Positions 1 to 64,000 of a stretch of DNA of 64,000 bases are shown piece after piece. Both the position numbers and the translations under genes were made by a program. The stretch covers positions 62,001 through 126,000 of the forward strand of contig NZ_FOKW01000003.1 of the NCBI RefSeq assembly GCF_900112205.1, in the 5' to 3' direction. How positions within the stretch are numbered: position 1 is the first letter of the stretch; each line of letters starts with the position of its first letter. Below the pieces are notes generated by a model. The model was not told where the DNA came from. It made no database searches and was given only the letters and a program-made list of their open reading frames with translations. Origin of the DNA: Natronobacterium haloterrestre (GTDB lineage Archaea > Halobacteriota > Halobacteria > Halobacteriales > Natrialbaceae).

Positions 1-1090
1 CGAGGCCGCGGGAGGTCATGTACAGCAGGTCCTCCTGGTCGATCTGGCCGACCGTCGCCGAGTGGCTGGCCTCGGTGTCGTGGTTGTTGATGATCAGCTT
101 CGGCGAGGCGTCGGCTTCGCTCTCGTCGGAGAGCATCAGCGTGTTCTCACGCTGGTAGGAGCTGGTGTCCCAGGCGTCCTTGCCGACGTCCTGGACCCCC
201 TCGTAGACCGAGCGGGCGACGTCGTCGGTGACGCCACGGGTCACCAGATCCGCCGTGGTGTGCTCGGCGCGGTGCCAGACCTTCGCGTCGAGGTCGAAGT
301 GCTGGTCGTTGTGGCCGTAGAAAGCCCCGACGATCTGGGTTTCGGAGGAGTCGCCGTTGAGCTCCGTCGAGACCTCGGTCTTCGTGAGCTGCGTGCCGAG
401 GTTGGCCTCGATCCAGTCGATCGTCGCGTAGGTGTCGGCGTCGCCGCGCTTGACGGTGAAGTTGTAGGCGTCCTCCGAGAGGTTCTGGAGGCTGCCGTAC
501 TGGACGCGGCTGTTCTCGCCGGCGACGACCTCGACGATCCCGCTGTAGTACTGCTCGTCTTGCTTCTCGCCGGTCGACTGTCGCTCGAGGATGGTGACCG
601 ACGAGGACTCCTCGGTGACGACGAGCGTGTAGTTGAACAGCGAGCGGGAGTTCTGCTCGGTGCGGATCGTGACGTCCTCGGCGTCGACGCCCTCGGGGAC
701 GTAGACGACGGTCCCGGTGCTAAACAGCGCCGTCGACAGCGCCGTCAGATAGTTCTCCTGGGGATCGACGACGGAGCCGAACTGCTCGCGGATGAGGTCC
801 TCGTGCTCGGCGACTGCCTCGGACCACGGAAGGACCTCGGCCTCGTCGGGACCGACCTGGTCTTTGTCCTCGGCCGCGTTCAGCGGGTCCACGAGCGACT
901 CGAAGTCGAGTTCGTGGAGGTTCGTCCAGTCGCGACCCGGCGTCCGGATGACGTCGGGCATGTCGAGGTCCTCGAGGGCCTCGAGGGCCTCGAGACGGGT
1001 CTCCGTGAGCCACTCGGGCTCGTCCAAGTTCCCGCTGATTTCGCGTACCTGTTCCTCCGTCAGATTGGCGTGTACCTGCGTCGTGCTCAT
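1..1090 (-). CDS. sufD: SufD, Fe-S cluster assembly scaffold subunit (3' end outside window)
   Basis: Partial gene. It starts at an ATG (reverse strand 1090-1088) and stays open to base 1, so the C-terminus is missing. The protein begins MSTTQVHANLTEEQVREISG and continues with the beta-helical SufB/SufD core; near the window edge it reads HSATVGQIDQEDLLYMTSRG, the conserved SufB/SufD C-terminal region. SufD pairs with SufB on the SufC ATPase to build Fe-S clusters in the cytoplasm. It is the last gene of sufC-sufB-sufD and begins 1 nt after the sufB stop, which implies cotranscription and coupled translation. The region is open but antisense frames are also open, so strand was decided by family recognition. 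Confidence 0.93.
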   Translation of the reverse strand, partial: MSTTQVHANLTEEQVREISGNLDEPEWLTETRLEALEALEDLDMPDVIRTPGRDWTNLHELDFESLVDPLNAAEDKDQVGPDEAEVLPWSEAVAEHEDLIREQFGSVVDPQENYLTALSTALFSTGTVVYVPEGVDAEDVTIRTEQNSRSLFNYTLVVTEESSSVTILERQSTGEKQDEQYYSGIVEVVAGENSRVQYGSLQNLSEDAYNFTVKRGDADTYATIDWIEANLGTQLTKTEVSTELNGDSSETQIVGAFYGHNDQHFDLDAKVWHRAEHTTADLVTRGVTDDVARSVYEGVQDVGKDAWDTSSYQRENTLMLSDESEADASPKLIINNHDTEASHSATVGQIDQEDLLYMTSRGL

Positions 1091-1091
1091 A

Positions 1092-2522
1092 TTATCCGAG
1101 GCTTCCCTCCATCTCGAGTTCGATGAGGCGGTTGAGTTCGACCGCGTACTCGATCGGCAGTTCCTCCGTGATCGGTTCGATGAAGCCGGCGACGATCATC
1201 TTCTTGGCGTCGTCGTCGTCCAGTCCGCGCGACTGGAGGTAGAAGATGTCCTCGTCGCCGATCTTGCCGACGGTCGCCTCGTGAGCGACGTCGACTTTCG
1301 ACTCCTCGATCTCCATGTACGGCATGGTGTCCGAGGTGGACTCGTTGTCGAACATCAAGGCGTCACACTCCACCGCGGTGGAGGAGTTCTCGGCGCCGTC
1401 GGCGATGTGGACGAGGCCGCGGTAGTTGGTGCGGCCGCCGTCCTTGGAGATCGACTTGGACTCGATGGTCGAACTCGTGTCGGGCGCGTTGTGGTAGACC
1501 TTCGCGCCGGTGTCGATGTCCTGACCCTCGCCCGCGAAGGCGATGGTGATGTGGGTGTCGGTCGCGCCGCGACCCTTGAGGATCGAGCACGGGTAGAGCA
1601 TGGTGGCCTTCGAGCCCATCGAGCCCGAAACCCACTCCATGGTACCGTTCTCTTCGACGATGGCACGCTTGGTGTTGAGGTTGAAGGTGTTCTTCGACCA
1701 GTTCTGCACCGTGGAGTACTGGACGTGGGCGTCCTCCTTGACGAAGACTTCCACTCCTCCGCTGTGGAGGTTGTGGGTGCCGTACTTGGGCGCGGAACAG
1801 CCCTCGATGTAGTGGACCTCGCTACCGGGTTCGGCGATGATCAGCGTGTGCTCGAACTGGCCCATCCCTTCCGAGTTCATCCGGAAGTACGCCTGGACGG
1901 GCATCTCGACGGTGACGTCCTCGGGGACGTAGACGAACGAGCCGCCGGACCAGACGGCGCCGTGCAGCGCGGCGAACTTGTTGTCGCTCGGGGGGACGCA
2001 GGTCGTCATGAAGTGCTCCTTGACGAGGTCGGGATGCTCCTGGACGGCCTCGTCCATGTTCATGAAGATGACGCCCTTCTCCTCCCACTGCTCCTGCATG
2101 TTCTGGTAGACGACCTCGGACTCGTACTGCGCGCCGACGCCCGAGAGCGCCTTCTTCTCGGCTTCCGGAATGCCCAGCTTGTCGAAGGTGTCCTGAATCT
2201 CGTCCGGAAGTTCGTCCCAGTCGTCGACGCCTTCGCGCTTGTCCACGTCCGGGCGGATGTAGGGGACGATCTCCTCGATGTCCAGGCCCGAGAGGTCCGG
2301 CTGGCCGGGCCAGTCCGTCGGCATCGGCATGTTCTGGTACTGCTTGAGCGCGCGGAGACGGCGCTCGAGCATCCAGTCGGGCTCGTCCTTGTCCTCGGAG
2401 ATCATCCGGATGATCTCCTCGGTCAGGCCCTTCTCGGATTTCACCGCGGCGTTCTGGTCTTTCTTGAACTCGAACCGCGCTTCGGTGTCGGTGTCTTTGA
2501 GGTGGTCTTGTTCGGAACTCAT
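1092..2522 (-). CDS. sufB: SufB, Fe-S cluster assembly scaffold subunit
   Basis: 476 aa, normal SufB length. The N-terminal third is helical and acidic. The core carries recognisable SufB stretches such as CSAPKYGTHNLHSGGVEVFV, QNWSKNTFNLNTKRA and the C-terminal HEATVGKIGDEDIFYLQSRG. SufB is the scaffold on which [Fe-S] clusters are assembled with SufC and SufD. The ATG lies 61 nt downstream of the sufC stop; sufD follows after 1 nt. The intergenic stretch before it (2523-2583) holds only T/A-richer sequence and no separate gene. Function is well established for the family; nothing is missing in the visible sequence. Confidence 0.96.
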   Translation of the reverse strand: MSSEQDHLKDTDTEARFEFKKDQNAAVKSEKGLTEEIIRMISEDKDEPDWMLERRLRALKQYQNMPMPTDWPGQPDLSGLDIEEIVPYIRPDVDKREGVDDWDELPDEIQDTFDKLGIPEAEKKALSGVGAQYESEVVYQNMQEQWEEKGVIFMNMDEAVQEHPDLVKEHFMTTCVPPSDNKFAALHGAVWSGGSFVYVPEDVTVEMPVQAYFRMNSEGMGQFEHTLIIAEPGSEVHYIEGCSAPKYGTHNLHSGGVEVFVKEDAHVQYSTVQNWSKNTFNLNTKRAIVEENGTMEWVSGSMGSKATMLYPCSILKGRGATDTHITIAFAGEGQDIDTGAKVYHNAPDTSSTIESKSISKDGGRTNYRGLVHIADGAENSSTAVECDALMFDNESTSDTMPYMEIEESKVDVAHEATVGKIGDEDIFYLQSRGLDDDDAKKMIVAGFIEPITEELPIEYAVELNRLIELEMEGSLG

Positions 2523-2583
2523 AATTTGATTGTGTATGTGGTTACGGCTGTAGGGTTATTACCGTTGTTCTAGCCGAATTCGG

Positions 2584-3489
2584 TTACGCCGTGCCGTAGA
2601 CCTCTTCGCGGACCCAGTCGTACCCCTTGTCCTCGAGCTGTTCGGCGAGCTCGGGACCGCCGCTCTTTGCGATCTGACCGTCGAGCATCACGTGGACGTG
2701 GTCGGGCTCGACGTAGTCGAGGATGCGCTGGTAGTGGGTGATCTGGAGGATGCCGGTGCCCTGCTCGTCGCGAAGGGCGTTGATGCCGTTCGAGACGTCC
2801 TGCAGTCGGTCGATGTCGAGCCCGGAGTCGATCTCGTCCAGAACGGCGATCGAGGGCTCGAGGATCGCAGCCTGCAGCACTTCGTTTTGCTTCTTCTCGC
2901 CGCCGGAGAAGCCGGCGTTGAGGTAACGCTGGGCGAACTTCTCGTCCATGTCCAGTTGCTCCATCTTCTCCTGGAGGATCTTCTGGAACTCGGCGACGCC
3001 GACTTCGCCTTCGTCGACGTCCCCTTCCATCGGCGAGGATTCGAAGCCCTCCTCCTCGTCTTCTTCTTCACCGTCCTCTTCCTCGAAGAGCTCCTCGCGC
3101 TCCTCGATCTTGGCGTTCAGCGCCGTCCGCAGGAAGTTCGTCATCGTGACGCCCTCGATCTCGGCCGGATACTGGAAGCCGAGGAAGACGCCGAGTGCGG
3201 CGCGCTCGTTGGGCTCGAGGTCCAGCAGGTTCCAGGTGCGCTGGTCCTCGTCGATCTCGACTTCTTCGCCGAACTCCTCGTCCTCGAGGTGCAGGAGAAC
3301 CTCACCTTCGGTGACCTCGTAGGCAGGGTGGCCCGCGATGACCTTCGCGGTCGTGGACTTCCCGGAGCCGTTCGGCCCCATCAGCGCGTGGATTTCGCCC
3401 GACTCGACCTCGAGATCGACGCCCTCGAGGATCTTCTCGTCGCCCTCTGCTACTTCAGCGTGCAGGTTGCTCAGTTCGAGACGTGCCAT
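2584..3489 (-). CDS. sufC: SufC, Fe-S assembly ABC ATPase
   Basis: 301 aa, longer than bacterial SufC (about 250). Walker A GPNGSGKST is at residues 38-46, Q-loop GFQYP at 104-108, signature FSGGEKK at 194-200 and Walker B IAVLDEIDSG at 214-223. The extra length is a strongly acidic insertion at about residues 129-162 (runs of Glu/Asp), a halophilic adaptation located between Q-loop and signature. SufC hydrolyses ATP to drive conformational change in SufB/SufD. First gene of the operon. Its likely box A lies about 85 nt upstream, so the mRNA has a leader of roughly 55-60 nt that includes half of an 18-bp palindrome. Confidence 0.96.
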   Translation of the reverse strand: MARLELSNLHAEVAEGDEKILEGVDLEVESGEIHALMGPNGSGKSTTAKVIAGHPAYEVTEGEVLLHLEDEEFGEEVEIDEDQRTWNLLDLEPNERAALGVFLGFQYPAEIEGVTMTNFLRTALNAKIEEREELFEEEDGEEEDEEEGFESSPMEGDVDEGEVGVAEFQKILQEKMEQLDMDEKFAQRYLNAGFSGGEKKQNEVLQAAILEPSIAVLDEIDSGLDIDRLQDVSNGINALRDEQGTGILQITHYQRILDYVEPDHVHVMLDGQIAKSGGPELAEQLEDKGYDWVREEVYGTA

Positions 3490-3535
3490 AGTACTCTGTC
3501 ACCCGAAGAGTGGGTCGTATCACTGATAACGGTTT

Positions 3536-3553
3536 CGTATCCAATTGGATACG
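3536..3553. promoter_or_regulatory. 18-bp perfect palindrome at suf operon promoter (candidate operator)
   Basis: CGTATCCAATTGGATACG reads identically on both strands. It lies 47 nt upstream of the sufC ATG. Its centre is about 29 bp downstream of the A/T-rich box at 3567-3579, which puts it over the expected transcription start. A dimeric repressor bound here would block initiation. The identity of the regulator (iron/DtxR-like, SufR-like or redox) is inference. Confidence 0.7.
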
Positions 3554-3566
3554 GTATCCTATCCGC

Positions 3567-3579
3567 AAAATAATTTTTT
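3567..3579 (-). promoter_or_regulatory. A/T-rich box A of suf operon
   Basis: AAAATAATTTTTT on the plus strand, the only long A/T run between sufC and the kinase gene. On the minus strand it is correctly placed to be the TATA box of sufCBD. Confidence 0.55.
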
Positions 3580-3646
3580 GAATGCGTAACTCCACTTTTA
3601 TTCGTAGTACTTGTCGGACGGGATTCGAGAACCCGAACGGCCAACG

Positions 3647-3655
3647 ATATAAAAA
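3647..3655 (+). promoter_or_regulatory. TATA-like element upstream of histidine kinase
   Basis: The sequence around 3645-3656 reads GATATAAAAACC, a good box A. It is about 140 nt before the chosen kinase start (3789), so if used the mRNA has a leader of roughly 110 nt. Confidence 0.4.
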
Positions 3656-3788
3656 CCGTTCGTACGTCGGTTTCGATTTCGATCGCCGGATCTCTCGGGA
3701 CTACAGCGGCGCAGGGCGTCCTCTCGACTCTCTTCCCGTCGTCGAGTCCCTGATAAATCATGCGAAGACTTATCAAACGGAATGGAAT

Positions 3789-5645
3789 ATGGGATCCCAT
3801 CCGATGGGGTGGCAATTTACCGCTCGCTTTCTCCCGCTTTTCGTCGCCGCGACCCTCGCTGTGATCCTTTGCGTGCTCGCGGTCCGTAATCGACAACGGG
3901 ACGAACGAGCGGTCCCGCTCGTCGTCGGCGTGTTGCTGGGTGCCGGGATCTGGGCAGGGGCCGACGCGCTACGGCTTGCGCGTACCGATCTCGCCGCGAA
4001 ATTCCTCCTGCACAACGTCCGGTTCGTCGGGTCGACGTTGCTTGTCCTCTCCACGCTGCTCTTTACCCTCGAGTATACGAATCGCGACGAGCAGGTCACG
4101 ACGCGTACGGCCGCGGCGCTCGGCGCGCCGTTTCTCGTGACGCTCGGCCTCGTCTGGACCGACCACACGGCGACTCACGATCTGATCAGGACGAGCGTGG
4201 AACTCGTCGTCGTCGACGGGTTAGCCGTCGCCGAGTTCGAGTTCGGCCCCGCCTTCTACCTCAACGCCGCCTACTCCTACACGCTGCTCGGGACAGCGCT
4301 CGCGCTGTACCTGCTCGAAATGCTCAGGACGCAGGGCCGGGTGTATCGTCGCCAGTGTGCAACGCTCGTGACGGGGATGCTCGTTCCGTGGGTACTGAAC
4401 GCGCTGTACCTTCGAGGAACGACAGTGGTGGATCTCACCGGCGTCGGCCTCGTCGTAACGGGGATCGCGTTCTACGCGTCGCTGTTCTGGTTCCAGTTGC
4501 TCGACCTGGGGCCGATCGCCAGGAGCACCGTCGTCGACGAGATCGAGCACGGCGTCGTCGTGGTCGACGCCGAAGGCCGCGTGGTCGACGTCAACGAGAC
4601 TGCAGTGTCGGTGTTCGGTCGCTCCCGGGTCGACCTCGTCGGGTCGGACGCCGGGTCGTTGCCGAACTCGCCCCCTGACCTCGCCGAGCGCCTCGCACGG
4701 GAGGAACCGGTCCACGACGAGGTGACGGTATCGATCGGAGACGGCGCGCGACACTTCACCGTCGACGTTTCGCCGATCGCGGTTCGGGACGGTCGCCACG
4801 CCGGCCACGTCGTCCTCTTTCGTGACGTTACCGAGCAACGCCAACGGCAGCGCGAACTCGAGCGCCGCACCGAACAACTCGAGACCCAGACCGACCGATT
4901 CGAGCGGCAAAACGAGCGGCTGGACCGGTTCGCGAGCATCCTCTCACACGACCTCCGGAACCCGCTTACCGTCGCCCGCGGGTACGTCGAGACCATGGAC
5001 GAGGATCGACCGCCGGATCCGGAACGGCTGGCAGCGATCGAGGAGTCGCTCGACCGGATGGACGAGATCGTCGACGACGTCCGAACGCTCGTCCGCCAGG
5101 AAAGCGAGCCGACCGACCGCGAGCCCGTCGACTTGCGGGCCGTCGCCACCGACGCCTGGAACGGGACCGCGACGAAAGACGCCTCGCTCGTCGTCGAGAC
5201 CGACCGGACGGTTCGCGCCGACCGGAGCCGTCTCCGTCAACTGCTGGAGAACCTGTTCCGGAACGCGATCGACCACGGCCCGGACGACGTCACCGTCCAC
5301 GTGGGCGACCTCGAGGACGGGGGATTCTACGTCGCGGACGACGGCCCCGGGATCCCCGAGTCCGAACGCGGAGCGGTCTTCGAGGAAGGATACTCGACCA
5401 GCGAGGTCGGAACGGGGCTCGGACTGGCCATCGTCTCGAGCGTCGCGGACGCTCACGGCTGGTCGATCGAACCGCTCGAGAGCGACGGCGGCGGTGCCCG
5501 GTTCGAGGTCGTCACCGGGAACGAGGACGGCGATGCCGACGCCGACACCGAGAGCGCGGGCACCGAGCCACCCGTGAACCGTCGGGACCGGGGACCGTTC
5601 GACGATCGGGGATCGTCGCAGGAGCCTCCGTCCCCCGTCGACTAA
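3789..5645 (+). CDS. Membrane sensor histidine kinase (7TM-type N-terminus, PAS, HisKA, HATPase)
   Basis: 618 aa from ATG 3789. The frame is open further upstream to 3582, but that stretch is unlike protein, so the ATG before GSHPMGWQF was chosen. Residues about 1-215 form seven hydrophobic segments like the haloarchaeal HisKA_7TM sensor. A PAS domain (about 225-330) and a coiled-coil linker follow. The HisKA box SHDLRNPLT carries the phospho-acceptor His at about residue 387. The ATPase has N-box NLFRNAIDHG (about 487), G1 DDGPGIPESE and G2 GTGLGLAIV (about 540). It senses an unknown signal and autophosphorylates. No response regulator is adjacent, so it is an orphan kinase. The C-terminus ends in a low-complexity acidic tail. 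Confidence 0.9.
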   Translation: MGSHPMGWQFTARFLPLFVAATLAVILCVLAVRNRQRDERAVPLVVGVLLGAGIWAGADALRLARTDLAAKFLLHNVRFVGSTLLVLSTLLFTLEYTNRDEQVTTRTAAALGAPFLVTLGLVWTDHTATHDLIRTSVELVVVDGLAVAEFEFGPAFYLNAAYSYTLLGTALALYLLEMLRTQGRVYRRQCATLVTGMLVPWVLNALYLRGTTVVDLTGVGLVVTGIAFYASLFWFQLLDLGPIARSTVVDEIEHGVVVVDAEGRVVDVNETAVSVFGRSRVDLVGSDAGSLPNSPPDLAERLAREEPVHDEVTVSIGDGARHFTVDVSPIAVRDGRHAGHVVLFRDVTEQRQRQRELERRTEQLETQTDRFERQNERLDRFASILSHDLRNPLTVARGYVETMDEDRPPDPERLAAIEESLDRMDEIVDDVRTLVRQESEPTDREPVDLRAVATDAWNGTATKDASLVVETDRTVRADRSRLRQLLENLFRNAIDHGPDDVTVHVGDLEDGGFYVADDGPGIPESERGAVFEEGYSTSEVGTGLGLAIVSSVADAHGWSIEPLESDGGGARFEVVTGNEDGDADADTESAGTEPPVNRRDRGPFDDRGSSQEPPSPVD

Positions 5646-5666
5646 CCGGGCGTAGCCGACCCGGGC

Positions 5667-8387
5667 TCACATGAAACTATCCAGCCCGGTCTGTTCCTGG
5701 CCCGACTTCACTTCCTCCCAGGAGACGTCCAGCGCCTCGAGGATGCGCTCGATCGGCCCCTTCAGGGTCTTCTCGAGCATCTTGTCGTAGTCGACCTCGA
5801 ACTCCTCGGGGATCTGGTCCTCGTACTCGAAGCAGATCACGTCGGGGTCGCGCTTGAACGCGCCGTAGAGCGGATCGCGCTGCGGATCGAACCCTTCCTC
5901 GTCCTCCATCCGCCGGAAGAAGGCGGGGTCGACGCGCTCGAGATAGAGCCGCTTTGGCTTGCTGCCGCGCTGGAAGTTGGTATCCAGCAGGAGGTTGGCG
6001 TACTTCGCGCCGCGGACCTGTGCGGTGTCGGTATCGTAGTTGTCGAGTCGCTTGCCGATCCCGCCAGGGATGGCGATGTCCTCGAGGCTCACGTCGCCGG
6101 CCAGGACGTCCTCGATGACGCCGTTGACGTACTCCTTTGCCCCTTCGACGTCGCCCTCCTTGACGATCGTCTCGATGACCTGGTGCTGGACTTCCTTGGT
6201 GATCGGGGCGATGTCCGAGCGCTGGTACTCGAAGCCGACGATGTCTATCGTGTCGACGTCCTTGCCTTCCTTCCAGGTGATGTGTCCGGCGTAGCGTTTC
6301 TTCTTGCCCGCCTGGAAGAACCGCCGGTAGAGCTTCTCGAACTCGATCTGGAAGCGATGCTGGTCGGCGTTCAGGTCCTCGCGCGCGAAGTCCTCGTAGC
6401 GGTCGTTGATGTACTCCTCGATCTCGAAGGACTGCTCTATGGCCTCGTCCTTCGAGACGTCGGGGCCGAGTTCGAGCATGACGCTGTCGGTGTCGCCGTA
6501 CGCGACCTCGTAGTCGAGTTCGTTGGCGGCGGTTTCGGTGAACTCGATCACCTCGCGGCCGGTCGCGGTGATCGCCGAGGCGGCCTCCTTGTCGTAGAGC
6601 CGGAACTGCTCCCAGCCGGAGACGCCGTACAGCGAGTTCATGATGACCTTCACCGCGCCCTGCTGGCGGTCGTACTGTTCGTACTCGGGCGATCCGGGCT
6701 CGTGTTCGTCGCGCAGCGACTTCTTCTCCTCGCGCTCGGCGAGCAGTTCCTCGATCATCTCGCGGTTGACGCCGTCGGGTTCCTTCCGGAAGTGGGTCCC
6801 CGTCGGCGCCTCGTAGGTCTCGCCGTCGTACTCGTCGGGGTCGACCTTCGTCTCGGGCGAGGCGTTGATCGTCACCATACACATCGGATACAGCGACTTC
6901 AGGTCGAGCACGGTGACGTTCTCCTTGACGCCCGTGATCGGCTCGAAGACGGCACCGCCCTCGTACTCCTCGCCGCCCTCCTGTTGGCCCTTGGAGGGGA
7001 GCGCGAACCGGCCGTACGCCTGGTGGAGGACGTACATGTCGACCGCGTCGCCCGGCGTCGGGGCGTCCTCCAGCTTACAGCCGACGAACGACCGCACCTC
7101 GTCCCAGAACGGGATGATCTCCTGCTGGCGGTCGAGTTCGACGCAGAGTTCGACGTCCCGGAGGTTGTACTCGAGCAACTGGGTCGGGTCGTCCTCCCAG
7201 AGGTCGCCGATGTCGCCGGCGTACCGCTCCTTGCCGACGCCGAGTTCCTCCTCGCCGACGGCGTCGAGCCGGTAGGAGTCGAGTTCGGAGAAAACCATCC
7301 GCTGGTAGCCATAGAGGAGGTCGAAGACGACCCGACCCTTGATGTCGGGACCGCCCCAGTTGCTGCGCCAGACCTCGTCGACCCGCGAGAGCCGATCGAT
7401 CTCGAGGTCGTAGTCGTGGGGCCCCTGGAGTTCCTCGAGGCGGTCGAGGAAGTACGGCGCGTCGAAGTCCTCGAAGTTCCAGCCGGTGAGGACGTCGGGA
7501 TCGGTCTCCTCGACGTAGTCGACGAACGCCTCGAGCATCGCCTCCTCCTCCCCGAAGGCCCGGACCTCGTGATCGATCTCGCCCTCGATCGGGTCGTACT
7601 CCTCGATTTTGGCCGGGATCTCGCCGTCGCCGATCGGGGCCTCGTAGAGCCACATGACGTACTCGTCGCGGTAGGAATCGTGGCTCGTGAGACAGACGAT
7701 CGGCTCCTCGCCGTCCTCGGGGAACCCCGAGCGGTCGTCGACCTCGATGTCGAACGTACAGATTCGGGGATCGGCGTCGACGTTCGCCGGTTCGACCTCC
7801 TCGTGGGGGACCACGAGCGAGCCGTCCTCCGCGCGGCGCTCGGGCACCCGCAGCCCGCTCCGGATGTCCTTGTCGATCAGGAACCGGTTGGGGAACAGGA
7901 TGTCGGCCTCGTAGTGTTCGAACTCGTCGCGGACCTTCCCGACGTCACGGGGGGTCTGACCGAAGATCTTGGTCAGTCGCTCCCCGCGGATGCTCTCGTA
8001 GGGCTCGCCGTCGTCGTCCTCCTCCTCGCTGCCCGTCAGCCGGTCGTACTCCTCCTCGGGCGGCCGCTCGAGGCTGTCCGTCGGCGCGTAGAAGTACGGC
8101 CGGAAGCCGACGACCTGGACGTGTTCCAGTTCGCCGTCGGGCGTCCGTCCGAAGACGTGTACGATCGGTCGTTCCTCGTCGCCGTAGCCCGCGACCGTGT
8201 AGTCGACCTGCATCACGGCGAGGTCGAGTTCGCCGTCGGGTTCGGGCAGCGTTTCTTCGACGACGTCGATCACGTCGGCCGCGCCGCCGCCGTCCCCGGC
8301 GACGGCGACCGCCTCTTCCTCCGGCCGGTCTTCGGACTCGGGTGGGGACGAGAACTCCGCAAGTCCGGTCTGGCCCGCCTCAGTCAT
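5667..8387 (-). CDS. polB: Family B replicative DNA polymerase PolB, inteinless
   Basis: 906 aa. The frame is open to 8783, but the ATG at 8387 (MTEAGQTGLAEF) is preceded by a TATA box 28 nt upstream, so it is preferred. The proofreading exonuclease has Exo I FDIEVDDRSG (D213/E215), Exo II GWNFEDFDAPYF (about 302-313) and Exo III YNLRDVELC (about 407-415). The polymerase has motif A DLKSLYPMC (D495), motif B KVIMNSLYG (about 580-588) and motif C YGDTDSV (D632, D634). Haloarchaeal polB genes often carry inteins at these motifs; here all three are uninterrupted. An acidic N-terminal extension of about 50 residues is present. It acts as the main chromosomal DNA polymerase with PCNA. Single gene, divergent from the gene at 8527. 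Confidence 0.96.
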   Translation of the reverse strand: MTEAGQTGLAEFSSPPESEDRPEEEAVAVAGDGGGAADVIDVVEETLPEPDGELDLAVMQVDYTVAGYGDEERPIVHVFGRTPDGELEHVQVVGFRPYFYAPTDSLERPPEEEYDRLTGSEEEDDDGEPYESIRGERLTKIFGQTPRDVGKVRDEFEHYEADILFPNRFLIDKDIRSGLRVPERRAEDGSLVVPHEEVEPANVDADPRICTFDIEVDDRSGFPEDGEEPIVCLTSHDSYRDEYVMWLYEAPIGDGEIPAKIEEYDPIEGEIDHEVRAFGEEEAMLEAFVDYVEETDPDVLTGWNFEDFDAPYFLDRLEELQGPHDYDLEIDRLSRVDEVWRSNWGGPDIKGRVVFDLLYGYQRMVFSELDSYRLDAVGEEELGVGKERYAGDIGDLWEDDPTQLLEYNLRDVELCVELDRQQEIIPFWDEVRSFVGCKLEDAPTPGDAVDMYVLHQAYGRFALPSKGQQEGGEEYEGGAVFEPITGVKENVTVLDLKSLYPMCMVTINASPETKVDPDEYDGETYEAPTGTHFRKEPDGVNREMIEELLAEREEKKSLRDEHEPGSPEYEQYDRQQGAVKVIMNSLYGVSGWEQFRLYDKEAASAITATGREVIEFTETAANELDYEVAYGDTDSVMLELGPDVSKDEAIEQSFEIEEYINDRYEDFAREDLNADQHRFQIEFEKLYRRFFQAGKKKRYAGHITWKEGKDVDTIDIVGFEYQRSDIAPITKEVQHQVIETIVKEGDVEGAKEYVNGVIEDVLAGDVSLEDIAIPGGIGKRLDNYDTDTAQVRGAKYANLLLDTNFQRGSKPKRLYLERVDPAFFRRMEDEEGFDPQRDPLYGAFKRDPDVICFEYEDQIPEEFEVDYDKMLEKTLKGPIERILEALDVSWEEVKSGQEQTGLDSFM

Positions 8388-8410
8388 GATAGCTGGCTTT
8401 GCAGTCGCCG

Positions 8411-8420
8411 GATAAAAACC
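8411..8420 (-). promoter_or_regulatory. TATA box of polB
   Basis: GATAAAAACC on the plus strand (GGTTTTTATC on the coding strand), centred 28 nt upstream of ATG 8387, the expected place for a leaderless transcript. Confidence 0.6.
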
Positions 8421-8526
8421 CCCGCAATCCGCGGACGCCGTCGTCCTCCTCGGCGGGTTCCGGCGTCGATGACTGTCCCGAACAGGTGAAAAATGATTGA
8501 TTGGTCCGGTCGGAAAAGGCCGGAGT

Positions 8527-9225
8527 ATGCCACACCTCGAGCGGCGTACGAGGGAACGGCCAGCGAACCGGGTTCCCCTGCCGGTCCTCGACGCGTTCGG
8601 TTCCGGAATCTTCGGGGACGGGGTCGCCGGGTTCGACCTCGGTTCGTGGGTGCCCGTTCCGCCGTCGCTTTCACTCGAGCGGGCCGACGACACCGTCCGG
8701 AACGGGGAGCCGAACGCGACCGCGAGCGATCGGTCGTCCCCCGCCGATGACTCCAGAGGGGAGAGGAAAGCGAACTCGAGCACCGCGGGTTCGGACGAAT
8801 CCGAACTCGAGGCGGGGAACGACGGCGAAGCGACGGTCGAGGTCGACGCCGAGGCCGACCTCGAGGTGACGTTCCTCGACTGCGAGACCGTCCGGATCGA
8901 GGGGTCGGTCGACGAGGTAATCCTCGCGGCGTTCTGGTGGGACGAGTCCGGCCTCCCCGGAACGATTGCGGAGCCGATCGGCGGCGTCGACGGCGAACGA
9001 GTTATCAGCGTCTCCGACGCGTTCGGCTCGTTCGTTCACGGACCGATCCTGTCGGAGGTCCAGGGGTTCCGGGCCGGCACGCCCACGGTCCCCGGCAACG
9101 GCGACTGGACCGTCTCGAACCCCCATCTCGAGCGGTGTATCGAGCGCGTCCGCGACCGCTACGACGGCCCCGGTGACCTCGAGGGCCCGTTCCCGGACGC
9201 GAAGCGCTCGGAGCGGAAGGGATAG
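8527..9225 (+). CDS. Conserved haloarchaeal hypothetical protein
   Basis: 232 aa from ATG 8527. An upstream in-frame ATG at 8497 is less likely, because an A-rich element (8488-8495) is centred about 34 nt before 8527. Residues about 70-115 are acidic and low-complexity. The C-terminal half looks like a compact folded domain with the stretches VTFLDCETVRIEGSVDEVIL and HGPILSEVQGFRAG. No catalytic motif, membrane segment or signal peptide is visible. It is divergently transcribed from polB and followed by a UspA gene after 50 nt. I do not recognise a function; codon usage and acidity match real genes of this genome. Confidence 0.75.
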   Translation: MPHLERRTRERPANRVPLPVLDAFGSGIFGDGVAGFDLGSWVPVPPSLSLERADDTVRNGEPNATASDRSSPADDSRGERKANSSTAGSDESELEAGNDGEATVEVDAEADLEVTFLDCETVRIEGSVDEVILAAFWWDESGLPGTIAEPIGGVDGERVISVSDAFGSFVHGPILSEVQGFRAGTPTVPGNGDWTVSNPHLERCIERVRDRYDGPGDLEGPFPDAKRSERKG

Positions 9226-9275
9226 CGGGTCACGGGAAACCGTCTTCAGCACACCCATTGAAGGGTTCGCCCACG

Positions 9276-9677
9276 ATGTACGACGACATCCTGGTCCCGA
9301 CAGACGGGCGGGACAACACCGAGCGAGCGATCGAGGAAGCCGTCGGCCTCGCGGTCGCCCACGACGCCACCCTGCACGCACTGTACGTCATCAACTCCGC
9401 GCAGGTCGCGCCGGGGATCGACTTCGACGACCTCGAGCCGATCGGCGAGGAGGCGGTCGGACACGTCGCCAGCCGGGCCGAAGCGGCGGGCGTCGAGGAC
9501 GTCCGGACCACGGTCCAGCACGGACTTCGCCACCGGGCCATCCTCGAGTACGCCGACGAGGCGGACGTCGATCTGATCGTCATGGGCCGGAACCGCGGCC
9601 TGGAGCGGTTCCTCCGGAAGAGCGTCTCGGATCAGGTCGCCGAGTCAGCCTCGCGGCCGGTGCTGGTCGTCGAGTAG
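9276..9677 (+). CDS. Universal stress protein, UspA family
   Basis: 133 aa, single UspA domain. It begins MYDDILVPTDGRDN (beta-1 and the nucleotide-pocket Asp) and contains the ATP-binding signature in the form VMGRNRGLERFLRKSVSD (G-x2-G-x9-G-[ST] type), ending PVLVVE. A TTG codon six residues upstream is in frame, but the ATG matches the family start exactly. A soluble cytoplasmic stress protein that probably binds ATP. Monocistronic between a hypothetical gene and a MATE exporter. Confidence 0.9.
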   Translation: MYDDILVPTDGRDNTERAIEEAVGLAVAHDATLHALYVINSAQVAPGIDFDDLEPIGEEAVGHVASRAEAAGVEDVRTTVQHGLRHRAILEYADEADVDLIVMGRNRGLERFLRKSVSDQVAESASRPVLVVE

Positions 9678-9747
9678 CGGGTGAGACCGCGACCCGTGAG
9701 ATAGTGTATCGATTCGAAACCGGCTCCGTCTGCCGGGTCGGGAAGGT

Positions 9748-9756
9748 CTTTTATCC
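9748..9756 (+). promoter_or_regulatory. TATA box of MATE gene
   Basis: CTTTTATCC, centred 32 nt upstream of GTG 9784. It supports that GTG as the start of a leaderless mRNA. Confidence 0.55.
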
Positions 9757-9783
9757 GGTGTTGATTAGCCCGAGTCGGTTCCC

Positions 9784-11301
9784 GTGGTTCGTACCGTTCC
9801 CAACCCGTTCCGGCTCGCGATCCTCTGGATCGGGCTCGCGCTCGCCAAGCTCGGCCTGATCGAGGTCGAGCGAGCGCGCCGAACCACGGACCTCGCCTGG
9901 CCGCGGATCGTAACCGGGCTCGCCCGGATGTCGAAAAACGCCGTCGACGTCGCGATGGTCGGCGTCGGCGTCGGATCGGCGGCCATCGCCGGCGTCGGGT
10001 TCGCCTCGCCGTTCTGGGGCCTGGCGTTCGCCTTCGGCGGCGGCGTCGCCGGCGGAACGATCGCGCTCGTCTCCCAGCGCTACGGCGCGGAGACGTACGA
10101 GCAACTCGAGCAGGCCGTCCGCTCGAGCGCCCTGCTGGTCGTGATGATCACGGTCCCGATCACGGCGGCGTTCTGGCTCGTCCCGACGGAACTGATCTCG
10201 CTTCTCAGCTCCGACGCAGAGGCGATCGAACTGGGAGCGACCTACCTCCGGATCGTCGGCCTCGGCGTCCCCTTCGCGGGGCTCAACCTCATCGGCAGTC
10301 GGACGTTCGTCGGGATGGACGATGCCTGGACGCCGATGGTCGTCCGCGCGGGCGGCGCGGTGGCCAACATCGTCCTCAACGCCGTGTTGATCTTCGGTCT
10401 GGGGCTTGGCGTCACCGGTGCGGCGATCGGGACCGTGCTCGCGAACGTCGCCGTCACGGCGACGTTTGCCGGGGGACTGATCGCGGGCCGGCTGCCGGGT
10501 GCCGGGGAGTTCCCGATCAGCGTCGACCCGACCGGGAGCTACGTCCACGAGTCGACGATCCGCGATCTGACGACCATCGGGCTCCCCGTGCTCGGGTCGA
10601 AACTCGTCTGGACGGCCGCCGAGTTCCCGCTGCTCGGCATCGTCGATCTGTTCGGCCAGCGGACCGTCTCGGCCTACGTCATCGCCCGTCGCATCCTGGG
10701 GCTGATGAACACGCCGGGCTGGGGGTTCGGACTCGCGGCCTCGAGCCTCGTCGGACAGGAACTCGGCGACGGCGACGAGCTACGGGCCGAACGGTTCGGT
10801 CGGGAGATCGTCCTGTTCTCGACGGCCGTCTACGCCGTCGGGGCGGTACTCGTCTTCGCCTTCGCGGAGCCGATCGTCCTCGCGTTCACGAACGAACCGG
10901 CCGAACTGGCCGTCGGTACCGCGGTGACGCTCGTTCAGGTCGCCTGCGTGGCAGTCGTCCTGAAGGGAGTCTCGACGGGCGCGGCCGGAGCCCTCAGGGC
11001 GAGCGGCGATACGCGGTGGCCCTTCTACAGCCAGTTGCTCGGGATGTTCGGGCTCGCGATCCCGCTAACGTATCTCGGAGCCGTCGGCCTCGAGATCCCG
11101 TCCTGGACTGTCCCGATCCCGGGACTCGAGGCAACGACCCCCGCGGTTTCCCTGCCGGCGATCGGTCTGCTCGGGCTCTATCTGGCCTTCCTCGCCGAGA
11201 CCGCCGTTCCCGCAGCCATCAACTACTACCGGTTCTGGACCGGCCGGTGGAAGGCGATCAGTCGCGACTATCGGCCGGACTCGGTGCCCAGCGACGACTG
11301 A
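9784..11301 (+). CDS. MATE-family multidrug/metabolite exporter
   Basis: 505 aa starting at GTG 9784. The protein has about 12 hydrophobic segments in two homologous halves. The first half contains SKNAVDVAMVGVG, the typical MATE TM1-TM2 entry, and the stretch GGGVAGGTIALVSQRYGA. The second half starts near SKLVWTAAEFPLLGIVDLFG. MATE carriers export cationic compounds using Na+ or H+ gradients in the cytoplasmic membrane. It is transcribed alone, convergent with the next gene (gap 5 nt). Substrate unknown. Confidence 0.9.
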   Translation: MVRTVPNPFRLAILWIGLALAKLGLIEVERARRTTDLAWPRIVTGLARMSKNAVDVAMVGVGVGSAAIAGVGFASPFWGLAFAFGGGVAGGTIALVSQRYGAETYEQLEQAVRSSALLVVMITVPITAAFWLVPTELISLLSSDAEAIELGATYLRIVGLGVPFAGLNLIGSRTFVGMDDAWTPMVVRAGGAVANIVLNAVLIFGLGLGVTGAAIGTVLANVAVTATFAGGLIAGRLPGAGEFPISVDPTGSYVHESTIRDLTTIGLPVLGSKLVWTAAEFPLLGIVDLFGQRTVSAYVIARRILGLMNTPGWGFGLAASSLVGQELGDGDELRAERFGREIVLFSTAVYAVGAVLVFAFAEPIVLAFTNEPAELAVGTAVTLVQVACVAVVLKGVSTGAAGALRASGDTRWPFYSQLLGMFGLAIPLTYLGAVGLEIPSWTVPIPGLEATTPAVSLPAIGLLGLYLAFLAETAVPAAINYYRFWTGRWKAISRDYRPDSVPSDD

Positions 11302-11306
11302 GGGGT

Positions 11307-11801
11307 TCATTCCGTCTCCGTCTCCGACTCCGACTCCGACTCCGAATTCGCCTCCGATTCCGCCGTTGCATCGGGCACGGGAACGACGACGACCGGCCGG
11401 GACGTCCCCTCGAGAACGCTGTCCACGACCGATCCCGCGCCGGTCGAACCGTCGCCGTTCGCTTCGGCTTCGCTGGAGGCGGTCGTCCGCCCCACGATTA
11501 CTTCGTCGACTTCGTGCTCGGCGGCGACCTCGGCGAGTGCGGGGGCGAGGGCAGCGTCGCGATACTCCGTCCGAAGCGGGTCGACGAACGGCAGCCTGAC
11601 ACGAGCGACGTTTAGCGCCTCGCGGGCGTCGCGTTCACTCGGTTCCTCCCCGTCGCCGACCCTGTGGCCGCCCTCATCGCCGGACGCCGCGACGACGATA
11701 ACCTCGATTTCCTTGCCGTCACCGGCTCCCCGTCGCTCGAGGTAATCACAGACCGCTGCCGTAGCGTGTACGGAGTCGGTGCCGACGAGATACACCTGCA
11801 T
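11307..11801 (-). CDS. UspA-like protein with Ser/Glu repeat tail
   Basis: 164 aa from ATG 11801 (MQVYLVGTDSVHATAAVCDY); the frame stays open upstream to 11942 without protein-like sequence. The N-terminus matches a UspA beta-1/alpha-1 unit. Residues about 100-140 contain AAEHEVDEVIVGRTTASSEA, the late part of the fold, with a variant of the nucleotide signature; then VVVVPVPDA closes the domain. The last about 20 residues are a Ser-Glu/Thr-Glu dipeptide repeat encoded by a 6-bp tandem tract (11311-11345). Likely a cytoplasmic stress or regulatory protein. Convergent with the MATE gene. Confidence 0.75.
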   Translation of the reverse strand: MQVYLVGTDSVHATAAVCDYLERRGAGDGKEIEVIVVAASGDEGGHRVGDGEEPSERDAREALNVARVRLPFVDPLRTEYRDAALAPALAEVAAEHEVDEVIVGRTTASSEAEANGDGSTGAGSVVDSVLEGTSRPVVVVPVPDATAESEANSESESESETETE

Positions 11802-12219
11802 ACCCGTTCGAGCGGCCGATCGAAGAAGAACGTACGGGATCGATCGATTCTTGTCACTGCTCGCCGGCGGCGTTTTCCGACCCAGAAAACGCCCTCCCGA
11901 CTCTATTAGTACCCCCGGTAAAGGAAAGGCTGGGGAGATCACAGGTCCGGTTCCCTCACACCACGTGATCCCCCGCTTCCCGACCGCCGGATCGAGCGAC
12001 GGTCCGCACGCGGGAGCCCGCCACCTCTGCCCCGCCAGTTGACCTCGCGTCCGTCGTTCGGTCCCCTCGCCCCCTTTCGTCCGCCCTGTGGTCCGCTCCG
12101 CTTCGGCCCGACCGAACCGGCGCAGTCGGCCCCGATTCGCCTGCGTCTGGACCGGTTTCTCTCACTGTCACGTCTCTGGCGAAATCGAACGTCGGAAGCG
12201 TCGAGACTCGGCGCCCGGG
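11802..12219. other. Intergenic region, 418 bp
   Basis: Only Arg-rich frames are open here and none resembles a protein. CTCTATTAGT near 11901-11910 reads ACTAATAGAG on the minus strand and may be the promoter of the UspA-like gene, about 105 nt upstream of its ATG. I see nothing else. Confidence 0.5.
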
Positions 12220-12594
12220 TCAATGTCGCCCGTACAGCGAATAGGTGATCGCCACGAGCCCGAGCAGTCGGCTCACGTTCTCGAAGAAGACGGTGGCGAC
12301 CTGCTGTGCGTCGGTGAACGTGTTGATCGTCACGTTCACGAGGAACGGACAGAGGGTGAGCAACAGCAGGCCGATCGCGAGGTACAACATCGACGGCGCA
12401 TCGTTGCGGCGGTACCCCCGATACGCCTGGTAGGCGATGACCGTCCCGATCAAGGCGACGAGAAAGAGGCTCGCGACGGTCAGGAGCTCGAACATCGTCG
12501 CCTCGTCGATCCTGACGACGTCCGCGCTGGATCCGGGACCCGTCACGGCCCCCGGTTCGAGCCCGGTACGGATACTGATTCCGGCCCCGATCAT
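12220..12594 (-). CDS. Small membrane protein paired with HTH regulator (DUF7521-like)
   Basis: 124 aa. The ATG at 12594 overlaps the TGA of the upstream HTH gene (ATGA), which fixes the start and implies translational coupling. Three hydrophobic segments are visible: ATMFELLTVASLFLVALIGT, APSMLYLAIGLLLLTLCPFL and VSRLLGLVAITYSLYG. Haloarchaea often have an HTH protein next to a three-helix membrane protein of this type; the membrane partner may transmit an envelope signal to the regulator, which is inference. No catalytic motif. Confidence 0.75.
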   Translation of the reverse strand: MIGAGISIRTGLEPGAVTGPGSSADVVRIDEATMFELLTVASLFLVALIGTVIAYQAYRGYRRNDAPSMLYLAIGLLLLTLCPFLVNVTINTFTDAQQVATVFFENVSRLLGLVAITYSLYGRH

Positions 12595-12938
12595 CGTATC
12601 CCCTCCCACATTCGGGTGAACCTGTCCGCGACGTCTTCCTCACGGTAGGATAGTTCGAGGTCGAAGGCCCCGTCCTCCAGCGTCAACTCGAGTCGCTCGA
12701 GGTTCGCGCTGTAGACGCTGTAGTGGTTCCCGTCGGGGGCGAGCTCCGTCTCTTCGGTGACGAGCCGACACTCCTCGAGGCGATCGAGGCGGCGATAGAT
12801 CGTCGGCAGGGACGCGTCACACCGTTCGCTCAGGGTACTGGCAGACATGGGTTCGACGCTCGTATGGGTGAGGATCTCCCGGGCGTACTCGTCGTCGAGA
12901 ACGGCGAGCACCGTCGACAGATCCGACTCCTCACTCAC
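12591..12938 (-). CDS. Winged helix-turn-helix transcriptional regulator
   Basis: 115 aa. Residues about 8-75 form a wHTH: LDDEYAREILTHTS, then MSASTLSERCDASLPTIYRR (recognition helix), then LEECRLVTEETELAPDGNHY (wing). The family is ArsR/MarR-like, as common in haloarchaea. It is first in a two-gene unit with the membrane protein at 12220. A TATA-like run GTTTTTGATAC lies about 30 nt upstream of its ATG and is overlapped by an imperfect inverted repeat (12968-12985), consistent with autoregulation. Confidence 0.85.
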   Translation of the reverse strand: MSEESDLSTVLAVLDDEYAREILTHTSVEPMSASTLSERCDASLPTIYRRLDRLEECRLVTEETELAPDGNHYSVYSANLERLELTLEDGAFDLELSYREEDVADRFTRMWEGIR

Positions 12939-12967
12939 TGGTACCCGGTCGTTCCGGCAGTAGTATC

Positions 12968-12985
12968 AAAAACGGTCCGGTTTTT
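12968..12985. promoter_or_regulatory. Imperfect inverted repeat overlapping HTH-gene promoter
   Basis: AAAAACGGTCCGGTTTTT; the arms AAAAAC/GTTTTT and the core are nearly symmetric. It overlaps the box A of the regulator gene, where a repressor would act. Candidate autoregulatory operator. Confidence 0.4.
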
Positions 12986-13036
12986 CTGACCGAGAAAACG
13001 CCCGACACAACCGGTCGTTCGTGCCGGTTTTCACCT

Positions 13037-13789
13037 TCACACGTCCAGCCGGGCCAGCCAGTCGACCGTCGACTCGAGCAGTCGATCCTCGGCGACGCTC
13101 GAGAAGCGGTGTCCTTCGCCCGGAACCGCCCGGAGGAGGACGTCCGTCTCGAGGTGGCGGGCAGCCTCGAAACTGTCCTCGATGGCTACCGACGTGTCCT
13201 CGCGGCCGTGGACGATCAGGACCGGCACCGAAAGGGCGTCCGTAACGTCCTCGAACGCGTACGCGTCGAGGTCCTCGAAGAACCGCCCGTCCACGGACCG
13301 ACCCTCGTCGAATCGGCACTCGCCCTCCCGTTCGACCGTGGCCCGATAGTCGTCGAACGCCCGCGCGTAAGTCACGGGCGCTCGGGCGACGATCGCCGCG
13401 ACGTCCTCTCGGTCAAGTGCGGCGTGGAAGGCGACCTTGCCGCCGAAACTCGAGCCGAAGAGGACGGTCGACGGAGGATCGAAGTACTCGAGGACGGCCT
13501 CGAGGTCGGCGATGCGGTTGCCGAGCGTCGCGTCGGCGAAAGAACCGTCGGCGTCGCCACAGCCGCGGAAGTCGAACCGGACGGCCTCGTACCCCTCGGC
13601 GGCGACGCGTCGACAGCGGCGCTCGTAGCTCCCGGACTTGTCGCTGAGGAAGCCGTGGCAGCAGACGAACCAGGCATCGTTCGCCCCGTGATCGGCCCGT
13701 TCGCTCGCAGTCGCGCTCGAGTCGGGTCGGTGGTGGACCGCGAGAACCGACTCGCCGTCGGAGACGGGAACGTCGTGGGTTTCGGGCAT
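13037..13789 (-). CDS. Alpha/beta hydrolase
   Basis: 250 aa. Motifs of the alpha/beta-hydrolase fold in order: VCCHGFLSDKSGSY (oxyanion-hole HG), RFDFRGCGDADGSF, nucleophile elbow GSSFGGK (Ser in GxSxG), the acid region VPVLIVHGREDTSV and the terminal GEGHRFSS with the catalytic His. It resembles lysophospholipase/dienelactone-hydrolase-like esterases; substrate unknown. No signal peptide, so cytoplasmic. Single gene; upstream promoter unclear. Confidence 0.88.
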   Translation of the reverse strand: MPETHDVPVSDGESVLAVHHRPDSSATASERADHGANDAWFVCCHGFLSDKSGSYERRCRRVAAEGYEAVRFDFRGCGDADGSFADATLGNRIADLEAVLEYFDPPSTVLFGSSFGGKVAFHAALDREDVAAIVARAPVTYARAFDDYRATVEREGECRFDEGRSVDGRFFEDLDAYAFEDVTDALSVPVLIVHGREDTSVAIEDSFEAARHLETDVLLRAVPGEGHRFSSVAEDRLLESTVDWLARLDV

Positions 13790-13968
13790 CGGGTGGGGGT
13801 ACGGGCTCGAGTAGGGAGTACGCTCCCATTCGCCGTGGCGTCACGCTCGAGGGGTCGACGGACGCGTCGAACACGGTCGCGTCGACGCCGCTCGGACGAA
13901 ACCGCGGTAGGCGGGCCGTAACCCCCGCTCGAACGTGTCCGTCAGCCCGGTCCGGGAGTACGGCCTCA

Positions 13969-13975
13969 TTTACTA
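13969..13975 (+). promoter_or_regulatory. Box-A-like TTTACTA upstream of leader ORF and deacetylase
   Basis: Centred 35 nt before ATG 14007, and the only A/T-rich stretch in the 426 bp before the deacetylase gene. It implies an mRNA that begins near the 70-codon ORF rather than at the deacetylase start. Confidence 0.4.
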
Positions 13976-14006
13976 TCGTATCGATCGCGGAGAGTGTACG
14001 GACGAG

Positions 14007-14219
14007 ATGACCGAACCGATTGCGAACAGGTACCGCCCGTCCCCGCCGCCGTGGATCGGCGTCGTTCGTGCCGATCGCGGCCGATCGTCGACGAGTCGCC
14101 GCTCGGACCCGTTCGCGCGCGCTCGAGTCGATAGCGATGGAACCGGAACCGATTCCGGAAACAGGAACGGAAACGGAACCGGAAACGGAACCGAAACCGG
14201 AACGGGGGGACGACCATGA
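14007..14219 (+). CDS. Possible 70-codon leader ORF coupled to polysaccharide deacetylase
   Basis: Begins MTEPIANRYRPSPPPWIGVV and ends in a Gly/Thr/Asn dipeptide repeat encoded by GGAACC-type hexamers (14139-14210). Its TGA overlaps the deacetylase ATG (ATGA). A box-A-like element lies 35 nt before its start. The peptide is basic and Arg-rich, unlike normal haloarchaeal proteins, and GC-rich DNA gives chance ORFs of this size, so coding status is uncertain. See the finding on leader ORFs. Confidence 0.35.
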   Translation: MTEPIANRYRPSPPPWIGVVRADRGRSSTSRRSDPFARARVDSDGTGTDSGNRNGNGTGNGTETGTGGRP

Positions 14220-15316
14220 GGACGGATCGCAGTCGTCGCCTCGAACCCGACGCCCTCCCCGACGACGCCGAGTTCGCGCTCTGTCTCACCCACGACGTGG
14301 ATCGCCCCTACAAGGGGCTCCGCGGGTTGTACTACGCGACCCAGGAACGGCCCGGCTACCACCTCCGGACGCTACTGCCGGGATCGAACCCCTACTGGCA
14401 GTTCGAGTCGATCATGGAACTCGAGGCCGATCTGGGGGTTCGATCGGCGTTTTACTTCCTCAACGAACAGCACCTGCTGGCCGATCGGCCCGTCCGGGAG
14501 TGGTTCTCCCCGTCGAACTGGGTACAGCATCTCGGCCGGTACGACGTCACCGCCGACGAGGTAGCCGAGACGATACGCGCGCTCGACGACGGCGGCTGGG
14601 AGGTCGGCCTGCACGGGTCGTATCACACCCGCGACGACCGAGACCGGCTTCGCGAGGAGAAGCGATCCCTCGAGCGCGTCCTCGGGAAACCGGTCGCGGG
14701 CGGCCGACAGCACCACCTCCGCCTGGCAGTGCCCGACACGTGGGACCACCACCGTTCGATCGGCCTCGAGTACGACGCGAGCCTCGGCTCGGCGGCTGAG
14801 TGTGGGTTCCACTACGGGTATCGCCCGATTCGGCCGTTCGAGGACGACGGGAGCGACTTCCTCGTGTTCCCGCTGACGATCATGGACCAGGCGCTGCCGG
14901 ATCCCGGGACCGAGTTCGAGGCCGCGCGGCGCACTTGCGAACGCCTGTTGCTCGACGCCGCGAGAAACGACGCCGTGATGACCGTCCTCTGGCACCCGCG
15001 CTATTTCAACGAGCGGGAGTTCCCCGGCCATCGACGCCTCTACCGGTGGCTCGTCGAACGGGCGGCCGAAATGGGGGCGTGGATCGGCTCCCCGGGCGCG
15101 TTCTGCCAGCACCTCGAGGAGCGAGTCGAAGCCGACGCCGAGTTGGATGCCCGGGACGACCCGGGCGTGACGCCGGTGACAGGGTCGACGGCGGACTCGG
15201 ACGGGAAAAAACGCCCCGCTCGAGAAACCGACCCCGGCGGAGTCACGGACGCCGCCGACCCGGCCGAGTCGGGAACCGCCGGCACCGACTCGCCGACCGC
15301 GAGGGGTGAATCGTGA
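14216..15316 (+). CDS. Polysaccharide deacetylase family protein
   Basis: 366 aa. The NodB-type fold shows LTHDVDRPYKG near the N-terminus (catalytic and metal Asp) and the metal-binding H-x3-H in GLHGSYHTRDD about residue 140. The later stretch AVMTVLWHPRYFNE supplies the conserved C-terminal His region. Family members remove N-acetyl groups from surface sugars or act on related amides; the substrate here is unknown. No signal peptide, so it likely acts on cytoplasmic precursors. The last about 60 residues are a low-complexity acidic tail. The stop overlaps the next gene's GTG (GTGA). GGGGGGACGACC before the ATG may act as ribosome binding site. Confidence 0.85.
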   Translation: MRTDRSRRLEPDALPDDAEFALCLTHDVDRPYKGLRGLYYATQERPGYHLRTLLPGSNPYWQFESIMELEADLGVRSAFYFLNEQHLLADRPVREWFSPSNWVQHLGRYDVTADEVAETIRALDDGGWEVGLHGSYHTRDDRDRLREEKRSLERVLGKPVAGGRQHHLRLAVPDTWDHHRSIGLEYDASLGSAAECGFHYGYRPIRPFEDDGSDFLVFPLTIMDQALPDPGTEFEAARRTCERLLLDAARNDAVMTVLWHPRYFNEREFPGHRRLYRWLVERAAEMGAWIGSPGAFCQHLEERVEADAELDARDDPGVTPVTGSTADSDGKKRPARETDPGGVTDAADPAESGTAGTDSPTARGES

Positions 15317-16695
15317 GTCCAGCGAAACCCGCGACGGTCGTCGCCGTCGTCGCGCTCGTCGTGTTCGGGACCGTCGGCGCGACTGGAATCGCGATCGCGA
15401 CGACCCAGAGCGGATCGGGAGCAGGTACGGACGGCGCCGTCACCGGGAGCGGCCCGTCGGCCCAGCTGTCGGCCGACTCCTACGTCGTCGAACAGGGCGA
15501 CGCCTGCCGGCAGATCGAACCCCTATCGACCGCCGAGTCAGTCGAGTCGTTCTACGACTATCGGAACCACGAGACCCACCCCGAAGGAGTCGACCGGATG
15601 TACAGCTCCTACGGCACGGAACACCTTCAGGAGAACAACGCGAGCATCCTCTTTCTCCACGAGGGAACCGACGGGATCAGTCTCGTTATGGTCCACGACC
15701 GCGTCGACGGCAACACGACGGGCGGCGTCGCGACGTTCGACATCGTGGGTCTCCCCCACGAGTCCGAGTGGGTCGTCAAGAACGACGATTACGATGGCGA
15801 GTCGAACATGGACGAGTTCGACCGCGGCGACGGCTGGGCCGGCGCCTCCTGGATCTGGACGGAGAGCCGAACCGCCGGCGGCGCGATCCAGGGCGGGTTG
15901 AACGAGCCCTTCGCCGTCACGATCCACCCGGCGTTCAACGAGGACGCGGAGTACTACGAGAACGAGGACCTCTACAGCCCCGACTGGCACGAGGACGGCG
16001 AGATCGAGGAGTGGCACGTCCTCTCCGGCGACGCCGACGACCCCGAACGCGCGGCCTTCTCCTCGCTCGAGGAGCCGGTGACGATCCGAACGGGGACCTG
16101 CGACGACCCGTCGGTGAGCTACGACCGCACCGACGACGGGATCAGCGCCGCGATCGAGGGCGCGTCGCCGGACGACGTCGTTCGCCTCCAGCCGACCAAC
16201 GGAACGGGCGACGCCGTCAGGTTCGATCACGTCGACGTGACCGGCCTCGAGGGCGACGGAACGGTTACCTTCGAGAGCCGCGAACCCGACGACCTCCCGG
16301 CGTCGCCGCCAGACCGCGAGTCCCTTGGCTCGCTCGCCGGATCCGCGAGCGGGAACGTGAACCTGACGGCGACGGTCACCGTCAGCGTCCAGGCCGACGC
16401 GCTCGAGGAACGGGGGCTCGATCCCGACCGCGTGGCGCTCTACGAGGCTGACGGCGACGGCTGGAGCGAGGCCGACACCGCTCTGACCGCGGAGACGGGA
16501 ACGACCTACCGCTACACCGCGGAGGTTTCCTCGCTCGAGGGACTGACGGTCGCGGAGACCGGAGAGGCCCCGGCCACGGACGGTGGCTACGCTTCGGCTA
16601 TCCCCGGGTTCGAACTCGGCGCGGCCGCCGGCGCGGTCATGCTGTTGACCGTCGCGCTGGCGGCGAGATATCGGCTCCGATCGGGATCGGAGTAG
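15313..16695 (+). CDS. Secreted surface protein with PGF-type C-terminal anchor
   Basis: 460 aa, GTG start coupled to the deacetylase. The N-terminus holds a hydrophobic signal segment (about residues 5-30), then a Thr/Gly/Ser linker. Residues about 50-240 are an acidic extracellular domain. A later region (about 350-420) resembles the PGF-pre-PGF module (DRVALYEADGDGWSEAD and YRYTAEVSSLEGLTVAE). The C-terminus is PGF, then a transmembrane helix (ELGAAAGAVMLLTVALAARY) and a short basic end, as in PGF-CTERM proteins processed by archaeosortase A and anchored to membrane lipid. Probably a lipid-anchored cell-surface protein; ligand unknown. Confidence 0.75.
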   Translation: MSPAKPATVVAVVALVVFGTVGATGIAIATTQSGSGAGTDGAVTGSGPSAQLSADSYVVEQGDACRQIEPLSTAESVESFYDYRNHETHPEGVDRMYSSYGTEHLQENNASILFLHEGTDGISLVMVHDRVDGNTTGGVATFDIVGLPHESEWVVKNDDYDGESNMDEFDRGDGWAGASWIWTESRTAGGAIQGGLNEPFAVTIHPAFNEDAEYYENEDLYSPDWHEDGEIEEWHVLSGDADDPERAAFSSLEEPVTIRTGTCDDPSVSYDRTDDGISAAIEGASPDDVVRLQPTNGTGDAVRFDHVDVTGLEGDGTVTFESREPDDLPASPPDRESLGSLAGSASGNVNLTATVTVSVQADALEERGLDPDRVALYEADGDGWSEADTALTAETGTTYRYTAEVSSLEGLTVAETGEAPATDGGYASAIPGFELGAAAGAVMLLTVALAARYRLRSGSE

Positions 16696-16750
16696 ACTGG
16701 ATCGGGTCGGCCATCCGGACTCCCGACCCACCCTGTCTCTCACTTATCGA

Positions 16751-16760
16751 GAATTTTAAC
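16751..16760 (+). promoter_or_regulatory. A/T-rich promoter element of flippase gene
   Basis: GAATTTTAAC, 36-45 nt upstream of GTG 16796. The only A/T-rich stretch in the gap after the surface-protein gene. Confidence 0.45.
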
Positions 16761-16795
16761 TTCCGGAGAGGATTCCCGGTGGGTAGGTACCGGTC

Positions 16796-18412
16796 GTGAG
16801 CAGCGAGTTACGCGAGGAGTCGAGAGAAAGGGAGCAGGACGGGGCAGAGCCGGGTACCGAGCCGGATACCGGGCCGCGCGCGGACGGTGACGTCACCCCC
16901 GACGAGCGCGATGCCCTGCTGACGATCGCCCACGGCGCGGTCGTCACCTCGGGCGGCGTCTCCGTCCAGCGCGGGCTGGTCGCCGGGACGGAGTTCGTCC
17001 TCGCGCGGGGGCTCGGCCCCGTCGCGTACGGCGTGTACGCGCTCGCCTGGCGGATCGCGCAGTTGCTCGTTCGGCTGGTCACGTTCGGGAGCGTCCCGAC
17101 CCTCCAGCGGTACGTACCCGCGTTCGAGGACGATCCCGCGCGGCGGTCGCGGGTCGCAGGACTGGCCTACGCCACCACGACGGGCTTTGGCCTGGCCATC
17201 GCCGCGGCGGTGTGGGTCCTCGCGCCGCGGATCGACGCGGCCACGGTCGACCACCCGTCGTTCCCGCCGGCGATGCGGCTGTTCGGCGTTCTCGTCCTGT
17301 TGCTCGGCGTCCTGATGATCTACGCCGCACTCTTTCGCGCCGTCGGCTCGGCGCGCGGTGAGGTGATCTTCAACAAACTCCTCCGGCCCGCCGTACGGCT
17401 GGTCGGCGCGCTCGTCGCGCTCGCGCTCGGCTACTCCGTCGTCGGCGTCGCCGGCGCGTTCGTCGCGTGTGCCGCCGCCCTCGTGATCGTCGGGTTTCCG
17501 GCGACGACGAGCGCGACCGGCATTCGGCCGCGGCTCGGGGGCTCACGGGCCGAGGTCCGCCGGTTCTACGATCACGCCGCGCCGGTGGCGATGAGCAGCC
17601 TCGGGAAGGTGTTCCAGAACCGCGTCGACATCCTGCTCGTCGGCGCGCTGCTCTCGGCGACGGCTGCGGGGGTCTACAACGTCGTCCTCGTGTTGATCTC
17701 GATCGCGTGGATCCCCCTGCTCTCGTTCAATCAGCTGTTGCCCCCGGTCGCCTCCGACCTCCACTCGAGCGACAGGATGGAGACGCTCAACGCCGTCTAC
17801 TCGTCGGTGACCCGCCTCATCGTCACCGCCGTCGTTCCGGTCCTGGCGATCCAGGCCGTGTTCGGCCGGGAACTGCTGGCGCTGTTCGGGGCGACCTACG
17901 CCCGGGGATACCTCCCGCTGGTCGTCTACCTCGGCGGCGTGTTCGTCGGCAGCGCCGTCGGAGCGACGGGCTGGCTCCTGATGATGACGGACCACCAGTA
18001 CGCCCGGATGGCCCTCGACTGGCTGCTCGCGGCGTTGAACGTCACGCTGACCTACGCGTTCGTTTCGGCGTTCGGACTCGTCGGCGCGGCGCTCGGCACC
18101 TCGCTCGCGATCGCCGTCCAGAACTCGCTGCAGGTCCTGCTGCTCCGCCGGTTCGAGGGGCTGTGGCCGTTCGACGCCACGTACCTCAAGCCGCTGGGGG
18201 GCGGCGTCGTCATGGCCGGGGCGATGCTCGGCGTGCGGTCGGCGGCGGACGGAGTGCCCGCCGTTGCGGGAGGGATGGTCGTCGGGCTCTTCGCCTACGT
18301 GGCGACGTTGCACCTGTTAGGCGTCGATCCCCGCGATCGGCTCGTCGTCCGCGAACTCGCCGCCCGCTACCGCGAGGACCTCGACGAGGCGGTGTCACGG
18401 TACCGGGCGTAG
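16796..18412 (+). CDS. Wzx-like polysaccharide flippase (MOP superfamily)
   Basis: 538 aa with GTG start. An acidic N-terminus of about 45 residues precedes 12-14 hydrophobic segments. The typical polysaccharide-exporter entry is GGVSVQRGLVAGTEFVLARG followed by GPVAYGVYALAWRIAQLLVR. The C-terminal half holds a second MVN/Wzx-like repeat (GKVFQNRVDILLVGALLSAT). Such proteins move lipid-linked oligosaccharides from the cytoplasmic to the outer face of the membrane. A second flippase of the same class occurs at 37272-38831. It lies upstream of an alpha/beta hydrolase gene with its own promoter. Confidence 0.88.
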   Translation: MSSELREESREREQDGAEPGTEPDTGPRADGDVTPDERDALLTIAHGAVVTSGGVSVQRGLVAGTEFVLARGLGPVAYGVYALAWRIAQLLVRLVTFGSVPTLQRYVPAFEDDPARRSRVAGLAYATTTGFGLAIAAAVWVLAPRIDAATVDHPSFPPAMRLFGVLVLLLGVLMIYAALFRAVGSARGEVIFNKLLRPAVRLVGALVALALGYSVVGVAGAFVACAAALVIVGFPATTSATGIRPRLGGSRAEVRRFYDHAAPVAMSSLGKVFQNRVDILLVGALLSATAAGVYNVVLVLISIAWIPLLSFNQLLPPVASDLHSSDRMETLNAVYSSVTRLIVTAVVPVLAIQAVFGRELLALFGATYARGYLPLVVYLGGVFVGSAVGATGWLLMMTDHQYARMALDWLLAALNVTLTYAFVSAFGLVGAALGTSLAIAVQNSLQVLLLRRFEGLWPFDATYLKPLGGGVVMAGAMLGVRSAADGVPAVAGGMVVGLFAYVATLHLLGVDPRDRLVVRELAARYREDLDEAVSRYRA

Positions 18413-18450
18413 CGGGCCTCCGGTCGAACGCGAACGAGGCCGAGGAGAAG

Positions 18451-18458
18451 CTATATTC
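18451..18458 (+). promoter_or_regulatory. TATA box of alpha/beta hydrolase gene
   Basis: CTATATTC, centred 30 nt before GTG 18484, supporting that start for a leaderless mRNA. Confidence 0.55.
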
Positions 18459-18483
18459 CGCGCGGTCGAGTGTCGAACTCACT

Positions 18484-19305
18484 GTGAACGAACGGTTGCC
18501 GGAGAACTGGGTGGACGACGAGGTCAGGGTAAACGGCGTCCGGCTTCGCTACCTCCGAACGGGCGGGACGGGCCGCCCGCTCGTCGTCGCACACGGCTTC
18601 TACGACGACGCGCCGAGTCGGCTGCCACTGATTTCGACCCTCGCCGCCGAGTACGACGTCGTCGCCTACGACGTCCGCGGTCACGGCCTATCGGACGCGC
18701 CGCCGACGGGATATTCCGTCGGTGACAGGGTCGACGACCTCCTCGGGCTCCTCGAGGAACTCGGCCTCGAGTCGCCGGTCCTCCTGGGTCACTCGACCGG
18801 CGGGAACACGGTCATGGCGGCTGGGGCTCGCCGGCCCGAGCGACCGCACGCGATCGTGGCGATCGATCCCGCCGGCCTGCTCGATCTCGAGCCGGATCCG
18901 GCGGGGCGCGAGCGTCGCACTCGCGAGCGGATCGAGGAGTGGCACGGGCTTTCGGTCGAGGAGTTGCTCTCCGTCGAGGAGGGTCTCCAGGACCACGTAT
19001 CAGCGGGCAACGAACGACTCGCGCGAACGCTCGCACGTGCCCGCCAGCGGGTCCATCCGCACGCCGCCGCGGTCACCCGTCACGGGTTCGCCGATCCCGA
19101 GGAAATCTATCCGGAGATCGCTGCCCCGACGCTGGTCCTCCGTGCGGACGGCGACGAACGACAGCGGGAGCGTGACCGAGCCCGCTGTGCCCGCCTCCCG
19201 AACGGCCGTCTCCGTCACGTCGACGGGGCGGGACATACGGTCGTCCGCGACGCTCGCGAGGAAACGACTCGAGCCGTCCTGGAATTTCTCGACGAGCGGT
19301 CGTAG
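18484..19305 (+). CDS. Alpha/beta hydrolase (epoxide-hydrolase/esterase-like)
   Basis: 273 aa from GTG 18484; the same frame is open far upstream across the flippase gene, but that part is a shadow. Motifs: VVAHGFYDDAPSR (oxyanion hole), VVAYDVRGHGLSDAP, nucleophile elbow GHSTGGN, acid region APTLVLRADGDERQ and the terminal GAGHTVVRDA (catalytic His). Typical of the MenH/epoxide-hydrolase-like group; substrate not deducible. Cytoplasmic. Convergent with the DUF354 gene. Its place inside the glycan region does not prove a role there. Confidence 0.87.
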   Translation: MNERLPENWVDDEVRVNGVRLRYLRTGGTGRPLVVAHGFYDDAPSRLPLISTLAAEYDVVAYDVRGHGLSDAPPTGYSVGDRVDDLLGLLEELGLESPVLLGHSTGGNTVMAAGARRPERPHAIVAIDPAGLLDLEPDPAGRERRTRERIEEWHGLSVEELLSVEEGLQDHVSAGNERLARTLARARQRVHPHAAAVTRHGFADPEEIYPEIAAPTLVLRADGDERQRERDRARCARLPNGRLRHVDGAGHTVVRDAREETTRAVLEFLDERS

Positions 19306-19367
19306 TCCCTCGCTCCCGGTCTCGATTTCACTCTCGCTTTCGAGGCTCGCGGCGAACCGGTCCCCGG

Positions 19368-20486
19368 TCAGTCGCCGCCGATGCCGACCGACTGTGCCGG
19401 CTCGTGGTCCGGCCGCCGTCCGAACTGACGAACGGACTCTACCTCCTCGACTCGGCCGCGGACGTTCGCCACGTCGACGATGATCTCCGTGAGGTTCGCC
19501 GTCCCCGCGAGGAACTCGTCGCGGCGGCGTTGCCAGGTATCCTCGACGGTGTCGTCGGCCAGCAACTCCTCGACGCGCTCGAGGATGGCGTCGGCCTCGG
19601 CGACGTTGTGGATCAGTCCCTGGTTCTCCAGCGCGACGAAGTTGCCCATGTCGTCGTCGCCCACGAAGGAGTTCGAGCGGATCGCGGGCGTCCCGAGCAG
19701 GGCGGCCTCGGTCACCATCGTCTGGGTGTCGGCCACGAGCAGGCTCGCTTCCGCGAGCGCGTCGTGCATCAGCGCCGGGTGGAGGTCGAACCGGCGGGCC
19801 GGCAGCCCCTCGAGGTCGGCCTCGCCGCTCTCGTCGGAGACGAGGACGGTGACGTCCTCGGCGAGGCGCTCGACGATCCGGCGGCGGTCCGCGCCGGTCA
19901 GGCCGTGCTTGCCGACGTCGTGCTGGGAGCCGAAGGCGTTGAGTCTGAGAAGGGCGAACCGCTCGTCGGACTCGAGTCCCAGTTCCCCCCGGACCTCGGG
20001 GTTCGGCTCGTACGTGTCGGGGTGGAGGTACGCACACTCCTTGAACCCGGGGAAGACGTAGTGGTGTTCGCCGAGGTTCTTGCGGAAGGTGTTGGGCGTG
20101 AGGATCGCTCGGGCGAACGGCGTCGAGATCGTGTGGTCGAACGACGCCGGCTCGGAGTCGATGAGCAACACCGTCGGCGTCCGAACGACGGCCCCGGTGT
20201 GGGCGGCGTACCCGCCCATCCCGAAGATCAGGTCGGGGTCGTACCGCCTGGCGAGGCGGATCGCCCGGGCGTAGTGGGCCGGTAAACGACTCAACAGCGA
20301 CCCCTTCGAGGTGTCACACGAGCCGTAGACCTCGTAGGGCAGGTCGTACCACTCGAGCAAGTCGACCGTACAGGTGTAATCCCGCGCGAGGACCAGGACG
20401 TCGTCCCCGCGAGCCGCGAGCCGCCCGATCGCGTGCTTGTACAGGTGGACGTGCGCCGGCGTATTCGTAAAGAACAGGTATCTCAT
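19368..20486 (-). CDS. DUF354 protein, GT-B/epimerase-like glycan enzyme
   Basis: 372 aa. The start MRYLFFTNTPAHVHLYKHAI and the stretch YDPDLIFGMGGYAAHTGAVV are typical of DUF354, a family with the fold of UDP-GlcNAc 2-epimerases and GT-B glycosyltransferases and found in archaeal surface-glycan clusters. The C-terminal domain holds the conserved SLLVADTQTMVTEAALLGTP, the usual nucleotide-sugar contact region. No signal or membrane segment. Probably a cytosolic enzyme of precursor synthesis; donor and acceptor unknown. Divergent from the gene at 20665; an ATAACAA element lies 46 nt upstream. Confidence 0.82.
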   Translation of the reverse strand: MRYLFFTNTPAHVHLYKHAIGRLAARGDDVLVLARDYTCTVDLLEWYDLPYEVYGSCDTSKGSLLSRLPAHYARAIRLARRYDPDLIFGMGGYAAHTGAVVRTPTVLLIDSEPASFDHTISTPFARAILTPNTFRKNLGEHHYVFPGFKECAYLHPDTYEPNPEVRGELGLESDERFALLRLNAFGSQHDVGKHGLTGADRRRIVERLAEDVTVLVSDESGEADLEGLPARRFDLHPALMHDALAEASLLVADTQTMVTEAALLGTPAIRSNSFVGDDDMGNFVALENQGLIHNVAEADAILERVEELLADDTVEDTWQRRRDEFLAGTANLTEIIVDVANVRGRVEEVESVRQFGRRPDHEPAQSVGIGGD

Positions 20487-20532
20487 GCTGACGGTATCGT
20501 CTCCTGACCGAACGGTGAGCGGCCGAGGGGGT

Positions 20533-20539
20533 TTGTTAT
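20533..20539 (-). promoter_or_regulatory. ATAACAA box upstream of DUF354 gene
   Basis: TTGTTAT on the plus strand (ATAACAA in coding orientation), centred 50 nt upstream of ATG 20486. Member of the shared element series of this region. Confidence 0.45.
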
Positions 20540-20628
20540 CAGGCTCGTACCGACCGTAACGACCGCCCGACGGCGGGACAGTCCCCTCCTGTCCGTCGCG
20601 GTTCGAGGGCGGACCGGCGGTAGCGAGC

Positions 20629-20637
20629 GTATAATAA
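20629..20637 (+). promoter_or_regulatory. TATA box of alpha/alpha-toroid gene
   Basis: GTATAATAA, centred 32 nt upstream of ATG 20665; it favours that ATG over the in-frame ATG at 20689. Confidence 0.55.
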
Positions 20638-20664
20638 TAGGAATACGTTGCCAGGTGTCCGTAG

Positions 20665-22086
20665 ATGCAGTCTCAGGGTAGTAGCGACATGGACGGCGAG
20701 ACGCGACCGGCGGGTGCGTACCGACTCGAGAACGAGGGCCACGTCGACGTCGGCGGAGATCGACGCGAGCGATACCTTTCAGTACTCGATTCGACGCTCG
20801 CGTACGCTCGCCGCCGGAATTACGTCGGCCCGGACTACGGCGACGGGCTCAGTAGCCGGCTGTTGCAGGCGCTGCCGATCGACAACCGGTGGCTCAACCT
20901 GGCCGTCCAGGAGACGGTCAAACGCGCGCCCGTCGACGTCAGACCACTCTTTCGCGTCGAGGAACGGCGCAACTACAAGGGGGCCGCGCTGTTTACGATG
21001 GCGAACCTGAACTACTACGACCTGGTCGGTGACGGCACCGAGACGGCTCCCTCGCTTGCCGCGTTCGACCCGCTGCTCGAGGCCGATCGGCTCGCGGACT
21101 GGCTGGTCGAGGAACGCATCACCGACTACAGCGGCTTCTGTGGGGGCCACCGCCATCCGATCCAGCACCTCCACACGAAGGGCGTCCCGAGCGATCCCGA
21201 CATCGTGTCGACCACCTACGCGGTCCGGGCGCTGCTCGAGGTCGCGCGGTTCGCGGAGCGAGAAGACGTCGACCTCGACCCCGAGACCCGAGAGAAGTAC
21301 GCCTCATACGCCGAACTCGCGCGAACGGCGACTGACTTCCTCGTCGAGGACCTGAACTACCGCGAGGTCGAGGAGGGGGCGAAGATCGACTACCACATGA
21401 ACCACCCCGACGACTCCTACACGATCAACTCCGCGGCGCTCGGGGCGTCGATGCTCGTCGACCTCTACGACTACTTCGGCCACGACGACCTCCGCGAGCG
21501 GGCGACGAAGATCCTCGACCACGTCGCGGCCTGCCAGACCGACCGCGGCGGCTGGCCCTACCGGCTCCCGGCCGACGCCTCCCACCTCTCGATGGACAAC
21601 CACCACAACGGGTTCGTCGTCGAGGCCTTCCAGCGGTACCGCGACATCGTCGGCGACGACCGGTACGAGGACACCCTCGAGGACGCGCTCGAGTTCTACC
21701 GGACCGAACTGTTCGCACTCGACGGCGCGCCGAACTTCGACGAGGAAAGCGCCTTTCCGCGCGACATCCACGCCAGTACCCAGGGAATGCTGGTCTTCGC
21801 CCGGGAAGGTGACCTCGAACTCGCCGAGCGTATCCTCCGGTGGACCCTCGCGAACCTCCAGGTGGAGGGCGAGCAGGGCCGGTTCTACTACCGGAAGTAC
21901 CGCCACCACACGAAGCGGGTCACGCTGATGCGGTGGTGTCAGGGCTGGATGTCGTACGCGATGTCGGAGTTCCTGCTGGCCTGTGCCCGGCGGGGCCGGA
22001 GTCCGGAAGGTCCCTTCGAGGCCGAACCGTCCGGAGCCGATCGAGAGACTGACCGACGGGAAGCCGCACCGACGCCCGAGACATGA
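20665..22086 (+). CDS. Conserved polysaccharide-cluster protein, likely alpha/alpha-toroid fold
   Basis: 473 aa. The sequence is rich in regularly spaced helices with aromatic and charged residues (YSGFCGGHRHPIQHLHTKGV, RGGWPYRLPADASHLSMDNH), the look of (alpha/alpha)6 barrels such as uronyl epimerase-like or unsaturated-glycuronyl-hydrolase-like domains. Haloarchaeal homologues are often misnamed as ABC permeases, yet no membrane segment exists here. A cluster of His residues (HRHPIQHLH) could form an active site. Its stop overlaps the GT4 start (ATGA), so the two are coupled and probably act on the same glycan. Catalysis is unproven. Confidence 0.75.
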   Translation: MQSQGSSDMDGETRPAGAYRLENEGHVDVGGDRRERYLSVLDSTLAYARRRNYVGPDYGDGLSSRLLQALPIDNRWLNLAVQETVKRAPVDVRPLFRVEERRNYKGAALFTMANLNYYDLVGDGTETAPSLAAFDPLLEADRLADWLVEERITDYSGFCGGHRHPIQHLHTKGVPSDPDIVSTTYAVRALLEVARFAEREDVDLDPETREKYASYAELARTATDFLVEDLNYREVEEGAKIDYHMNHPDDSYTINSAALGASMLVDLYDYFGHDDLRERATKILDHVAACQTDRGGWPYRLPADASHLSMDNHHNGFVVEAFQRYRDIVGDDRYEDTLEDALEFYRTELFALDGAPNFDEESAFPRDIHASTQGMLVFAREGDLELAERILRWTLANLQVEGEQGRFYYRKYRHHTKRVTLMRWCQGWMSYAMSEFLLACARRGRSPEGPFEAEPSGADRETDRREAAPTPET

Positions 22087-23378
22087 GCCGCCCCGCCACG
22101 GAAGGAGATCCGGCCGACACACTCCCGGAGGCGGGGTCGAGGCCGGATCCGGAAGCGAACGACTGCTCGAGCGACGACCGCTCCGGCCGGACCCCGCCGG
22201 ACCCGTTCGGCTCGGATCTCGCGGGTTCCGTCGACGACGCCGATCCGGCACCCGAGGAGGCGCGGGTCCTCGTCGTCTCCGGACTCGGTCACAAGAACGA
22301 GCGCCACTACGGCCCGCTGGCCGAGGTCGCCGGGGAGACGACGCTCGTCTGCCTGAATCCGCGCCACGACGTGGAGCCTGCGAAATACCGCGAGGTGCCC
22401 GACGTCGGCCCGCGGCCGCTGCGGCTCGTCCTCCTGTTTTTCGTGGCGCTGCTCGAGGGGTACCGAACCGAGTACGACGCGGTCGCCTCGATCTCGCTGT
22501 TCCCCTACGGGCTCTACGCGCTCGCCCTGAAGGCCATCTACGGCTATCCGGCCTCGCTGGGGATCATCGGGATCGACCTGGACCACCACGCCCGGCAGTG
22601 GTACGGCGCGGTACCGCGGTGGGCGTTCGGGCGCTTCGATGCGGTCTCCGTGCCCGGTCCGTCACACGCCGACGCCCTCGAGGACTGTGGCGTCCCCCGC
22701 GAGCGGATCGAGATCCTGGCGAACGCGATCGACGTCGAACGGTACCGACCGGACGATCGCGGGACTGGGGACGCCGGGGACGACCACGACCACGACCACG
22801 ACTACGACTACGACTACGACTTCGTCTGGGTCGGCCGCTTCAGCGACGAGAAAGCCCCCATGCGGTTCGTCGAGTCCCTCGTCGCGCTCGAGAGGCGGGA
22901 CTCGACGGGCGAGTTCCGGGCCGTCATGGTCGGCGACGGCCCGCTCCGGGACGACGTCGCCGCGACCCTCGAGACCCACGGATTGGGCGACCGGGTCGAC
23001 CTCCCCGGCTGGGTCGACGACCCCCGTCCCTACTACCGGCGGTCCGCGACCTTCGTCCTGACCTCGCGGCGAGACGCCCTGCCGCTCGTGATGCTCGAGG
23101 CGATGGCGTCGGGACTGCCGCCGGTAGTGCCGCCGGTCGGCTCGGTTCCCGACGTCGTCAGCGACGGCGACAACGGCGTCGTCGTTCCGGATCGCGACCC
23201 TCGGAGTTTCGCAGCGGCGATGGCTCGCTGTCTGGCCGAGCCCGACGAGCGGGCCGACCTGGGGGCGAACGCGACCGCGGTGCGATCCTCGTTCTCGTAC
23301 GAGCAGGCCGGCGACGACTGGCGGCGGATCCTGGCGACGCTCGTCCGGTCCCGTCCCTGTTCCCGTTCCCGTTCCTGA
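22083..23378 (+). CDS. Glycosyltransferase family 4 (GT-B)
   Basis: 431 aa, ATG overlapping the previous TGA. About 60 acidic disordered residues precede a GT-B fold. The C-terminal donor-binding domain shows DFVWVGRFSDEKAPMRFVES, PGWVDDPRPYYRRSATFVLT and the EX7E-type region MLEAMASGLPPVVPPVG, which contact the nucleotide-sugar phosphates. A hexanucleotide tract at about 22781-22820 encodes a (Asp-His)3(Asp-Tyr)3 repeat exactly between the two Rossmann domains. The enzyme probably adds a hexose-type sugar to a lipid-linked glycan. The C-terminus ends in a short Ser-Arg repeat that runs into a downstream 6-bp repeat. Confidence 0.9.
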   Translation: MSRPATEGDPADTLPEAGSRPDPEANDCSSDDRSGRTPPDPFGSDLAGSVDDADPAPEEARVLVVSGLGHKNERHYGPLAEVAGETTLVCLNPRHDVEPAKYREVPDVGPRPLRLVLLFFVALLEGYRTEYDAVASISLFPYGLYALALKAIYGYPASLGIIGIDLDHHARQWYGAVPRWAFGRFDAVSVPGPSHADALEDCGVPRERIEILANAIDVERYRPDDRGTGDAGDDHDHDHDYDYDYDFVWVGRFSDEKAPMRFVESLVALERRDSTGEFRAVMVGDGPLRDDVAATLETHGLGDRVDLPGWVDDPRPYYRRSATFVLTSRRDALPLVMLEAMASGLPPVVPPVGSVPDVVSDGDNGVVVPDRDPRSFAAAMARCLAEPDERADLGANATAVRSSFSYEQAGDDWRRILATLVRSRPCSRSRS

Positions 23379-23421
23379 CCCCAGTCCTGTTCCCGTTCCC
23401 GTTCCTGATCCCGGTCCCGTC
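23350..23421. repeat. GTTCCC/GTTCCT hexanucleotide tract at 3' end of GT4 gene
   Basis: Imperfect 6-bp repeats (GTTCCC, GTTCCT, GTCCCG) cross the GT4 stop codon at 23376-23378. The tract is part of a set of 6-bp repeats in this genome region and may act in termination, which is unproven. Confidence 0.6.
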
Positions 23422-23512
23422 TCGATCTCGAGCGACCGAGGCGTAACCGGATCTCTCACCTACTTTCGGCCGACGAGGTGGAAACCGGCGGGTTATCGCC
23501 GGTAGCGACGCG

Positions 23513-23519
23513 ATAACAA
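23513..23519 (+). promoter_or_regulatory. ATAACAA box of FemAB-like gene 1
   Basis: ATAACAA centred 32 nt before ATG 23548, the box A position for a leaderless mRNA. Confidence 0.5.
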
Positions 23520-23547
23520 AACGAACACTCGCAGTACGACGACCTAC

Positions 23548-24567
23548 ATGGACATCGAACGACTGGACCTCGAGCGGTGGGACGACGCGCTTCCCAGGTC
23601 GGGGTTCGAAGTCTTCCACGACCCGGACGCGCTGGCCGTGCTCGACGCCCACACCGACGCCGAACTGCGTCTCTACGGCGCGTTCAAGGGTCAGCAAGCC
23701 GTCGGCCTCCTCCCCGTCTTCGTCGACGAAAACGCCGTCGGTCGAACCGTCTTCTCGCCGCCGGTCTCGATGGGCGTGCCGCGGCTCGGGCCGATCATCG
23801 ACCCCAACAGTCCGAAGCGACGCAAGTGGGAGCGGATCAACGCCGAACTGGCGGAAGGGGTCCTCGAGGACGTCGAGGCAGACCGGCGCTCGACGCTGTT
23901 CCGGATGACCTGTCCCGTCGGCTACGACGACCCGCGCCCGTACGGCTGGAACGACCTTTCGGTCGAGCCGCAGTTCACCTACGTCGTCGACCTCGAGGGC
24001 TGTAGCGACCTCGAGGACGCGATGGCCGGCTTCAGCAAGAGCCTGCGAAACGAGATGCGCCGCTACGACGACGTCGATCTGACGATCGAGATGGAGGGGA
24101 TCGACGCCGCCCTGCGGATCTACGACGACGTCGTCGACCAGTACGCGGAGTACGACGACGAAGCGCCGATGACTCCGCAGTTCCTCCGTGACTTGCTCGT
24201 GACCCTCGACGACGACAGGTGGCGAACCTACGTCGCCCGGACGCCCGACGGGGAGTACAAGAGCGGCATCCTCACGCTGTTTTCCAACGACCTGGCCTAC
24301 TACTGGCAGGGCGGAGTGACCGCATCCTACGAGCACGTCAGCGTCAACAACCTCCTGCACCGGCGGATCCTCGAGGACGTCGTTACCGATCCGGACCTCG
24401 AGTCGGTCGAGGGGTACGACCTCGTCGGCGCGAACACGGAACGGCTCTGTGAGTACAAAGGGAAGTTCAACGGCGAGTTACGGCCCTACTACGTGGTCGA
24501 GTCCTCGGGTCTGGAGATGCAACTGGCGAAGTCGGCCTACCAGCGGGTGAGTGGCTCGCTGAAATGA
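23548..24567 (+). CDS. FemAB/GNAT-like aminoacyl or acyl transferase (copy 1)
   Basis: 339 aa. The double-GNAT architecture of FemAB-like proteins is visible: an N-terminal half with FKGQQAVGLLPVFVDE, then YTYVVDLEG-type strands (FTYVVDLEGCSDLEDAMAGF) and a C-terminal half with YKSGILTLFSNDLAYYWQGG and the closing GANTERLCEYKGKFNGELRP. FemX-type enzymes transfer amino acids from aminoacyl-tRNA; archaeal relatives in surface-glycan clusters may instead acylate or aminoacylate sugars. A paralogue lies at 44325 and a decayed copy of the last 387 bp lies at 28004-28389. Its own ATAACAA promoter is 32 nt upstream. Confidence 0.82.
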   Translation: MDIERLDLERWDDALPRSGFEVFHDPDALAVLDAHTDAELRLYGAFKGQQAVGLLPVFVDENAVGRTVFSPPVSMGVPRLGPIIDPNSPKRRKWERINAELAEGVLEDVEADRRSTLFRMTCPVGYDDPRPYGWNDLSVEPQFTYVVDLEGCSDLEDAMAGFSKSLRNEMRRYDDVDLTIEMEGIDAALRIYDDVVDQYAEYDDEAPMTPQFLRDLLVTLDDDRWRTYVARTPDGEYKSGILTLFSNDLAYYWQGGVTASYEHVSVNNLLHRRILEDVVTDPDLESVEGYDLVGANTERLCEYKGKFNGELRPYYVVESSGLEMQLAKSAYQRVSGSLK

Positions 24568-24604
24568 GCCGTTTGACCGCCGAGTATCGGAACTGACGTC
24601 CCGC

Positions 24605-25915
24605 TTACCGTTCGGGATCGGGTCTCGGTAGCGCCCGATGTGTCCGCGGCGGGACGAGATAACTCCCCCAGTGCCGGAGCCGGAGGTACCGGAGAATTCC
24701 GTTGCTCTGGCGTGGGCCGAGTCCATGCTGTCGGAACTCCTCGCCGAGCATCGCTTCCCGGACGCGCCTGAACTCGGACATGGTCCGCTGGAGGGAGACG
24801 AAGTGGACACCGCAGCGATTTCCGTCGGTCGTATTCACGTCCCGTCGGAGCAACACCGGCTCCCCGTTTTCCCGTTCCCGGGCGAGCTTTTGGGCGTGGC
24901 CGACGGTGTTGCGCTCGCGGGCGTGCTCGTGAATGTCGTCGACGACGGATTCGACCCCGGTCGAACTCCCGAGTCGCTCACCGTACTCGCCGACTGCGTT
25001 TCGCTCTGCGTGCTCGGGGCTGAACAGTTGCGCCACGCGTTGCTCGTGGTCGCTCTCCTCGAACCACGCGTCGAGTTCGAGCTCGAGCGTCTCGAAATGC
25101 TGAATCGATCCGTCGGCGAACGGCCCCTCCTGGATCGTTACCCGGTCTTCGGTGGCCTGACTCTCGCGAAAGCCGGACCGGAATCCCATGAAGAACGGGG
25201 CTTCCTCGGGTACCGGTTCGCTCTCGGGCATCCCGTCGAGGCCGCTCTGTCGTTCGGCCGGAAGCCCCCGTCCGACGAACCCCGTTCGACGGTCAGTCCG
25301 CTCGAAAACACTCTCGAGAGACGCCGACAGCGAGTGTCCGTTGAGTTCCGTCCGGTCCCCGAACAGGGCCTCCTCGACCGCGAGTACCACGGCAGGCTCG
25401 TCGCTTCCGAGGTGTAACAGCGCATCGGTCGTGTCCACCGTCACGTCGCTCTCGGCGGAGAGCGTGACGATCGGGTCCGGCGCCGGAAGATCGACAGCCT
25501 CGTCGAGCGTCGCGTCGAACCGGTCGAAATACGCCGGCGTATATCCGAGCGTAAAGAGGAGGCCGGAACTGCTCCACTCGATGGCCCGTTCGACCCCCTG
25601 TAACGCAGCAGTGACGCTTTCCCGGGCGGCGGAATCCGGATCGCTGGACAGCGAGAGGTTGAGGAACACGTGATGGGACGGCGGCTCGACGTTCCCGTCC
25701 CGATCCGTCTCCAGCACGTCGTTCCACGCGTGCTGTCGCTCGGGAAGCGAGAGCGGCTCGGGGACGCCGTCGGGGACCTCGAGCGAGGAGCCGTTCTCGA
25801 GACACGCCGCGAGAGCGACGGTTCCGCCGGTCGCGACCGCCGAGCGCATAAACGCTCGGCGTGAACGCGCTCGCGTTTCACTCGTCTCCGTCCGATCGTC
25901 CGTTGGTGGGGACAT
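24605..25915 (-). CDS. Tat lipoprotein, distant DyP-type peroxidase-like protein
   Basis: 436 aa. A Tat motif SRRAFMRSA (R19-R20) and a lipobox LAAC (Cys38) predict a membrane-anchored exported lipoprotein. The body resembles DyP-type peroxidases: LTLGYTPAYFDRF-like strands, GFRSGF where DyPs have GFxDG, GSIQHFETLELELDAWFEES (DyP GSYLVVRRIRM region), a His in VGHAQKLA and LLRRDVNT...GVHFVSLQRTMSEF (DyP LRRGY...GLLFLAFQ). The catalytic Asp of GFxDG is Ser here, so peroxidase activity is doubtful. The C-terminal about 50 residues are not DyP-like. It is second in a unit with the amine-oxidase-like gene (10-nt gap). Confidence 0.6.
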   Translation of the reverse strand: MSPPTDDRTETSETRARSRRAFMRSAVATGGTVALAACLENGSSLEVPDGVPEPLSLPERQHAWNDVLETDRDGNVEPPSHHVFLNLSLSSDPDSAARESVTAALQGVERAIEWSSSGLLFTLGYTPAYFDRFDATLDEAVDLPAPDPIVTLSAESDVTVDTTDALLHLGSDEPAVVLAVEEALFGDRTELNGHSLSASLESVFERTDRRTGFVGRGLPAERQSGLDGMPESEPVPEEAPFFMGFRSGFRESQATEDRVTIQEGPFADGSIQHFETLELELDAWFEESDHEQRVAQLFSPEHAERNAVGEYGERLGSSTGVESVVDDIHEHARERNTVGHAQKLARERENGEPVLLRRDVNTTDGNRCGVHFVSLQRTMSEFRRVREAMLGEEFRQHGLGPRQSNGILRYLRLRHWGSYLVPPRTHRALPRPDPER

Positions 25916-25925
25916 CGGTGTGCGA

Positions 25926-27851
25926 TCAGTACCCGGACAGCGTTAGCCGCGCAGTCGTGACGAAGTTCGTCACTCCTGCCGGGTACGGCAGCTGGTTCGT
26001 CGACCCGAGCATGAGTAGCCAGACGATGAGCCGCTCCCCCTGGATCGGCTGTTCGTCGACGTACTGTGCCGGATGATACAGTTCGGAGAGCGCGTCCTCG
26101 TCGTACAGGCGATGTGCCGGATACTCGCCCGGTCCGATCTCGTCACTGTCTCGACGAACGACGACGAGTTCGAGCGTTTCGTCGAGCGGAACGTCGACCG
26201 TCTCAGTCCCGTCGGGGTTACTGAATCTGACGATCGTCCCCGGTTCGCCCTCGAGGTAAAACTCCGATTCGGGCGTCGTCCACTCGTCGCCGTCGAACAG
26301 TTCCACCGCCGTGCCGTCTTCCGTCCCGGGAGTGATGTCGATGGCCTGAGCGGAGATGTAGTGGGGAACGACCGGCTCCTCGTAGGTGCCGTTCTCGCCG
26401 TAGCTGTCGGCGTTTTGCTCGAGCTTCTGCATGAAGTGAGTCATAAATCCTGGGCCGGCCCGACGGAAGACCGGCGTCAGTACGCCGTCCTCGTAGAATT
26501 CGTAGGCGATGTCGTAATTGTAGGGGCCAAACCGGACGCCGGAGTGAAAGTCGATGCTCTCCCGTCCGATCGCACTGGAGTGATAGTGGCTCTTCAACTG
26601 GAACCCGTTCGGGACGCCCTCGCGGGCCGGGAAGTCGAGTTTGCCGAGGAGTCCCGGGCCGCCGGTGACCGAGCTGTGGACGTCCCAGAAGAGGAGGTCG
26701 CCGCTGAAGACGGTATCGTCGTCGGGGAAGTACCACTCGCGAGTGTTCCGGCCCTCCCGTGGCGGCAAGTAGTAGCCCGTGTAGGTAATCGGGGAGTCCA
26801 TCGCCTCGAAAACCGGGCTATCGTTGTAAGCGGCGGAAACGGTCGCGCCGTGAACTGCGGATTGCTCCCACTCGATGGTCCACCCGTCCTGCTCGAAGGA
26901 CTCCGCCGGCGGCTCGATCCGGTGGTAGCCATCGTTGGCGGTATAGTAGGGTCGTTGTTCCGTCGGGACATCCGGAACGGTCGCCAGCACCGATTCCGAG
27001 CGTGGCTCGATCGTCTCGGCCAGCCGGTAGAGGGGATACTCTACCGCGTGATCGACAACGGCGACGTCGACGAGCTCCGGATTTCCCGGCTCCGAACCGT
27101 CGATGAGCGCGCTGATAACCCGGAGATCACCGTCGTCTTTCACGTGCATGACTGCAGTCGCACCCTCCCCGTGGCGGAGATCCGCCTGGCCGATTCCAGC
27201 GTACCCTCCCGCTGCACCCTTCCACGACGGATACCACTCCCGGTCGGTCATATCCCCGAAGGCGTCCTGGACCGTCTCGGTTCGATGAATCATCTGCCCG
27301 ATCTCCATCTGGGCGGGGTTCTGGGTCACCGTCCACGTCACGTCCTCGGGCTCGGTGATCTCGAGGGCGACGAGCTCGTCGCGATAGCGATCGACGAGTC
27401 CGTAGACGGTTCGGCGATTCTCCGCCGTCACCTCGAATTCGGCTTCGTCGCCGTCGGGGAACCCCTGCTCGTCGATACGCAGCGAGGTCGGCCCCTGAAT
27501 ACTGATCGTTTCCAGGTGATTCGTGAGAACCTCGTAGGCCTCGAAGCTGCCGATCCAGTCGGTAACGAGGTCGTTGACCTCCGGATCGGCGAGCAGCGTC
27601 TCGATGGCCCGTCGCTTTCGAGAGGCGTGTATACGCTCGTAGTTGCCGTTCTCGAACTGCCGAGCAGAGGCGAAACCGGCGGTCTCCAGGCGGAGTGCGG
27701 GGATCGAGGCTGCCCCGTCAGCGTCGGACTGGGGCCCATCTGCCGGCGCTTCACTCGGGTCGGAATCGCTACAGCCCGCAAGCGCCGCGACACCGCCGCC
27801 GACCGCAGCTAATTTCAGGCACCTTCGCCTCGAAAACTCCCTGTTGACCAT
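25926..27851 (-). CDS. Tat lipoprotein with copper amine oxidase-like C-terminal domain
   Basis: 641 aa. The Tat motif SRRRCLKLA and lipobox LAGC (Cys27) indicate export and lipid anchoring. The C-terminal half resembles the catalytic domain of copper amine oxidases: FGPYNYDIAYEFYEDG (440s), where Tyr446 of NYD matches the topaquinone precursor, followed after about 50 residues by VVPHYISAQAIDITPG, the place of the HxH copper ligands. Only one His (H497) of that pair is kept, and a YHPAQY further on could supply another. The N-terminal half is not recognised. RefSeq-style annotation may call such proteins tyramine oxidase subunit B. First gene of the pair with the DyP-like protein. Confidence 0.55.
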   Translation of the reverse strand: MVNREFSRRRCLKLAAVGGGVAALAGCSDSDPSEAPADGPQSDADGAASIPALRLETAGFASARQFENGNYERIHASRKRRAIETLLADPEVNDLVTDWIGSFEAYEVLTNHLETISIQGPTSLRIDEQGFPDGDEAEFEVTAENRRTVYGLVDRYRDELVALEITEPEDVTWTVTQNPAQMEIGQMIHRTETVQDAFGDMTDREWYPSWKGAAGGYAGIGQADLRHGEGATAVMHVKDDGDLRVISALIDGSEPGNPELVDVAVVDHAVEYPLYRLAETIEPRSESVLATVPDVPTEQRPYYTANDGYHRIEPPAESFEQDGWTIEWEQSAVHGATVSAAYNDSPVFEAMDSPITYTGYYLPPREGRNTREWYFPDDDTVFSGDLLFWDVHSSVTGGPGLLGKLDFPAREGVPNGFQLKSHYHSSAIGRESIDFHSGVRFGPYNYDIAYEFYEDGVLTPVFRRAGPGFMTHFMQKLEQNADSYGENGTYEEPVVPHYISAQAIDITPGTEDGTAVELFDGDEWTTPESEFYLEGEPGTIVRFSNPDGTETVDVPLDETLELVVVRRDSDEIGPGEYPAHRLYDEDALSELYHPAQYVDEQPIQGERLIVWLLMLGSTNQLPYPAGVTNFVTTARLTLSGY

Positions 27852-28003
27852 TATGCCGGCGGTACATCACTATGGCATAGGAAGCTTGTGCCGCGTTTCA
27901 AATTCCGGTACTGTCGCGACCAGTTTCCTGACCGGGTCACCGTACAAACCCAACAGCCTCCCCCTATACCAACAACTGAAGCGATTTGTACACCGATTGG
28001 ACA

Positions 28004-28389
28004 TTCCTCCGAGACCTGCTGGCGACGTCCGACGACGACCGGTGGCGCACCTGCGTCCCCGGGACGCCCGATGGGGAGTACAAGAGCGGCATCCTCGCGC
28101 TGTTCTCGAACGACCGGGGCTACTACTGGCAGGGCGGGGTGACCGCGTCCTCCGACCATGTCAGCGTCAACAACCTCCTCCATCGGCGAATCCTCGAGGA
28201 CGTCGTCACCGGTCCGGACCTCGAGTCGGTCGAGGGGTAGGACCTCGTCGGCGCGAACACGGAACGGCTCTGTGAGTACAAAGGGAGTCCAACGGCGAGT
28301 TGCGGCCCTACTACGTGGTCGAGTCCTCGGGCCTGGAGATGCAACTGGCGAAGTCGGCCTACCAGCGCGTGAGCGGGTCGCTGAAGTAG
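28004..28389 (+). pseudogene. Decayed copy of the FemAB-like gene 3' end
   Basis: Aligns base for base with 24181-24567, the last 387 bp of the intact gene. By hand count 39 positions differ (about 90% identity). A TAC codon became TAG at 28238-28240, and one base is lost near 28285 (GGGAAGTTCAAC became GGGAGTCCAAC). The 5' two thirds are absent. It is therefore a truncated, frameshifted remnant, not a gene. Together with the intact copy it forms a direct repeat around the oxidase-like pair. Confidence 0.92.
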
Positions 28390-28516
28390 CGCGACCACGA
28401 CGGATCCCTCTCGATAGCGGCAAACGGGCTACGCTACGGCTTTCTTTCGTTCGGTGGACTGTCTGACCGGCTCCCGCAAAGTCAGCGTTTAGCTCGGCGA
28501 CCTCCAACGGCCACAC

Positions 28517-28774
28517 ATGCACTGGCAAAGACGTCGCGACCTGGAGGGCGGGAAGGAAATGGGCGTCTGGCTGCTCGTCGACGACGGGAGCGTCGAGGAG
28601 GAACTCTACGTCGAGTCCCACGAGTACCGGGGCGGAGATTTCGACGTCTACGTCGCCACGCCGGATGGAGAGTGGGATCACGAGGGGACCTTCGAGACGG
28701 CCGACGAAGCGTTCGATGCCGCCAGGGGATACATCACCGATAGCGAGTTCCCCGTCGAGGGCGCGGGAGAATAG
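28517..28774 (+). CDS. Small acidic haloarchaeal protein
   Basis: 85 aa. Acidic and aromatic, beginning MHWQRRRDLEGGKEMGVWLL and including VATPDGEWDHEGTFETADEA. The composition and codon use are like real genes of this genome. It looks like a small mixed alpha/beta domain with no metal motif, signal or membrane helix. An element GTTTAGC lies about 28 nt upstream. Convergent with the phosphodiesterase gene. Function unknown. Confidence 0.7.
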   Translation: MHWQRRRDLEGGKEMGVWLLVDDGSVEEELYVESHEYRGGDFDVYVATPDGEWDHEGTFETADEAFDAARGYITDSEFPVEGAGE

Positions 28775-28791
28775 CCAGCCTCCCCGCCCCG

Positions 28792-30447
28792 TCACTCCAT
28801 GTAGCCCAGTCCCTTCAGGCGATCCTCGACGTCGCCGAAGTCCTCGTCCTCGCCCCCACCCGCGTCCCCGCCCGCACCGGCGGCGGCCCGGGCCTCCACG
28901 CTCCGGACCGTCGGATCCGCGTCGGCCTCGAGTAGTTCCGTCCGGACGTCGCCGTCGATCCCGTCGGGGATCGGCTCGCCGATGCTGTGCAGCAGCGTCG
29001 GCGCCACGTCCGCAACCGAGAGGTCGGCGGGGTCGCCCGCCTCGCTCGAGCCGTCGATCGTCGGCCCGCGGGCGAAGAAGACGCCCTCGCTGCGGTGGCT
29101 CGCGGCCTTCTTCCCGGCGGGTTCGAAGACGTCGTCGGCGAGCCGGGTCTTCTCCTCGTACCCGGCCTCGCCGACGACGACCAGGTCCGGCGAGGCCTCG
29201 TCGTCGGGGAAGGCCTCGTCCCCGTCGGAGACCGACAGGACGCGGTCCCCGGTTTCGGGGTCGGTGACGTCCTCGAAGGCGTCTCGAAGTTCGCGCTTGA
29301 CCGAGTCCACGTTAGCCGGCGCGACGGTCCCTGACTCGAATCGCTCGGTGTCGTTGACGTAGACGTAGCTCGGACCGTGGGCGAACGCGATCGTGTCGTC
29401 GAAGTCGACGTCGTACAGCCCGTGGTCGCCGGGTACCTGCTCTGCAATACCGTCGACCAATCCCTTGGGAAGCGACTGGATGAACCGTTTTTCGTCGATC
29501 CCGACCCGTTTCAGCGCGCCGAGGACGTTCGACTTCGTCACGCCGAGGCTGGCCAGCGAATCGCCGGCCGCGCTGCGGTCCTTCCGCGAGAGGAACCCCT
29601 CCCGCTCGAGGACCGCGTTCAGGTTGACGAACGTCGAGATCGGGCCGAAGCCGTGGTCGGAGACGACGAAGAGGTTGGCATCGCGTTCGTCGACGTACTC
29701 GAGGACGTCTCCGAGGATGTCGTCGAGCACCCCGTAGTGCTCGAGGATGACGTCCTCGTCCCAGATGAGATGCTGGAGGCGGTCGGGCGCGGTGAACACG
29801 AAGAAGAAGAGTTGCCAGTCGTCGACGTCCATGAGTCGGTCCATGAGGGCGCGACGCGCCGCGACCAGGGAGTTCAGATCGTTGCGGAACCGGGCCTCCT
29901 CGTCGGCGTAGTCGTACCAGTTCAGCCCGATTTCGTAGTCCGGAATCCCCTCGGTGATCTCGTCCGCGAGGCCGTCGGGATGGGCGAACCGCTCGTTGAT
30001 CGCGGGCGACATCATCCCCGCGACCATCTTCCCGTCGATCTCGCTTGCGGGGTAAGTCATCGGGACGTTGCCGACGACGGCCGGCGAGAGCAGGTCCCAC
30101 AGCGCCGGTTGCTCTCGGTCGGCACTCGTGTTCATCTGCTGGGTGTAGTCGCCCTCGACGCGCTGGAAGCCGTAGATGCCGTGGTTGTCCGGCCGTGACC
30201 CGGTCGCGATCGTCGGCCAGGCGGCGGGCGTCGTCGGCGGCGTCGTGCTCTCGAGGGGCGCGGCGACGCCCTCGTCTCGGAGGCGACGGAACGAGGGGAG
30301 TTCGCCGGCGTCGATCCAGTCCCGCAAGAGGTTCCAGGGGACGCCGTCGATGCCGAGGACGAAGGCGCGGTCCGTATCGCTGGCTCGAGTTCGCGCTCCA
30401 GTTCCGTTTCCAGTTCCAGTTCCAGTTCCAGTTCCAGTTCGAGTCAT
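28792..30447 (-). CDS. Alkaline-phosphatase-superfamily phosphodiesterase-like enzyme (PDE1)
   Basis: 551 aa from ATG 30447. A GTG at 30468 is in frame but lies upstream of the transcription start predicted from the ATAACAA box, so the ATG is preferred. The N-terminus holds a (Thr-Gly)n repeat. Core motifs of type I phosphodiesterases/nucleotide pyrophosphatases follow: LGIDGVPWNLL (metal Asp), the nucleophile Thr region TTPPTTPAAWPTIATGSRPD, DHGFGP (metal Asp-His) and a late His. It lacks membrane segments, so it acts in the cytosol. It ends VEDRLKGLGYME, a tail shared with the other phosphodiesterases here. Likely cleaves or transfers phospho-groups of a glycan precursor; substrate unknown. 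Confidence 0.82.
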   Translation of the reverse strand: MTRTGTGTGTGTGNGTGARTRASDTDRAFVLGIDGVPWNLLRDWIDAGELPSFRRLRDEGVAAPLESTTPPTTPAAWPTIATGSRPDNHGIYGFQRVEGDYTQQMNTSADREQPALWDLLSPAVVGNVPMTYPASEIDGKMVAGMMSPAINERFAHPDGLADEITEGIPDYEIGLNWYDYADEEARFRNDLNSLVAARRALMDRLMDVDDWQLFFFVFTAPDRLQHLIWDEDVILEHYGVLDDILGDVLEYVDERDANLFVVSDHGFGPISTFVNLNAVLEREGFLSRKDRSAAGDSLASLGVTKSNVLGALKRVGIDEKRFIQSLPKGLVDGIAEQVPGDHGLYDVDFDDTIAFAHGPSYVYVNDTERFESGTVAPANVDSVKRELRDAFEDVTDPETGDRVLSVSDGDEAFPDDEASPDLVVVGEAGYEEKTRLADDVFEPAGKKAASHRSEGVFFARGPTIDGSSEAGDPADLSVADVAPTLLHSIGEPIPDGIDGDVRTELLEADADPTVRSVEARAAAGAGGDAGGGEDEDFGDVEDRLKGLGYME

Positions 30448-30485
30448 AGAGGCGGGTTCGTTCGTCACCCCACCGGGAGCACTGA

Positions 30486-30492
30486 TTGTTAT
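30486..30492 (-). promoter_or_regulatory. ATAACAA box of PDE1 gene
   Basis: TTGTTAT on plus strand, centred 42 nt upstream of ATG 30447 and 21 nt upstream of the rejected GTG 30468. Confidence 0.45.
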
Positions 30493-30568
30493 GGCCGGGG
30501 TTACCGCTCACAGCAAGGGAGTAACGGGACGAACCCACCAGCTACTCGCCCCTCCGAGATCGGACTGA

Positions 30569-31636
30569 TTACCGGTTCCGTAGCTCCGCGGCAACAGGCG
30601 CGTCGGCGTCGCTCTGCTCGCGATCGGAGCGAACCAGCGGCGCTTCGGGTCCCGGCTCCGGCTCGAACCCGCGTTCTCCGGGGTCCCGTTCGGTCGTCGG
30701 TTCCGCCGGCGCGTCCAGCGTCGTCCTCGCGACCTCGGCCATCGTCTCGACACGCAGGTCGGTCTCCCGGCGGCGCTCGTCGAGGTACTCGAGGATTCGC
30801 CGGAGACGCCGGACGGTACGGGGCGTCGTGAGGTCGTTCGGGTGGAGCCAGAGGTGACAGATCTCGCCGCCGTTTGCCGCGGCTGCCGCGTCGATCCCGC
30901 GTTTCGCTTTCCGGACGACGGGGTCCCCGGCGAACGGCTCGACGAGCGATCGGGCCATCCCCTCGAAGGAGAATAGACACAGCGAGCCGGGAACGTCGAC
31001 GAGCCCGTGCTCGTCGACCGTCGGCTCGACCAGCGGGGGCGGCGTCCGGCCGACGGAGTAGCTGGCGAACTTGCCGACGGGGTACAGCCACGGCCGATCG
31101 TACCACCGCGAGGGACCCCGCCCGCGGTAGCAGGTGAAGTCGTGCTCCGCGAGGACGTCACGGTGTCCGACGACGTTGCGCGGGAACACGAACGACTCGA
31201 GGTCGATCCCTCGATCCCGGGCGACCTCGCGACAGGCCTGGAGCTCGGCCGCGGCGACCGCCCGATCCGTCGTCTCGCCGTCGAACAGGACGTGCGAGAA
31301 GGAGTGACAGCCGATCTCGTGGTCGACGTCGGCGTCCTCGATGCGGTCGATCAGGTCGGGCCCGAACCAGCGGTCGCAGTCCGCGGCGGTTCCGCCGGGA
31401 TCCGGGGCGAACCAGCCGTCGTCGGCCGCCGGGTGGGACGAGTGGGAACCATCACAGTCCTCCAGGAAGAGGTGGCCGACCACGGCCCAGGTGGCCGGCA
31501 CCTCGTAGGCGTCCAGCCACTCGACCAGCCGCCGCCACCCGAGCCGGGCGCGGTCGATCCGTCGCTGGGGTGGGTCCTCGAGGTCGTGGAACCCCCACGC
31601 GAGTTCGGCGTCGATGGAGAGGACGACACGCCCCAT
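30569..31636 (-). CDS. Polysaccharide deacetylase family protein (copy 2)
   Basis: 355 aa from ATG 31636 (MGRVVLSIDAELAWGFHD); the frame extends upstream without family similarity. The catalytic Asp-Ala-Glu (SIDAELAWG), the metal-binding H-x3-H in GCHSFSHVLF and the His of CHLWLHPNDL complete the NodB/PuuE-type active site. No signal peptide. The C-terminal about 50 residues are acidic and repetitive. The substrate is probably a cytosolic sugar or cyclic-amide intermediate. A short ORF ends 1 nt before the ATG (31638-31805). Confidence 0.85.
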   Translation of the reverse strand: MGRVVLSIDAELAWGFHDLEDPPQRRIDRARLGWRRLVEWLDAYEVPATWAVVGHLFLEDCDGSHSSHPAADDGWFAPDPGGTAADCDRWFGPDLIDRIEDADVDHEIGCHSFSHVLFDGETTDRAVAAAELQACREVARDRGIDLESFVFPRNVVGHRDVLAEHDFTCYRGRGPSRWYDRPWLYPVGKFASYSVGRTPPPLVEPTVDEHGLVDVPGSLCLFSFEGMARSLVEPFAGDPVVRKAKRGIDAAAAANGGEICHLWLHPNDLTTPRTVRRLRRILEYLDERRRETDLRVETMAEVARTTLDAPAEPTTERDPGERGFEPEPGPEAPLVRSDREQSDADAPVAAELRNR

Positions 31637-31637
31637 A

Positions 31638-31805
31638 CTACGGTTCCCCCCGGCCGGGATCGGCCGGACGTGTGACCGTCCCGGCTCCGGTGCCGGTTTC
31701 ACGACGACTGCTCGGTTCGGCTCGGTTCTCGGCGACGGCGGAGAAGAACTCCAGTCGCCGTCGGCCGCCCATCGTCGCCGCCGTCGTTCGATCGATGCCC
31801 GTCAT
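31638..31805 (-). CDS. Possible 55-codon leader ORF before deacetylase 2
   Basis: Begins MTGIDRTTAATMGGRRRLEF and ends with TAG one base before the deacetylase ATG (TAGTATG). Basic and Arg-rich. GGAGG precedes its own start. The box A is unclear (TGTAACA about 45 nt and TTAATAATT about 61 nt upstream). Coding status uncertain. Confidence 0.3.
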   Translation of the reverse strand: MTGIDRTTAATMGGRRRLEFFSAVAENRAEPSSRRETGTGAGTVTRPADPGRGEP

Positions 31806-31862
31806 AGTAGTTCGGTCTTCGGTACGGCGCTCGGATCGGTACCTCCTGTTACAGAGGTTGAA

Positions 31863-31885
31863 TTATTAAGTATGAATACAGTTAT
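31863..31885. promoter_or_regulatory. A/T-rich promoter island between deacetylase 2 and ATP-grasp genes
   Basis: ATTATTAAGTATGAATACAG is the only strongly A/T-rich stretch between two divergent genes. It likely contains the minus-strand promoter for the deacetylase unit. The rest of 31806-32028 shows no further feature. Confidence 0.45.
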
Positions 31886-31995
31886 TCGGGCCGTTTCGTC
31901 TAGGCGGTTCCTACCGCGGACTCCGAAAACGCTCGTCCCAGCCCGATTTGTGGTCCGGACCGAGCGGCAGTCGGCGACGATGGGTTACTCCGTTG

Positions 31996-32002
31996 TTAAC
32001 TA
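31996..32002 (+). promoter_or_regulatory. Box-A-like TTAACTA upstream of leader ORF and ATP-grasp gene
   Basis: Centred 30 nt before ATG 32029; differs by one base from the ATAACTA box of the sulfatase gene. Confidence 0.4.
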
Positions 32003-32028
32003 ACGTTCAGAATCCGATATGACCTGTC

Positions 32029-32160
32029 ATGATCGACGACGACGCGGGATCGCGCCGGCCTCGAGCGGATGGTTCGTCTCGGACGGGACCGCGAGTCGCC
32101 GGGGCGGCCTCCATTCGGACGCAACACGGCACCGGAGCCGAAGGTGGTCTCGATGGCTAA
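32029..32160 (+). CDS. Possible 43-codon leader ORF overlapping ATP-grasp start
   Basis: Begins MIDDDAGSRRPRADG and stops at TAA 32158-32160, overlapping the ATP-grasp ATG by 8 nt in another frame. A box-A-like element lies 30 nt upstream of its ATG. Basic, low-complexity peptide; may be a regulatory leader or chance. Confidence 0.3.
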   Translation: MIDDDAGSRRPRADGSSRTGPRVAGAASIRTQHGTGAEGGLDG

Positions 32161-33430
32161 AGCCGACGAGGGAACGATCGATGCGGACGGTGAACCGATG
32201 GCCGTAGCGGACGACTGGGCCGACTCCTCGGTCGCGGTACCCGCGATCACGGCCCCGAGCACCCTCGCGTGTTTCCGATCGCTCGGAGGGCGGGACGGCA
32301 CCGACGTGCGAACGATCGCGCTGGCCGAACGCGACGGGATTCCTGCGACCCGCTCGAGGTACTGCGACGAGACGGTCCCGGTGCCGTCCCCCCACGAGAA
32401 CCTGATCGCGTACAAGGACGCGCTGCTGTCGGTCGCGATGCGGCCCGACGTGCGGACGATCATTCCGGTGAGGGACGTCGATGTCTACGTGCTGGCGAAG
32501 TACAAAGACGAGTTCGACGGCTACGTGAGCACACCCTGGCCCGACCTCGAGACGCTCGCGGCCGTCCAGGACCGGGTGCAGTTGTTCGACGCCGCGGAGG
32601 CCGCCGGTGTCTCCGTCCCCGACACCGCGTTGCTGGACTCGACCGACAACGACTGGGACTGGGACTGGGACTGGGACCGCGAGTGGATCGTCAAGGCACG
32701 GTACTCGATCCTCGTCGACGAGTACGTCGACCGCTGTACGCCGGCGGAGTACCTCGATCCGCCCAAAACCGAGTACCTCCCGCCGGGCGAGGAACCCGAC
32801 GTCGACCGGCTCCGCCGGGAGATGAACCACGTCCCCCTGCTCCAGGAGTACGTTCCCACGACCGAGGAGTACGGGTTCTTCGCGCTGTACGACCACGGGG
32901 AACCGGTGGCGACCTTCCAGCACCGACAGCTCCGGGGCTACAGTTACGCCGGCGGCGCGAGTTCGTTCCGAGAGTCGGTCCGGATCCCGGCCCTCGAGGA
33001 GGCCGGTCGGGACCTGCTCGACCACCTCGAGTGGCACGGGCTGGCGATGGTCGAGTTCCTGCGAGACGACGAGACCGGCGAGTTCAAACTCATGGAGATC
33101 AACCCCCGATTCTGGTCGTCGCTGCCGTTCTCCGTCCAGGCGGGCGCGGATTTCCCCTACTACTACTGGCAGCTCGCGAACGGGAAACGAGCGGAGATCG
33201 ACCACGAGTACGAGGCGGGGCTGGCCGGCCACCTGCTGCGTGGCGAACTCCTGTATCTACGGTCGATCCTCGTCGATGACGTCGAACTGGCCGAGAAACC
33301 GTCCTTCTGGTCGGCGGTCGGCGAGATCGCACACTCGATCGTCGAACATCCCCGATTCGACTGTGCGAGCATCACGGACATGCGGCCGTTCGTCCGCGAC
33401 ATGCTCGACGCCTACGACGCGTACAAGTAG
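32153..33430 (+). CDS. ATP-grasp ligase, carbamoyl-phosphate-synthase-like
   Basis: 425 aa from ATG 32153 (MAKADEGTIDADGEP). The N-terminal about 110 residues are a pre-ATP-grasp domain (VPAITAPSTLACFRSLGG). The ATP-grasp domain has the nucleotide-binding VKARYSIL, then PLLQEYVPTTEEYGFFALYD and the metal-binding FKLMEINPRFWSSLPFSVQA. These enzymes ligate a carboxylate to an amine through an acyl-phosphate. A GACTGG tandem tract encodes (Asp-Trp)4 just before the ATP-binding strand (about 32650-32676). In a glycan cluster it may attach an amino acid to a sugar acid. A purine-rich GGTGG stands before the ATG. Confidence 0.83.
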   Translation: MAKADEGTIDADGEPMAVADDWADSSVAVPAITAPSTLACFRSLGGRDGTDVRTIALAERDGIPATRSRYCDETVPVPSPHENLIAYKDALLSVAMRPDVRTIIPVRDVDVYVLAKYKDEFDGYVSTPWPDLETLAAVQDRVQLFDAAEAAGVSVPDTALLDSTDNDWDWDWDWDREWIVKARYSILVDEYVDRCTPAEYLDPPKTEYLPPGEEPDVDRLRREMNHVPLLQEYVPTTEEYGFFALYDHGEPVATFQHRQLRGYSYAGGASSFRESVRIPALEEAGRDLLDHLEWHGLAMVEFLRDDETGEFKLMEINPRFWSSLPFSVQAGADFPYYYWQLANGKRAEIDHEYEAGLAGHLLRGELLYLRSILVDDVELAEKPSFWSAVGEIAHSIVEHPRFDCASITDMRPFVRDMLDAYDAYK

Positions 33431-33475
33431 CCGGTCGTTCCGTTTTCCGTGCTCTCGGTGTGAGCGTCGACGACC

Positions 33476-33748
33476 TTAATCCAGATATCCGAGCGACTTC
33501 AGCCGCGCTTCGATGTCGGCTTTCTCGACGGTGTCACCCACTTCCGCGTCCGTGTCCCTGCCGTCGCCCTCGCTCGGTTCGTCCAGGCGAGCGAGCACCT
33601 CCTCGAGTGCGTACGCGGCGTACTCGTCGACGGTGTCGAACTCGCTGTGGTCCAGTCGTGCTTCGATGCACTCGGTGACGGTCGTCGGAAGTTCGACCGT
33701 CGTCGACGTGACCGGTGACGACGTGCGGCCGAGGTCGTTTCCACTCAT
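33476..33748 (-). CDS. Small protein with CopG/RHH-like core and phosphodiesterase-type LGY tail
   Basis: 90 aa. Residues about 18-60 (VELPTTVTECIEARLDHSEF, then VDEYAAYALEEVLARL) resemble a beta-strand plus two helices as in ribbon-helix-helix proteins. An acidic linker follows and the protein ends IEARLKSLGYLD, the same kind of tail as on the three phosphodiesterase-like enzymes of this region. It has its own ATAACAA promoter 33 nt upstream and is divergent from the sulfatase gene. Function may be regulatory or as partner protein of the sulfatase, which lacks the tail; this is inference. Confidence 0.68.
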   Translation of the reverse strand: MSGNDLGRTSSPVTSTTVELPTTVTECIEARLDHSEFDTVDEYAAYALEEVLARLDEPSEGDGRDTDAEVGDTVEKADIEARLKSLGYLD

Positions 33749-33777
33749 CGTGTTTTCCTCTGAGAGTGTCGATCGAA

Positions 33778-33784
33778 TTGTTAT
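33778..33784 (-). promoter_or_regulatory. ATAACAA box of small LGY-tail gene
   Basis: TTGTTAT on plus strand, centred 33 nt upstream of ATG 33748. Confidence 0.5.
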
Positions 33785-33823
33785 GTGTTCGCTTCCCGTG
33801 GTCGGCGATCCGACAGCCCTCGG

Positions 33824-33830
33824 ATAACTA
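33824..33830 (+). promoter_or_regulatory. ATAACTA box of sulfatase gene
   Basis: ATAACTA, one base from ATAACAA, centred 32 nt upstream of ATG 33859. Confidence 0.5.
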
Positions 33831-33858
33831 AGTACGCTGTGACGAATTTCACGGTTCG

Positions 33859-35094
33859 ATGAGCGACAGCGAGGACGTGGTACTGATAACCGTCGACAGT
33901 CTCCGCGCCGACCACTGCGGCTTCATGGGGTACGAGGAGGACGTGACGCCGACGCTCGACCACCTCGCCGAAGAGGGACTCGTGTTCGAGAACGCGATCG
34001 CCCCCGCCCCGGAGACGAACAGTTCCGTGACGACCATGTTTACCGGCCACTACCCGAACCCGGACCGGGAGTGGGACGCAGACGAGGTCATGCCGGACAT
34101 CCAGCAGCACATGCAGACGCGACGGACGCTCCCGGAGCGGTTCCGCGAACTGGGCTACGAGACGGCCGGCTTCACGGCGAACCCCTGGACCTCCCGGTAC
34201 TTCGACTTCGATCGGAACTTCGATCACTTCGTCGACACGATGGACGAGAACGCGACGAGCGATCTGATGGACGATCGCCGGGGCGGTGGCGTCGCGAACC
34301 TCGTCGTCGCGCCGATCCTCAACTGGTGGCAGGGCCAGGACATGTTCATGTCGTGGGAACGGCTCTACGAGGGGATCCTCGAGTGGGTCGGAGAGGTCGA
34401 ATCCCCGTACTTCCTGTGGATATTTCTCGTCGACGTCCACATGCCCTACCTCCCGCCGGACGAGTACCGGACTCACTCCCGGCTGCTGACGTATCCGGCG
34501 AACGGGTCGCTGTTCCTCGAGAACCTCGATCTGCCGCTCCAGTCGCCGTTTCACGACGTCCTCGTTCGCACCTACGACGATTCGATCCGGTACACGGACG
34601 CGTTCCTCGAGCGGTTCGTCGACGACATCGACGGCGACCCCCTGATCGCGATCGTCGGCGATCACGGCGAGGAATTCGGCGAGAACGGCGTCTACGGGCA
34701 CGGCTCGAAGGTCTCGGAGACCGCCCTGCACGTCCCGTTCGTCGTCGCGAACGGGCCGTCGGAGACGGTCGAACGCCCCGTCTCCCTGCGGCGGATGCCG
34801 GAGTTACTGACGGCGCTGGCGACCGACGGCTCCTACGATCACGTCCTCGAGCCGACCGTTCGCGCCCGGAACTACGACCCCGCAGTCGCCGTGCGCGGCA
34901 CCCGCTGGCGATACGAGTGGCGGGAGTCGAAAGAAAAGGTCGAAGTCAGACGCGACGGTTCCTGGGAGGAACGGTCGATACCGGAACTCGAGCGGATCGG
35001 ACGGGATCTCGTCGACGCACACCTCGAGCGGGAGCGCGAGAGAAAGCGTATTCACGAGGCTGCGACGGACGTCAGCCGTATCGAAGCGCTGTAG
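33859..35094 (+). CDS. Sulfatase-like alkaline-phosphatase-superfamily enzyme
   Basis: 411 aa. The start VVLITVDSLRADHCGFMGY carries the paired metal Asp of sulfatases. The nucleophile region is APAPETNSSVTTMFTGHYPN: no Cys/Ser in CxPxR form, so no formylglycine is expected; a Thr or Ser probably serves, as in phosphotransferase-type members. IVGDHGEEFGENGVYGHGSK supplies the late metal Asp-His and Lys/His contacts. No membrane segment or signal peptide. Homologues occur in haloarchaeal glycan clusters. It may cleave or transfer a sulfo- or phospho-group. Leaderless promoter of the ATAACAA type. Confidence 0.85.
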   Translation: MSDSEDVVLITVDSLRADHCGFMGYEEDVTPTLDHLAEEGLVFENAIAPAPETNSSVTTMFTGHYPNPDREWDADEVMPDIQQHMQTRRTLPERFRELGYETAGFTANPWTSRYFDFDRNFDHFVDTMDENATSDLMDDRRGGGVANLVVAPILNWWQGQDMFMSWERLYEGILEWVGEVESPYFLWIFLVDVHMPYLPPDEYRTHSRLLTYPANGSLFLENLDLPLQSPFHDVLVRTYDDSIRYTDAFLERFVDDIDGDPLIAIVGDHGEEFGENGVYGHGSKVSETALHVPFVVANGPSETVERPVSLRRMPELLTALATDGSYDHVLEPTVRARNYDPAVAVRGTRWRYEWRESKEKVEVRRDGSWEERSIPELERIGRDLVDAHLERERERKRIHEAATDVSRIEAL

Positions 35095-35255
35095 CTACGT
35101 CGGTTAGTTCGCGCCCGGGCACCCGGCCCACAGGAATCGCCGGTTCGGGACTGGGCTCGAGACGGCCGCTTTCGCACCGGTAGACGAGCGGGGTGAACGA
35201 GACGAACGCGGGGCCGTGAGGTCAGTTTAGTTCGGATCGTTCGATACGGGACGAA

Positions 35256-36959
35256 TCACTCGTCTCGAGCGTCGTACTCGAGGTGAACCTGCGCGTCACC
35301 GAGCAGGCGGAAGTCCGTGATGTCACCTTCGAACCAGTACGCGTCGAGCCAGTTGCCGACGGCACCGCGGACCGTTCCGTCCTCGATCTCGTCCTCGTCG
35401 TCGATCGAGGCACCCATGCGTTCGGCCTTCTCGACCGATCCGTCGACGGTGAACGAGTACGTGCTCGGTTCGGACGCTTCGCGGCCGTCGATCACGAGCG
35501 CGTGGGGGAGCCCTTCGCCGTCGTCGCCATCGCCCTCGTTCCCGTCCTCGTCGTCCGTTCTGTCCGAGTCGTCCGTTCCGTCCGAGTCGTCGGACTCGTC
35601 GGTTTCATCGTCCCACGAGCCGACGCCTTCTAGCTTGCTCAGGTCGAACTCGTGTCCGTTGACGACGGCGGTAACGGTCGCGTCCGATTCGACGGCGGTG
35701 ATCGCCCCGTCGACGTGGAAATCGTCGACGTAGCCGCCGAGATAGCCCGCGATCTCGAACTCGTCGCCGTCGGACGTTACACCGTCACGGTACGGATCGT
35801 CGGGATTCGTGTTCGCGTACTCGCCCGTGCCGGCGCTCCCGAGACCGGAAATGCGGTACTGGACGGCCTGACTTCCCGAACCGGCCTCGAGCTCGAGGTG
35901 GTTTGCGGCATCGTCGCGCCAGACGTCGTCGATGGACCGGTCCTCGTCCTCGGGCTCTTCGGGCGGCGATGGATCGGGGGCAGAGCCCGATCCCGAGGCG
36001 GCGTCCTCCGCGCTGAGCGGAACACCCGCGACGTCCGATGGCTCGAAGCGCTGTGGCGAGCCGACGGATTCGCCGTGGATCGCGTTGAGCGACGACTTGC
36101 GCACGCGGGCATCGTCGAACCGGCAGTTCTCGACGGTCACTTCCGCGCCCGTCTCCCAGCCCGCGCCGGCCTGAATGTCGCGTCCGGCCCGCGCACCGGA
36201 GAGATCGCAGTCGATCAGCGTCGGGTTGTTGTAGAAGCCCCAGAAGCCGCGGTCGCCGCCGACGGCGACGCAGTTTTTCAGGGTAGAGCCGTCGGTGCCG
36301 AGCCGGAAGTTCGAGGCCTGACAGTCGGCGGCAAAGGAGTTGCTGATGTGGACGTCACCGTTACCGCCGGGGATCGAGTGGTGATCCGGGTTCCCCGGCG
36401 CGCTGGCGTAGATCGCGTTGTCGGGACAGTTCTGAATGTTGACCCGATCGATGTGGAGCGTGCCGCGGTGGCGCGGAGAGACGAAGATACCGGTGATCCC
36501 GGGGTACGTGTTGTCTTTCTCGTTGCCCATGAAATAGAAGTTCTCGATGTGGCCCTCGGCGTCGGGGCTGTTGACTCGGCAGGCGATCACCTGGTTCTTC
36601 TCGAAACTGTCCCAGTTCCCGCGGAGGCCGACGTTTCGGATCGTCCAGTCGTCGGCCATCGCGTTGATGTTGAACGACGCGTTGTCGGCCGTGATGTCGA
36701 TCAGGACGTTCTCGAACGTTTCACCGTCGCTCAGGGTTTTCGTTCGCGTCTCACCTGGCCCGAGTTCGATCACGTCGTACTCCTCGTCGCCGCCAGCTGC
36801 GGCCGCGTTGCCAGCAGCGATCGACGCTGCCGCAACGCCTCCGGCCACCTTCATGTACGATCGACGACCGAGTAATGAGCTATTACTGCCTTTTTCTCCC
36901 TCTTTGGGTGCTCTATCGGACGATTTGCTGTCATCCAGTTCCGCAAAGTCGCGTGCCAT
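35256..36959 (-). CDS. Tat-exported right-handed beta-helix protein
   Basis: 567 aa from ATG 36959, which has a TATA box 28 nt upstream (an ATG at 36980 is in frame but lies inside that spacing). A long N-region precedes the Tat motif GRRSYMKVAGG and an Ala-rich hydrophobic core. Residues about 70-300 have beta-helix-type repeats with stacked Asn and short strands (FNINAMADDWTIRNVGLRG, HIDRVNIQNCPDNAIYAS). A linker rich in Ser/Pro/Glu and an acidic Asp/Ser/Thr tract join two beta-rich C-terminal domains that look alike (residues about 340-440 and 490-567). Likely binds or cleaves polysaccharide at the cell surface, in keeping with the cluster; no catalytic residues can be assigned. Confidence 0.78.
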   Translation of the reverse strand: MARDFAELDDSKSSDRAPKEGEKGSNSSLLGRRSYMKVAGGVAAASIAAGNAAAAGGDEEYDVIELGPGETRTKTLSDGETFENVLIDITADNASFNINAMADDWTIRNVGLRGNWDSFEKNQVIACRVNSPDAEGHIENFYFMGNEKDNTYPGITGIFVSPRHRGTLHIDRVNIQNCPDNAIYASAPGNPDHHSIPGGNGDVHISNSFAADCQASNFRLGTDGSTLKNCVAVGGDRGFWGFYNNPTLIDCDLSGARAGRDIQAGAGWETGAEVTVENCRFDDARVRKSSLNAIHGESVGSPQRFEPSDVAGVPLSAEDAASGSGSAPDPSPPEEPEDEDRSIDDVWRDDAANHLELEAGSGSQAVQYRISGLGSAGTGEYANTNPDDPYRDGVTSDGDEFEIAGYLGGYVDDFHVDGAITAVESDATVTAVVNGHEFDLSKLEGVGSWDDETDESDDSDGTDDSDRTDDEDGNEGDGDDGEGLPHALVIDGREASEPSTYSFTVDGSVEKAERMGASIDDEDEIEDGTVRGAVGNWLDAYWFEGDITDFRLLGDAQVHLEYDARDE

Positions 36960-36984
36960 GCGTCCGGGTAACCGAATCATAACG

Positions 36985-36990
36985 ATATAA
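36985..36990 (-). promoter_or_regulatory. TATA box of beta-helix gene
   Basis: ATATAA on plus strand (TTATAT on coding strand), centred 28 nt upstream of ATG 36959. Confidence 0.55.
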
Positions 36991-37024
36991 GTTTTATCTT
37001 CCAGTAGGTCACATTCGATTAAGT

Positions 37025-37091
37025 ATTCATCAATTCATGAGGATACATTCATGGAATAATGAATGAAGTGCCATATTGTTAAATAATTCAT
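37025..37091. promoter_or_regulatory. Cluster of five ATTCAT/ATGAAT motifs upstream of beta-helix gene
   Basis: ATTCAT occurs at 37025, 37033, 37047 and 37086, and inverted as ATGAAT at 37059, in 67 bp of unusually A/T-rich DNA. The array begins about 35 bp upstream of the beta-helix TATA box, where an activator would bind. The rest of the gap to 37271 shows nothing I can identify. Confidence 0.5.
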
Positions 37092-37271
37092 GGGGCGTCT
37101 GTTCCGGGACCGGGAGAGGCCACGAGTCGCGACCGGATACAAACCGCTTCAGTAGCGCACTAGGAGGAGTCAACCAGCCCGTTCGGTGACAGGACCCACG
37201 TCGGTTTCGCCGAGAGCAAGGACTATGGGCGGAACGGGCCCGAATAATACCGGATTACTCCCCGGAACGAG

Positions 37272-38831
37272 CTAGTTCGGGGAGCTCGCGTCGGAGATCG
37301 CCTCGTCGCTTTCCCCGTCGGGGAGCCATCGTCGGACGAACGGAAGCGAGACGCCGACCGTGTCCTCGAGGACGTCGACGACGACCGCGTCGTTGGCCTC
37401 GAGGCCGCCGGCGACGGCGACGACGCACAACGACGTGAGGCCGGCGACGACCAGGAACGGACCGATCGTCAGCACGGAGATCGAGATCGCCGGTGCCAGC
37501 ACGTACGCGACCGGGAGCAAGACCGCGGGAAGCGAGAGATACGTCCGGTTCGCGGCGGGTGAGAACGGCGTAATCCCGTACTGGACCGCAAGGACCGTAC
37601 AGATCACGAGGTGCAGCGAGATCAGCGAGGTGACCGAGGCGAGCCCAGCTCCGAGGAATCCGTAGCGCGGGATGACGATCAGGTTGATCACGACGTTGAG
37701 CGCCAGTGCGGCGACGTTGCCGACGGCGATCCAGGAGGTCGCGCCGAGTGCAGATAGCGTCTCCCGGTCGCGTCCGGCAGCGGCGCTGAAGAAGAAGCCG
37801 GCCGCGAGAACGGGCAGCACGGTCGCCGCGTCGGCGTATTCGGGCCCGAAGAACAGCCCGATGACGTCCTCCGGAAACACGACGAACAGCATGAACGCCG
37901 GGAACGTGACGACGTAGACCCATTTCGTCGTCGTCGCGTAGATGTCGTCGACGGCCTCGCGGTCGCCTTCCGCGTCGAGTCGCGAGGCGATCGGGAGATA
38001 GAGGAACCCGAACGCCGAGAGGACGACGAGCAGTCCGCCCGCGATCGGGTAGGCCGCGTCGTACATGCCGACCTCGTAGGAACTGCGGAAGTAGCCGAGC
38101 ATCAAGGTGTCCGTCCGCGTAAGGAGGATGCTCACGACGGTCGAGACCACGAGCGGCGCGGAGAACCGGACGAGTTCGGGCACGTGCGTCCTCACGTCCC
38201 CGACCAGCGGCATGAGCCGTCCGAGCAGGACGTGGGCGACGACCAGCGCGATGACGGACGCGAGGAGATAGGCGACGCCCGCGGCTGCGATTCCGAAGCC
38301 GGCCAGCAACAGTGCGGCGATCAGCCCGATCCGCAGGCCGGGGTCGAGCACGTCGCGGACGACGGTCCGGTAGACCGTGTTCTCGTGGCCGCGAATCCCC
38401 GCGACCGCGATCCGAAACCCCGCGACGAACGGGAGCGAGACCGCAAGCAGGCGGACGAACGTCACCGCCTCTCCGGTTTCGAACAGTCGATCCGCGATCG
38501 TCTCTGCGAAGAGGAACATCGCGGTCCCGAACGCGACCGACAGCGGAATCGCGACGAGCAGTCCGCTCACCCAGACGCCGCGCCTGTCGGACGTCGAGTC
38601 GTACCGCGGGATGAACCGGGAAACGCCCTGGGTACAGCCCGCCAGTGCGATCGTCACGGAGACGGTCAACAGCGCGAGTCCGACGCTGACCTCGCCGTAG
38701 GCATCCGGCGAGAGCAAGCGACCGATGACGATCCGTTCGGCCAACTTGGCGGCCGAGCCCATGATGCCACCGACCATCACGATAGCCGCACTCGAGAGCA
38801 ACGCGGAGAGTTCGCGCGCCTGGTCGGCCAT
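37272..38831 (-). CDS. Wzx-like polysaccharide flippase (copy 2)
   Basis: 519 aa, 12-14 hydrophobic segments. Start ALLSSAAIVMVGGIMGSAAK and the stretch IGRLLSPDAYGEVSVGLALL are typical of polysaccharide-export MOP proteins; a second half begins near FSAPLVVSTVVSILLTRTDT. It moves lipid-linked glycans across the membrane. The start codon overlaps the stop of PDE2 by 1 nt (TGATG), so both are translated from one mRNA, linking the phosphodiesterase to the exported glycan. Confidence 0.88.
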   Translation of the reverse strand: MADQARELSALLSSAAIVMVGGIMGSAAKLAERIVIGRLLSPDAYGEVSVGLALLTVSVTIALAGCTQGVSRFIPRYDSTSDRRGVWVSGLLVAIPLSVAFGTAMFLFAETIADRLFETGEAVTFVRLLAVSLPFVAGFRIAVAGIRGHENTVYRTVVRDVLDPGLRIGLIAALLLAGFGIAAAGVAYLLASVIALVVAHVLLGRLMPLVGDVRTHVPELVRFSAPLVVSTVVSILLTRTDTLMLGYFRSSYEVGMYDAAYPIAGGLLVVLSAFGFLYLPIASRLDAEGDREAVDDIYATTTKWVYVVTFPAFMLFVVFPEDVIGLFFGPEYADAATVLPVLAAGFFFSAAAGRDRETLSALGATSWIAVGNVAALALNVVINLIVIPRYGFLGAGLASVTSLISLHLVICTVLAVQYGITPFSPAANRTYLSLPAVLLPVAYVLAPAISISVLTIGPFLVVAGLTSLCVVAVAGGLEANDAVVVDVLEDTVGVSLPFVRRWLPDGESDEAISDASSPN

Positions 38832-40528
38832 CAGAGGTACCCGAGGTCCTCGAGTCGTTCGGTCACTTCGCCGTCGTCGGCGGTCGGCTCGACGGTCGCC
38901 CGCCCGTAGGGAATGTCGCCGTAGTCACTTCGGCGGACGTCTGCCGAGAGGACGCCGGGCGGTACCGACCCCGTCATCCGCTCGGGGACCGGACGGTCGA
39001 GTAGCGCCATCGCGATCGGGGCGACGTCGGTGAGCGAGAACCGATCCGGTCCGGAAGCTGAGAAAGCGGGGCCGGCACCGATGAACACGCCGTCGCGCTT
39101 GTGGTTGTACGTGTCGACGCTCACGAACTGCCGCCCGTAGAGCGTACTCGAGACGAGGTGGTTCATGTCGGTCGGAAGGAAACAGACGTCCGGCGCCCGG
39201 TCGACGTAGGGGCCGTCGTAGAGGTCCTCGCGCCGGCAGACGTACTCGAAGACCGGCTCGCCGTTCGGCGTCTCGAGGGCGGAGAGTATCTCGATGATCT
39301 CCTCTCTGGTCGACTCGTAGGCCGACTGCGGGACGACGCCGTCTGGTTCCCGGCCGGCGACGTTGATCCGGACGCCCATCCGGGTGCCGTCGGCGCAGTA
39401 CGCACGGGAGTTGCGCCAGTCGACGCTCTCGGTGGCGGCCGATTTGACGGCGTCGGGGGCCAGTCGGAGCAGGGTCGATTCGAGGCCGACGCGCTCGGCG
39501 GCGGCGTAGACGTCGGCCGGTTCGACGCCGACGCGTGAGGCGAGTCGTTGGCCGGCACGGACGGTACCCTCGAGGAGGGGCGAGGACCCGTTGTCGCCGT
39601 TCCGTGCCGGTTCGGCCCCATCGTCGACCGGCCCCGGACCCTGGCTCGGGCCCGGACCGCCGGAGCCGTTACCCTCGACCAGCGATGCCTTCTCCGTCCC
39701 GATGGTCGGTCGATCCGTCTCGTCGGTCGTCTCGACGAAGCCGTGATCCCGGAGGACTTCGTTGACGTGAACGTTGTAGCCGGTGACGGGACCGATCCCG
39801 TGGTCCGAACAGACGACGACGTTGACCGCGTCGTCGTCGACCGCCTCGAGCACGTCGCCGACCAGCCGATCCGCGGCCGCGTAGATCCGCCGGAACGCCT
39901 CGTCGCGCTCGAAGTTGTGGAAGACGGCGTCGGTCTTCTGGACCTGCAGGACCGCGAGCTCCCACTCCTCGCGCTCGACCAGTTCGACCGCCGCGCGTCG
40001 ACGTCGTTCGATCAGGTCGAGGTAGCCCTCGAACTTCGCGTCTTTGTCGTCGCTGACCTCCGCTCGCGAGTAGATGGTGTACTCCTCGCCGATCGCCGCC
40101 GACAGCTCGTCGCGGATCCCCTCGGGGTGGCCCGGTTCGTCCTCGACGGCGAGATAGCCTGGTACGAGCGCTCCCTCGATCGGCTCGGCAGGATGGGTCA
40201 CGGGGACGTTCATGACGACCGATCGACCGCCATCCCGGGAGTGAGAGAGGTACTCCCAGAGCGCGGGTTTGCGGACGTCGGTCCGTGAGACGAGTTGCGC
40301 CTCGTCGGGGTAGCCGTCGTAGGCGAAGAACCCGTAGACGCCGTGATGGCTCGGATCCGTGCCGGTGTACATCGAGGGCCAGGCGCTGCCCGTCCACGGC
40401 GGGTGAGTCGACTCGAGGCGCGCCTCGAGGCCCCGTTCCCGGAGCCGCTGGAGGTTGGGGGTGGCGTCGGCGAACCGATCCACGTAGCGGAAATCGAGCG
40501 CGTCGAGTCCGATGACGACCGTCTTCAT
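38831..40528 (-). CDS. Alkaline-phosphatase-superfamily phosphodiesterase-like enzyme (PDE2)
   Basis: 565 aa from ATG 40528 (MKTVVIGLDALDFRYVDRFA). Motifs: VVIGLDALD (metal Asp), nucleophile Thr in HPPWTGSAWPSMYTGTDPSH, VVCSDHGIGPVTGYNVHVNE (metal Asp-His), and a late DVAPIAM. It ends TERLEDLGYL, the shared tail. No signal or membrane segment. The middle holds a low-complexity Gly/Pro insertion (about residues 290-325). Coupled to flippase 2 downstream. Its own start is overlapped by the TGA of a 40-codon ORF that has a box A at the right distance. Confidence 0.84.
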   Translation of the reverse strand: MKTVVIGLDALDFRYVDRFADATPNLQRLRERGLEARLESTHPPWTGSAWPSMYTGTDPSHHGVYGFFAYDGYPDEAQLVSRTDVRKPALWEYLSHSRDGGRSVVMNVPVTHPAEPIEGALVPGYLAVEDEPGHPEGIRDELSAAIGEEYTIYSRAEVSDDKDAKFEGYLDLIERRRRAAVELVEREEWELAVLQVQKTDAVFHNFERDEAFRRIYAAADRLVGDVLEAVDDDAVNVVVCSDHGIGPVTGYNVHVNEVLRDHGFVETTDETDRPTIGTEKASLVEGNGSGGPGPSQGPGPVDDGAEPARNGDNGSSPLLEGTVRAGQRLASRVGVEPADVYAAAERVGLESTLLRLAPDAVKSAATESVDWRNSRAYCADGTRMGVRINVAGREPDGVVPQSAYESTREEIIEILSALETPNGEPVFEYVCRREDLYDGPYVDRAPDVCFLPTDMNHLVSSTLYGRQFVSVDTYNHKRDGVFIGAGPAFSASGPDRFSLTDVAPIAMALLDRPVPERMTGSVPPGVLSADVRRSDYGDIPYGRATVEPTADDGEVTERLEDLGYL

Positions 40529-40647
40529 CGTTCCCGCCCCCTCCACGAGGTTACAGAGACGATCGGAGCGTGACTCGAGGTCGGCTCGATACCGTCACCG
40601 TCGTGGTCGACACGTCGCTTTCGAGTCGGGTCGTGCGGCCGATTCAT
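40525..40647 (-). CDS. Possible 40-codon leader ORF coupled to PDE2
   Basis: Begins MNRPHDPTRKRRVDHDGDG and ends at TGA 40527-40525, overlapping the PDE2 ATG (ATGA). An exact ATAACAA box is centred 31 nt upstream of its ATG, the same spacing as for leaderless genes in this region, while PDE2 itself has no box A at that distance. GGAGG within the ORF's last codons may be the PDE2 ribosome binding site. Basic peptide; function could be purely regulatory. Confidence 0.45.
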   Translation of the reverse strand: MNRPHDPTRKRRVDHDGDGIEPTSSHAPIVSVTSWRGRER

Positions 40648-40674
40648 TACCCGAACGGACCGTCCTCGCGTGCT

Positions 40675-40681
40675 TTGTTAT
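40675..40681 (-). promoter_or_regulatory. ATAACAA box upstream of leader ORF and PDE2
   Basis: TTGTTAT on plus strand, centred 31 nt upstream of ATG 40647. Confidence 0.5.
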
Positions 40682-40742
40682 CGCGCGGTTTCGGGACGGT
40701 AGTAGCTCCAAAACCCGGCCGCCCCGCGGTGTGGCGAGCCGT

Positions 40743-42614
40743 TCAGGCAGGACTGTCGCCGCCGTCGATCCAGTAGAGGTGGAACTCGCCGTTCGACCGG
40801 AGTCGGTCGACCCCCGGCTGGGAGTCGACCGAGTCGAGTTCGCTCTCCGTGTGTCGGAGTTCCCGGTAGGCGACTGTCTCCCGCTCGTAGTCGGACTTGG
40901 TGAGGACGAGGTACCGGTCCTCGTCGTACCCCTCCGCGAGGTTCGAGCCGAGTCCGCCCTCGGGTGGCCCCTCGTGAAGCCGCATCCGGTCCTCGTTTCC
41001 GTTGATCGCGTCGTCGTATCGGTTCGGACCGTTCCGCAACCCGACGAACGACACGTCCTCGACGCTCTCGTCGAAGGCGTCCTCGTAGCCGCCCATCTCC
41101 GCCTCGCTGACGTGTGGCGAGGCGTTGTACGTGTACGGCGAGGGGAAGACGGCCGCAAGCGAGAGCACGAGCAACAGCGCGAACCCGACAGCGAACAGCG
41201 GCCGACCGCCCGGCAGCCGCACGCTCATCCTCGAGCGGGGCCCTCTCGAGTCGGTCGCCCACGCGTAGAGCCCGAACAGCGCGATCGAGCCCAGAACCGT
41301 GACGAAGACCATCATCAGTCCGAACACGCGGAAGTGCATCGTCGAGTCGGGAGCGACGAAGTAGATCAGGAACAGTGGTCCCAACCCGAGCAGGGCGACC
41401 GTGAAGTACGTCGTCTCCGGGCGAACCCGCCGAAGCAGCGACGACCGCGAGATCACGACCCCGGTCACCAGCGCGGCGGCCAGCAGCGTGAACACAAGCT
41501 GGGCGAGAAACAGCTTGACGAACACCTCGGTCAGGCTCCCGCCGATCGCCGATAGCGACGCGCCCTGTGTCGCGACGGTGTCGGCACCGCCGCGGCCCTC
41601 GAGGAGGAACTCGACGGCCGCTCCGAGGTAGTGCCCGGCCATCCCGCTGAAGAAGCCGTGGTTCGACGTCCAGACGAGAAAGAGCGCGATCAACAGGAAC
41701 GTGTGCCCGTAGACGGTCGAATGGCCGGCGACGGGACCGTCGCTCGCGACGCGGCGGGCGAGGAACTGGACGAGGGCGATCCCCGCCAGGGCGACGATCA
41801 GGTGGGCCACCAGCTGTGGGTGGTAGACGACGGTCGCGACCGCGGCCAGTGCCAGGAGCGTGCCGGTCGCCGAGACCGTCGCAGTCGTCCGGTCGGCACG
41901 GACGTATCGGATCAATAGGTAGAAAAACAGCGCCGAGAACATGACCGCCTGCGACATCGCGTGGGCGGACATGTACATCGAGATGGTCGTCACCGGCAGG
42001 AGGAGGAAGCCGGCGAACGTCGCGATCGTGACCGCTCGCCGGTCCTCGACGATCGTGCCGACGCACAGCGGGACGAACGTACAGAACACGAGCACCGCGA
42101 GCAACACCACGTAGAGCATCGACCGTGCCAGCGGCGTCCCGAGGACGGAGCTGGTGAGCACGGTCACGGTGTGAATCCCGGGGTAGTAGAGGTCGAACGG
42201 AACGATCGTCCCTTCGCTGATGGCCCGGGCCCAGCCGAGGTGGGTCAGGGAGTCGTGACGGCCGAAGAACCGGTAGCCGCGGACGATCGGCAAGCCGGCG
42301 AAGAGGGCCATCGAGAGCCCGCCGAGCAGGAGGGCGACGGGTCGGGTCCTCGCTCTCGTTGCGGCTCGACCCCTCGAGTCGCCGTTCCGGTTCTCGCTAC
42401 CGGCCGGCGGGACGAACGCGACGGTCAGGGCGATCGCCGTCGCCAGCAGGAGGCCGCCCCAGACCAGCGGCGGGGTCGAGGTGAAGATCGACAGTTCGTA
42501 CCCCGTCGCCGGGGCCGAACGGGCCAGGAGGGCGCTGCCGGTGAGGGCCAGGAACCCGATCGCGAGGGCGAGTTTCCTGAACGGTTCCGCGTCGGCGGCT
42601 GTGGGGGGAGACAT
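40743..42614 (-). CDS. Large multi-spanning membrane protein, GT-C or Wzy-like
   Basis: 623 aa with about 13 hydrophobic segments and an acidic C-terminal extracellular domain (about residues 510-620). The loop after the third helix, RGYRFFGRHDSLTHLGWARA, contains the Asp/His-rich first extracytoplasmic loop seen in GT-C glycosyltransferases that use lipid-phosphate sugars. A Wzy-type polymerase is also possible. It probably acts on lipid-linked glycans at the outer face. The gene has its own ATAACAA promoter (centred 37 nt upstream). Confidence 0.72.
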   Translation of the reverse strand: MSPPTAADAEPFRKLALAIGFLALTGSALLARSAPATGYELSIFTSTPPLVWGGLLLATAIALTVAFVPPAGSENRNGDSRGRAATRARTRPVALLLGGLSMALFAGLPIVRGYRFFGRHDSLTHLGWARAISEGTIVPFDLYYPGIHTVTVLTSSVLGTPLARSMLYVVLLAVLVFCTFVPLCVGTIVEDRRAVTIATFAGFLLLPVTTISMYMSAHAMSQAVMFSALFFYLLIRYVRADRTTATVSATGTLLALAAVATVVYHPQLVAHLIVALAGIALVQFLARRVASDGPVAGHSTVYGHTFLLIALFLVWTSNHGFFSGMAGHYLGAAVEFLLEGRGGADTVATQGASLSAIGGSLTEVFVKLFLAQLVFTLLAAALVTGVVISRSSLLRRVRPETTYFTVALLGLGPLFLIYFVAPDSTMHFRVFGLMMVFVTVLGSIALFGLYAWATDSRGPRSRMSVRLPGGRPLFAVGFALLLVLSLAAVFPSPYTYNASPHVSEAEMGGYEDAFDESVEDVSFVGLRNGPNRYDDAINGNEDRMRLHEGPPEGGLGSNLAEGYDEDRYLVLTKSDYERETVAYRELRHTESELDSVDSQPGVDRLRSNGEFHLYWIDGGDSPA

Positions 42615-42953
42615 TCGGATTGCTCCGTCGTTGTCCCGTCGTAGCCCTTGTTATTCTCCGCATTCCGGGCGTGTGATGGAGGCTACCGTCCGAACCTCGA
42701 TCGGGTGGGTAGGACCAGCGAGCGCCCGTGAACTGGACAGAAGACCGGTCCGCGGTCGCTGGTCTCCCGGTTGCCACGGACGGAGCACGGTTCACTCGAG
42801 CGGGACCGAACGATCGGACTCTCGCCGCTGGAAGACTGCGGCGAGAAACCGACGACGGGCGTTCGGAAGGAGTGGAGGAGGGGAAGAGGGGAAGAGGACA
42901 CCCGCTTCCGAACAACGGTGACCTCGAGGGCCGCGAGCGACGATCGTCGCTCG
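42615..42953. other. Intergenic region, 339 bp
   Basis: Holds the ATAACAA promoter of the membrane-protein gene near its left end. A purine-rich tract on the plus strand (42868-42899, GGAGGAGGGGAAGAGG-type) lies just past the DUF1616 stop and gives a pyrimidine-rich 3' end to its mRNA, a possible terminator. No gene seen. Confidence 0.5.
42648..42654 (-). promoter_or_regulatory. ATAACAA box of multi-spanning membrane-protein gene
   Basis: TTGTTAT on plus strand, centred 37 nt upstream of ATG 42614. Confidence 0.5.
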
Positions 42954-44003
42954 TTACTCGGCCGCCGGCTCGTCCTCGATCTCGACCCAGAAGTGGGCGT
43001 GCCGGTAGGCGTCGTCGGTCGTCGGATCCTCGGGCGCGTCGCCGTCGAACAGCATGACGGCGATCCGGACCTCGCCCGATTCGGCTTCCGGCGTCACCTC
43101 GCGGTCGCCGAGGGCGGTCGCGCCGTCGGCCACGCTGTAGTCGACCCGGCGGAGGTCGTTGCGCTCGAGGACGGTGCCGTCCTCCGCGACCCACTGTTCC
43201 TGGACGACGACGGTGTACTCCATCGACTCGCCTTCCTGGTTCTCGACGGCGACCGTGACCGGGATCGACTCGCCGGGTTCGACGCTATCGGCGTGGTCGC
43301 CGACCACGTACTCGCCGGACTCGTCCTCGGTGAGCAGACGGAGATCGGTGTACCGCTCGCCGTCCTGCGGTGCTGCGAGTCCGTACCCGACGGACGTGAG
43401 CGCGAGGAGCACGCTGACGACCAGGACGAGGTTGATCGCGGTCGCAGCCAGCGATCGACTCCCGAAGATCGCTGCGCGGAGCCGCCGGAGCTTGCCACCG
43501 AGTCCGAGGCAGTACCGGTCCCGGGGGGCGACGCGAATCCGGCGGACGGCGGCGAACGCGGTCGTGACCAGGACGAATCCGGTGACGGTGCCGACGATCG
43601 TCGTCGTCTCGAACCGCCAGGAGAGGGCGGCGATTCCCAGGCCGAGCAGCGGCAGCACCGCGAAACTCAGCCCGAACGCGAGCGCGGGGCGTTCGACGTC
43701 GGTCGGGGACCCCGTCTGGCCGATTAGCGAGCCGTCGCCGCCGTCGGTGTCGGTCCCGGTGTCGACTCCAGCCCCTCGAGCACGGGGGAACAGGGCGGAG
43801 ACGACGGCGTACCCCGGTGCGAGAAAGAGCAGCGGGGCTCCGACCGCGGCGCGGACGACCGGCGACGAGACGTCGACGACCGCCAGGAGCGTGGCCGCCG
43901 CGAGGGCGAATCCGGTCAGCCCGACCAGGTCGGTCGGAACCCCCGCGAACGGCCTGCGGCCGACGCCGAGCGGTCGTACCGTTCGAATCAGACGTTCCTT
44001 CAT
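42954..44003 (-). CDS. DUF1616 membrane protein
   Basis: 349 aa. Four hydrophobic segments lie in the N-terminal two thirds: LVGLTGFALAAATLLAVVDV, the hallmark VRAAVGAPLLFLAPGYAVVS, FGLSFAVLPLLGLGIAALSW and TTIVGTVTGFVLVTTAFAAV. A fifth follows (INLVLVVSVLLALTSVGYGL), then an extracellular beta-sandwich-like domain (about 230-345). DUF1616 proteins accompany surface-glycan and S-layer genes in archaea; biochemical role unknown. GTAACAA, one base from the regional ATAACAA box, is centred 31 nt upstream. Confidence 0.85.
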   Translation of the reverse strand: MKERLIRTVRPLGVGRRPFAGVPTDLVGLTGFALAAATLLAVVDVSSPVVRAAVGAPLLFLAPGYAVVSALFPRARGAGVDTGTDTDGGDGSLIGQTGSPTDVERPALAFGLSFAVLPLLGLGIAALSWRFETTTIVGTVTGFVLVTTAFAAVRRIRVAPRDRYCLGLGGKLRRLRAAIFGSRSLAATAINLVLVVSVLLALTSVGYGLAAPQDGERYTDLRLLTEDESGEYVVGDHADSVEPGESIPVTVAVENQEGESMEYTVVVQEQWVAEDGTVLERNDLRRVDYSVADGATALGDREVTPEAESGEVRIAVMLFDGDAPEDPTTDDAYRHAHFWVEIEDEPAAE

Positions 44004-44030
44004 CCATCGACGCCTCGACCGGTCCGGGCA

Positions 44031-44037
44031 TTGTTAC
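44031..44037 (-). promoter_or_regulatory. ATAACAA-like box of DUF1616 gene
   Basis: TTGTTAC on plus strand (GTAACAA in coding orientation), centred 31 nt upstream of ATG 44003. Confidence 0.45.
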
Positions 44038-44200
44038 TGGTGGCATAACCGACTGTCAGGGATCGACGACCGTTCGGCGCTCCGAACGATGGTCGGACAC
44101 ACCCCCGCGTTAGCGTTGCGGAACCGCGAAACTGCCGTCCCGTCGCCCGCCCACACACAGCGGAACGACCGCTACCCGGACGACGGCGGAAACCGGGCGC

Positions 44201-44207
44201 TTACAAA
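44201..44207 (+). promoter_or_regulatory. Box-A-like TTACAAA upstream of leader ORF and FemAB-like gene 2
   Basis: Centred 29 nt before ATG 44233. Confidence 0.4.
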
Positions 44208-44232
44208 GTGCCTTGGTCTCGAGGTCCCCGCT

Positions 44233-44328
44233 ATGAACCAGCATCGACGAGCGGGCGGTACGGAACTCAGATCGCACGCGGTCCAACGCGGGCGCGAGAC
44301 GGCGGTCGACCGGGGAGGAAACGAATGA
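44233..44328 (+). CDS. Possible 31-codon leader ORF coupled to FemAB-like gene 2
   Basis: Begins MNQHRRAGGTELRSHAVQRG and ends at TGA 44326-44328, overlapping the main ATG (ATGA). A box-A-like element is 29 nt upstream. GGAGG (44314-44318) inside the ORF is well spaced as Shine-Dalgarno for the main gene. Basic peptide. Confidence 0.4.
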   Translation: MNQHRRAGGTELRSHAVQRGRETAVDRGGNE

Positions 44329-45335
44329 GCGTCGACGTCCGCCTCGCGACCGAGGAGGACCGGGATCGCTGGAACGGCTACGTCGAACGCTCCCCGCAGG
44401 GCCGGTTCTGGCACGAACTCGAGGCGCTCGAGGTCCAGGCCGAGCACGCGGGCGCGACGGTACATCCCCTGATCGGATTCAAGGGCCAGGAACCCGTCGG
44501 CCTCTTTCCCGTCTTCGAGATCGACAAGAAGGTCGTGACGACGGCGTTCTCGCCGCCGCCGCACCTCCGGGTTCCCTACCTCGGCCCCGCGTTCCTGAAC
44601 ATGGGGAAACTGAAACAGCGCAAGCGCGAGAGCCGCCGGCAGGCGTTCGTCGACGACTGCGCGGAGTGGATCCGTTCCGAACTCGCGCCGAAGTACAGTC
44701 ACGTCCGGACGGCGACGGCGTTCGAGGACGCTCGCCCGCTCGAGTGGAACGAGTACGAGGCGTCGCCGGAGTACACCTACGTCGTCGACCTCGAGCGCGA
44801 CCGCGACGACCTCCTCGGGTCGTTCAGCAGCGACGCGCGGAGCAACGTCCGCAACGCGGACGACGACGCCTACGAGATCACGGTCGGCGGGCGCGAGGAG
44901 ATCGAACTGATCGTCGAACAGGTCCGGAACCGCTACGAGTCCCAGGGGATCGACTTCCGCGTGCCGGCGGCGTTCGTCCTGGACCTCCACGAGCGGGTCG
45001 ACGGCGGGGAGATCCGTCCCTACACGCTGCGGGTAGACGACGAGTTCGTCGGCGGCATCCTCGCGGTCGAGTACGGCGACACTACGGGTCGGTGGCTCGG
45101 CGGCGTCCGCACGGACGCCGACGTCGACCTCCCCACGAACGACCTCCTCGACTGGGCCATCATGGAGGACGGCATAGAGCGCGGACTCTCCGCCTACGAC
45201 CTCGTTGGCGCGGACAACCGGCGGATCAATCGGTACAAGGCGAAGTTCAACCCGGACCTGCGGACCTACTACAGCCTCGAGTACGGGACCTGGGGGATGC
45301 GACGGATCGCGTCGCTGTACGATTCGGTGAAGTAG
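44325..45335 (+). CDS. FemAB/GNAT-like aminoacyl or acyl transferase (copy 2)
   Basis: 336 aa from ATG 44325 with GGAGGAA 6 nt upstream. It parallels copy 1: FKGQEPVGLFPVFEIDKK, EYTYVVDLERDRDDLLGSFS, a middle helix bundle, FVGGILAVEYGDTTGRWLGG and the closing GADNRRINRYKAKFNPDLRT. Each half is a GNAT fold. The role is probably transfer of an amino acid or acyl group to a glycan; donor unknown. Similarity to copy 1 is moderate, so the duplication is old, unlike the recent decayed copy at 28004. Confidence 0.83.
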   Translation: MSVDVRLATEEDRDRWNGYVERSPQGRFWHELEALEVQAEHAGATVHPLIGFKGQEPVGLFPVFEIDKKVVTTAFSPPPHLRVPYLGPAFLNMGKLKQRKRESRRQAFVDDCAEWIRSELAPKYSHVRTATAFEDARPLEWNEYEASPEYTYVVDLERDRDDLLGSFSSDARSNVRNADDDAYEITVGGREEIELIVEQVRNRYESQGIDFRVPAAFVLDLHERVDGGEIRPYTLRVDDEFVGGILAVEYGDTTGRWLGGVRTDADVDLPTNDLLDWAIMEDGIERGLSAYDLVGADNRRINRYKAKFNPDLRTYYSLEYGTWGMRRIASLYDSVK

Positions 45336-45378
45336 CGACTGGGTCGTTTTCACGGACTCTCGTTCGATCGGTCGATGG

Positions 45379-45576
45379 CTGGTCGGTGGCTGATCGACGG
45401 CTGGTCGATAGCTGGTCGGTGGCTGATCGACGGCTGGTCGATAGCTGGTCGGTGGCTGATCGACGGCTGGTCGATAGCTGGTCGGTTGCTGACCGATGGC
45501 TGGTCGATAGCTGGTCGGTTGCTGACCGATGGCTGGTCGATAGCTGGTCGGTTGCTGACCGATGGCTGATCGACGG
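45379..45576. repeat. 33-bp minisatellite built from 11-bp subunits
   Basis: Six tandem 33-bp units at 45379, 45412, 45445, 45478, 45511 and 45544. The first three are identical; units 4 and 5 are a second type (GGTTGCTGACCGAT in the middle) and unit 6 ends degenerate. Each unit is three 11-bp submotifs of form GCTGRTCGRYR. Degenerate copies run to about 45605. No unique spacers, so not CRISPR. Several frames stay open through it, but none is protein-like. The remaining gap to 45835 contains only the promoter of PDE3. Confidence 0.9.
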
Positions 45577-45801
45577 CTGGTTCGCGGCTGATCGATAGCC
45601 GGTCGACGAATGGTCGACGCTCGAGCGATTCGGTTCGAGCGATCGTCCCGTTATCGAGTCGATCATCGAGTCGTCGGTTCTCCTCGCCCGAACGACGGGG
45701 TCGATCGTGACCACGGTATCGGAGTCGGGAACCGACCGAAAGGGACCCCGCGAGCGCCGACGAACCGCCGAAAGCGACGGATTCGCCGCGTAACCGCATC
45801 C

Positions 45802-45808
45802 ATAACCA
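45802..45808 (+). promoter_or_regulatory. ATAACCA box of PDE3 gene
   Basis: ATAACCA, one base from ATAACAA, centred 31 nt upstream of ATG 45836. Confidence 0.45.
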
Positions 45809-45835
45809 AGGTGGATCCTCGCGGACGTTCCCTCA

Positions 45836-47452
45836 ATGGACGACCGATCCTCGCTCCGGACGCTGCTGGTCGGTATCGACGCGGCCTGCGAACGGGTGCT
45901 CGAGCCGCTCGTCGCCGACGGCGAGGTGCCGACCCTCGAGTCGCTGATCGACGATCCCGACGCAGCGAGCGGCCCGCTCGAGTCACAGATCCCGCCGTGG
46001 ACGGCCAGCGCCTGGCCGTCGCTGTATACGGGCAAGAACCCCGGAAAACACGGCGTCTACGGCTTCCTCTCCTTCGACGGCTACGACTGGGACGTGGTCA
46101 ACGCGACCGACGTCCGCGAACGGGCGCTGTGGGAACTGCTCTCCGATCGCGGTCTCACGAGCGTCGTCGTCAACGTCCCCGTCACGCATCCGCCCCGCGA
46201 GTTCGACGGGGCGCTGATCCCGGGGTACACCGCGCCGGAGGACCCGGACTGCCACCCCGGGGGGTTGCTCGACGACGTTCGCGAGGCGATCGGCGAGTAC
46301 CGCGTCTACCCCGACGAGGACGGCGACCGCGCCGAGACCTACAGCGACTGCGCTCGCATGCGCGGCGAGGCGTTTCGCTACCTCGCCGACCGGTACGAGC
46401 CGGAGTTCGGCTTCCTCGAGTTCCAGGTCACGGACTCGATCTTCCACAAGGAACCCGACAACGACGCGGCGATCCGCGAGATCTACCGGGAGGTCGACCG
46501 CCAGGTGGAAGCGATCCTCGAGGAACACGACCCGGACAACGTGATCCTCACAAGCGACCACGGAATGGGACCCTACGACGGCCAGGAGTTCCGTATCAAC
46601 GAGTTCCTCCGCGACGAGGGGCTCGTCGAGACCGAGCGCGGCGGCTCGGGGATGCCCACCTGGGCGACCGTTCGCGACGACTCGCTCAAGCAGGGCGAGG
46701 ATCGAACCGACCGAGATCCCGGGCTCGGCGAGCGCGCCATGGCGTCGGCCGCCCGGCTGGGACTGACGAGCCAGCGCATCGGGGCCGTTCTCCGCCGGTT
46801 CGGGCTCGGGGAGGTGGTGGCGAGCTACGCGCCGACCGGGCTCGTCAATGCCGGCGCGACCCAGGTCGACTTCGAATCCTCGCGCGCGTACGTTCGTTCC
46901 CGAATCGAACTCGGCGTCCGCATCAACCTCGAGGGGCGGGAGCCCGACGGCGTCGTCCCGCCCGCGGAGTACGAGGCAGTCCGGACGCGGGTCATCGACG
47001 CCTTGCGGTCGGTGCGGACCCCCGAGGGCGAGCGGGTGTTCGAGACGGTCGCACCCAGGGAGGAGTTCTTCCACGGCCCCGAGACGGACGATGCCGTCGA
47101 CGTCGTGGCCGTTCCCGCCGAGTTCGATCACTTCCTCTCGGCGACGCTGCGCGGCGACTGGTTCGGTCCGCCCGCCGAGCCCTGGAACCACAAACTCGAG
47201 GGGATCGTCGCCGCGAGGGGTGCGGACGTAGACGAGGCGGCCGGGATCGGGGACGCCCACCTGTTCGACGTCGCGCCGACCGTGCTGGCGACGCTCGACG
47301 TGCCGATCGACGACCGGATGGACGGCACGCCGCTGCCCTGCGTCGACCCGTCGGGCTACCGCAGTTACCCCCGGCTCGACGACGACCGCTCGGTCGCGAC
47401 GGCCGACGACGCGGTCGAGGATCGGCTGGCGGACCTGGGCTACCTCGAGTAA
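45836..47452 (+). CDS. Alkaline-phosphatase-superfamily phosphodiesterase-like enzyme (PDE3)
   Basis: 538 aa. Motifs match PDE2: LLVGIDAACERVL (metal Asp), nucleophile Thr in IPPWTASAWPSLYTGKNPGK, VILTSDHGMGPYDGQEFRIN, and LFDVAPTVLATLDVPIDDRM. It ends VEDRLADLGYLE. No signal or membrane segment. The nucleophile loop is nearly identical to PDE2, so both likely act on related substrates. Leaderless promoter of the ATAACAA family. Last gene of the glycan region. Confidence 0.84.
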   Translation: MDDRSSLRTLLVGIDAACERVLEPLVADGEVPTLESLIDDPDAASGPLESQIPPWTASAWPSLYTGKNPGKHGVYGFLSFDGYDWDVVNATDVRERALWELLSDRGLTSVVVNVPVTHPPREFDGALIPGYTAPEDPDCHPGGLLDDVREAIGEYRVYPDEDGDRAETYSDCARMRGEAFRYLADRYEPEFGFLEFQVTDSIFHKEPDNDAAIREIYREVDRQVEAILEEHDPDNVILTSDHGMGPYDGQEFRINEFLRDEGLVETERGGSGMPTWATVRDDSLKQGEDRTDRDPGLGERAMASAARLGLTSQRIGAVLRRFGLGEVVASYAPTGLVNAGATQVDFESSRAYVRSRIELGVRINLEGREPDGVVPPAEYEAVRTRVIDALRSVRTPEGERVFETVAPREEFFHGPETDDAVDVVAVPAEFDHFLSATLRGDWFGPPAEPWNHKLEGIVAARGADVDEAAGIGDAHLFDVAPTVLATLDVPIDDRMDGTPLPCVDPSGYRSYPRLDDDRSVATADDAVEDRLADLGYLE

Positions 47453-47526
47453 GCGTCGGGAGAGGTCGGCGGGATCGAGGGGTGGACGTGGACGACGGCC
47501 ACGGAAAAGGCGAGGGCGAAACACAG

Positions 47527-47533
47527 ATTTACG
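47527..47533 (+). promoter_or_regulatory. Box-A-like ATTTACG upstream of leader ORF and integrase
   Basis: Centred 29 nt before ATG 47559. Confidence 0.4.
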
Positions 47534-47558
47534 GCAGTGACCGAGTAAGAACTGTACG

Positions 47559-47651
47559 ATGATCCGTCGCGTCGACTCCGGTGTTCGACCCCGGACAGGG
47601 GCTCCAGCAACGTCGGACTCGAGCGACAACCCGGGGGTGATCCCGGCGTGA
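47559..47651 (+). CDS. Possible 30-codon leader ORF coupled to integrase
   Basis: Begins MIRRVDSGVRPRTG and stops at TGA 47649-47651, overlapping the integrase GTG (GTGA). GGGGGTGATC at 47633-47642, a close match to the archaeal anti-SD complement, lies inside the ORF 5 nt before the GTG. A box-A-like element is 29 nt before its ATG. Confidence 0.4.
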   Translation: MIRRVDSGVRPRTGAPATSDSSDNPGVIPA

Positions 47652-48844
47652 CCGACGCCCTGCCCTCGGACTCGGGCGCCGCGGAGGACTGCGACCGCGA
47701 CCGCGTCGCCGTCGCCGACGCGGTCGACGCCTACCTCCAGCGCAAGTCGGTCGGCGACCCCGACGGCTCCGGGGCCGGTGCGTACGCGGCCAAGGCCGGA
47801 TCGATCCTGCACCGGTTCGCCGACTGGCTCGAGCGGGAACACGACGTAGTCGCGATCCGAGCGCTCGAGGCCGATCACATGCGCTCGTACGCCCGCGAAC
47901 TCCGGGAGCGAGCCGACGGTGGGACGTACACGGCCTCGACTGCCCACACCTACTACGCCGTCGTCCGGGCGTTCCTCTCGTGGTGCGTTCGCGGGGGAAT
48001 CGTCCCGGAGAACCCGGCGACCGACAGGGACGCCGAAGCGGCGCTCCCCGACGCCTCGAGCGCCTCTGCCGACGACGACCGCTGGAGCGCCGACTCCCGG
48101 CGACGCCTCGAGCGCTACGTCCGCGAGCGCGCACTCGAGGCCGACCGGGAGAATCCCGACGAGCGACGGACCTGCCTTCGCGAGTACGCGATGGTCGCCC
48201 TGCTCGCACACTCCGCGGTCCGGGGATCGGAGCTGTTCCGCGTCCCCGAAGACGACCGCCGGGCGGGCGCGACGTGGGACGACGTCGACTTCTACGACGG
48301 GACGATCCGCGTGCTCGGCAAGTCCCAGCGACAGGAGGACGTCACGCTGCTCGCCCCGGCCCGGACGCCGCTGCGCCGGTACGGCGTCGTCCTCGACCCG
48401 CCGTCGAACGACTGGCCGCTGTTTCCGACGCGTCACGCCCCCTCGATCGCTCGTCGGGTACGCGAACGGCTCCGGGAGCGCGGGCACGACGACGACGAGA
48501 TAGCGGCGATTCTCGAGGACCGGACGGCGACCGAGGTGGCACGCGAACGCGCCATCGCGCCGCCCGCGATCACGACCGAGGGAGCCCGGTCGGTGCTCAA
48601 ACGCCTCTGTGCGGACGCGGGGATCGAGGTCGACGGCGATTACCTGACGCCGCGAGGTGTCAGCGGCAACACCGGCAACGACGCGGACGGCAGAACGGCG
48701 GCCGAAGGGGAGCACGGCGGCACGCGCGACCGGCGCGAGGCGACGCGGTCGAAGCCCGCGCTTCGGACCTCGAGCGAGGAACGAGCGATCGCCGTTCCAG
48801 AGCGGCGGCCGTCGTCCGTCGCGGAGTCGACGGACGCGGAGTGA
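47648..48844 (+). CDS. Tyrosine recombinase/integrase, probably catalytically defective
   Basis: 398 aa. Residues about 20-125 form a SAM-like core-binding domain (AVDAYLQRKSVGD, YAVVRAFLSWCVRGGIVPEN). The catalytic domain begins with box I as LLAHSAVRGSELFRV (Arg192) and the beta-strand Lys region GTIRVLGKSQRQEDVTLL. After DGDYLTPRG (about residue 335), where relatives have PHGxR, the HxxR box and the nucleophilic Tyr, the sequence turns into low-complexity Arg/Glu/Ser. Box II and Tyr appear absent, either through frameshift or divergence. Neighbouring genes give no tRNA or attachment site. It marks a possible past integration boundary of the glycan region. Confidence 0.7.
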   Translation: MTDALPSDSGAAEDCDRDRVAVADAVDAYLQRKSVGDPDGSGAGAYAAKAGSILHRFADWLEREHDVVAIRALEADHMRSYARELRERADGGTYTASTAHTYYAVVRAFLSWCVRGGIVPENPATDRDAEAALPDASSASADDDRWSADSRRRLERYVRERALEADRENPDERRTCLREYAMVALLAHSAVRGSELFRVPEDDRRAGATWDDVDFYDGTIRVLGKSQRQEDVTLLAPARTPLRRYGVVLDPPSNDWPLFPTRHAPSIARRVRERLRERGHDDDEIAAILEDRTATEVARERAIAPPAITTEGARSVLKRLCADAGIEVDGDYLTPRGVSGNTGNDADGRTAAEGEHGGTRDRREATRSKPALRTSSEERAIAVPERRPSSVAESTDAE

Positions 48845-48882
48845 GTCGGGAGGTCGTCTCCCCGGATCCCCGCTTCTCCTCG

Positions 48883-48954
48883 GGGCCCGGTGTGTTCTCT
48901 GTTCTCCTCGGGCATCGAGGGCCCGGTGTGCTCTCTGTTCTCCTCGGGCATCGA
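48883..48954. repeat. Two tandem 36-bp repeats after integrase
   Basis: Units 48883-48918 and 48919-48954 differ at one base. They contain a CTCCTCGGGCATCGA-type core, also partly present just upstream (48873-48884). They lie between the integrase stop and the 3' end of the Mrp operon. They could be a recombination product; no function evident. Confidence 0.8.
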
Positions 48955-49019
48955 ACGTCCGATCGTGACTCCCCGTAACTCGAGTCGAAAACCAGTACCG
49001 TACCGACTGCCAGGACCGC

Positions 49020-50861
49020 TCAACTAACGAGCAGCCACAGGACCACCGTCAACACGATCGTTAGCAGGAGCACCGTCGTCCCGATCGTCGTCCGGAGGTA
49101 GATCGTCGATGGCTGTCCGCCGTCGGCTGGCCGACGCTCGTCGACGTCGACCATCGGGACCCGGCGTGCGGCCTCCTCGACGGCCAGGACCGGGTTGTTC
49201 CCGATCCAGTAACACCGCGTGACGAACCCGACGACGGCGGCATCGACTGCCGCGTACGTCTCGGTCACCGCGAGCATCGACCAGCGCCCGAGGTAGTAGC
49301 CCGCCGGGAAGACGACCCGGGCCGGATCGGAGAGGTCGAGTTTCGAGAGCGGTTTGCGGACGACGACGAAGGTGACGGCCGCGACGCCCGTCAGGATCCC
49401 CGCCGTCTCGAGGTGGCTCGCGCTGTAGGGGTGGAGGTGGCTCTCGCCGCCGTAGTACTCGAAGGCGTGGGTACCCTCCTCGATCAGCGGCGCGAGGTCG
49501 GCCAGCCCCTGCCACCAGACGCCAAAGAGGAGACAGGCTCCACCCAGCCCGAACATCGCGACGGTCTGGCCGGGCTTGGCGTCGGGCACCGAGATGTCAC
49601 TCTCACCGTGGAAGAAGACGTAGTAGCCGAGTTTGATGAACGAGAGCAGGGTCCCGATCGCGCCGAGCCACAGGAGATAGTACAGCGCCTGGTACTCGGG
49701 TTGGCCGTAGTAGCCCGGATCGGCCGCATCGAAGATCATCCCCTTGCTGACATAGCCGTTGAAGCCGGGGATGGCGGTGATCGACAGGGCACCGAGGCCG
49801 AACCCGACCGCAGTCAGCGGCATCTCCCGCCAGAGGCCGCCGAGTTTGTACAGGTCCTCCTCGCCGGTGCGGTAGATGACGACGCCGACGGCCATGAACA
49901 GGAGGCTCTTGAACAGGATGTTGTTGAACAGGTGACTCATCGCGCCGGCGGTTGCGAGATGCGAGCCGATCCCGATCCCCGCGACGATGTAGCCGATCTG
50001 GGCCTGGATGTGGTACGACAGCAGCGCCCGCATGTCGTGCTGGAGGAGCGCGAACGTCGCCCCGTAGACGGACATCACGCCGCCCATGTACGCGACGTAG
50101 ATCGTCAGATCGCTTTCGGCGCCGACCGGGAACGCCCGGTAGAGGACGAACGCGCTCGTCTTCGTCGTGAACACCGAGAGGAACACCGACGCAGCGATGT
50201 GAGGCCGCGGGTACGTGTCGGGCAGCCAGACGTGCAGGCCGACGAAGCCGACGTTGACGCCCATTCCGATCACGGCGAGCAGCGCCGGGAAGCCGGCTGC
50301 AATCCCGGAGCCGTCGTAGACGAACGTGCCGGCTTCCACGTAGTGAGCGGCGACCGCGAGGAGGACGATCACGCCCCCGGTGCCGTGGAACAGCGCGTAC
50401 CGGAAGCCGGCCCGGACGGCCTCGCCGCCGTAGTGCCAGACGACGAGCGTACTCGTCAGGGCCATCAGCTCCCACATGAACACCAGGACGAGCCAGTCGC
50501 CGGCGAAGGCCGCCCCGAGCGACGAGGAGACGTACGCGAGCGCGATGGCCGTCAGCTCCCGGCTCGCCTCGCTCGAGTAGGCGTAGACGACCGAACAGAC
50601 CCCGAGGAACCCGAGGCCGATCCCGACGAGCCGGGAGAAGTCGTCGACGTAGTAGGGGACGACCTCGAAGTGGCCGAGGAAAGTGCCCGCGAGGTGCTGG
50701 CCCTCGGGAGCGGTCAGCGAGATCACCAGGACGGCCCCGAGGCTGAGCGCCCCGACCGCGTAGCCGGCGATCCGTGGCAGGACGAGCACGAGCAGCGCCG
50801 CCGCGAACACCAGAAGCGGCGGGTACGCAAGCGTCAGGACGTCGAGTTCGGGTCCGATCAT
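49020..50861 (-). CDS. mnhD3: Mrp antiporter MrpD/NuoL-like subunit (third copy)
   Basis: 613 aa from ATG 50861, overlapping the previous stop by 4 nt; upstream open frame is shadow. About 14 hydrophobic segments with the proton-translocating Proton_antipo_M core (FMWELMALTSTLVVWHYGGE, with the Glu important for ion coupling; HYGGE... HVWLPDTYPRPHIAASVFLS; LLSYHIQAQIGYIVAGIGIG). A long C-terminal extension with one more helix resembles NuoL/MrpA ends. Membrane subunit of the multi-subunit Na+/H+ antiporter. Last gene of the operon. Confidence 0.88.
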   Translation of the reverse strand: MIGPELDVLTLAYPPLLVFAAALLVLVLPRIAGYAVGALSLGAVLVISLTAPEGQHLAGTFLGHFEVVPYYVDDFSRLVGIGLGFLGVCSVVYAYSSEASRELTAIALAYVSSSLGAAFAGDWLVLVFMWELMALTSTLVVWHYGGEAVRAGFRYALFHGTGGVIVLLAVAAHYVEAGTFVYDGSGIAAGFPALLAVIGMGVNVGFVGLHVWLPDTYPRPHIAASVFLSVFTTKTSAFVLYRAFPVGAESDLTIYVAYMGGVMSVYGATFALLQHDMRALLSYHIQAQIGYIVAGIGIGSHLATAGAMSHLFNNILFKSLLFMAVGVVIYRTGEEDLYKLGGLWREMPLTAVGFGLGALSITAIPGFNGYVSKGMIFDAADPGYYGQPEYQALYYLLWLGAIGTLLSFIKLGYYVFFHGESDISVPDAKPGQTVAMFGLGGACLLFGVWWQGLADLAPLIEEGTHAFEYYGGESHLHPYSASHLETAGILTGVAAVTFVVVRKPLSKLDLSDPARVVFPAGYYLGRWSMLAVTETYAAVDAAVVGFVTRCYWIGNNPVLAVEEAARRVPMVDVDERRPADGGQPSTIYLRTTIGTTVLLLTIVLTVVLWLLVS

Positions 50862-52759
50862 TCGGCGATCACCTCCAGCGCTTCGGAAAGCGACAGTCCC
50901 TGTAACTCGCCGAACGACTCGACGCCGAAGACGCCCTCGACGACCGTCGTCGCCACCTCGAGGAAGACGGCAGTGTCGGGGACGATTCCGAGGACGACCG
51001 CGCCGGTGGCGATGACGGCGATCGGCGCGATCATGAGCCATGTGCTCTCCGCGAACGGGGAGCGCCGTTCCCAGCCCCCGGCCGGCGGTCCGCCGGTGAG
51101 GTGGTCCTCGTGGTCGCCGTGGTGGTCGACGGTGCCGACGCGTTCACCGCCGGTGTCGGTCTCCTCGGGAACGGTGTGGTCGCTCGGGTACTCGTCGACG
51201 GCGTACTCGTAGTCGTCTTCGGTCTCGGTCTCGGTTGCTTCCGCCGCGTCTTCGGCCTCGCCGCCGTCGGTCGCCACGCGGTCCTCGGCGAAGTACGATT
51301 CGAAGACGCCGCCCCGCGAGAACTCGAGGACGGGTTTCGCGTCGTGGTGGTCCTCGCTCTCGAAGAAGGCCGTGTAGACGACCGGCCAGAGGTACGCGAT
51401 GTTGAGCACGCCCGAGAGGAGCAACGTGCCCGCGAACAGCCAGTACTCGCCGCCGACGTAGCCGGCCCCGAGCAGCATGTAGAACTTGCTGACGAAGCCG
51501 GCGATCAGGGGCATGCCGGCCATCCCCGCCGCGCCGATCGCGAACGCCGACATCGTCAGCGGCATTCGCTTGCCGATGCCGGCCATCTCGCTGACGTAGT
51601 CGGTGTGGGTCTCGACGTGGATCGCCCCCGCACAGAAGAACAGGGTGAGCTTCGCGAACGCGTGGGCGGGGATGTGAAAGAGCGCGCCGACGACGGCGTA
51701 GGGATGCAACATCGAGAGCCCCAGTACGATGTACGATAGCTGGGCCGTCGTCGAGAACGCGAGCCGGCGCTTGAGGTGGTCCTTGCGCATCGCGATGATG
51801 CTCGCGGCGGTCAGCGTAAACGCCGCGACGATCGCGACGGGGACGTTCAGCCCGACTTCGCCGATCCCCGGCACGGAGAGCGGTAGGTCGTGGATGAGCC
51901 CTGGGCCGTAGACCTCGAGGATGACCCGCGCGACGCCGAACGCGCCGGACTTGACGACTGCGACGGCATGGAGCAGCCCGGAAACGGGCGTCGGCGCGAC
52001 CATCGCGTCCGCCAGCCAGGAGTGCAAGGGCATGACCGCGGCCTTGACGCCGAAGCCGGCGATCAACAGAAAGAACGCGGCCTGGGCGTAGCCGGGTTCG
52101 GCGACCGCCGCCTCGGCCAGCAGTTCCATCCCGCCGGCCTCGAAGGCCGTCGTCGCCGTCCCGACGGTGCTCGTGAGCCAGTAGATCATGACGGTCCCGG
52201 CGAGCAGGAAGACCCCGCCGCCGAAGAACGTGTACGTGAGGTACTTGCGGCCGGCGACGCGGGCCTCGTGGTCCTCGTTGTGTGCGACGAGCGGATAGGT
52301 CACGAGCGACAGCAGTTCGTAGAAGACGAAGATCGTCACCAGGTTCGCCGCGAAGGCGATCCCCACAGCCGTCGAGAGGCTGGCCGCGAACGCCGCGAAG
52401 AAGCGGGTCTGGGAGTGTTCGTCCAGTCCCCGCATGTATCCCGCGGCGTAGAACGACGTGAAGATCCAGAGGAAACTGGCGAGCGTGGCAAACAGCATGC
52501 CGAGCGGATCGGCCCGCAACGCGAAGTCGACGCCGGCGAGGAACTCCACGCCCAGCGAGTCCGCGAGGCTCCACTCGTAGACGGTCCCCGACAGGACGCC
52601 GGGGAGCATGCTGGCGACGATCGCGAACTTCGAGACGGCGGCCAGCACGGACCACCCCTCGCGCACGTTCGGCCGACGATACGACGCGACGATCAGAACG
52701 ACCGCGATCGCCGACACCAGGACGGCGGCCAGCGGTCGAACGCTTTCGACAGTCACCAT
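50858..52759 (-). CDS. mnhD2: Mrp antiporter MrpD/MrpA-like subunit (second copy)
   Basis: 633 aa, 14-16 helices. Core motifs: FYELLSLVTYPLVAHNEDHE (ion-coupling Glu), AVMPLHSWLADAMVAPTPVS with the conserved Lys/His region, LAFSTTAQLSYIVLGLSMLH. A hydrophilic acidic insertion (about residues 490-560, rich in Glu/Asp/Thr with an HHGDHEDH stretch) precedes the last helix. It overlaps the previous gene by 1 nt and the next by 4 nt. It is probably one of three proton/sodium channel units of the complex. Confidence 0.88.
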   Translation of the reverse strand: MVTVESVRPLAAVLVSAIAVVLIVASYRRPNVREGWSVLAAVSKFAIVASMLPGVLSGTVYEWSLADSLGVEFLAGVDFALRADPLGMLFATLASFLWIFTSFYAAGYMRGLDEHSQTRFFAAFAASLSTAVGIAFAANLVTIFVFYELLSLVTYPLVAHNEDHEARVAGRKYLTYTFFGGGVFLLAGTVMIYWLTSTVGTATTAFEAGGMELLAEAAVAEPGYAQAAFFLLIAGFGVKAAVMPLHSWLADAMVAPTPVSGLLHAVAVVKSGAFGVARVILEVYGPGLIHDLPLSVPGIGEVGLNVPVAIVAAFTLTAASIIAMRKDHLKRRLAFSTTAQLSYIVLGLSMLHPYAVVGALFHIPAHAFAKLTLFFCAGAIHVETHTDYVSEMAGIGKRMPLTMSAFAIGAAGMAGMPLIAGFVSKFYMLLGAGYVGGEYWLFAGTLLLSGVLNIAYLWPVVYTAFFESEDHHDAKPVLEFSRGGVFESYFAEDRVATDGGEAEDAAEATETETEDDYEYAVDEYPSDHTVPEETDTGGERVGTVDHHGDHEDHLTGGPPAGGWERRSPFAESTWLMIAPIAVIATGAVVLGIVPDTAVFLEVATTVVEGVFGVESFGELQGLSLSEALEVIAE

Positions 52760-54318
52760 CAGTTAAACACCTCCGAAACGAACGGATCCAGCAGTTCGAA
52801 GAACGCGCCGCCGGCGAAGCCGAGCGCGATCGCGCCGACCGCGGCGACGACGACCAGCGCGACCATCCCGACGGAGACCGCGCCCGGCACACCCCTGTCG
52901 AGCGGCGCGGCGCCGTCCCCGCCGTCCGCCGCGACGGGCTCGGAGGGGTGGGCCGCCTCGAGCGGACTCGCCGGCGTGAAGTACATCTTCTCGAGCAGTC
53001 TGGCGGTGTAGGCAAGCGTCAACATCGTGCTGAGGAAGATGACGACCGCGACGGGCCACTGTTCGGCCCGGACGGCCCCGAGGCCGATGTACCACTTGCC
53101 GACGAAGCCGACCGCCGGCGGGACGCCGACGAGCGCGATCAGCAGGGCGGCCGTCGCCCCGGCGGCGACGGGGCGGTTGGTCGCCAGGCCCGCGTATTCG
53201 TCGACGGTCCGGGCGCCGTAACTGACCGAGACGAGGCCGACCGCGGCGAACAGGCCGGCCTTCATCAGCCCGTGGCCGACGAGGTGGATGGTCGCGCCGA
53301 CGAAGGCAGTCTCGTTGACGAGGCCGTAGGCGGCCACGATCAGCCCGAACTGCGAGACGGAAGAGAACGCGAGCATCCGCTTGACGTCCCGCTGAATCAC
53401 CGCGAGCGTGCTGCCGGCCAGGATCGACACCGTCCCGACAGTGACGACGATCTCGGTGAGATAGGGCGTCGACGTGAGGAAGTCGGGACCGAACACGGTG
53501 TACATCACGCGCCCGAGCGCGTACGCCGAGGCGGTCGACACGAGCGCGGCGACCAGCGGCGTCACGCCGTCGGGCGCGTGCTGGTAGGCGCTGGGCTGCC
53601 AGGTGTGCAACGGCCACTGGGCGACCTTCAGTGCGAAGCCAACGAAGATGAACGCGAACGCGGCCCGAACCAGCACCTGCGCTTCTGCCCCGGGGATCGC
53701 CAGTGCGAGTTCGGCCATGTTCAGCGTCCCCGTCGCCATGAAGAGGAAGGCGACGCCGGTCAGGTAGATCGAGGCCCCGATCGTCCCCAGGATGAGGTAC
53801 TTTAGGGCCGCGACCGCCGACTCCGGGCCGTCACCGCTGGCGATCAGGGCGTAGGTCGCGAGACTCGAAATCTCGAGGAAGACGAACAGGTTGAACACGT
53901 CGCCGGTCAGCGAGATACCGAGCAGGCCGCCGGTCAACAGCAGGTAGGCGCTGTAGAAGGTGTTCCCGCGCGGACCGCCGCGGCGGGTGTACGCGAGCAC
54001 GCCCGCGGAAATCGTCGCGACGAGGACGATGATGGCCGTGGAGAACTCGTCGGCGACGAGTTCGATCCCGTAGGTCCGCGGGTAGCCGCCGAGGTTGTGG
54101 ATCACCGCGCCGCGCGTGTAGACCTCGGCCGCGAGCGCGAGCGCGCCGGAGACCAGCCCAACGGCGGTAATCGCGGCGACTGTCCAGCCGGTCCGGTCGA
54201 ACCGCAGCCCGAGTGCGACCGGGGCGGCGGCCATGAGGATCGGCGTGACGATCAGCAGGACCGGGAGGAGGTCGACGAAGCCGCCGAGGGCGTCCAGGAG
54301 CGATCCGACGCTACTCAT
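52759..54318 (-). CDS. mnhD1: Mrp antiporter subunit D (first copy)
   Basis: 519 aa, typical MrpD length. Core motifs: VFLEISSLATYALIASGDGP (coupling Glu), WPLHTWQPSAYQHAPDGVTP, MLAFSSVSQFGLIVAAYGLV and GLVSVSYGARTVDEYAGLAT. The start overlaps the mrpC stop by 8 nt. It is the subunit most like canonical MrpD and works with MrpC in Na+/H+ exchange. Confidence 0.92.
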   Translation of the reverse strand: MSSVGSLLDALGGFVDLLPVLLIVTPILMAAAPVALGLRFDRTGWTVAAITAVGLVSGALALAAEVYTRGAVIHNLGGYPRTYGIELVADEFSTAIIVLVATISAGVLAYTRRGGPRGNTFYSAYLLLTGGLLGISLTGDVFNLFVFLEISSLATYALIASGDGPESAVAALKYLILGTIGASIYLTGVAFLFMATGTLNMAELALAIPGAEAQVLVRAAFAFIFVGFALKVAQWPLHTWQPSAYQHAPDGVTPLVAALVSTASAYALGRVMYTVFGPDFLTSTPYLTEIVVTVGTVSILAGSTLAVIQRDVKRMLAFSSVSQFGLIVAAYGLVNETAFVGATIHLVGHGLMKAGLFAAVGLVSVSYGARTVDEYAGLATNRPVAAGATAALLIALVGVPPAVGFVGKWYIGLGAVRAEQWPVAVVIFLSTMLTLAYTARLLEKMYFTPASPLEAAHPSEPVAADGGDGAAPLDRGVPGAVSVGMVALVVVAAVGAIALGFAGGAFFELLDPFVSEVFN

Positions 54319-54667
54319 CGGCGCGCACCTCCCTGAGCGTGTCTTCGCGGAGCGTTCCGTACTCCGAGTAGATGCGGATGACGAGCGCCAGGCCGACCGC
54401 CGTCATGGCGATGCCGACGACGATGGCGGTCAGCACGATGACCTGCGGGAGGGGACTGGCGACCGGCCCGTCGGCGGGCACGATCGGTGCCGACCCGCCC
54501 TCGACGTAGGCCATGGCGATGAAAAACAGGAAGATCGCCGACTGGAAGAGACTGACGCCGATCAGCTTCTTGACGAGGTTCTCGTTTGCGATAACCATGT
54601 AGATCCCGATTCCGAACAGCACGAACAGCAGGACGTAGGCGTACTGCGTTGCGAGTAGCTCAATCAT
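54311..54667 (-). CDS. mnhC: Mrp antiporter subunit C (NuoK-like)
   Basis: 118 aa, three helices: YVLLFVLFGIGIYMVIANEN, LVKKLIGVSLFQSAIFLFFI, and PQVIVLTAIVVGIAMTAVGL. The NuoK-type Glu/Asn pattern around the first two helices is kept. Overlaps both neighbours by 8 nt. Confidence 0.92.
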   Translation of the reverse strand: MIELLATQYAYVLLFVLFGIGIYMVIANENLVKKLIGVSLFQSAIFLFFIAMAYVEGGSAPIVPADGPVASPLPQVIVLTAIVVGIAMTAVGLALVIRIYSEYGTLREDTLREVRADE

Positions 54668-55232
54668 CGTCGCTCACCTCCGTATCCGAACTGCCGGCGC
54701 CGCGTCCGCGATCGCGTCGCTCGGCCGGCGTTTCGGCACCCGTTTCGGTTCTAGCTCCGTTCTGCCGGTCCGGGGTAAATCCGGCCGCCATCGCGAAGAA
54801 CAGCGTGATGATGACCGACGAGACGATCAGCGAAATGCCGCCGATCTCGATCGCCTCGAGGCCCCACTTCTGCTTGATCCCGAGTTCGTAGTACAGTCGA
54901 TCGTACTCGAGGAAGTTCCCCCCGAGCGCGATCATCCCGAGGCCGACGGCGGTAAAGATCGCGACGCCGCCGGTGGCGAGCCCTACGAGCACCCCGTCCC
55001 GTAGCCAGCGGCGGGTTGGCTCGATACCGAAGGCGAACGCCAGCATCAACACGGTGACGCCGACGATCGTTCCGCCCTGGAAGCTCCCTCCCGGCGTGTT
55101 GGCCCCGTGAAAGACCAGAAAGAGGCCGTACGTGAGGGTGAAAGGGGCGATGATCTTGACCGTCGTCATGATTACCTGGCTCTCGGTGTAGGTGTCGTCG
55201 TAGGAGTCGGTCCGGGAGTTAGCGTCGGACAT
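54660..55232 (-). CDS. mnhB: Mrp antiporter subunit B (MnhB domain)
   Basis: 190 aa. Four helices with the MnhB hallmark IIAPFTLTYGLFLVFHGANT followed by PGGSFQGGTIVGVTVLMLAF. The last about 30 residues are an acidic/Arg tail. The ATG directly follows the stop of the preceding gene. In bacteria this domain is MrpB; part of the antiporter core assembly. Confidence 0.9.
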   Translation of the reverse strand: MSDANSRTDSYDDTYTESQVIMTTVKIIAPFTLTYGLFLVFHGANTPGGSFQGGTIVGVTVLMLAFAFGIEPTRRWLRDGVLVGLATGGVAIFTAVGLGMIALGGNFLEYDRLYYELGIKQKWGLEAIEIGGISLIVSSVIITLFFAMAAGFTPDRQNGARTETGAETPAERRDRGRGAGSSDTEVSDDD

Positions 55233-55772
55233 TCAGGCGAACACCTCCCGGTTCAGCGCGAGCAGCGTCGAGATGCCCGCGGCGAAGACGACGACCGCCT
55301 CGCCGAAGGTGTCGAACCCACGGTAGGCGGCGAGCACCGCCGAGACGGCGTTGTGGATACCGGTCTGTTCGTACGTGTTCTCGATGTAGTGCTGGGTCAC
55401 GTCCTCGTTCGACCAGACTGGAGCCGTAGTACTCCCGAGTTCGTACATCTCGGGCAGGACGATGGCCGTGAGGACGACGACGAGCGCGCCGACCGCGACG
55501 ACCGCCGGCACGTCGACCCGCTCGAACAGGCGGTCCGTCGACGGTCTGGCCGTCCGAGCGATGGTCAGCAACAGCAACAGCGTCGTCACGCCGGCACCGA
55601 TCGCGGCCTCGGTCATCGCGACGTCCGGGGCCAGCAGGAACGTATAGAGGATGGCCATCCCCAGGCTGTACGCGCCGAAGACGATGATCGTCGAGAGCAC
55701 GTCACGGAACAGGGCCGTCGCGACCGCCGACGCCAGGATGAACACCGCAAGCGCGTAGGCGAACGCGCTCAT
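55233..55772 (-). CDS. Mrp antiporter DUF4040/MrpA-C-terminal-like subunit
   Basis: 179 aa. N-terminal helices AVFILASAVATALFRDVLST and the stretch LLAPDVAMTEAAIGAGVTTL match the hydrogenase-subunit/DUF4040 module that forms the C-terminal part of bacterial MrpA. Here it is a separate protein, so the antenna-like MrpA is split, as is usual in archaea. A later segment (RGFDTFGEAVVVFAAGISTL) matches the MrpA/MrpB junction. Overlaps the mrpG stop (ATGA). Confidence 0.88.
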   Translation of the reverse strand: MSAFAYALAVFILASAVATALFRDVLSTIIVFGAYSLGMAILYTFLLAPDVAMTEAAIGAGVTTLLLLLTIARTARPSTDRLFERVDVPAVVAVGALVVVLTAIVLPEMYELGSTTAPVWSNEDVTQHYIENTYEQTGIHNAVSAVLAAYRGFDTFGEAVVVFAAGISTLLALNREVFA

Positions 55773-56128
55773 CGCTTCTCACCCCCGTCGGCGACGGTCT
55801 CGGCATCGGTCTCATCCCCTTCGTCCGCCAGCAGCGGTTCGACCCCCGTCTCCGCCGCGGAGCGGGCGATCGCGTGGGCCGCGGTCGGGTTCGTGACGAA
55901 CACGAAAAACAGCAACAGGACGGTGTAGACCGTCACGTTGCGCCAGCCGAAGGCCACGGCGACCCCGGCGAGGGCGAACCCGGCACCGAGCGTGTCCGTC
56001 TGCGAGGCGGTGTGAGCCCGCGAGTAGATGTCCGGCAGCCGGAGGATGCCAACCGTCGAGACGAACGTGAAGAACACGCCGAGCCCGAGCAGGGCGACGG
56101 CCGCCCAGAACCGCAGCGTTTCGATCAC
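55769..56128 (-). CDS. mnhG: Mrp antiporter subunit G
   Basis: 119 aa from GTG 56128, overlapping the mrpF stop (GTGA); the longer open frame upstream is shadow. Three helices with the MrpG hallmark VGILRLPDIYSRAHTASQTD (RLPDxYxRxHA) followed by TLGAGFALAGVAVAFGWRNV. Acidic C-terminal tail. Confidence 0.92.
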   Translation of the reverse strand: MIETLRFWAAVALLGLGVFFTFVSTVGILRLPDIYSRAHTASQTDTLGAGFALAGVAVAFGWRNVTVYTVLLLFFVFVTNPTAAHAIARSAAETGVEPLLADEGDETDAETVADGGEKR

Positions 56129-56412
56129 AGGACACCACCTCGTTCGACGGTGAACTTCGAGATGGCGACCGACATCAGGAAGTTCAGCAGGGCGTAGATC
56201 AGCGCCACGTCGAGGAACCACGGCTGATCGAGCGCGACGGCCAGCAGCGCCAGAATGACGACCGTGTTGGTGCCGAGCACGTTCACGGCGAGCAGTCGAT
56301 CCTGGGTCGTCGGCCCGACGACCGCGCGGTAGAACATCGCGATCGCGAGCACGACGAACAGGCCGGCTGCGACGAGGAACGCCTCCTCGAGGGCGAACGC
56401 TTCGGGAATCAC
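56125..56412 (-). CDS. mnhF: Mrp antiporter subunit F
   Basis: 95 aa, GTG start overlapping the mrpE stop (GTGA). Three helices: FLVAAGLFVVLAIAMFYRAV, the MrpF core GPTTQDRLLAVNVLGTNTVV, then FLDVALIYALLNFLMSVAIS. Small membrane subunit needed for complex assembly. Confidence 0.92.
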   Translation of the reverse strand: MIPEAFALEEAFLVAAGLFVVLAIAMFYRAVVGPTTQDRLLAVNVLGTNTVVILALLAVALDQPWFLDVALIYALLNFLMSVAISKFTVERGGVL

Positions 56413-57446
56413 AGTTCGTCACCTCCGACGACGTCCGCGTCGTCGCGCTCCCGCGGTGAGGCGATCGCGCCCGCCGCTTCCCGACCGTAGAAGACGAACC
56501 GGATCGCCTTCTCGAGGCCGCCATCGAAGAGGTCCTCGCGAGCGGACGGGATCAGGGTGTGGACCAGCAGTCGCTGATCGTCGGCGCGGACGGTCAGGGT
56601 CCCCGGCGTGAGCGTGATGCTGTTTGCCAGCGCGGTCAGTGGGAGGCCGCTGCGGACGCGGGCGTTGACTCGGGCCAGCGTCGGCTCGATCGGCATCGAT
56701 GGGCGGAGGATCACGGCCGACACCGCGATGTTCGCCCTGACGATCTCCCAGAGCAAGTACGGGATGTACAGAATGAACCGACCGACACGGATCGGCGACC
56801 GCACGCGGTCAAGCGGGAACGAGAACGTGACCTGTGCGAGTGTCGTCGAGACGATCCCACCGACCGCGACGCCGGTCACGATGTCGAACCAGTAGAACGG
56901 ATCCCCCAATACGAGATAGAAGCCAAAGGAGATCCAGAACGTCGCGAACAGCTGGTCGAACCGCTGTCCGCCCGTGACCAGTCGACCGTGTCGTGCCGGT
57001 CGGTCGACCGGTGCTTCGTCGTACGAGACCCCCCGGCGGTCGAGTTCGCGCTCGAGTGGCTGGAGTATCCGTGCGGTCACCCCGGGCTGGTATTCCGGAT
57101 CGAGGACGATCCGGTCGATCTCGCGTTCCCTGGCGTAAGACGCGAAGATCTCCGCGTAGTCCCGCGGCCCGAAGAGGTATTCGTCGGTGCCAAGCGCCGC
57201 CGTTTCGATCCGCACCTCGGCGTCGCCGGCGTCCTCCTCGGCCCAGTTGCGAGCCCGGGAGAGCAGTTCCTCGGCCTCCTCGGCCTGGGTGCGCCCCTCG
57301 GGCATCTCCTCGTCGTACGGGAGCGCGACCACCAGATGACACTCGAGTTCGTCGGCGTCCTCGAGGCCGGACCGGACGGCGTAGTCGACCGTCTGCCGAA
57401 CAGTCACCGTGTCCGACAGCGGTACGAGCACTCGGTTAGCCGCCAC
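56409..57446 (-). CDS. mnhE: UspA-MrpE fusion, Mrp antiporter subunit E
   Basis: 345 aa, much longer than MrpE (about 160). Residues about 1-145 form a UspA-like domain (RVLVPLSDTVTVRQTVDYAV; the nucleotide signature is replaced by a YQPGVTARILQP region). Residues about 165-310 are the MrpE domain with two helices (FWISFGFYLVLGDPFYWFDI, RFILYIPYLLWEIVRANIAV) and the core NSITLTPGTLTV. The start is GTG 57446; no in-frame upstream codon is possible before a stop. First gene of the operon. A stress/nucleotide-sensing domain joined to the antiporter suggests regulation of ion exchange by cell state, which is inference. Confidence 0.88.
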   Translation of the reverse strand: MAANRVLVPLSDTVTVRQTVDYAVRSGLEDADELECHLVVALPYDEEMPEGRTQAEEAEELLSRARNWAEEDAGDAEVRIETAALGTDEYLFGPRDYAEIFASYAREREIDRIVLDPEYQPGVTARILQPLERELDRRGVSYDEAPVDRPARHGRLVTGGQRFDQLFATFWISFGFYLVLGDPFYWFDIVTGVAVGGIVSTTLAQVTFSFPLDRVRSPIRVGRFILYIPYLLWEIVRANIAVSAVILRPSMPIEPTLARVNARVRSGLPLTALANSITLTPGTLTVRADDQRLLVHTLIPSAREDLFDGGLEKAIRFVFYGREAAGAIASPRERDDADVVGGDEL

Positions 57447-57704
57447 GGCCCATCCCCTCGGGTGGCCGTCGTTTGCTACTCATGGCTCTTTTCGTTAGTC
57501 GATTCAAGCGTTAGCCGGAGGAAAACGGTTTCGTTATTCCCGCTCCCGGATTCGACCCGTAACTGGGAGTGACAGGGGCGAGAGCGGCCAGTATCCGGCT
57601 TCGCCCGTTCGTTTCGGGAGTGGCTGAGCGACGGCACGACCGGCGATCCGCCGAGGGCTGTAAGTCCGCAAACGTTCATTTTCCCTGACGTTGTACAGCC
57701 GGTT

Positions 57705-58904
57705 ATGGCACGGAACGCCGACGCTGACGCCGATACCGACGTCGTGCTGGTCGACGGCGCACGCACGCCACACGGAACGTTGCTGGGATCGCTGGCGGAC
57801 GTGGACGCCGTCGAACTCGCCCGCACGGCGATCGACGGACTGCTCGAGCGCGTCGCGATCGACGGCGACGACGTCGACTGGGTGAGCCTCGGCAACGCCA
57901 TCCAGGCGGGAATCGGCCAGGTGCCCGGTCGACAGGCCGTCGTCGAGTCCGAACTGGCGAACGGGACCCAGGTCACGACGATCAACGAGGCCTCCGGGTC
58001 CGGGCTCCGGGCGATCACGCTCGCGGCGGACCGGATCGACGCCGGTCGGGCGGACCTCGCGGTGGCCGGCGGCTTCGAGTCGATGACGAACGCCCCCTGG
58101 ATCCTCCCCGACTACCGGAAAGGGCGTCGTCACGGCGACGTCCGGATCAAGGACTCGATGATCCTCGACTCGCTGTGGGACCGAAACCTCGACGTCCACA
58201 TGGGAGAGATCACCGAGCGGCTGGTCGATCGCGAGGGTATCTCCCGCGAGGCCCAGGACGAGTACGCCCTCGAGAGCCATCGACTCGCGGCCGAGGCGAT
58301 CGAGTCCGGCGCCTTCGACGAGGAGATCGTGCCCGTCGAAACGGGGGACGAGCGCGTCGAGCAGGACGAAGGGCCGCGTCCGGACTCGACGCTCGAGGAT
58401 CTCGCCGAGTTGCCGACCTCGTTCCGCGAGAACGGGACGATCACCCCGGGGAACGCCTCGAAGCTCAGCGACGGCGCGGGGACCGTGTTGCTCGCCGACG
58501 CCGAGGCGGCCGACGAACGCGGCCTCGAGCCGATGGCACGGCTGGTCGACTACGATCTGGTCTATCGAGACCCCGACGAGTTCAACAAGGCCGTCGGCGA
58601 CGTCGTCGAGGGGCTGCTCGAGCGCAACGACCTCGCTGTCGCGGACGTCGACGCCTACTGGATCAACGAAGCCTTCGCCGCGCAGTCGGTGTACGTCATG
58701 GAACGGCTCGGGATCCCCCGCGAGCGGATGAACCCGCTGGGCGGCGCGGTCGCCTTCGGTCATCCGATCGGTGGCTCCGGAGGCATGCTCGCGACGAGCC
58801 TCGCGTACCAGTTCCAGCGCGAAGACGCCGAACGCGGCATGGTCGGCATGAGCGTCGGCGGCGGCGGGGCGATCATGGCGCTGCTCGAGGAGCCGACGCT
58901 GTAG
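57705..58904 (+). CDS. Acetyl-CoA acyltransferase (thiolase) with Ser replacing catalytic Cys
   Basis: 399 aa, thiolase length. N-terminal VVLVDGARTPHGTLLGSLAD is typical. The nucleophile loop NKVCGSG of normal thiolases reads NEASGSG here, so position 97 is Ser. The C-terminal CxGGG Cys is also Ser (MSVGGGG, S383). The NEAF motif (WINEAFAAQS) and the His of FGHPIGG (H353) are kept. I recall that haloarchaeal BktB-type beta-ketothiolases use such a Ser-His arrangement and may need a partner subunit; none is adjacent here. Possible role in polyhydroxyalkanoate or beta-oxidation. The N-terminus has an Asp-Ala repeat. Confidence 0.85.
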   Translation: MARNADADADTDVVLVDGARTPHGTLLGSLADVDAVELARTAIDGLLERVAIDGDDVDWVSLGNAIQAGIGQVPGRQAVVESELANGTQVTTINEASGSGLRAITLAADRIDAGRADLAVAGGFESMTNAPWILPDYRKGRRHGDVRIKDSMILDSLWDRNLDVHMGEITERLVDREGISREAQDEYALESHRLAAEAIESGAFDEEIVPVETGDERVEQDEGPRPDSTLEDLAELPTSFRENGTITPGNASKLSDGAGTVLLADAEAADERGLEPMARLVDYDLVYRDPDEFNKAVGDVVEGLLERNDLAVADVDAYWINEAFAAQSVYVMERLGIPRERMNPLGGAVAFGHPIGGSGGMLATSLAYQFQREDAERGMVGMSVGGGGAIMALLEEPTL

Positions 58905-58940
58905 TGGTCGGCGGGGCCGGAGTCGACGTTCACGTTCACG

Positions 58941-59018
58941 TCCACCTCCACGTCGACGGCCGCTCGCGCCACCACAGTCTCCACCTCCACGTCGACGGCC
59001 GCTCGCGCCACCACAGTC
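58941..59018. repeat. Perfect tandem 39-bp repeat between thiolase and pyrD
   Basis: Units 58941-58979 and 58980-59018 are identical. They follow the thiolase stop and end about 5 bp before the pyrD box A. The unit includes GTCGACGGCC. It appears to be a recent slippage or duplication. Confidence 0.9.
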
Positions 59019-59023
59019 CGGGA

Positions 59024-59030
59024 CGTTTAC
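59024..59030 (+). promoter_or_regulatory. Box A of pyrD
   Basis: CGTTTAC, centred 29 nt upstream of ATG 59056. Confidence 0.45.
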
Positions 59031-59055
59031 CATCCGGCCGCTCCATCTCCCGCCA

Positions 59056-60132
59056 ATGACGCTGTACTCGAGGGTTCGTCCGCTCGCGTTCAAACTGCCG
59101 GCCGAGACCGCCCACGATCTCGGCAAGCGGACGCTCCGGGCGGCCCAGTCCACGCGGCCGACCAGAGCGGCGCTGTCGTACGCCTACGGCTACGACCACC
59201 CTGCCCTCGAGGTCGACCTGTTCGGTGAGACGTTCCCGAATCCCGTCGGCGTGGCCGCCGGGTTCGACAAGAACGCCGAAGTGACCCACGCGCTGGCCGC
59301 GCTGGGCTTTGGCTTCGTCGAGATCGGGACCGTCACGCCGTACCCCCAGGAGGGCAACGATCGCCCCCGACTGTTCCGCCTGCAGGAGGACCGGGGGATG
59401 ATAAACCGGATGGGCTTCAACGGCCAGGGGATGGAGCGCGTCAGGGAACGCCTCGAGGAAGACGGCACGCCCGAGGTCCCGCTCGGGGTCAACGTCGGCA
59501 AGATGAACTCCTCGACGGCCGACGAGGCCATCGAGGACTACCGGCGGGTCTTCGATCGGCTCTCGCCGTTCGCCGACTACGTCGTCGTCAACGTCTCCTG
59601 TCCCAACACGCCCGAGGAGTTCGACGAGTCCTCGCCCGAACATCTCGAGCGCATCTTCGAGACGCTCGCGGCCGAAAACGACGCGGACGTGCCGATCCTC
59701 GTGAAGATCGGTCCCGACTCGCCCGAGGAGTCGATCCTCGAACTCGTCGACATCGTGCGCGAGCTGGGCGTCGACGGGGTCGTCGCCACGAACACCTCGA
59801 CGACCCGCGAGGGCCTCGAGTCGCCCGAGCGCGAGGAGTGGGGCGGACTGAGCGGGAAGCCGATCGCGGATCGGTCGACCGCCGTAATCCGGGCGATCGC
59901 CCAGCATACCGACGGCGAGTTGCCGATCGTCGGCGTCGGCGGGGTCGACTCCGCCGAGAGCGCCTACGAGAAGATCCGCGCGGGCGCGTCGCTCGTCCAA
60001 CTGTATACCGGGTTCGTCTACGGCGGCCCGTCGACCGCGAAACGGATCAATCGGGGTCTGGCCGCGCTGCTCGAGCGGGACGGATTCGCGTCGGTCGAGG
60101 ACGCGGTCGGCGCGGATCTGGCCCTCGAGTAA
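59056..60132 (+). CDS. pyrD: Dihydroorotate dehydrogenase (quinone), class 2
   Basis: 358 aa. The class-2 pattern is clear: an N-terminal helical membrane-association region (residues about 1-45), GVAAGFDKNAEVTHALAALG, FVEIGTVTPYPQEGNDRPRL, GFNGQGMERV, the catalytic Ser region VNVSCPNTPEE, KIGPDSPEES, ATNTSTTREGL, GGLSGKPI and the FMN phosphate site VGVGGVDSAESAYEKIRAGA. It oxidises dihydroorotate to orotate and passes electrons to quinone at the membrane, the fourth step of UMP synthesis. The dihydroorotase gene nearby (60716) supplies the preceding step. Confidence 0.96.
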   Translation: MTLYSRVRPLAFKLPAETAHDLGKRTLRAAQSTRPTRAALSYAYGYDHPALEVDLFGETFPNPVGVAAGFDKNAEVTHALAALGFGFVEIGTVTPYPQEGNDRPRLFRLQEDRGMINRMGFNGQGMERVRERLEEDGTPEVPLGVNVGKMNSSTADEAIEDYRRVFDRLSPFADYVVVNVSCPNTPEEFDESSPEHLERIFETLAAENDADVPILVKIGPDSPEESILELVDIVRELGVDGVVATNTSTTREGLESPEREEWGGLSGKPIADRSTAVIRAIAQHTDGELPIVGVGGVDSAESAYEKIRAGASLVQLYTGFVYGGPSTAKRINRGLAALLERDGFASVEDAVGADLALE

Positions 60133-60155
60133 CGGACGCGGCGCGACAAGGAGCC

Positions 60156-60395
60156 TTACGATGGGGCGTTCGACGGGTCCGGATCGTCGATAGCGTCGTC
60201 GAGGCCGTGCAGTTCCGCGGGACCGACCGCCTCCTCGGCGCGTTTCTCGCGCAACTCCCGGGTCTTCGCCTCCTCGCGTTGGGTTTCGACCGTCGGCTCG
60301 GCCTCGCCGTCGGTCACGGAGAGGTACACCGACCGGAGTCGTTCCGTTCTATCCGTCTCGGAGTCGCCGTCCACGTTAGCGTCGGTCGCGGTCAT
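60156..60395 (-). CDS. Small conserved haloarchaeal protein
   Basis: 79 aa from ATG 60395 (MTATDANVDGDSETDRTERL). Highly charged, mainly helical: VYLSVTDGEAEPTVETQREE and RELREKRAEEAVGPAELHGL, with a central helix of Glu/Arg. A TATA box is centred 42 nt upstream. No domain recognised. It lies convergent to pyrD. Confidence 0.65.
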   Translation of the reverse strand: MTATDANVDGDSETDRTERLRSVYLSVTDGEAEPTVETQREEAKTRELREKRAEEAVGPAELHGLDDAIDDPDPSNAPS

Positions 60396-60715
60396 GGGTC
60401 GATCCCTCACCCGGTGGAAGGCCCGTGAAGTGAATATAAAGTGTGTGTTACTCTCACTTACTGGGAACATTCGGTCACTCGAGAACGTTCAGAACGCCGA
60501 CCGGATCCGAGAACGAGAACTGCACGAGGGAAGCCCCGCACGGCAGGGGGTATTCTCGAGCGCTCGCATCGAAACCCGCGCGGATTGAATCCGGCCTATC
60601 GGTTTCTCCCCCGGGTCAAACCTCTCGTTTCGGCGGTGATGCCCCCCATTTTGCTCATAACTGTCGCCAGCTGACGTAGTGAGTCAGTTGTGATGGGGAA
60701 GACAGTATCGGTCGA
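60396..60715. other. Intergenic region, 320 bp
   Basis: Contains the TATA-like ATATAAA (60434-60440) of the small-protein gene. The rest lies downstream of the dihydroorotase stop on the same strand. Short Arg-rich frames only; nothing else supported. Confidence 0.5.
60434..60440 (-). promoter_or_regulatory. TATA box of small conserved gene
   Basis: ATATAAA on plus strand, centred 42 nt upstream of ATG 60395. Confidence 0.5.
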
Positions 60716-62098
60716 TCAGGTCGCTGAATCGTCGTCTACCTCGACTCGAGTTCCGTAGCCGCTCTCGCCGACGACGTCACCCTCCTCGTACACTACCTCA
60801 CCACGAACCACCGTCGCAACGGCCTTTCCCGTAAAGGACTCCCCGACGAACGGCGTTACACAGTTCTTCGAGTGCAGTTCCGAACTGTCCTCGAGCGTCC
60901 ACTCCCGTTCGGGGTCCACGAGGGTGAAGTCGGCGTCGGTGCCGACCTGCAGCGACCCCTTCTGGGGGTACATCCCCCAGACCTGTGCCGGCCGCATCGA
61001 GTGGCGGCGGACCCACTCCTCGAGCGTGAACCGACCCTCGTTCACGAACGACAGCATGACGGGAACCTCGGTCTCGAGGCCGACGAAGCCCGAGGTCGCG
61101 TCCCAGGTGTTCCCGAAGGGGTCGTCGACCTTCTTCTCCTCGGGGGTGTGGGGAGCGTGATCGGTCGCGAAGCAGTCGATCGCACCCCCCTCGATCCCGA
61201 CCTCCCAGAGCCGCTCCCGTTCGTCGGCGTCGCGGATCGGCGGCTGGATCCGGGCGACGTTGCCCTTCTCGCGCATGACCTCCTCGGTGAACCAGAGGTA
61301 GTGGGGCGTCGTCTCGGCGGTCACGTCCACGCCGCGGTCCTTCCCGCGGGCGACGGCCTCGGCCGCCGATCCGGAGGAGACGTGGAACATGTGGATCTTC
61401 GCGCCGGTCTCCTCGGCGAAGGTGATCATCCGCTCGACGGCCTCCTGCTCGGCGATCACGGGCCGGGAGTGGGAGTGATCGATCGGATCGTTCCTCCCAT
61501 CGGCCTTGAACCGCTCCGTGTAGTAATCGATGATCTCGCCGTTTTCCTCGTGAAAACCGAGTCGCTTGCCCGTCTCCCGGATGCGCTCCATCGCCTCGAG
61601 GATCTCCCCGTCGGTCGGCGGCGGCACGTCCCCGACCGTCGAACCGAGGAAGACCTTGTAGCCGAGGACGCCGGCCTCGGAAAGCGCCGGGATCTCGTCG
61701 AGGTTCTCGCTCGTGACGACCGCGTAGCTCTGGAAGTCGACGTGGGCAGCGGCCTCGCCGCGCTCGTACTTCAGTTCGAGGCGGTCGGCGCTGTCGATGA
61801 CGGGGTCGGTGTTTGGCATCCCGACGACGGTCGTCACGCCGCCGGCCGCGGCCGCCCGGGTGGCCGACTCCCAGTCCTCCTTGTACTCGAGGCCGGGCTC
61901 GCGGTTGTGAATGTGACAGTCGACGATACCGGGGACGAGGACACGGCGCTCGCCATCGACGACGCGATCGGCGTCCGGCAACCGGTCGCTTCGGCCGACG
62001 GCGACGATGGTGCCGTCCTCGACGGCGACGCCCGCGTCCGGCGTTCGGCCTGCGGGGGTGACCACGATACAGTTCCGCACGACGAGATCGACGGTCAT
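60716..62098 (-). CDS. pyrC: Dihydroorotase
   Basis: 460 aa, amidohydrolase fold. VPGIVDCHIHNREPGLEYKE carries the first metal pair His-x-His. HEENGEIIDYYT and IHMFHVSSGSAAEAV give later metal ligands. DVTAETTPHYLWFTEE holds the conserved TPHYL, and ATDHAPHTPEEK supplies the catalytic Asp. It closes N-carbamoyl-aspartate to dihydroorotate, the third step of pyrimidine synthesis. A related allantoinase role cannot be excluded, but pyrD nearby supports dihydroorotase. The ATG overlaps the TGA of an ABC-transporter remnant (ATGA), yet a TATA box 28 nt upstream gives it its own promoter. Confidence 0.93.
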   Translation of the reverse strand: MTVDLVVRNCIVVTPAGRTPDAGVAVEDGTIVAVGRSDRLPDADRVVDGERRVLVPGIVDCHIHNREPGLEYKEDWESATRAAAAGGVTTVVGMPNTDPVIDSADRLELKYERGEAAAHVDFQSYAVVTSENLDEIPALSEAGVLGYKVFLGSTVGDVPPPTDGEILEAMERIRETGKRLGFHEENGEIIDYYTERFKADGRNDPIDHSHSRPVIAEQEAVERMITFAEETGAKIHMFHVSSGSAAEAVARGKDRGVDVTAETTPHYLWFTEEVMREKGNVARIQPPIRDADERERLWEVGIEGGAIDCFATDHAPHTPEEKKVDDPFGNTWDATSGFVGLETEVPVMLSFVNEGRFTLEEWVRRHSMRPAQVWGMYPQKGSLQVGTDADFTLVDPEREWTLEDSSELHSKNCVTPFVGESFTGKAVATVVRGEVVYEEGDVVGESGYGTRVEVDDDSAT

Positions 62099-62628
62099 TG
62101 GCCAGCGGTTGTCGAGGCGGGCGCATATAGCTTCGGTTGACCGGTCGACGAATCCCTGAGGTGCCGACCGACCCGGCCGCCGCGATCAGATCCCACCGCG
62201 TCGCCGATCGCCTCGTGGACCGGAACGAGGGCTTCCTCGGTTCGATCCCGCGGCCGGGCGATGTCGACGTCGATCTCCCGCTCGACGGAACCGGGCTGGT
62301 CGTCGAGGACGACCACGCGGGCCGCGAGGTAGGCCGCTTCTTCGACGTCGTGGGTGACGAGCACGATCGTCTGCTCGAGGCGCTCGCGAACCTCGAGCAA
62401 GAAGTCCTGCTGTTCGTACCCCACCTGGGAGACGGGGTCGTCGACCCGCTCGTCGTCCTCGCTCCCGTCCTCGATCAGAGCCCGGTCGACGTCCCGGATT
62501 CCCGTCGAGAAGTTGAGGTACACCGGCAAAAACGTCCCGAGCGCGATGAGGGTCACCTTCCAGCCCTCACCGATGCCGAACCCCAGGAGGAACAGCAGCA
62601 CCCACGCCAGCGACGGGATGTTCTTCAT
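62095..62628 (-). pseudogene. Fused remnant of NitT/TauT-type ABC permease and ATPase
   Basis: Residues 42-95 of the open frame (IPSLAWVLLFLLGFGIGEGW, KVTLIALGTFLPVYLNFSTG, IRDVDRALIE) match an internal part of SsuC/TauC-type permeases. After about 25 unrelated residues the frame continues as the C-terminal end of an ABC ATPase (LEQTIVLVTHDVEEAAYLAA with the H-loop His). The permease ends, the Walker A/B and the signature are missing. A deletion has joined two neighbouring genes of a former sulfonate/nitrate-type importer. Not a functional transporter. Confidence 0.82.
62124..62129 (-). promoter_or_regulatory. TATA box of pyrC
   Basis: CATATA on plus strand (TATATG on coding strand), centred 28 nt upstream of ATG 62098, inside the tail of the transporter remnant. 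Confidence 0.5.
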
Positions 62629-62844
62629 GCTTCGGCCGGCGGATTGGCCGGTACCGGTGTCCGACGGGCGGTAGGGACACAAGGGGCCCGGACGCTCGGT
62701 TTGCGGGACCATCGAGAGTCGATTTCCGGCCGTGGTAGGTATCGGTACCATTTACGCGAACCCACGACGCTGCGTCAGCGCTTCGAGAGAGCCAGTTCGG
62801 CCCCGGTCTCCGCGTAGAGGCCATCTACGGAGCCATAGGCGAGG

Positions 62845-62853
62845 GATACTAAA
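62845..62853 (+). promoter_or_regulatory. Box A of epimerase gene
   Basis: GATACTAAA, centred 30 nt upstream of ATG 62879. Confidence 0.5.
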
Positions 62854-62878
62854 CGGCGAGCACGACGTCGGTCCGGCG

Positions 62879-63886
62879 ATGGCTACGCCACCGATCCGTG
62901 ACCGGACGATACTCGTCACCGGCGGTGCCGGGTTCATTGGGAGCCACCTCGTGGACGCGCTCGCTCCGGACAACGACGTCCGCGTGCTCGACGACTTCTC
63001 GAGCGGCCGTCGGGGAAACTTGCCCGACGATGATGACGTCGACGTCGACATCGACGTCTACGACGGCGACGTCGGTGATCCCGACCTGCTCCGGCGGGCC
63101 GCCGACGGAGCCGATCTGATCTTCCACCAGGCCGCGATCGTCTCCGTCACGCAAAGCGTCGACGAGCCCTGGGAGAGCAACCGGACGAACCTCGACGCCG
63201 GCCTGCTCGTGCTCGAGCAGGCCCGTCGGGAGGACGCACGGGTCGTCCTCGCCTCGAGCGCGGCGATCTATGGCCACCCCGACGAGCTTCCGGTCTCCGA
63301 GACGGCGACGACCGAACCGACCTCTCCCTACGGGATCCAGAAACTCGCCCTCGACGGGTACGCCCGTCGCTACGAGGAGTTGTACGATCTGCCCACCGTC
63401 GCCCTGCGGTACTTCAACGTCTACGGGCCACGTCAGCAAGGCCCCTACAGCGGCGTCATCTCGACGTTTCTGGAGCAAGCCAGCGCCGGCGAGCCGATCA
63501 CGATCCAGGGGGACGGCGAGCAGACGCGCGACTTCGTCCACGTCACGGACGTCGTCAGGGCGAACCTCGCCGCGGCGACGACCGACGCCGTCGGCGAGGC
63601 CTACAACGTCGGAACCGGGGATCGAACTTCGATCCGGACACTCGCCGAGACGATAAAAGAGGTGACCGATTCGGCCTCGCCGATCGTCCATACGGAGCCG
63701 CGACCGGGCGACGTTCGCCACAGCGGGGCCGACGTATCGAAAGCCCGGCGCGACCTCGGGTTCGAGTCACGGGTGGATCTCCGGGGCGGTATCCACTCGC
63801 TCGTCGACGGGGGGAGCCGTGGAGCCCAATCGGGGTCCGGGGAATTCGTCCTCTCGGACGGGGGAAACACCGATCCCACCGGCTGA
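62879..63886 (+). CDS. NAD-dependent nucleotide-sugar epimerase/dehydratase
   Basis: 335 aa from ATG 62879 (box A 30 nt upstream); the frame extends upstream as shadow. Extended SDR fold: TGGAGFIGSHLVDAL (NAD Rossmann GxxGxxG), VLDDFSSGRRGNL, the catalytic Ser/Tyr/Lys set in LASSAAIYGH and SPYGIQKLALDGY, then RYFNVYGPRQQG (substrate loop). It interconverts or dehydrates UDP- or dTDP-sugars, most like UDP-glucose 4-epimerase. The C-terminus is longer than usual and ends low-complexity. It may supply sugars to the glycan pathway. The last 114 bp of the window (63887-64000) show no gene. Confidence 0.9.
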   Translation: MATPPIRDRTILVTGGAGFIGSHLVDALAPDNDVRVLDDFSSGRRGNLPDDDDVDVDIDVYDGDVGDPDLLRRAADGADLIFHQAAIVSVTQSVDEPWESNRTNLDAGLLVLEQARREDARVVLASSAAIYGHPDELPVSETATTEPTSPYGIQKLALDGYARRYEELYDLPTVALRYFNVYGPRQQGPYSGVISTFLEQASAGEPITIQGDGEQTRDFVHVTDVVRANLAAATTDAVGEAYNVGTGDRTSIRTLAETIKEVTDSASPIVHTEPRPGDVRHSGADVSKARRDLGFESRVDLRGGIHSLVDGGSRGAQSGSGEFVLSDGGNTDPTG

Positions 63887-64000
63887 AAGTCGACGGTATC
63901 GTGAGGTCGGCCCCTGTTCCGTTCGATCACGATCGCGACCGCGGTCGCCCACCCTGTTGGCGTGATCGATCCCCCAATACGATGAATGATGTATTGCTTA

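Follow-up and report, generated by a model that had tools for sequence, protein, structure and literature searches.

The gas-vesicle (gvp) promoters of haloarchaea carry GvpE elements, described as two 8-nt parts spaced 4 nt apart that lie adjacent to the BRE and are activating (PMC4390858). In the Thermococcales, TFB-RF1 is reported to activate from a palindrome (TCTG-N5-CAGA) that immediately precedes a weak BRE (PMC5937170). The introduction of the same paper states that regulators bound within a promoter hinder TFB or TBP and thereby repress (PMC5937170). Three DtxR regulators of iron homeostasis, one of them TroR, are described in Haloferax volcanii (PMC11349517), and the binding sites of the DtxR family are reported to be palindromes (PMC2628430). 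In bacteria, IscR and SufR are presented as dedicated regulators of the isc and suf operons, which encode Fe-S assembly genes. Archaeal control of the Fe-S assembly machinery appears to be little described in the literature sampled. No haloarchaeal suf operator is named in the titles and abstract openings covered, a scope outside which papers on haloarchaeal TroR and archaeal DtxR motifs fall.

The subject of this report is CGTATCCAATTGGATACG, a perfect palindrome of 18 bp upstream of the sufCBD operon of Natronobacterium haloterrestre (Natrialbaceae), located in a window of 64,000 nucleotides (the whole stretch of DNA analyzed). Sequence comparison indicates that it is probably the site of a dimeric transcription factor controlling only the sufCBD operon. 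By its conservation, the suf-promoter dyad is a real, family-level, single-target, and operator-like element, one more case of an already known type. As in the GvpE upstream elements, the half-sites are 4 nt apart and directly adjacent to the BRE; this likeness is one of layout, and the GvpE elements, unlike the suf dyad, are described as 20 nt long (8-4-8) and as controlling gas-vesicle genes. The TFB-RF1 motif, also found by aligning promoters (PMC5937170), shares with the suf dyad its position just upstream of the BRE and TATA element, a conserved distance, and very few targets. However, its sequence is different, and the BREs of TFB-RF1 promoters are reported to be weak, in contrast to the consensus BRE of suf. 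In common with the operators of the DtxR family (DtxR, TroR), the suf dyad is a palindrome upstream of a metal-related operon, and a DtxR gene is linked to suf; in contrast to those operators, there is one site per genome, and of the haloarchaea that keep the same DtxR, most lack the dyad. The bacterial IscR/SufR systems, as described, resemble it in their dedicated regulation of Fe-S assembly genes, but they belong to another domain of life and another promoter type, and no convincing Rrf2/IscR protein turned up in the N. haloterrestre genome.

Layout of the suf promoter

Haloarchaeal promoters are described as having the consensus CGAAA for the BRE and TTWT for the TATA element (PMC4983044). 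The operon and the elements of its promoter are located in the window as follows.

1-961, minus strand: sufD, whose gene start is inside the window and which runs past the left edge (L128:9873-10961)
1092-2522, minus strand: sufB, with a SUFBD_core domain
2584-3489, minus strand: sufC (ATPase), the first gene of the operon
3499-3500, minus strand: predicted transcription start, a conserved GA about 30 nt past TTAT, which would leave a leader of 10-11 nt
3510-3517, minus strand: conserved CGACCCAC between the TATA element and the predicted start, from the column profile
3526-3529, minus strand: TTAT, serving as TATA element in the conserved suf core promoter
3533-3537, minus strand: BRE CGAAA of the same core promoter, sharing the last 2 bp of the palindrome
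3536-3553, unstranded: CGTATCCAATTGGATACG, the proposed operator, a perfect 18-bp palindrome conserved in sufC promoters of the family
3547-3559, unstranded: GGATACCGTATCC, an odd palindrome of 13 bp read by eye, which overlaps CGTATCCAATTGGATACG and uses the same left half-site
3567-3578, minus strand: upstream A/T box, consensus GAAAWWTWTTTT, the box A of the preliminary description, its spacing from the core promoter held constant in the different families

The sequence CGAAA-N3-TTAT, or a close form of it, is present in all 161 suf upstream regions compared (121 from Natrialbaceae and 40 from other families). The TATA element TTAT occurs in 119 of the 121 and 38 of the 40, and a weak BRE of the TFB-RF1 type was not seen at suf, where the consensus CGAAA is present in 111 of the 121 own-family promoters and 29 of the 40 others; these counts are biased upward by an alignment anchor that itself contains CGNAA and TTAT and that all 161 regions matched at 15 or more of 18 positions. 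As a repeated promoter type, the core element ATACGAAACCGTTATCAG has no second site in the N. haloterrestre genome at up to two mismatches.

The conserved GA is found in 117 of the 121 own-family promoters, many genomes have a Shine-Dalgarno-like GAGG after it (read by eye), and the main suf transcription start is predicted at 3499/3500. Taking this start, the palindrome would extend from about -54 to -37, with its last two bases within the BRE. The preliminary description had placed the palindrome over the suf start. It is indeed a conserved dyad of the suf promoter, but a conserved core promoter (161 of 161) lies downstream of it and the palindrome adjoins the BRE; at the main promoter, it probably does not overlie the start.

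The A/T box lies about 42-44 bp upstream of the BRE and TATA element in the 161 suf promoters across haloarchaeal families, an unusually rigid two-box layout. A first pass broke ties towards the expected place; in a repeat with random tie-breaking and a shuffled control, the best match fell within 6 positions of that place for 119 of the 121 Natrialbaceae promoters and 38 of the 40 others, versus 11 and 4 when shuffled. The box could be bound by a factor, or it could be a second promoter whose start falls within the palindrome. Between the TATA element and the start, the other-family promoters (L202-L241) contain what is possibly another dyad, GGGTCG-N2-CGACCC, a weak one with at least three of five pairs in 25 of the 40.

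Conservation and genomic distribution of the dyad

The preliminary description of a perfect 18-bp palindrome is borne out by CGTATCCAATTGGATACG at 3536-3553, and the spacing of about 29 bp given there is reproduced when measured from the first base of TTATTTT (3573-3567) to the palindrome center. The dyad consists of GTATCC-AATT-GGATAC with C/G flanks, and CGTATCCAATTGGATACG is the sole match in the window when up to three mismatches are allowed. As a bare palindrome, it is unexceptional, matches of such length being no rarity in GC-rich DNA like this. Perfect palindromes of at least 18 bp number four in the window, and 40 first-order Markov simulations produced a mean of 0.975, with one or more in 62.5% of the runs. 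Symmetry is therefore weak evidence (four in the window versus 0.975 simulated), and the case rests on comparison across genomes. The other three palindromes are GGAGATCATCCGGATGATCTCC, a 22-bp palindrome within sufB at 2397-2418 that exceeds the suf-promoter palindrome in length, and two more, one of 20 bp (42934-42953) and one of 18 bp (40412-40429). The overlapping GGATACCGTATCC is exact in N. haloterrestre, has one mismatch in the nearest relative (L008), and is more degraded elsewhere in the genus (read by eye); it is possibly a third half-site.

Homologs of sufC were found in 121 of the 125 genomes of the family, and the 400 nt upstream of each were compared; the remaining four (G035, G036, G121, and G124), which lack a SufC match, are all 53-77% complete. 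In other families, 280 of 293 genomes matched, and 40 promoters were hand-selected among the matches listed so as to cover a broad range, a sample without families f2, f3, f8, f15, and f16. In a fixed register to the promoter, the 16-bp core GTATCCAATTGGATAC is exact in 37 of the 121 own-family promoters, and it is present with up to one mismatch in 58, up to two in 71, and up to three in 84. The alignment of suf promoters in relatives, proposed in the preliminary description, thus recovers the dyad directly upstream of the BRE at a conserved distance in 58 of 121 promoters (up to one mismatch), and its absence from close relatives, which would have spoken against it, was not observed. Another 37 of the 121 deviate from GTATCCAATTGGATAC at four or more of the 16 positions, and from these alignments the dyad is judged lost or altered in many lineages that retain the operon. 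Among the best 80 of 266 relatives, the named carriers include species of Natrinema, Haloterrigena, Natronorubrum, Halopiger, Salinadaptatus, and Halobiforma, and degraded forms are found among Natrialba, Natronococcus, and Natribaculum.

The two arms of the palindrome differ in their conservation. The left arm GTATCC is exact in 71 of 121 own-family promoters versus none of the 40 from other families, and its major-base frequency averages 0.83 in the family versus 0.44 outside; the corresponding values for the spacer are 0.70 and 0.46. Own-family positions between the left arm and the A/T box (-26 to -19) have a frequency of 0.48, and those further upstream 0.36. The right arm reaches 0.80 outside the family too. 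Part of the right arm's conservation reflects its role as BRE context, so that the weight of the evidence lies mainly with the left arm. Among own-family promoters, the palindrome axis is the strongest dyad, and perfectly paired sequences number 37 against 11.1 in shuffles, an excess that matches the count of exact GTATCCAATTGGATAC copies and is inflated by relatedness. The palindrome is confirmed by its conservation as real beyond chance, and on the promoters sampled the dyad appears confined to part of the Natrialbaceae.

A scan of the 125 family genomes for the 16-bp core at up to one mismatch returned 59 sites in 58 genomes, representing 15 of 29 genera, and the reversed-sequence control returned none. 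By coordinates, 58 of these sites are sufC promoters. The remaining one (G020:C5:73653, L146) is in a second copy of the polB end and suf promoter ahead of unrelated sequence, and probably represents either a duplication or an assembly artifact. A genome-wide search at one or two mismatches, as the preliminary description had suggested, gives a single site in the N. haloterrestre genome (4.50 Mb). At three mismatches, five extra sites appear in this genome versus three for the reversed control, and none of the five precedes a recognizable iron or Fe-S gene (ORFs judged by GC3 and by eye). A wider regulon was rejected on the ground that these sites are at chance level. Recurrence at other iron genes was not seen at up to two mismatches in the N. 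haloterrestre genome or up to one mismatch in the 125 genomes. The sites found in these scans are those of the suf promoter only, which marks the element as dedicated to suf. A search of viral sequences for the combination of palindrome and BRE gave none.

The gene divergent from suf was also considered as a target. It encodes a 7TM/PAS histidine kinase at about 3792-5645 on the plus strand, between suf and polB, and is apparently a recent insertion into an old polB-suf neighborhood. Of the 110 loci searched, only those of N. haloterrestre and G081 have a close match to it near suf, which assigns the palindrome to suf; the one other match, in a Halomicrobium locus, is 49% identical, and the kinase gene was rejected as the target.

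Candidate regulators and rival readings

A metal- or cluster-sensing regulator at the palindrome is plausible. The nearest candidate is encoded downstream of sufCBD, beyond the left edge of the window:

G000:C20:60617-61048 (L128:8614-9048), minus strand: suf-linked DtxR-family gene, about 1 kb beyond the window

Its product has two Pfam DtxR domains, and a small ORF between sufCBD and this gene looks ferritin-like. We take the protein, from its synteny, to be the ortholog of the suf-linked DtxR of Haloferax, presumably TroR. When it is aligned with ScaR, Tyr and Ser stand opposite the histidines that act as metal ligands. Members from different haloarchaeal families share a cysteine tail, CPDCF-X5-C or CC with minor variation, and judging from these residues any metal sensing by the protein may be atypical. 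The search for IscR/Rrf2 proteins in the N. haloterrestre genome gave two weak matches, one of them partial (9-64 of 132) and barely above the cut-off, and the other overlapping a second DtxR gene.

Binding of the palindrome by the suf-linked DtxR protein in response to iron or cluster status would agree with the palindromic sites of its family, with the presence of an ortholog in 124 of the 125 family genomes, and with its location no more than 6 kb from sufC at 62 of the 80 named haloarchaeal loci (the best 80 of 266 relatives). However, the protein is equally conserved where the dyad is missing, and its helix VSPASVNEM is identical in family members with and without the dyad. A general iron regulator such as TroR, moreover, should need several sites, whereas the dyad sequence occurs once per genome; we therefore consider this assignment unlikely, though the protein is the obvious candidate. 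A working box A at 3567-3578, with CGAAA/TTAT lying in the leader, would return the start to the palindrome, where a bound dimer would block initiation. The fixed distance of the A/T box (119 of 121 and 38 of 40 promoters) accords with this arrangement, as does the arithmetic by which a start about 30 nt past the TTAT of the box falls near 3543, the palindrome center. Yet CGAAA-N3-TTAT is both more strongly conserved than the A/T box and a better fit to the published haloarchaeal BRE/TATA consensus, and at about +30 from it lies the conserved GA (117 of 121), with a Shine-Dalgarno-like stretch read by eye beside it. That the A/T box and the core promoter stay 44 bp apart also points to a single composite promoter, not a pair of independent ones, and we regard initiation within the palindrome as distinctly unlikely.

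The symmetry might instead be a coincidence fixed in one family, the right arm being BRE context and the left arm belonging to a promoter box further upstream, with no operator at all. Such a view would account for the asymmetric conservation, including that of the right arm outside the family, and for palindromes of such length being expected about once per window; GAAACC repeats 22 bp apart can also be read by eye in some suf promoters (e.g., L047). It is nevertheless very unlikely, given that the left arm and spacer are conserved in the family (0.83 and 0.70) and not outside it (0.44 and 0.46), beside positions that vary freely (0.48). The last alternative treats the palindrome as the 5'-terminal part of a leader transcript, where, given an upstream start, the arms could form a 6-bp stem with an AAUU loop. 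The favored start leaves the palindrome outside the transcript, however, and changes in the arms are mostly one-sided. Over all eight pairs, double changes are compensating in 14 cases and non-compensating in 42, with no compensating double change in the outer three pairs. An RNA hairpin is thus unsupported and can hardly be credited.

Proposed mechanism and significance

Under the preferred reading, that of an operator for a dimeric factor, a candidate dimer on the dyad at about -54 to -37 would compete with TFB for the BRE and repress suf, and this putative repressor would be released when more Fe-S assembly is needed. Repression from the dyad is given an even chance. Activation by recruitment of TFB/TBP from the same position is a possibility of somewhat lesser weight, and the small remainder falls to both modes together or to neither. 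The core promoter is near consensus, and all 40 promoters from other families retain it and lack the dyad. An obligatory site for an activator fits this pattern less well than a brake that was added.

A more specific proposal, which we advance only as a long shot from the comparisons above, is that archaeal Fe-S cluster assembly has a one-operon regulatory circuit, in which a single-target suf regulator of a class unrelated to IscR/SufR acts through an operator that arose within one haloarchaeal family on an ancient, rigidly spaced promoter. In its boldest form, the sensor would be the suf-linked DtxR relative, reading the status of the cluster rather than of the metal.

Both the regulator and the sign of its action are directly testable with the exact 18-bp site as bait and by comparing species with an intact site (e.g., Natrinema, Natronorubrum, and Halobiforma) with sister genera whose site is degraded. 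The rigid layout of the suf promoter that is common to haloarchaeal families offers a second testable point.
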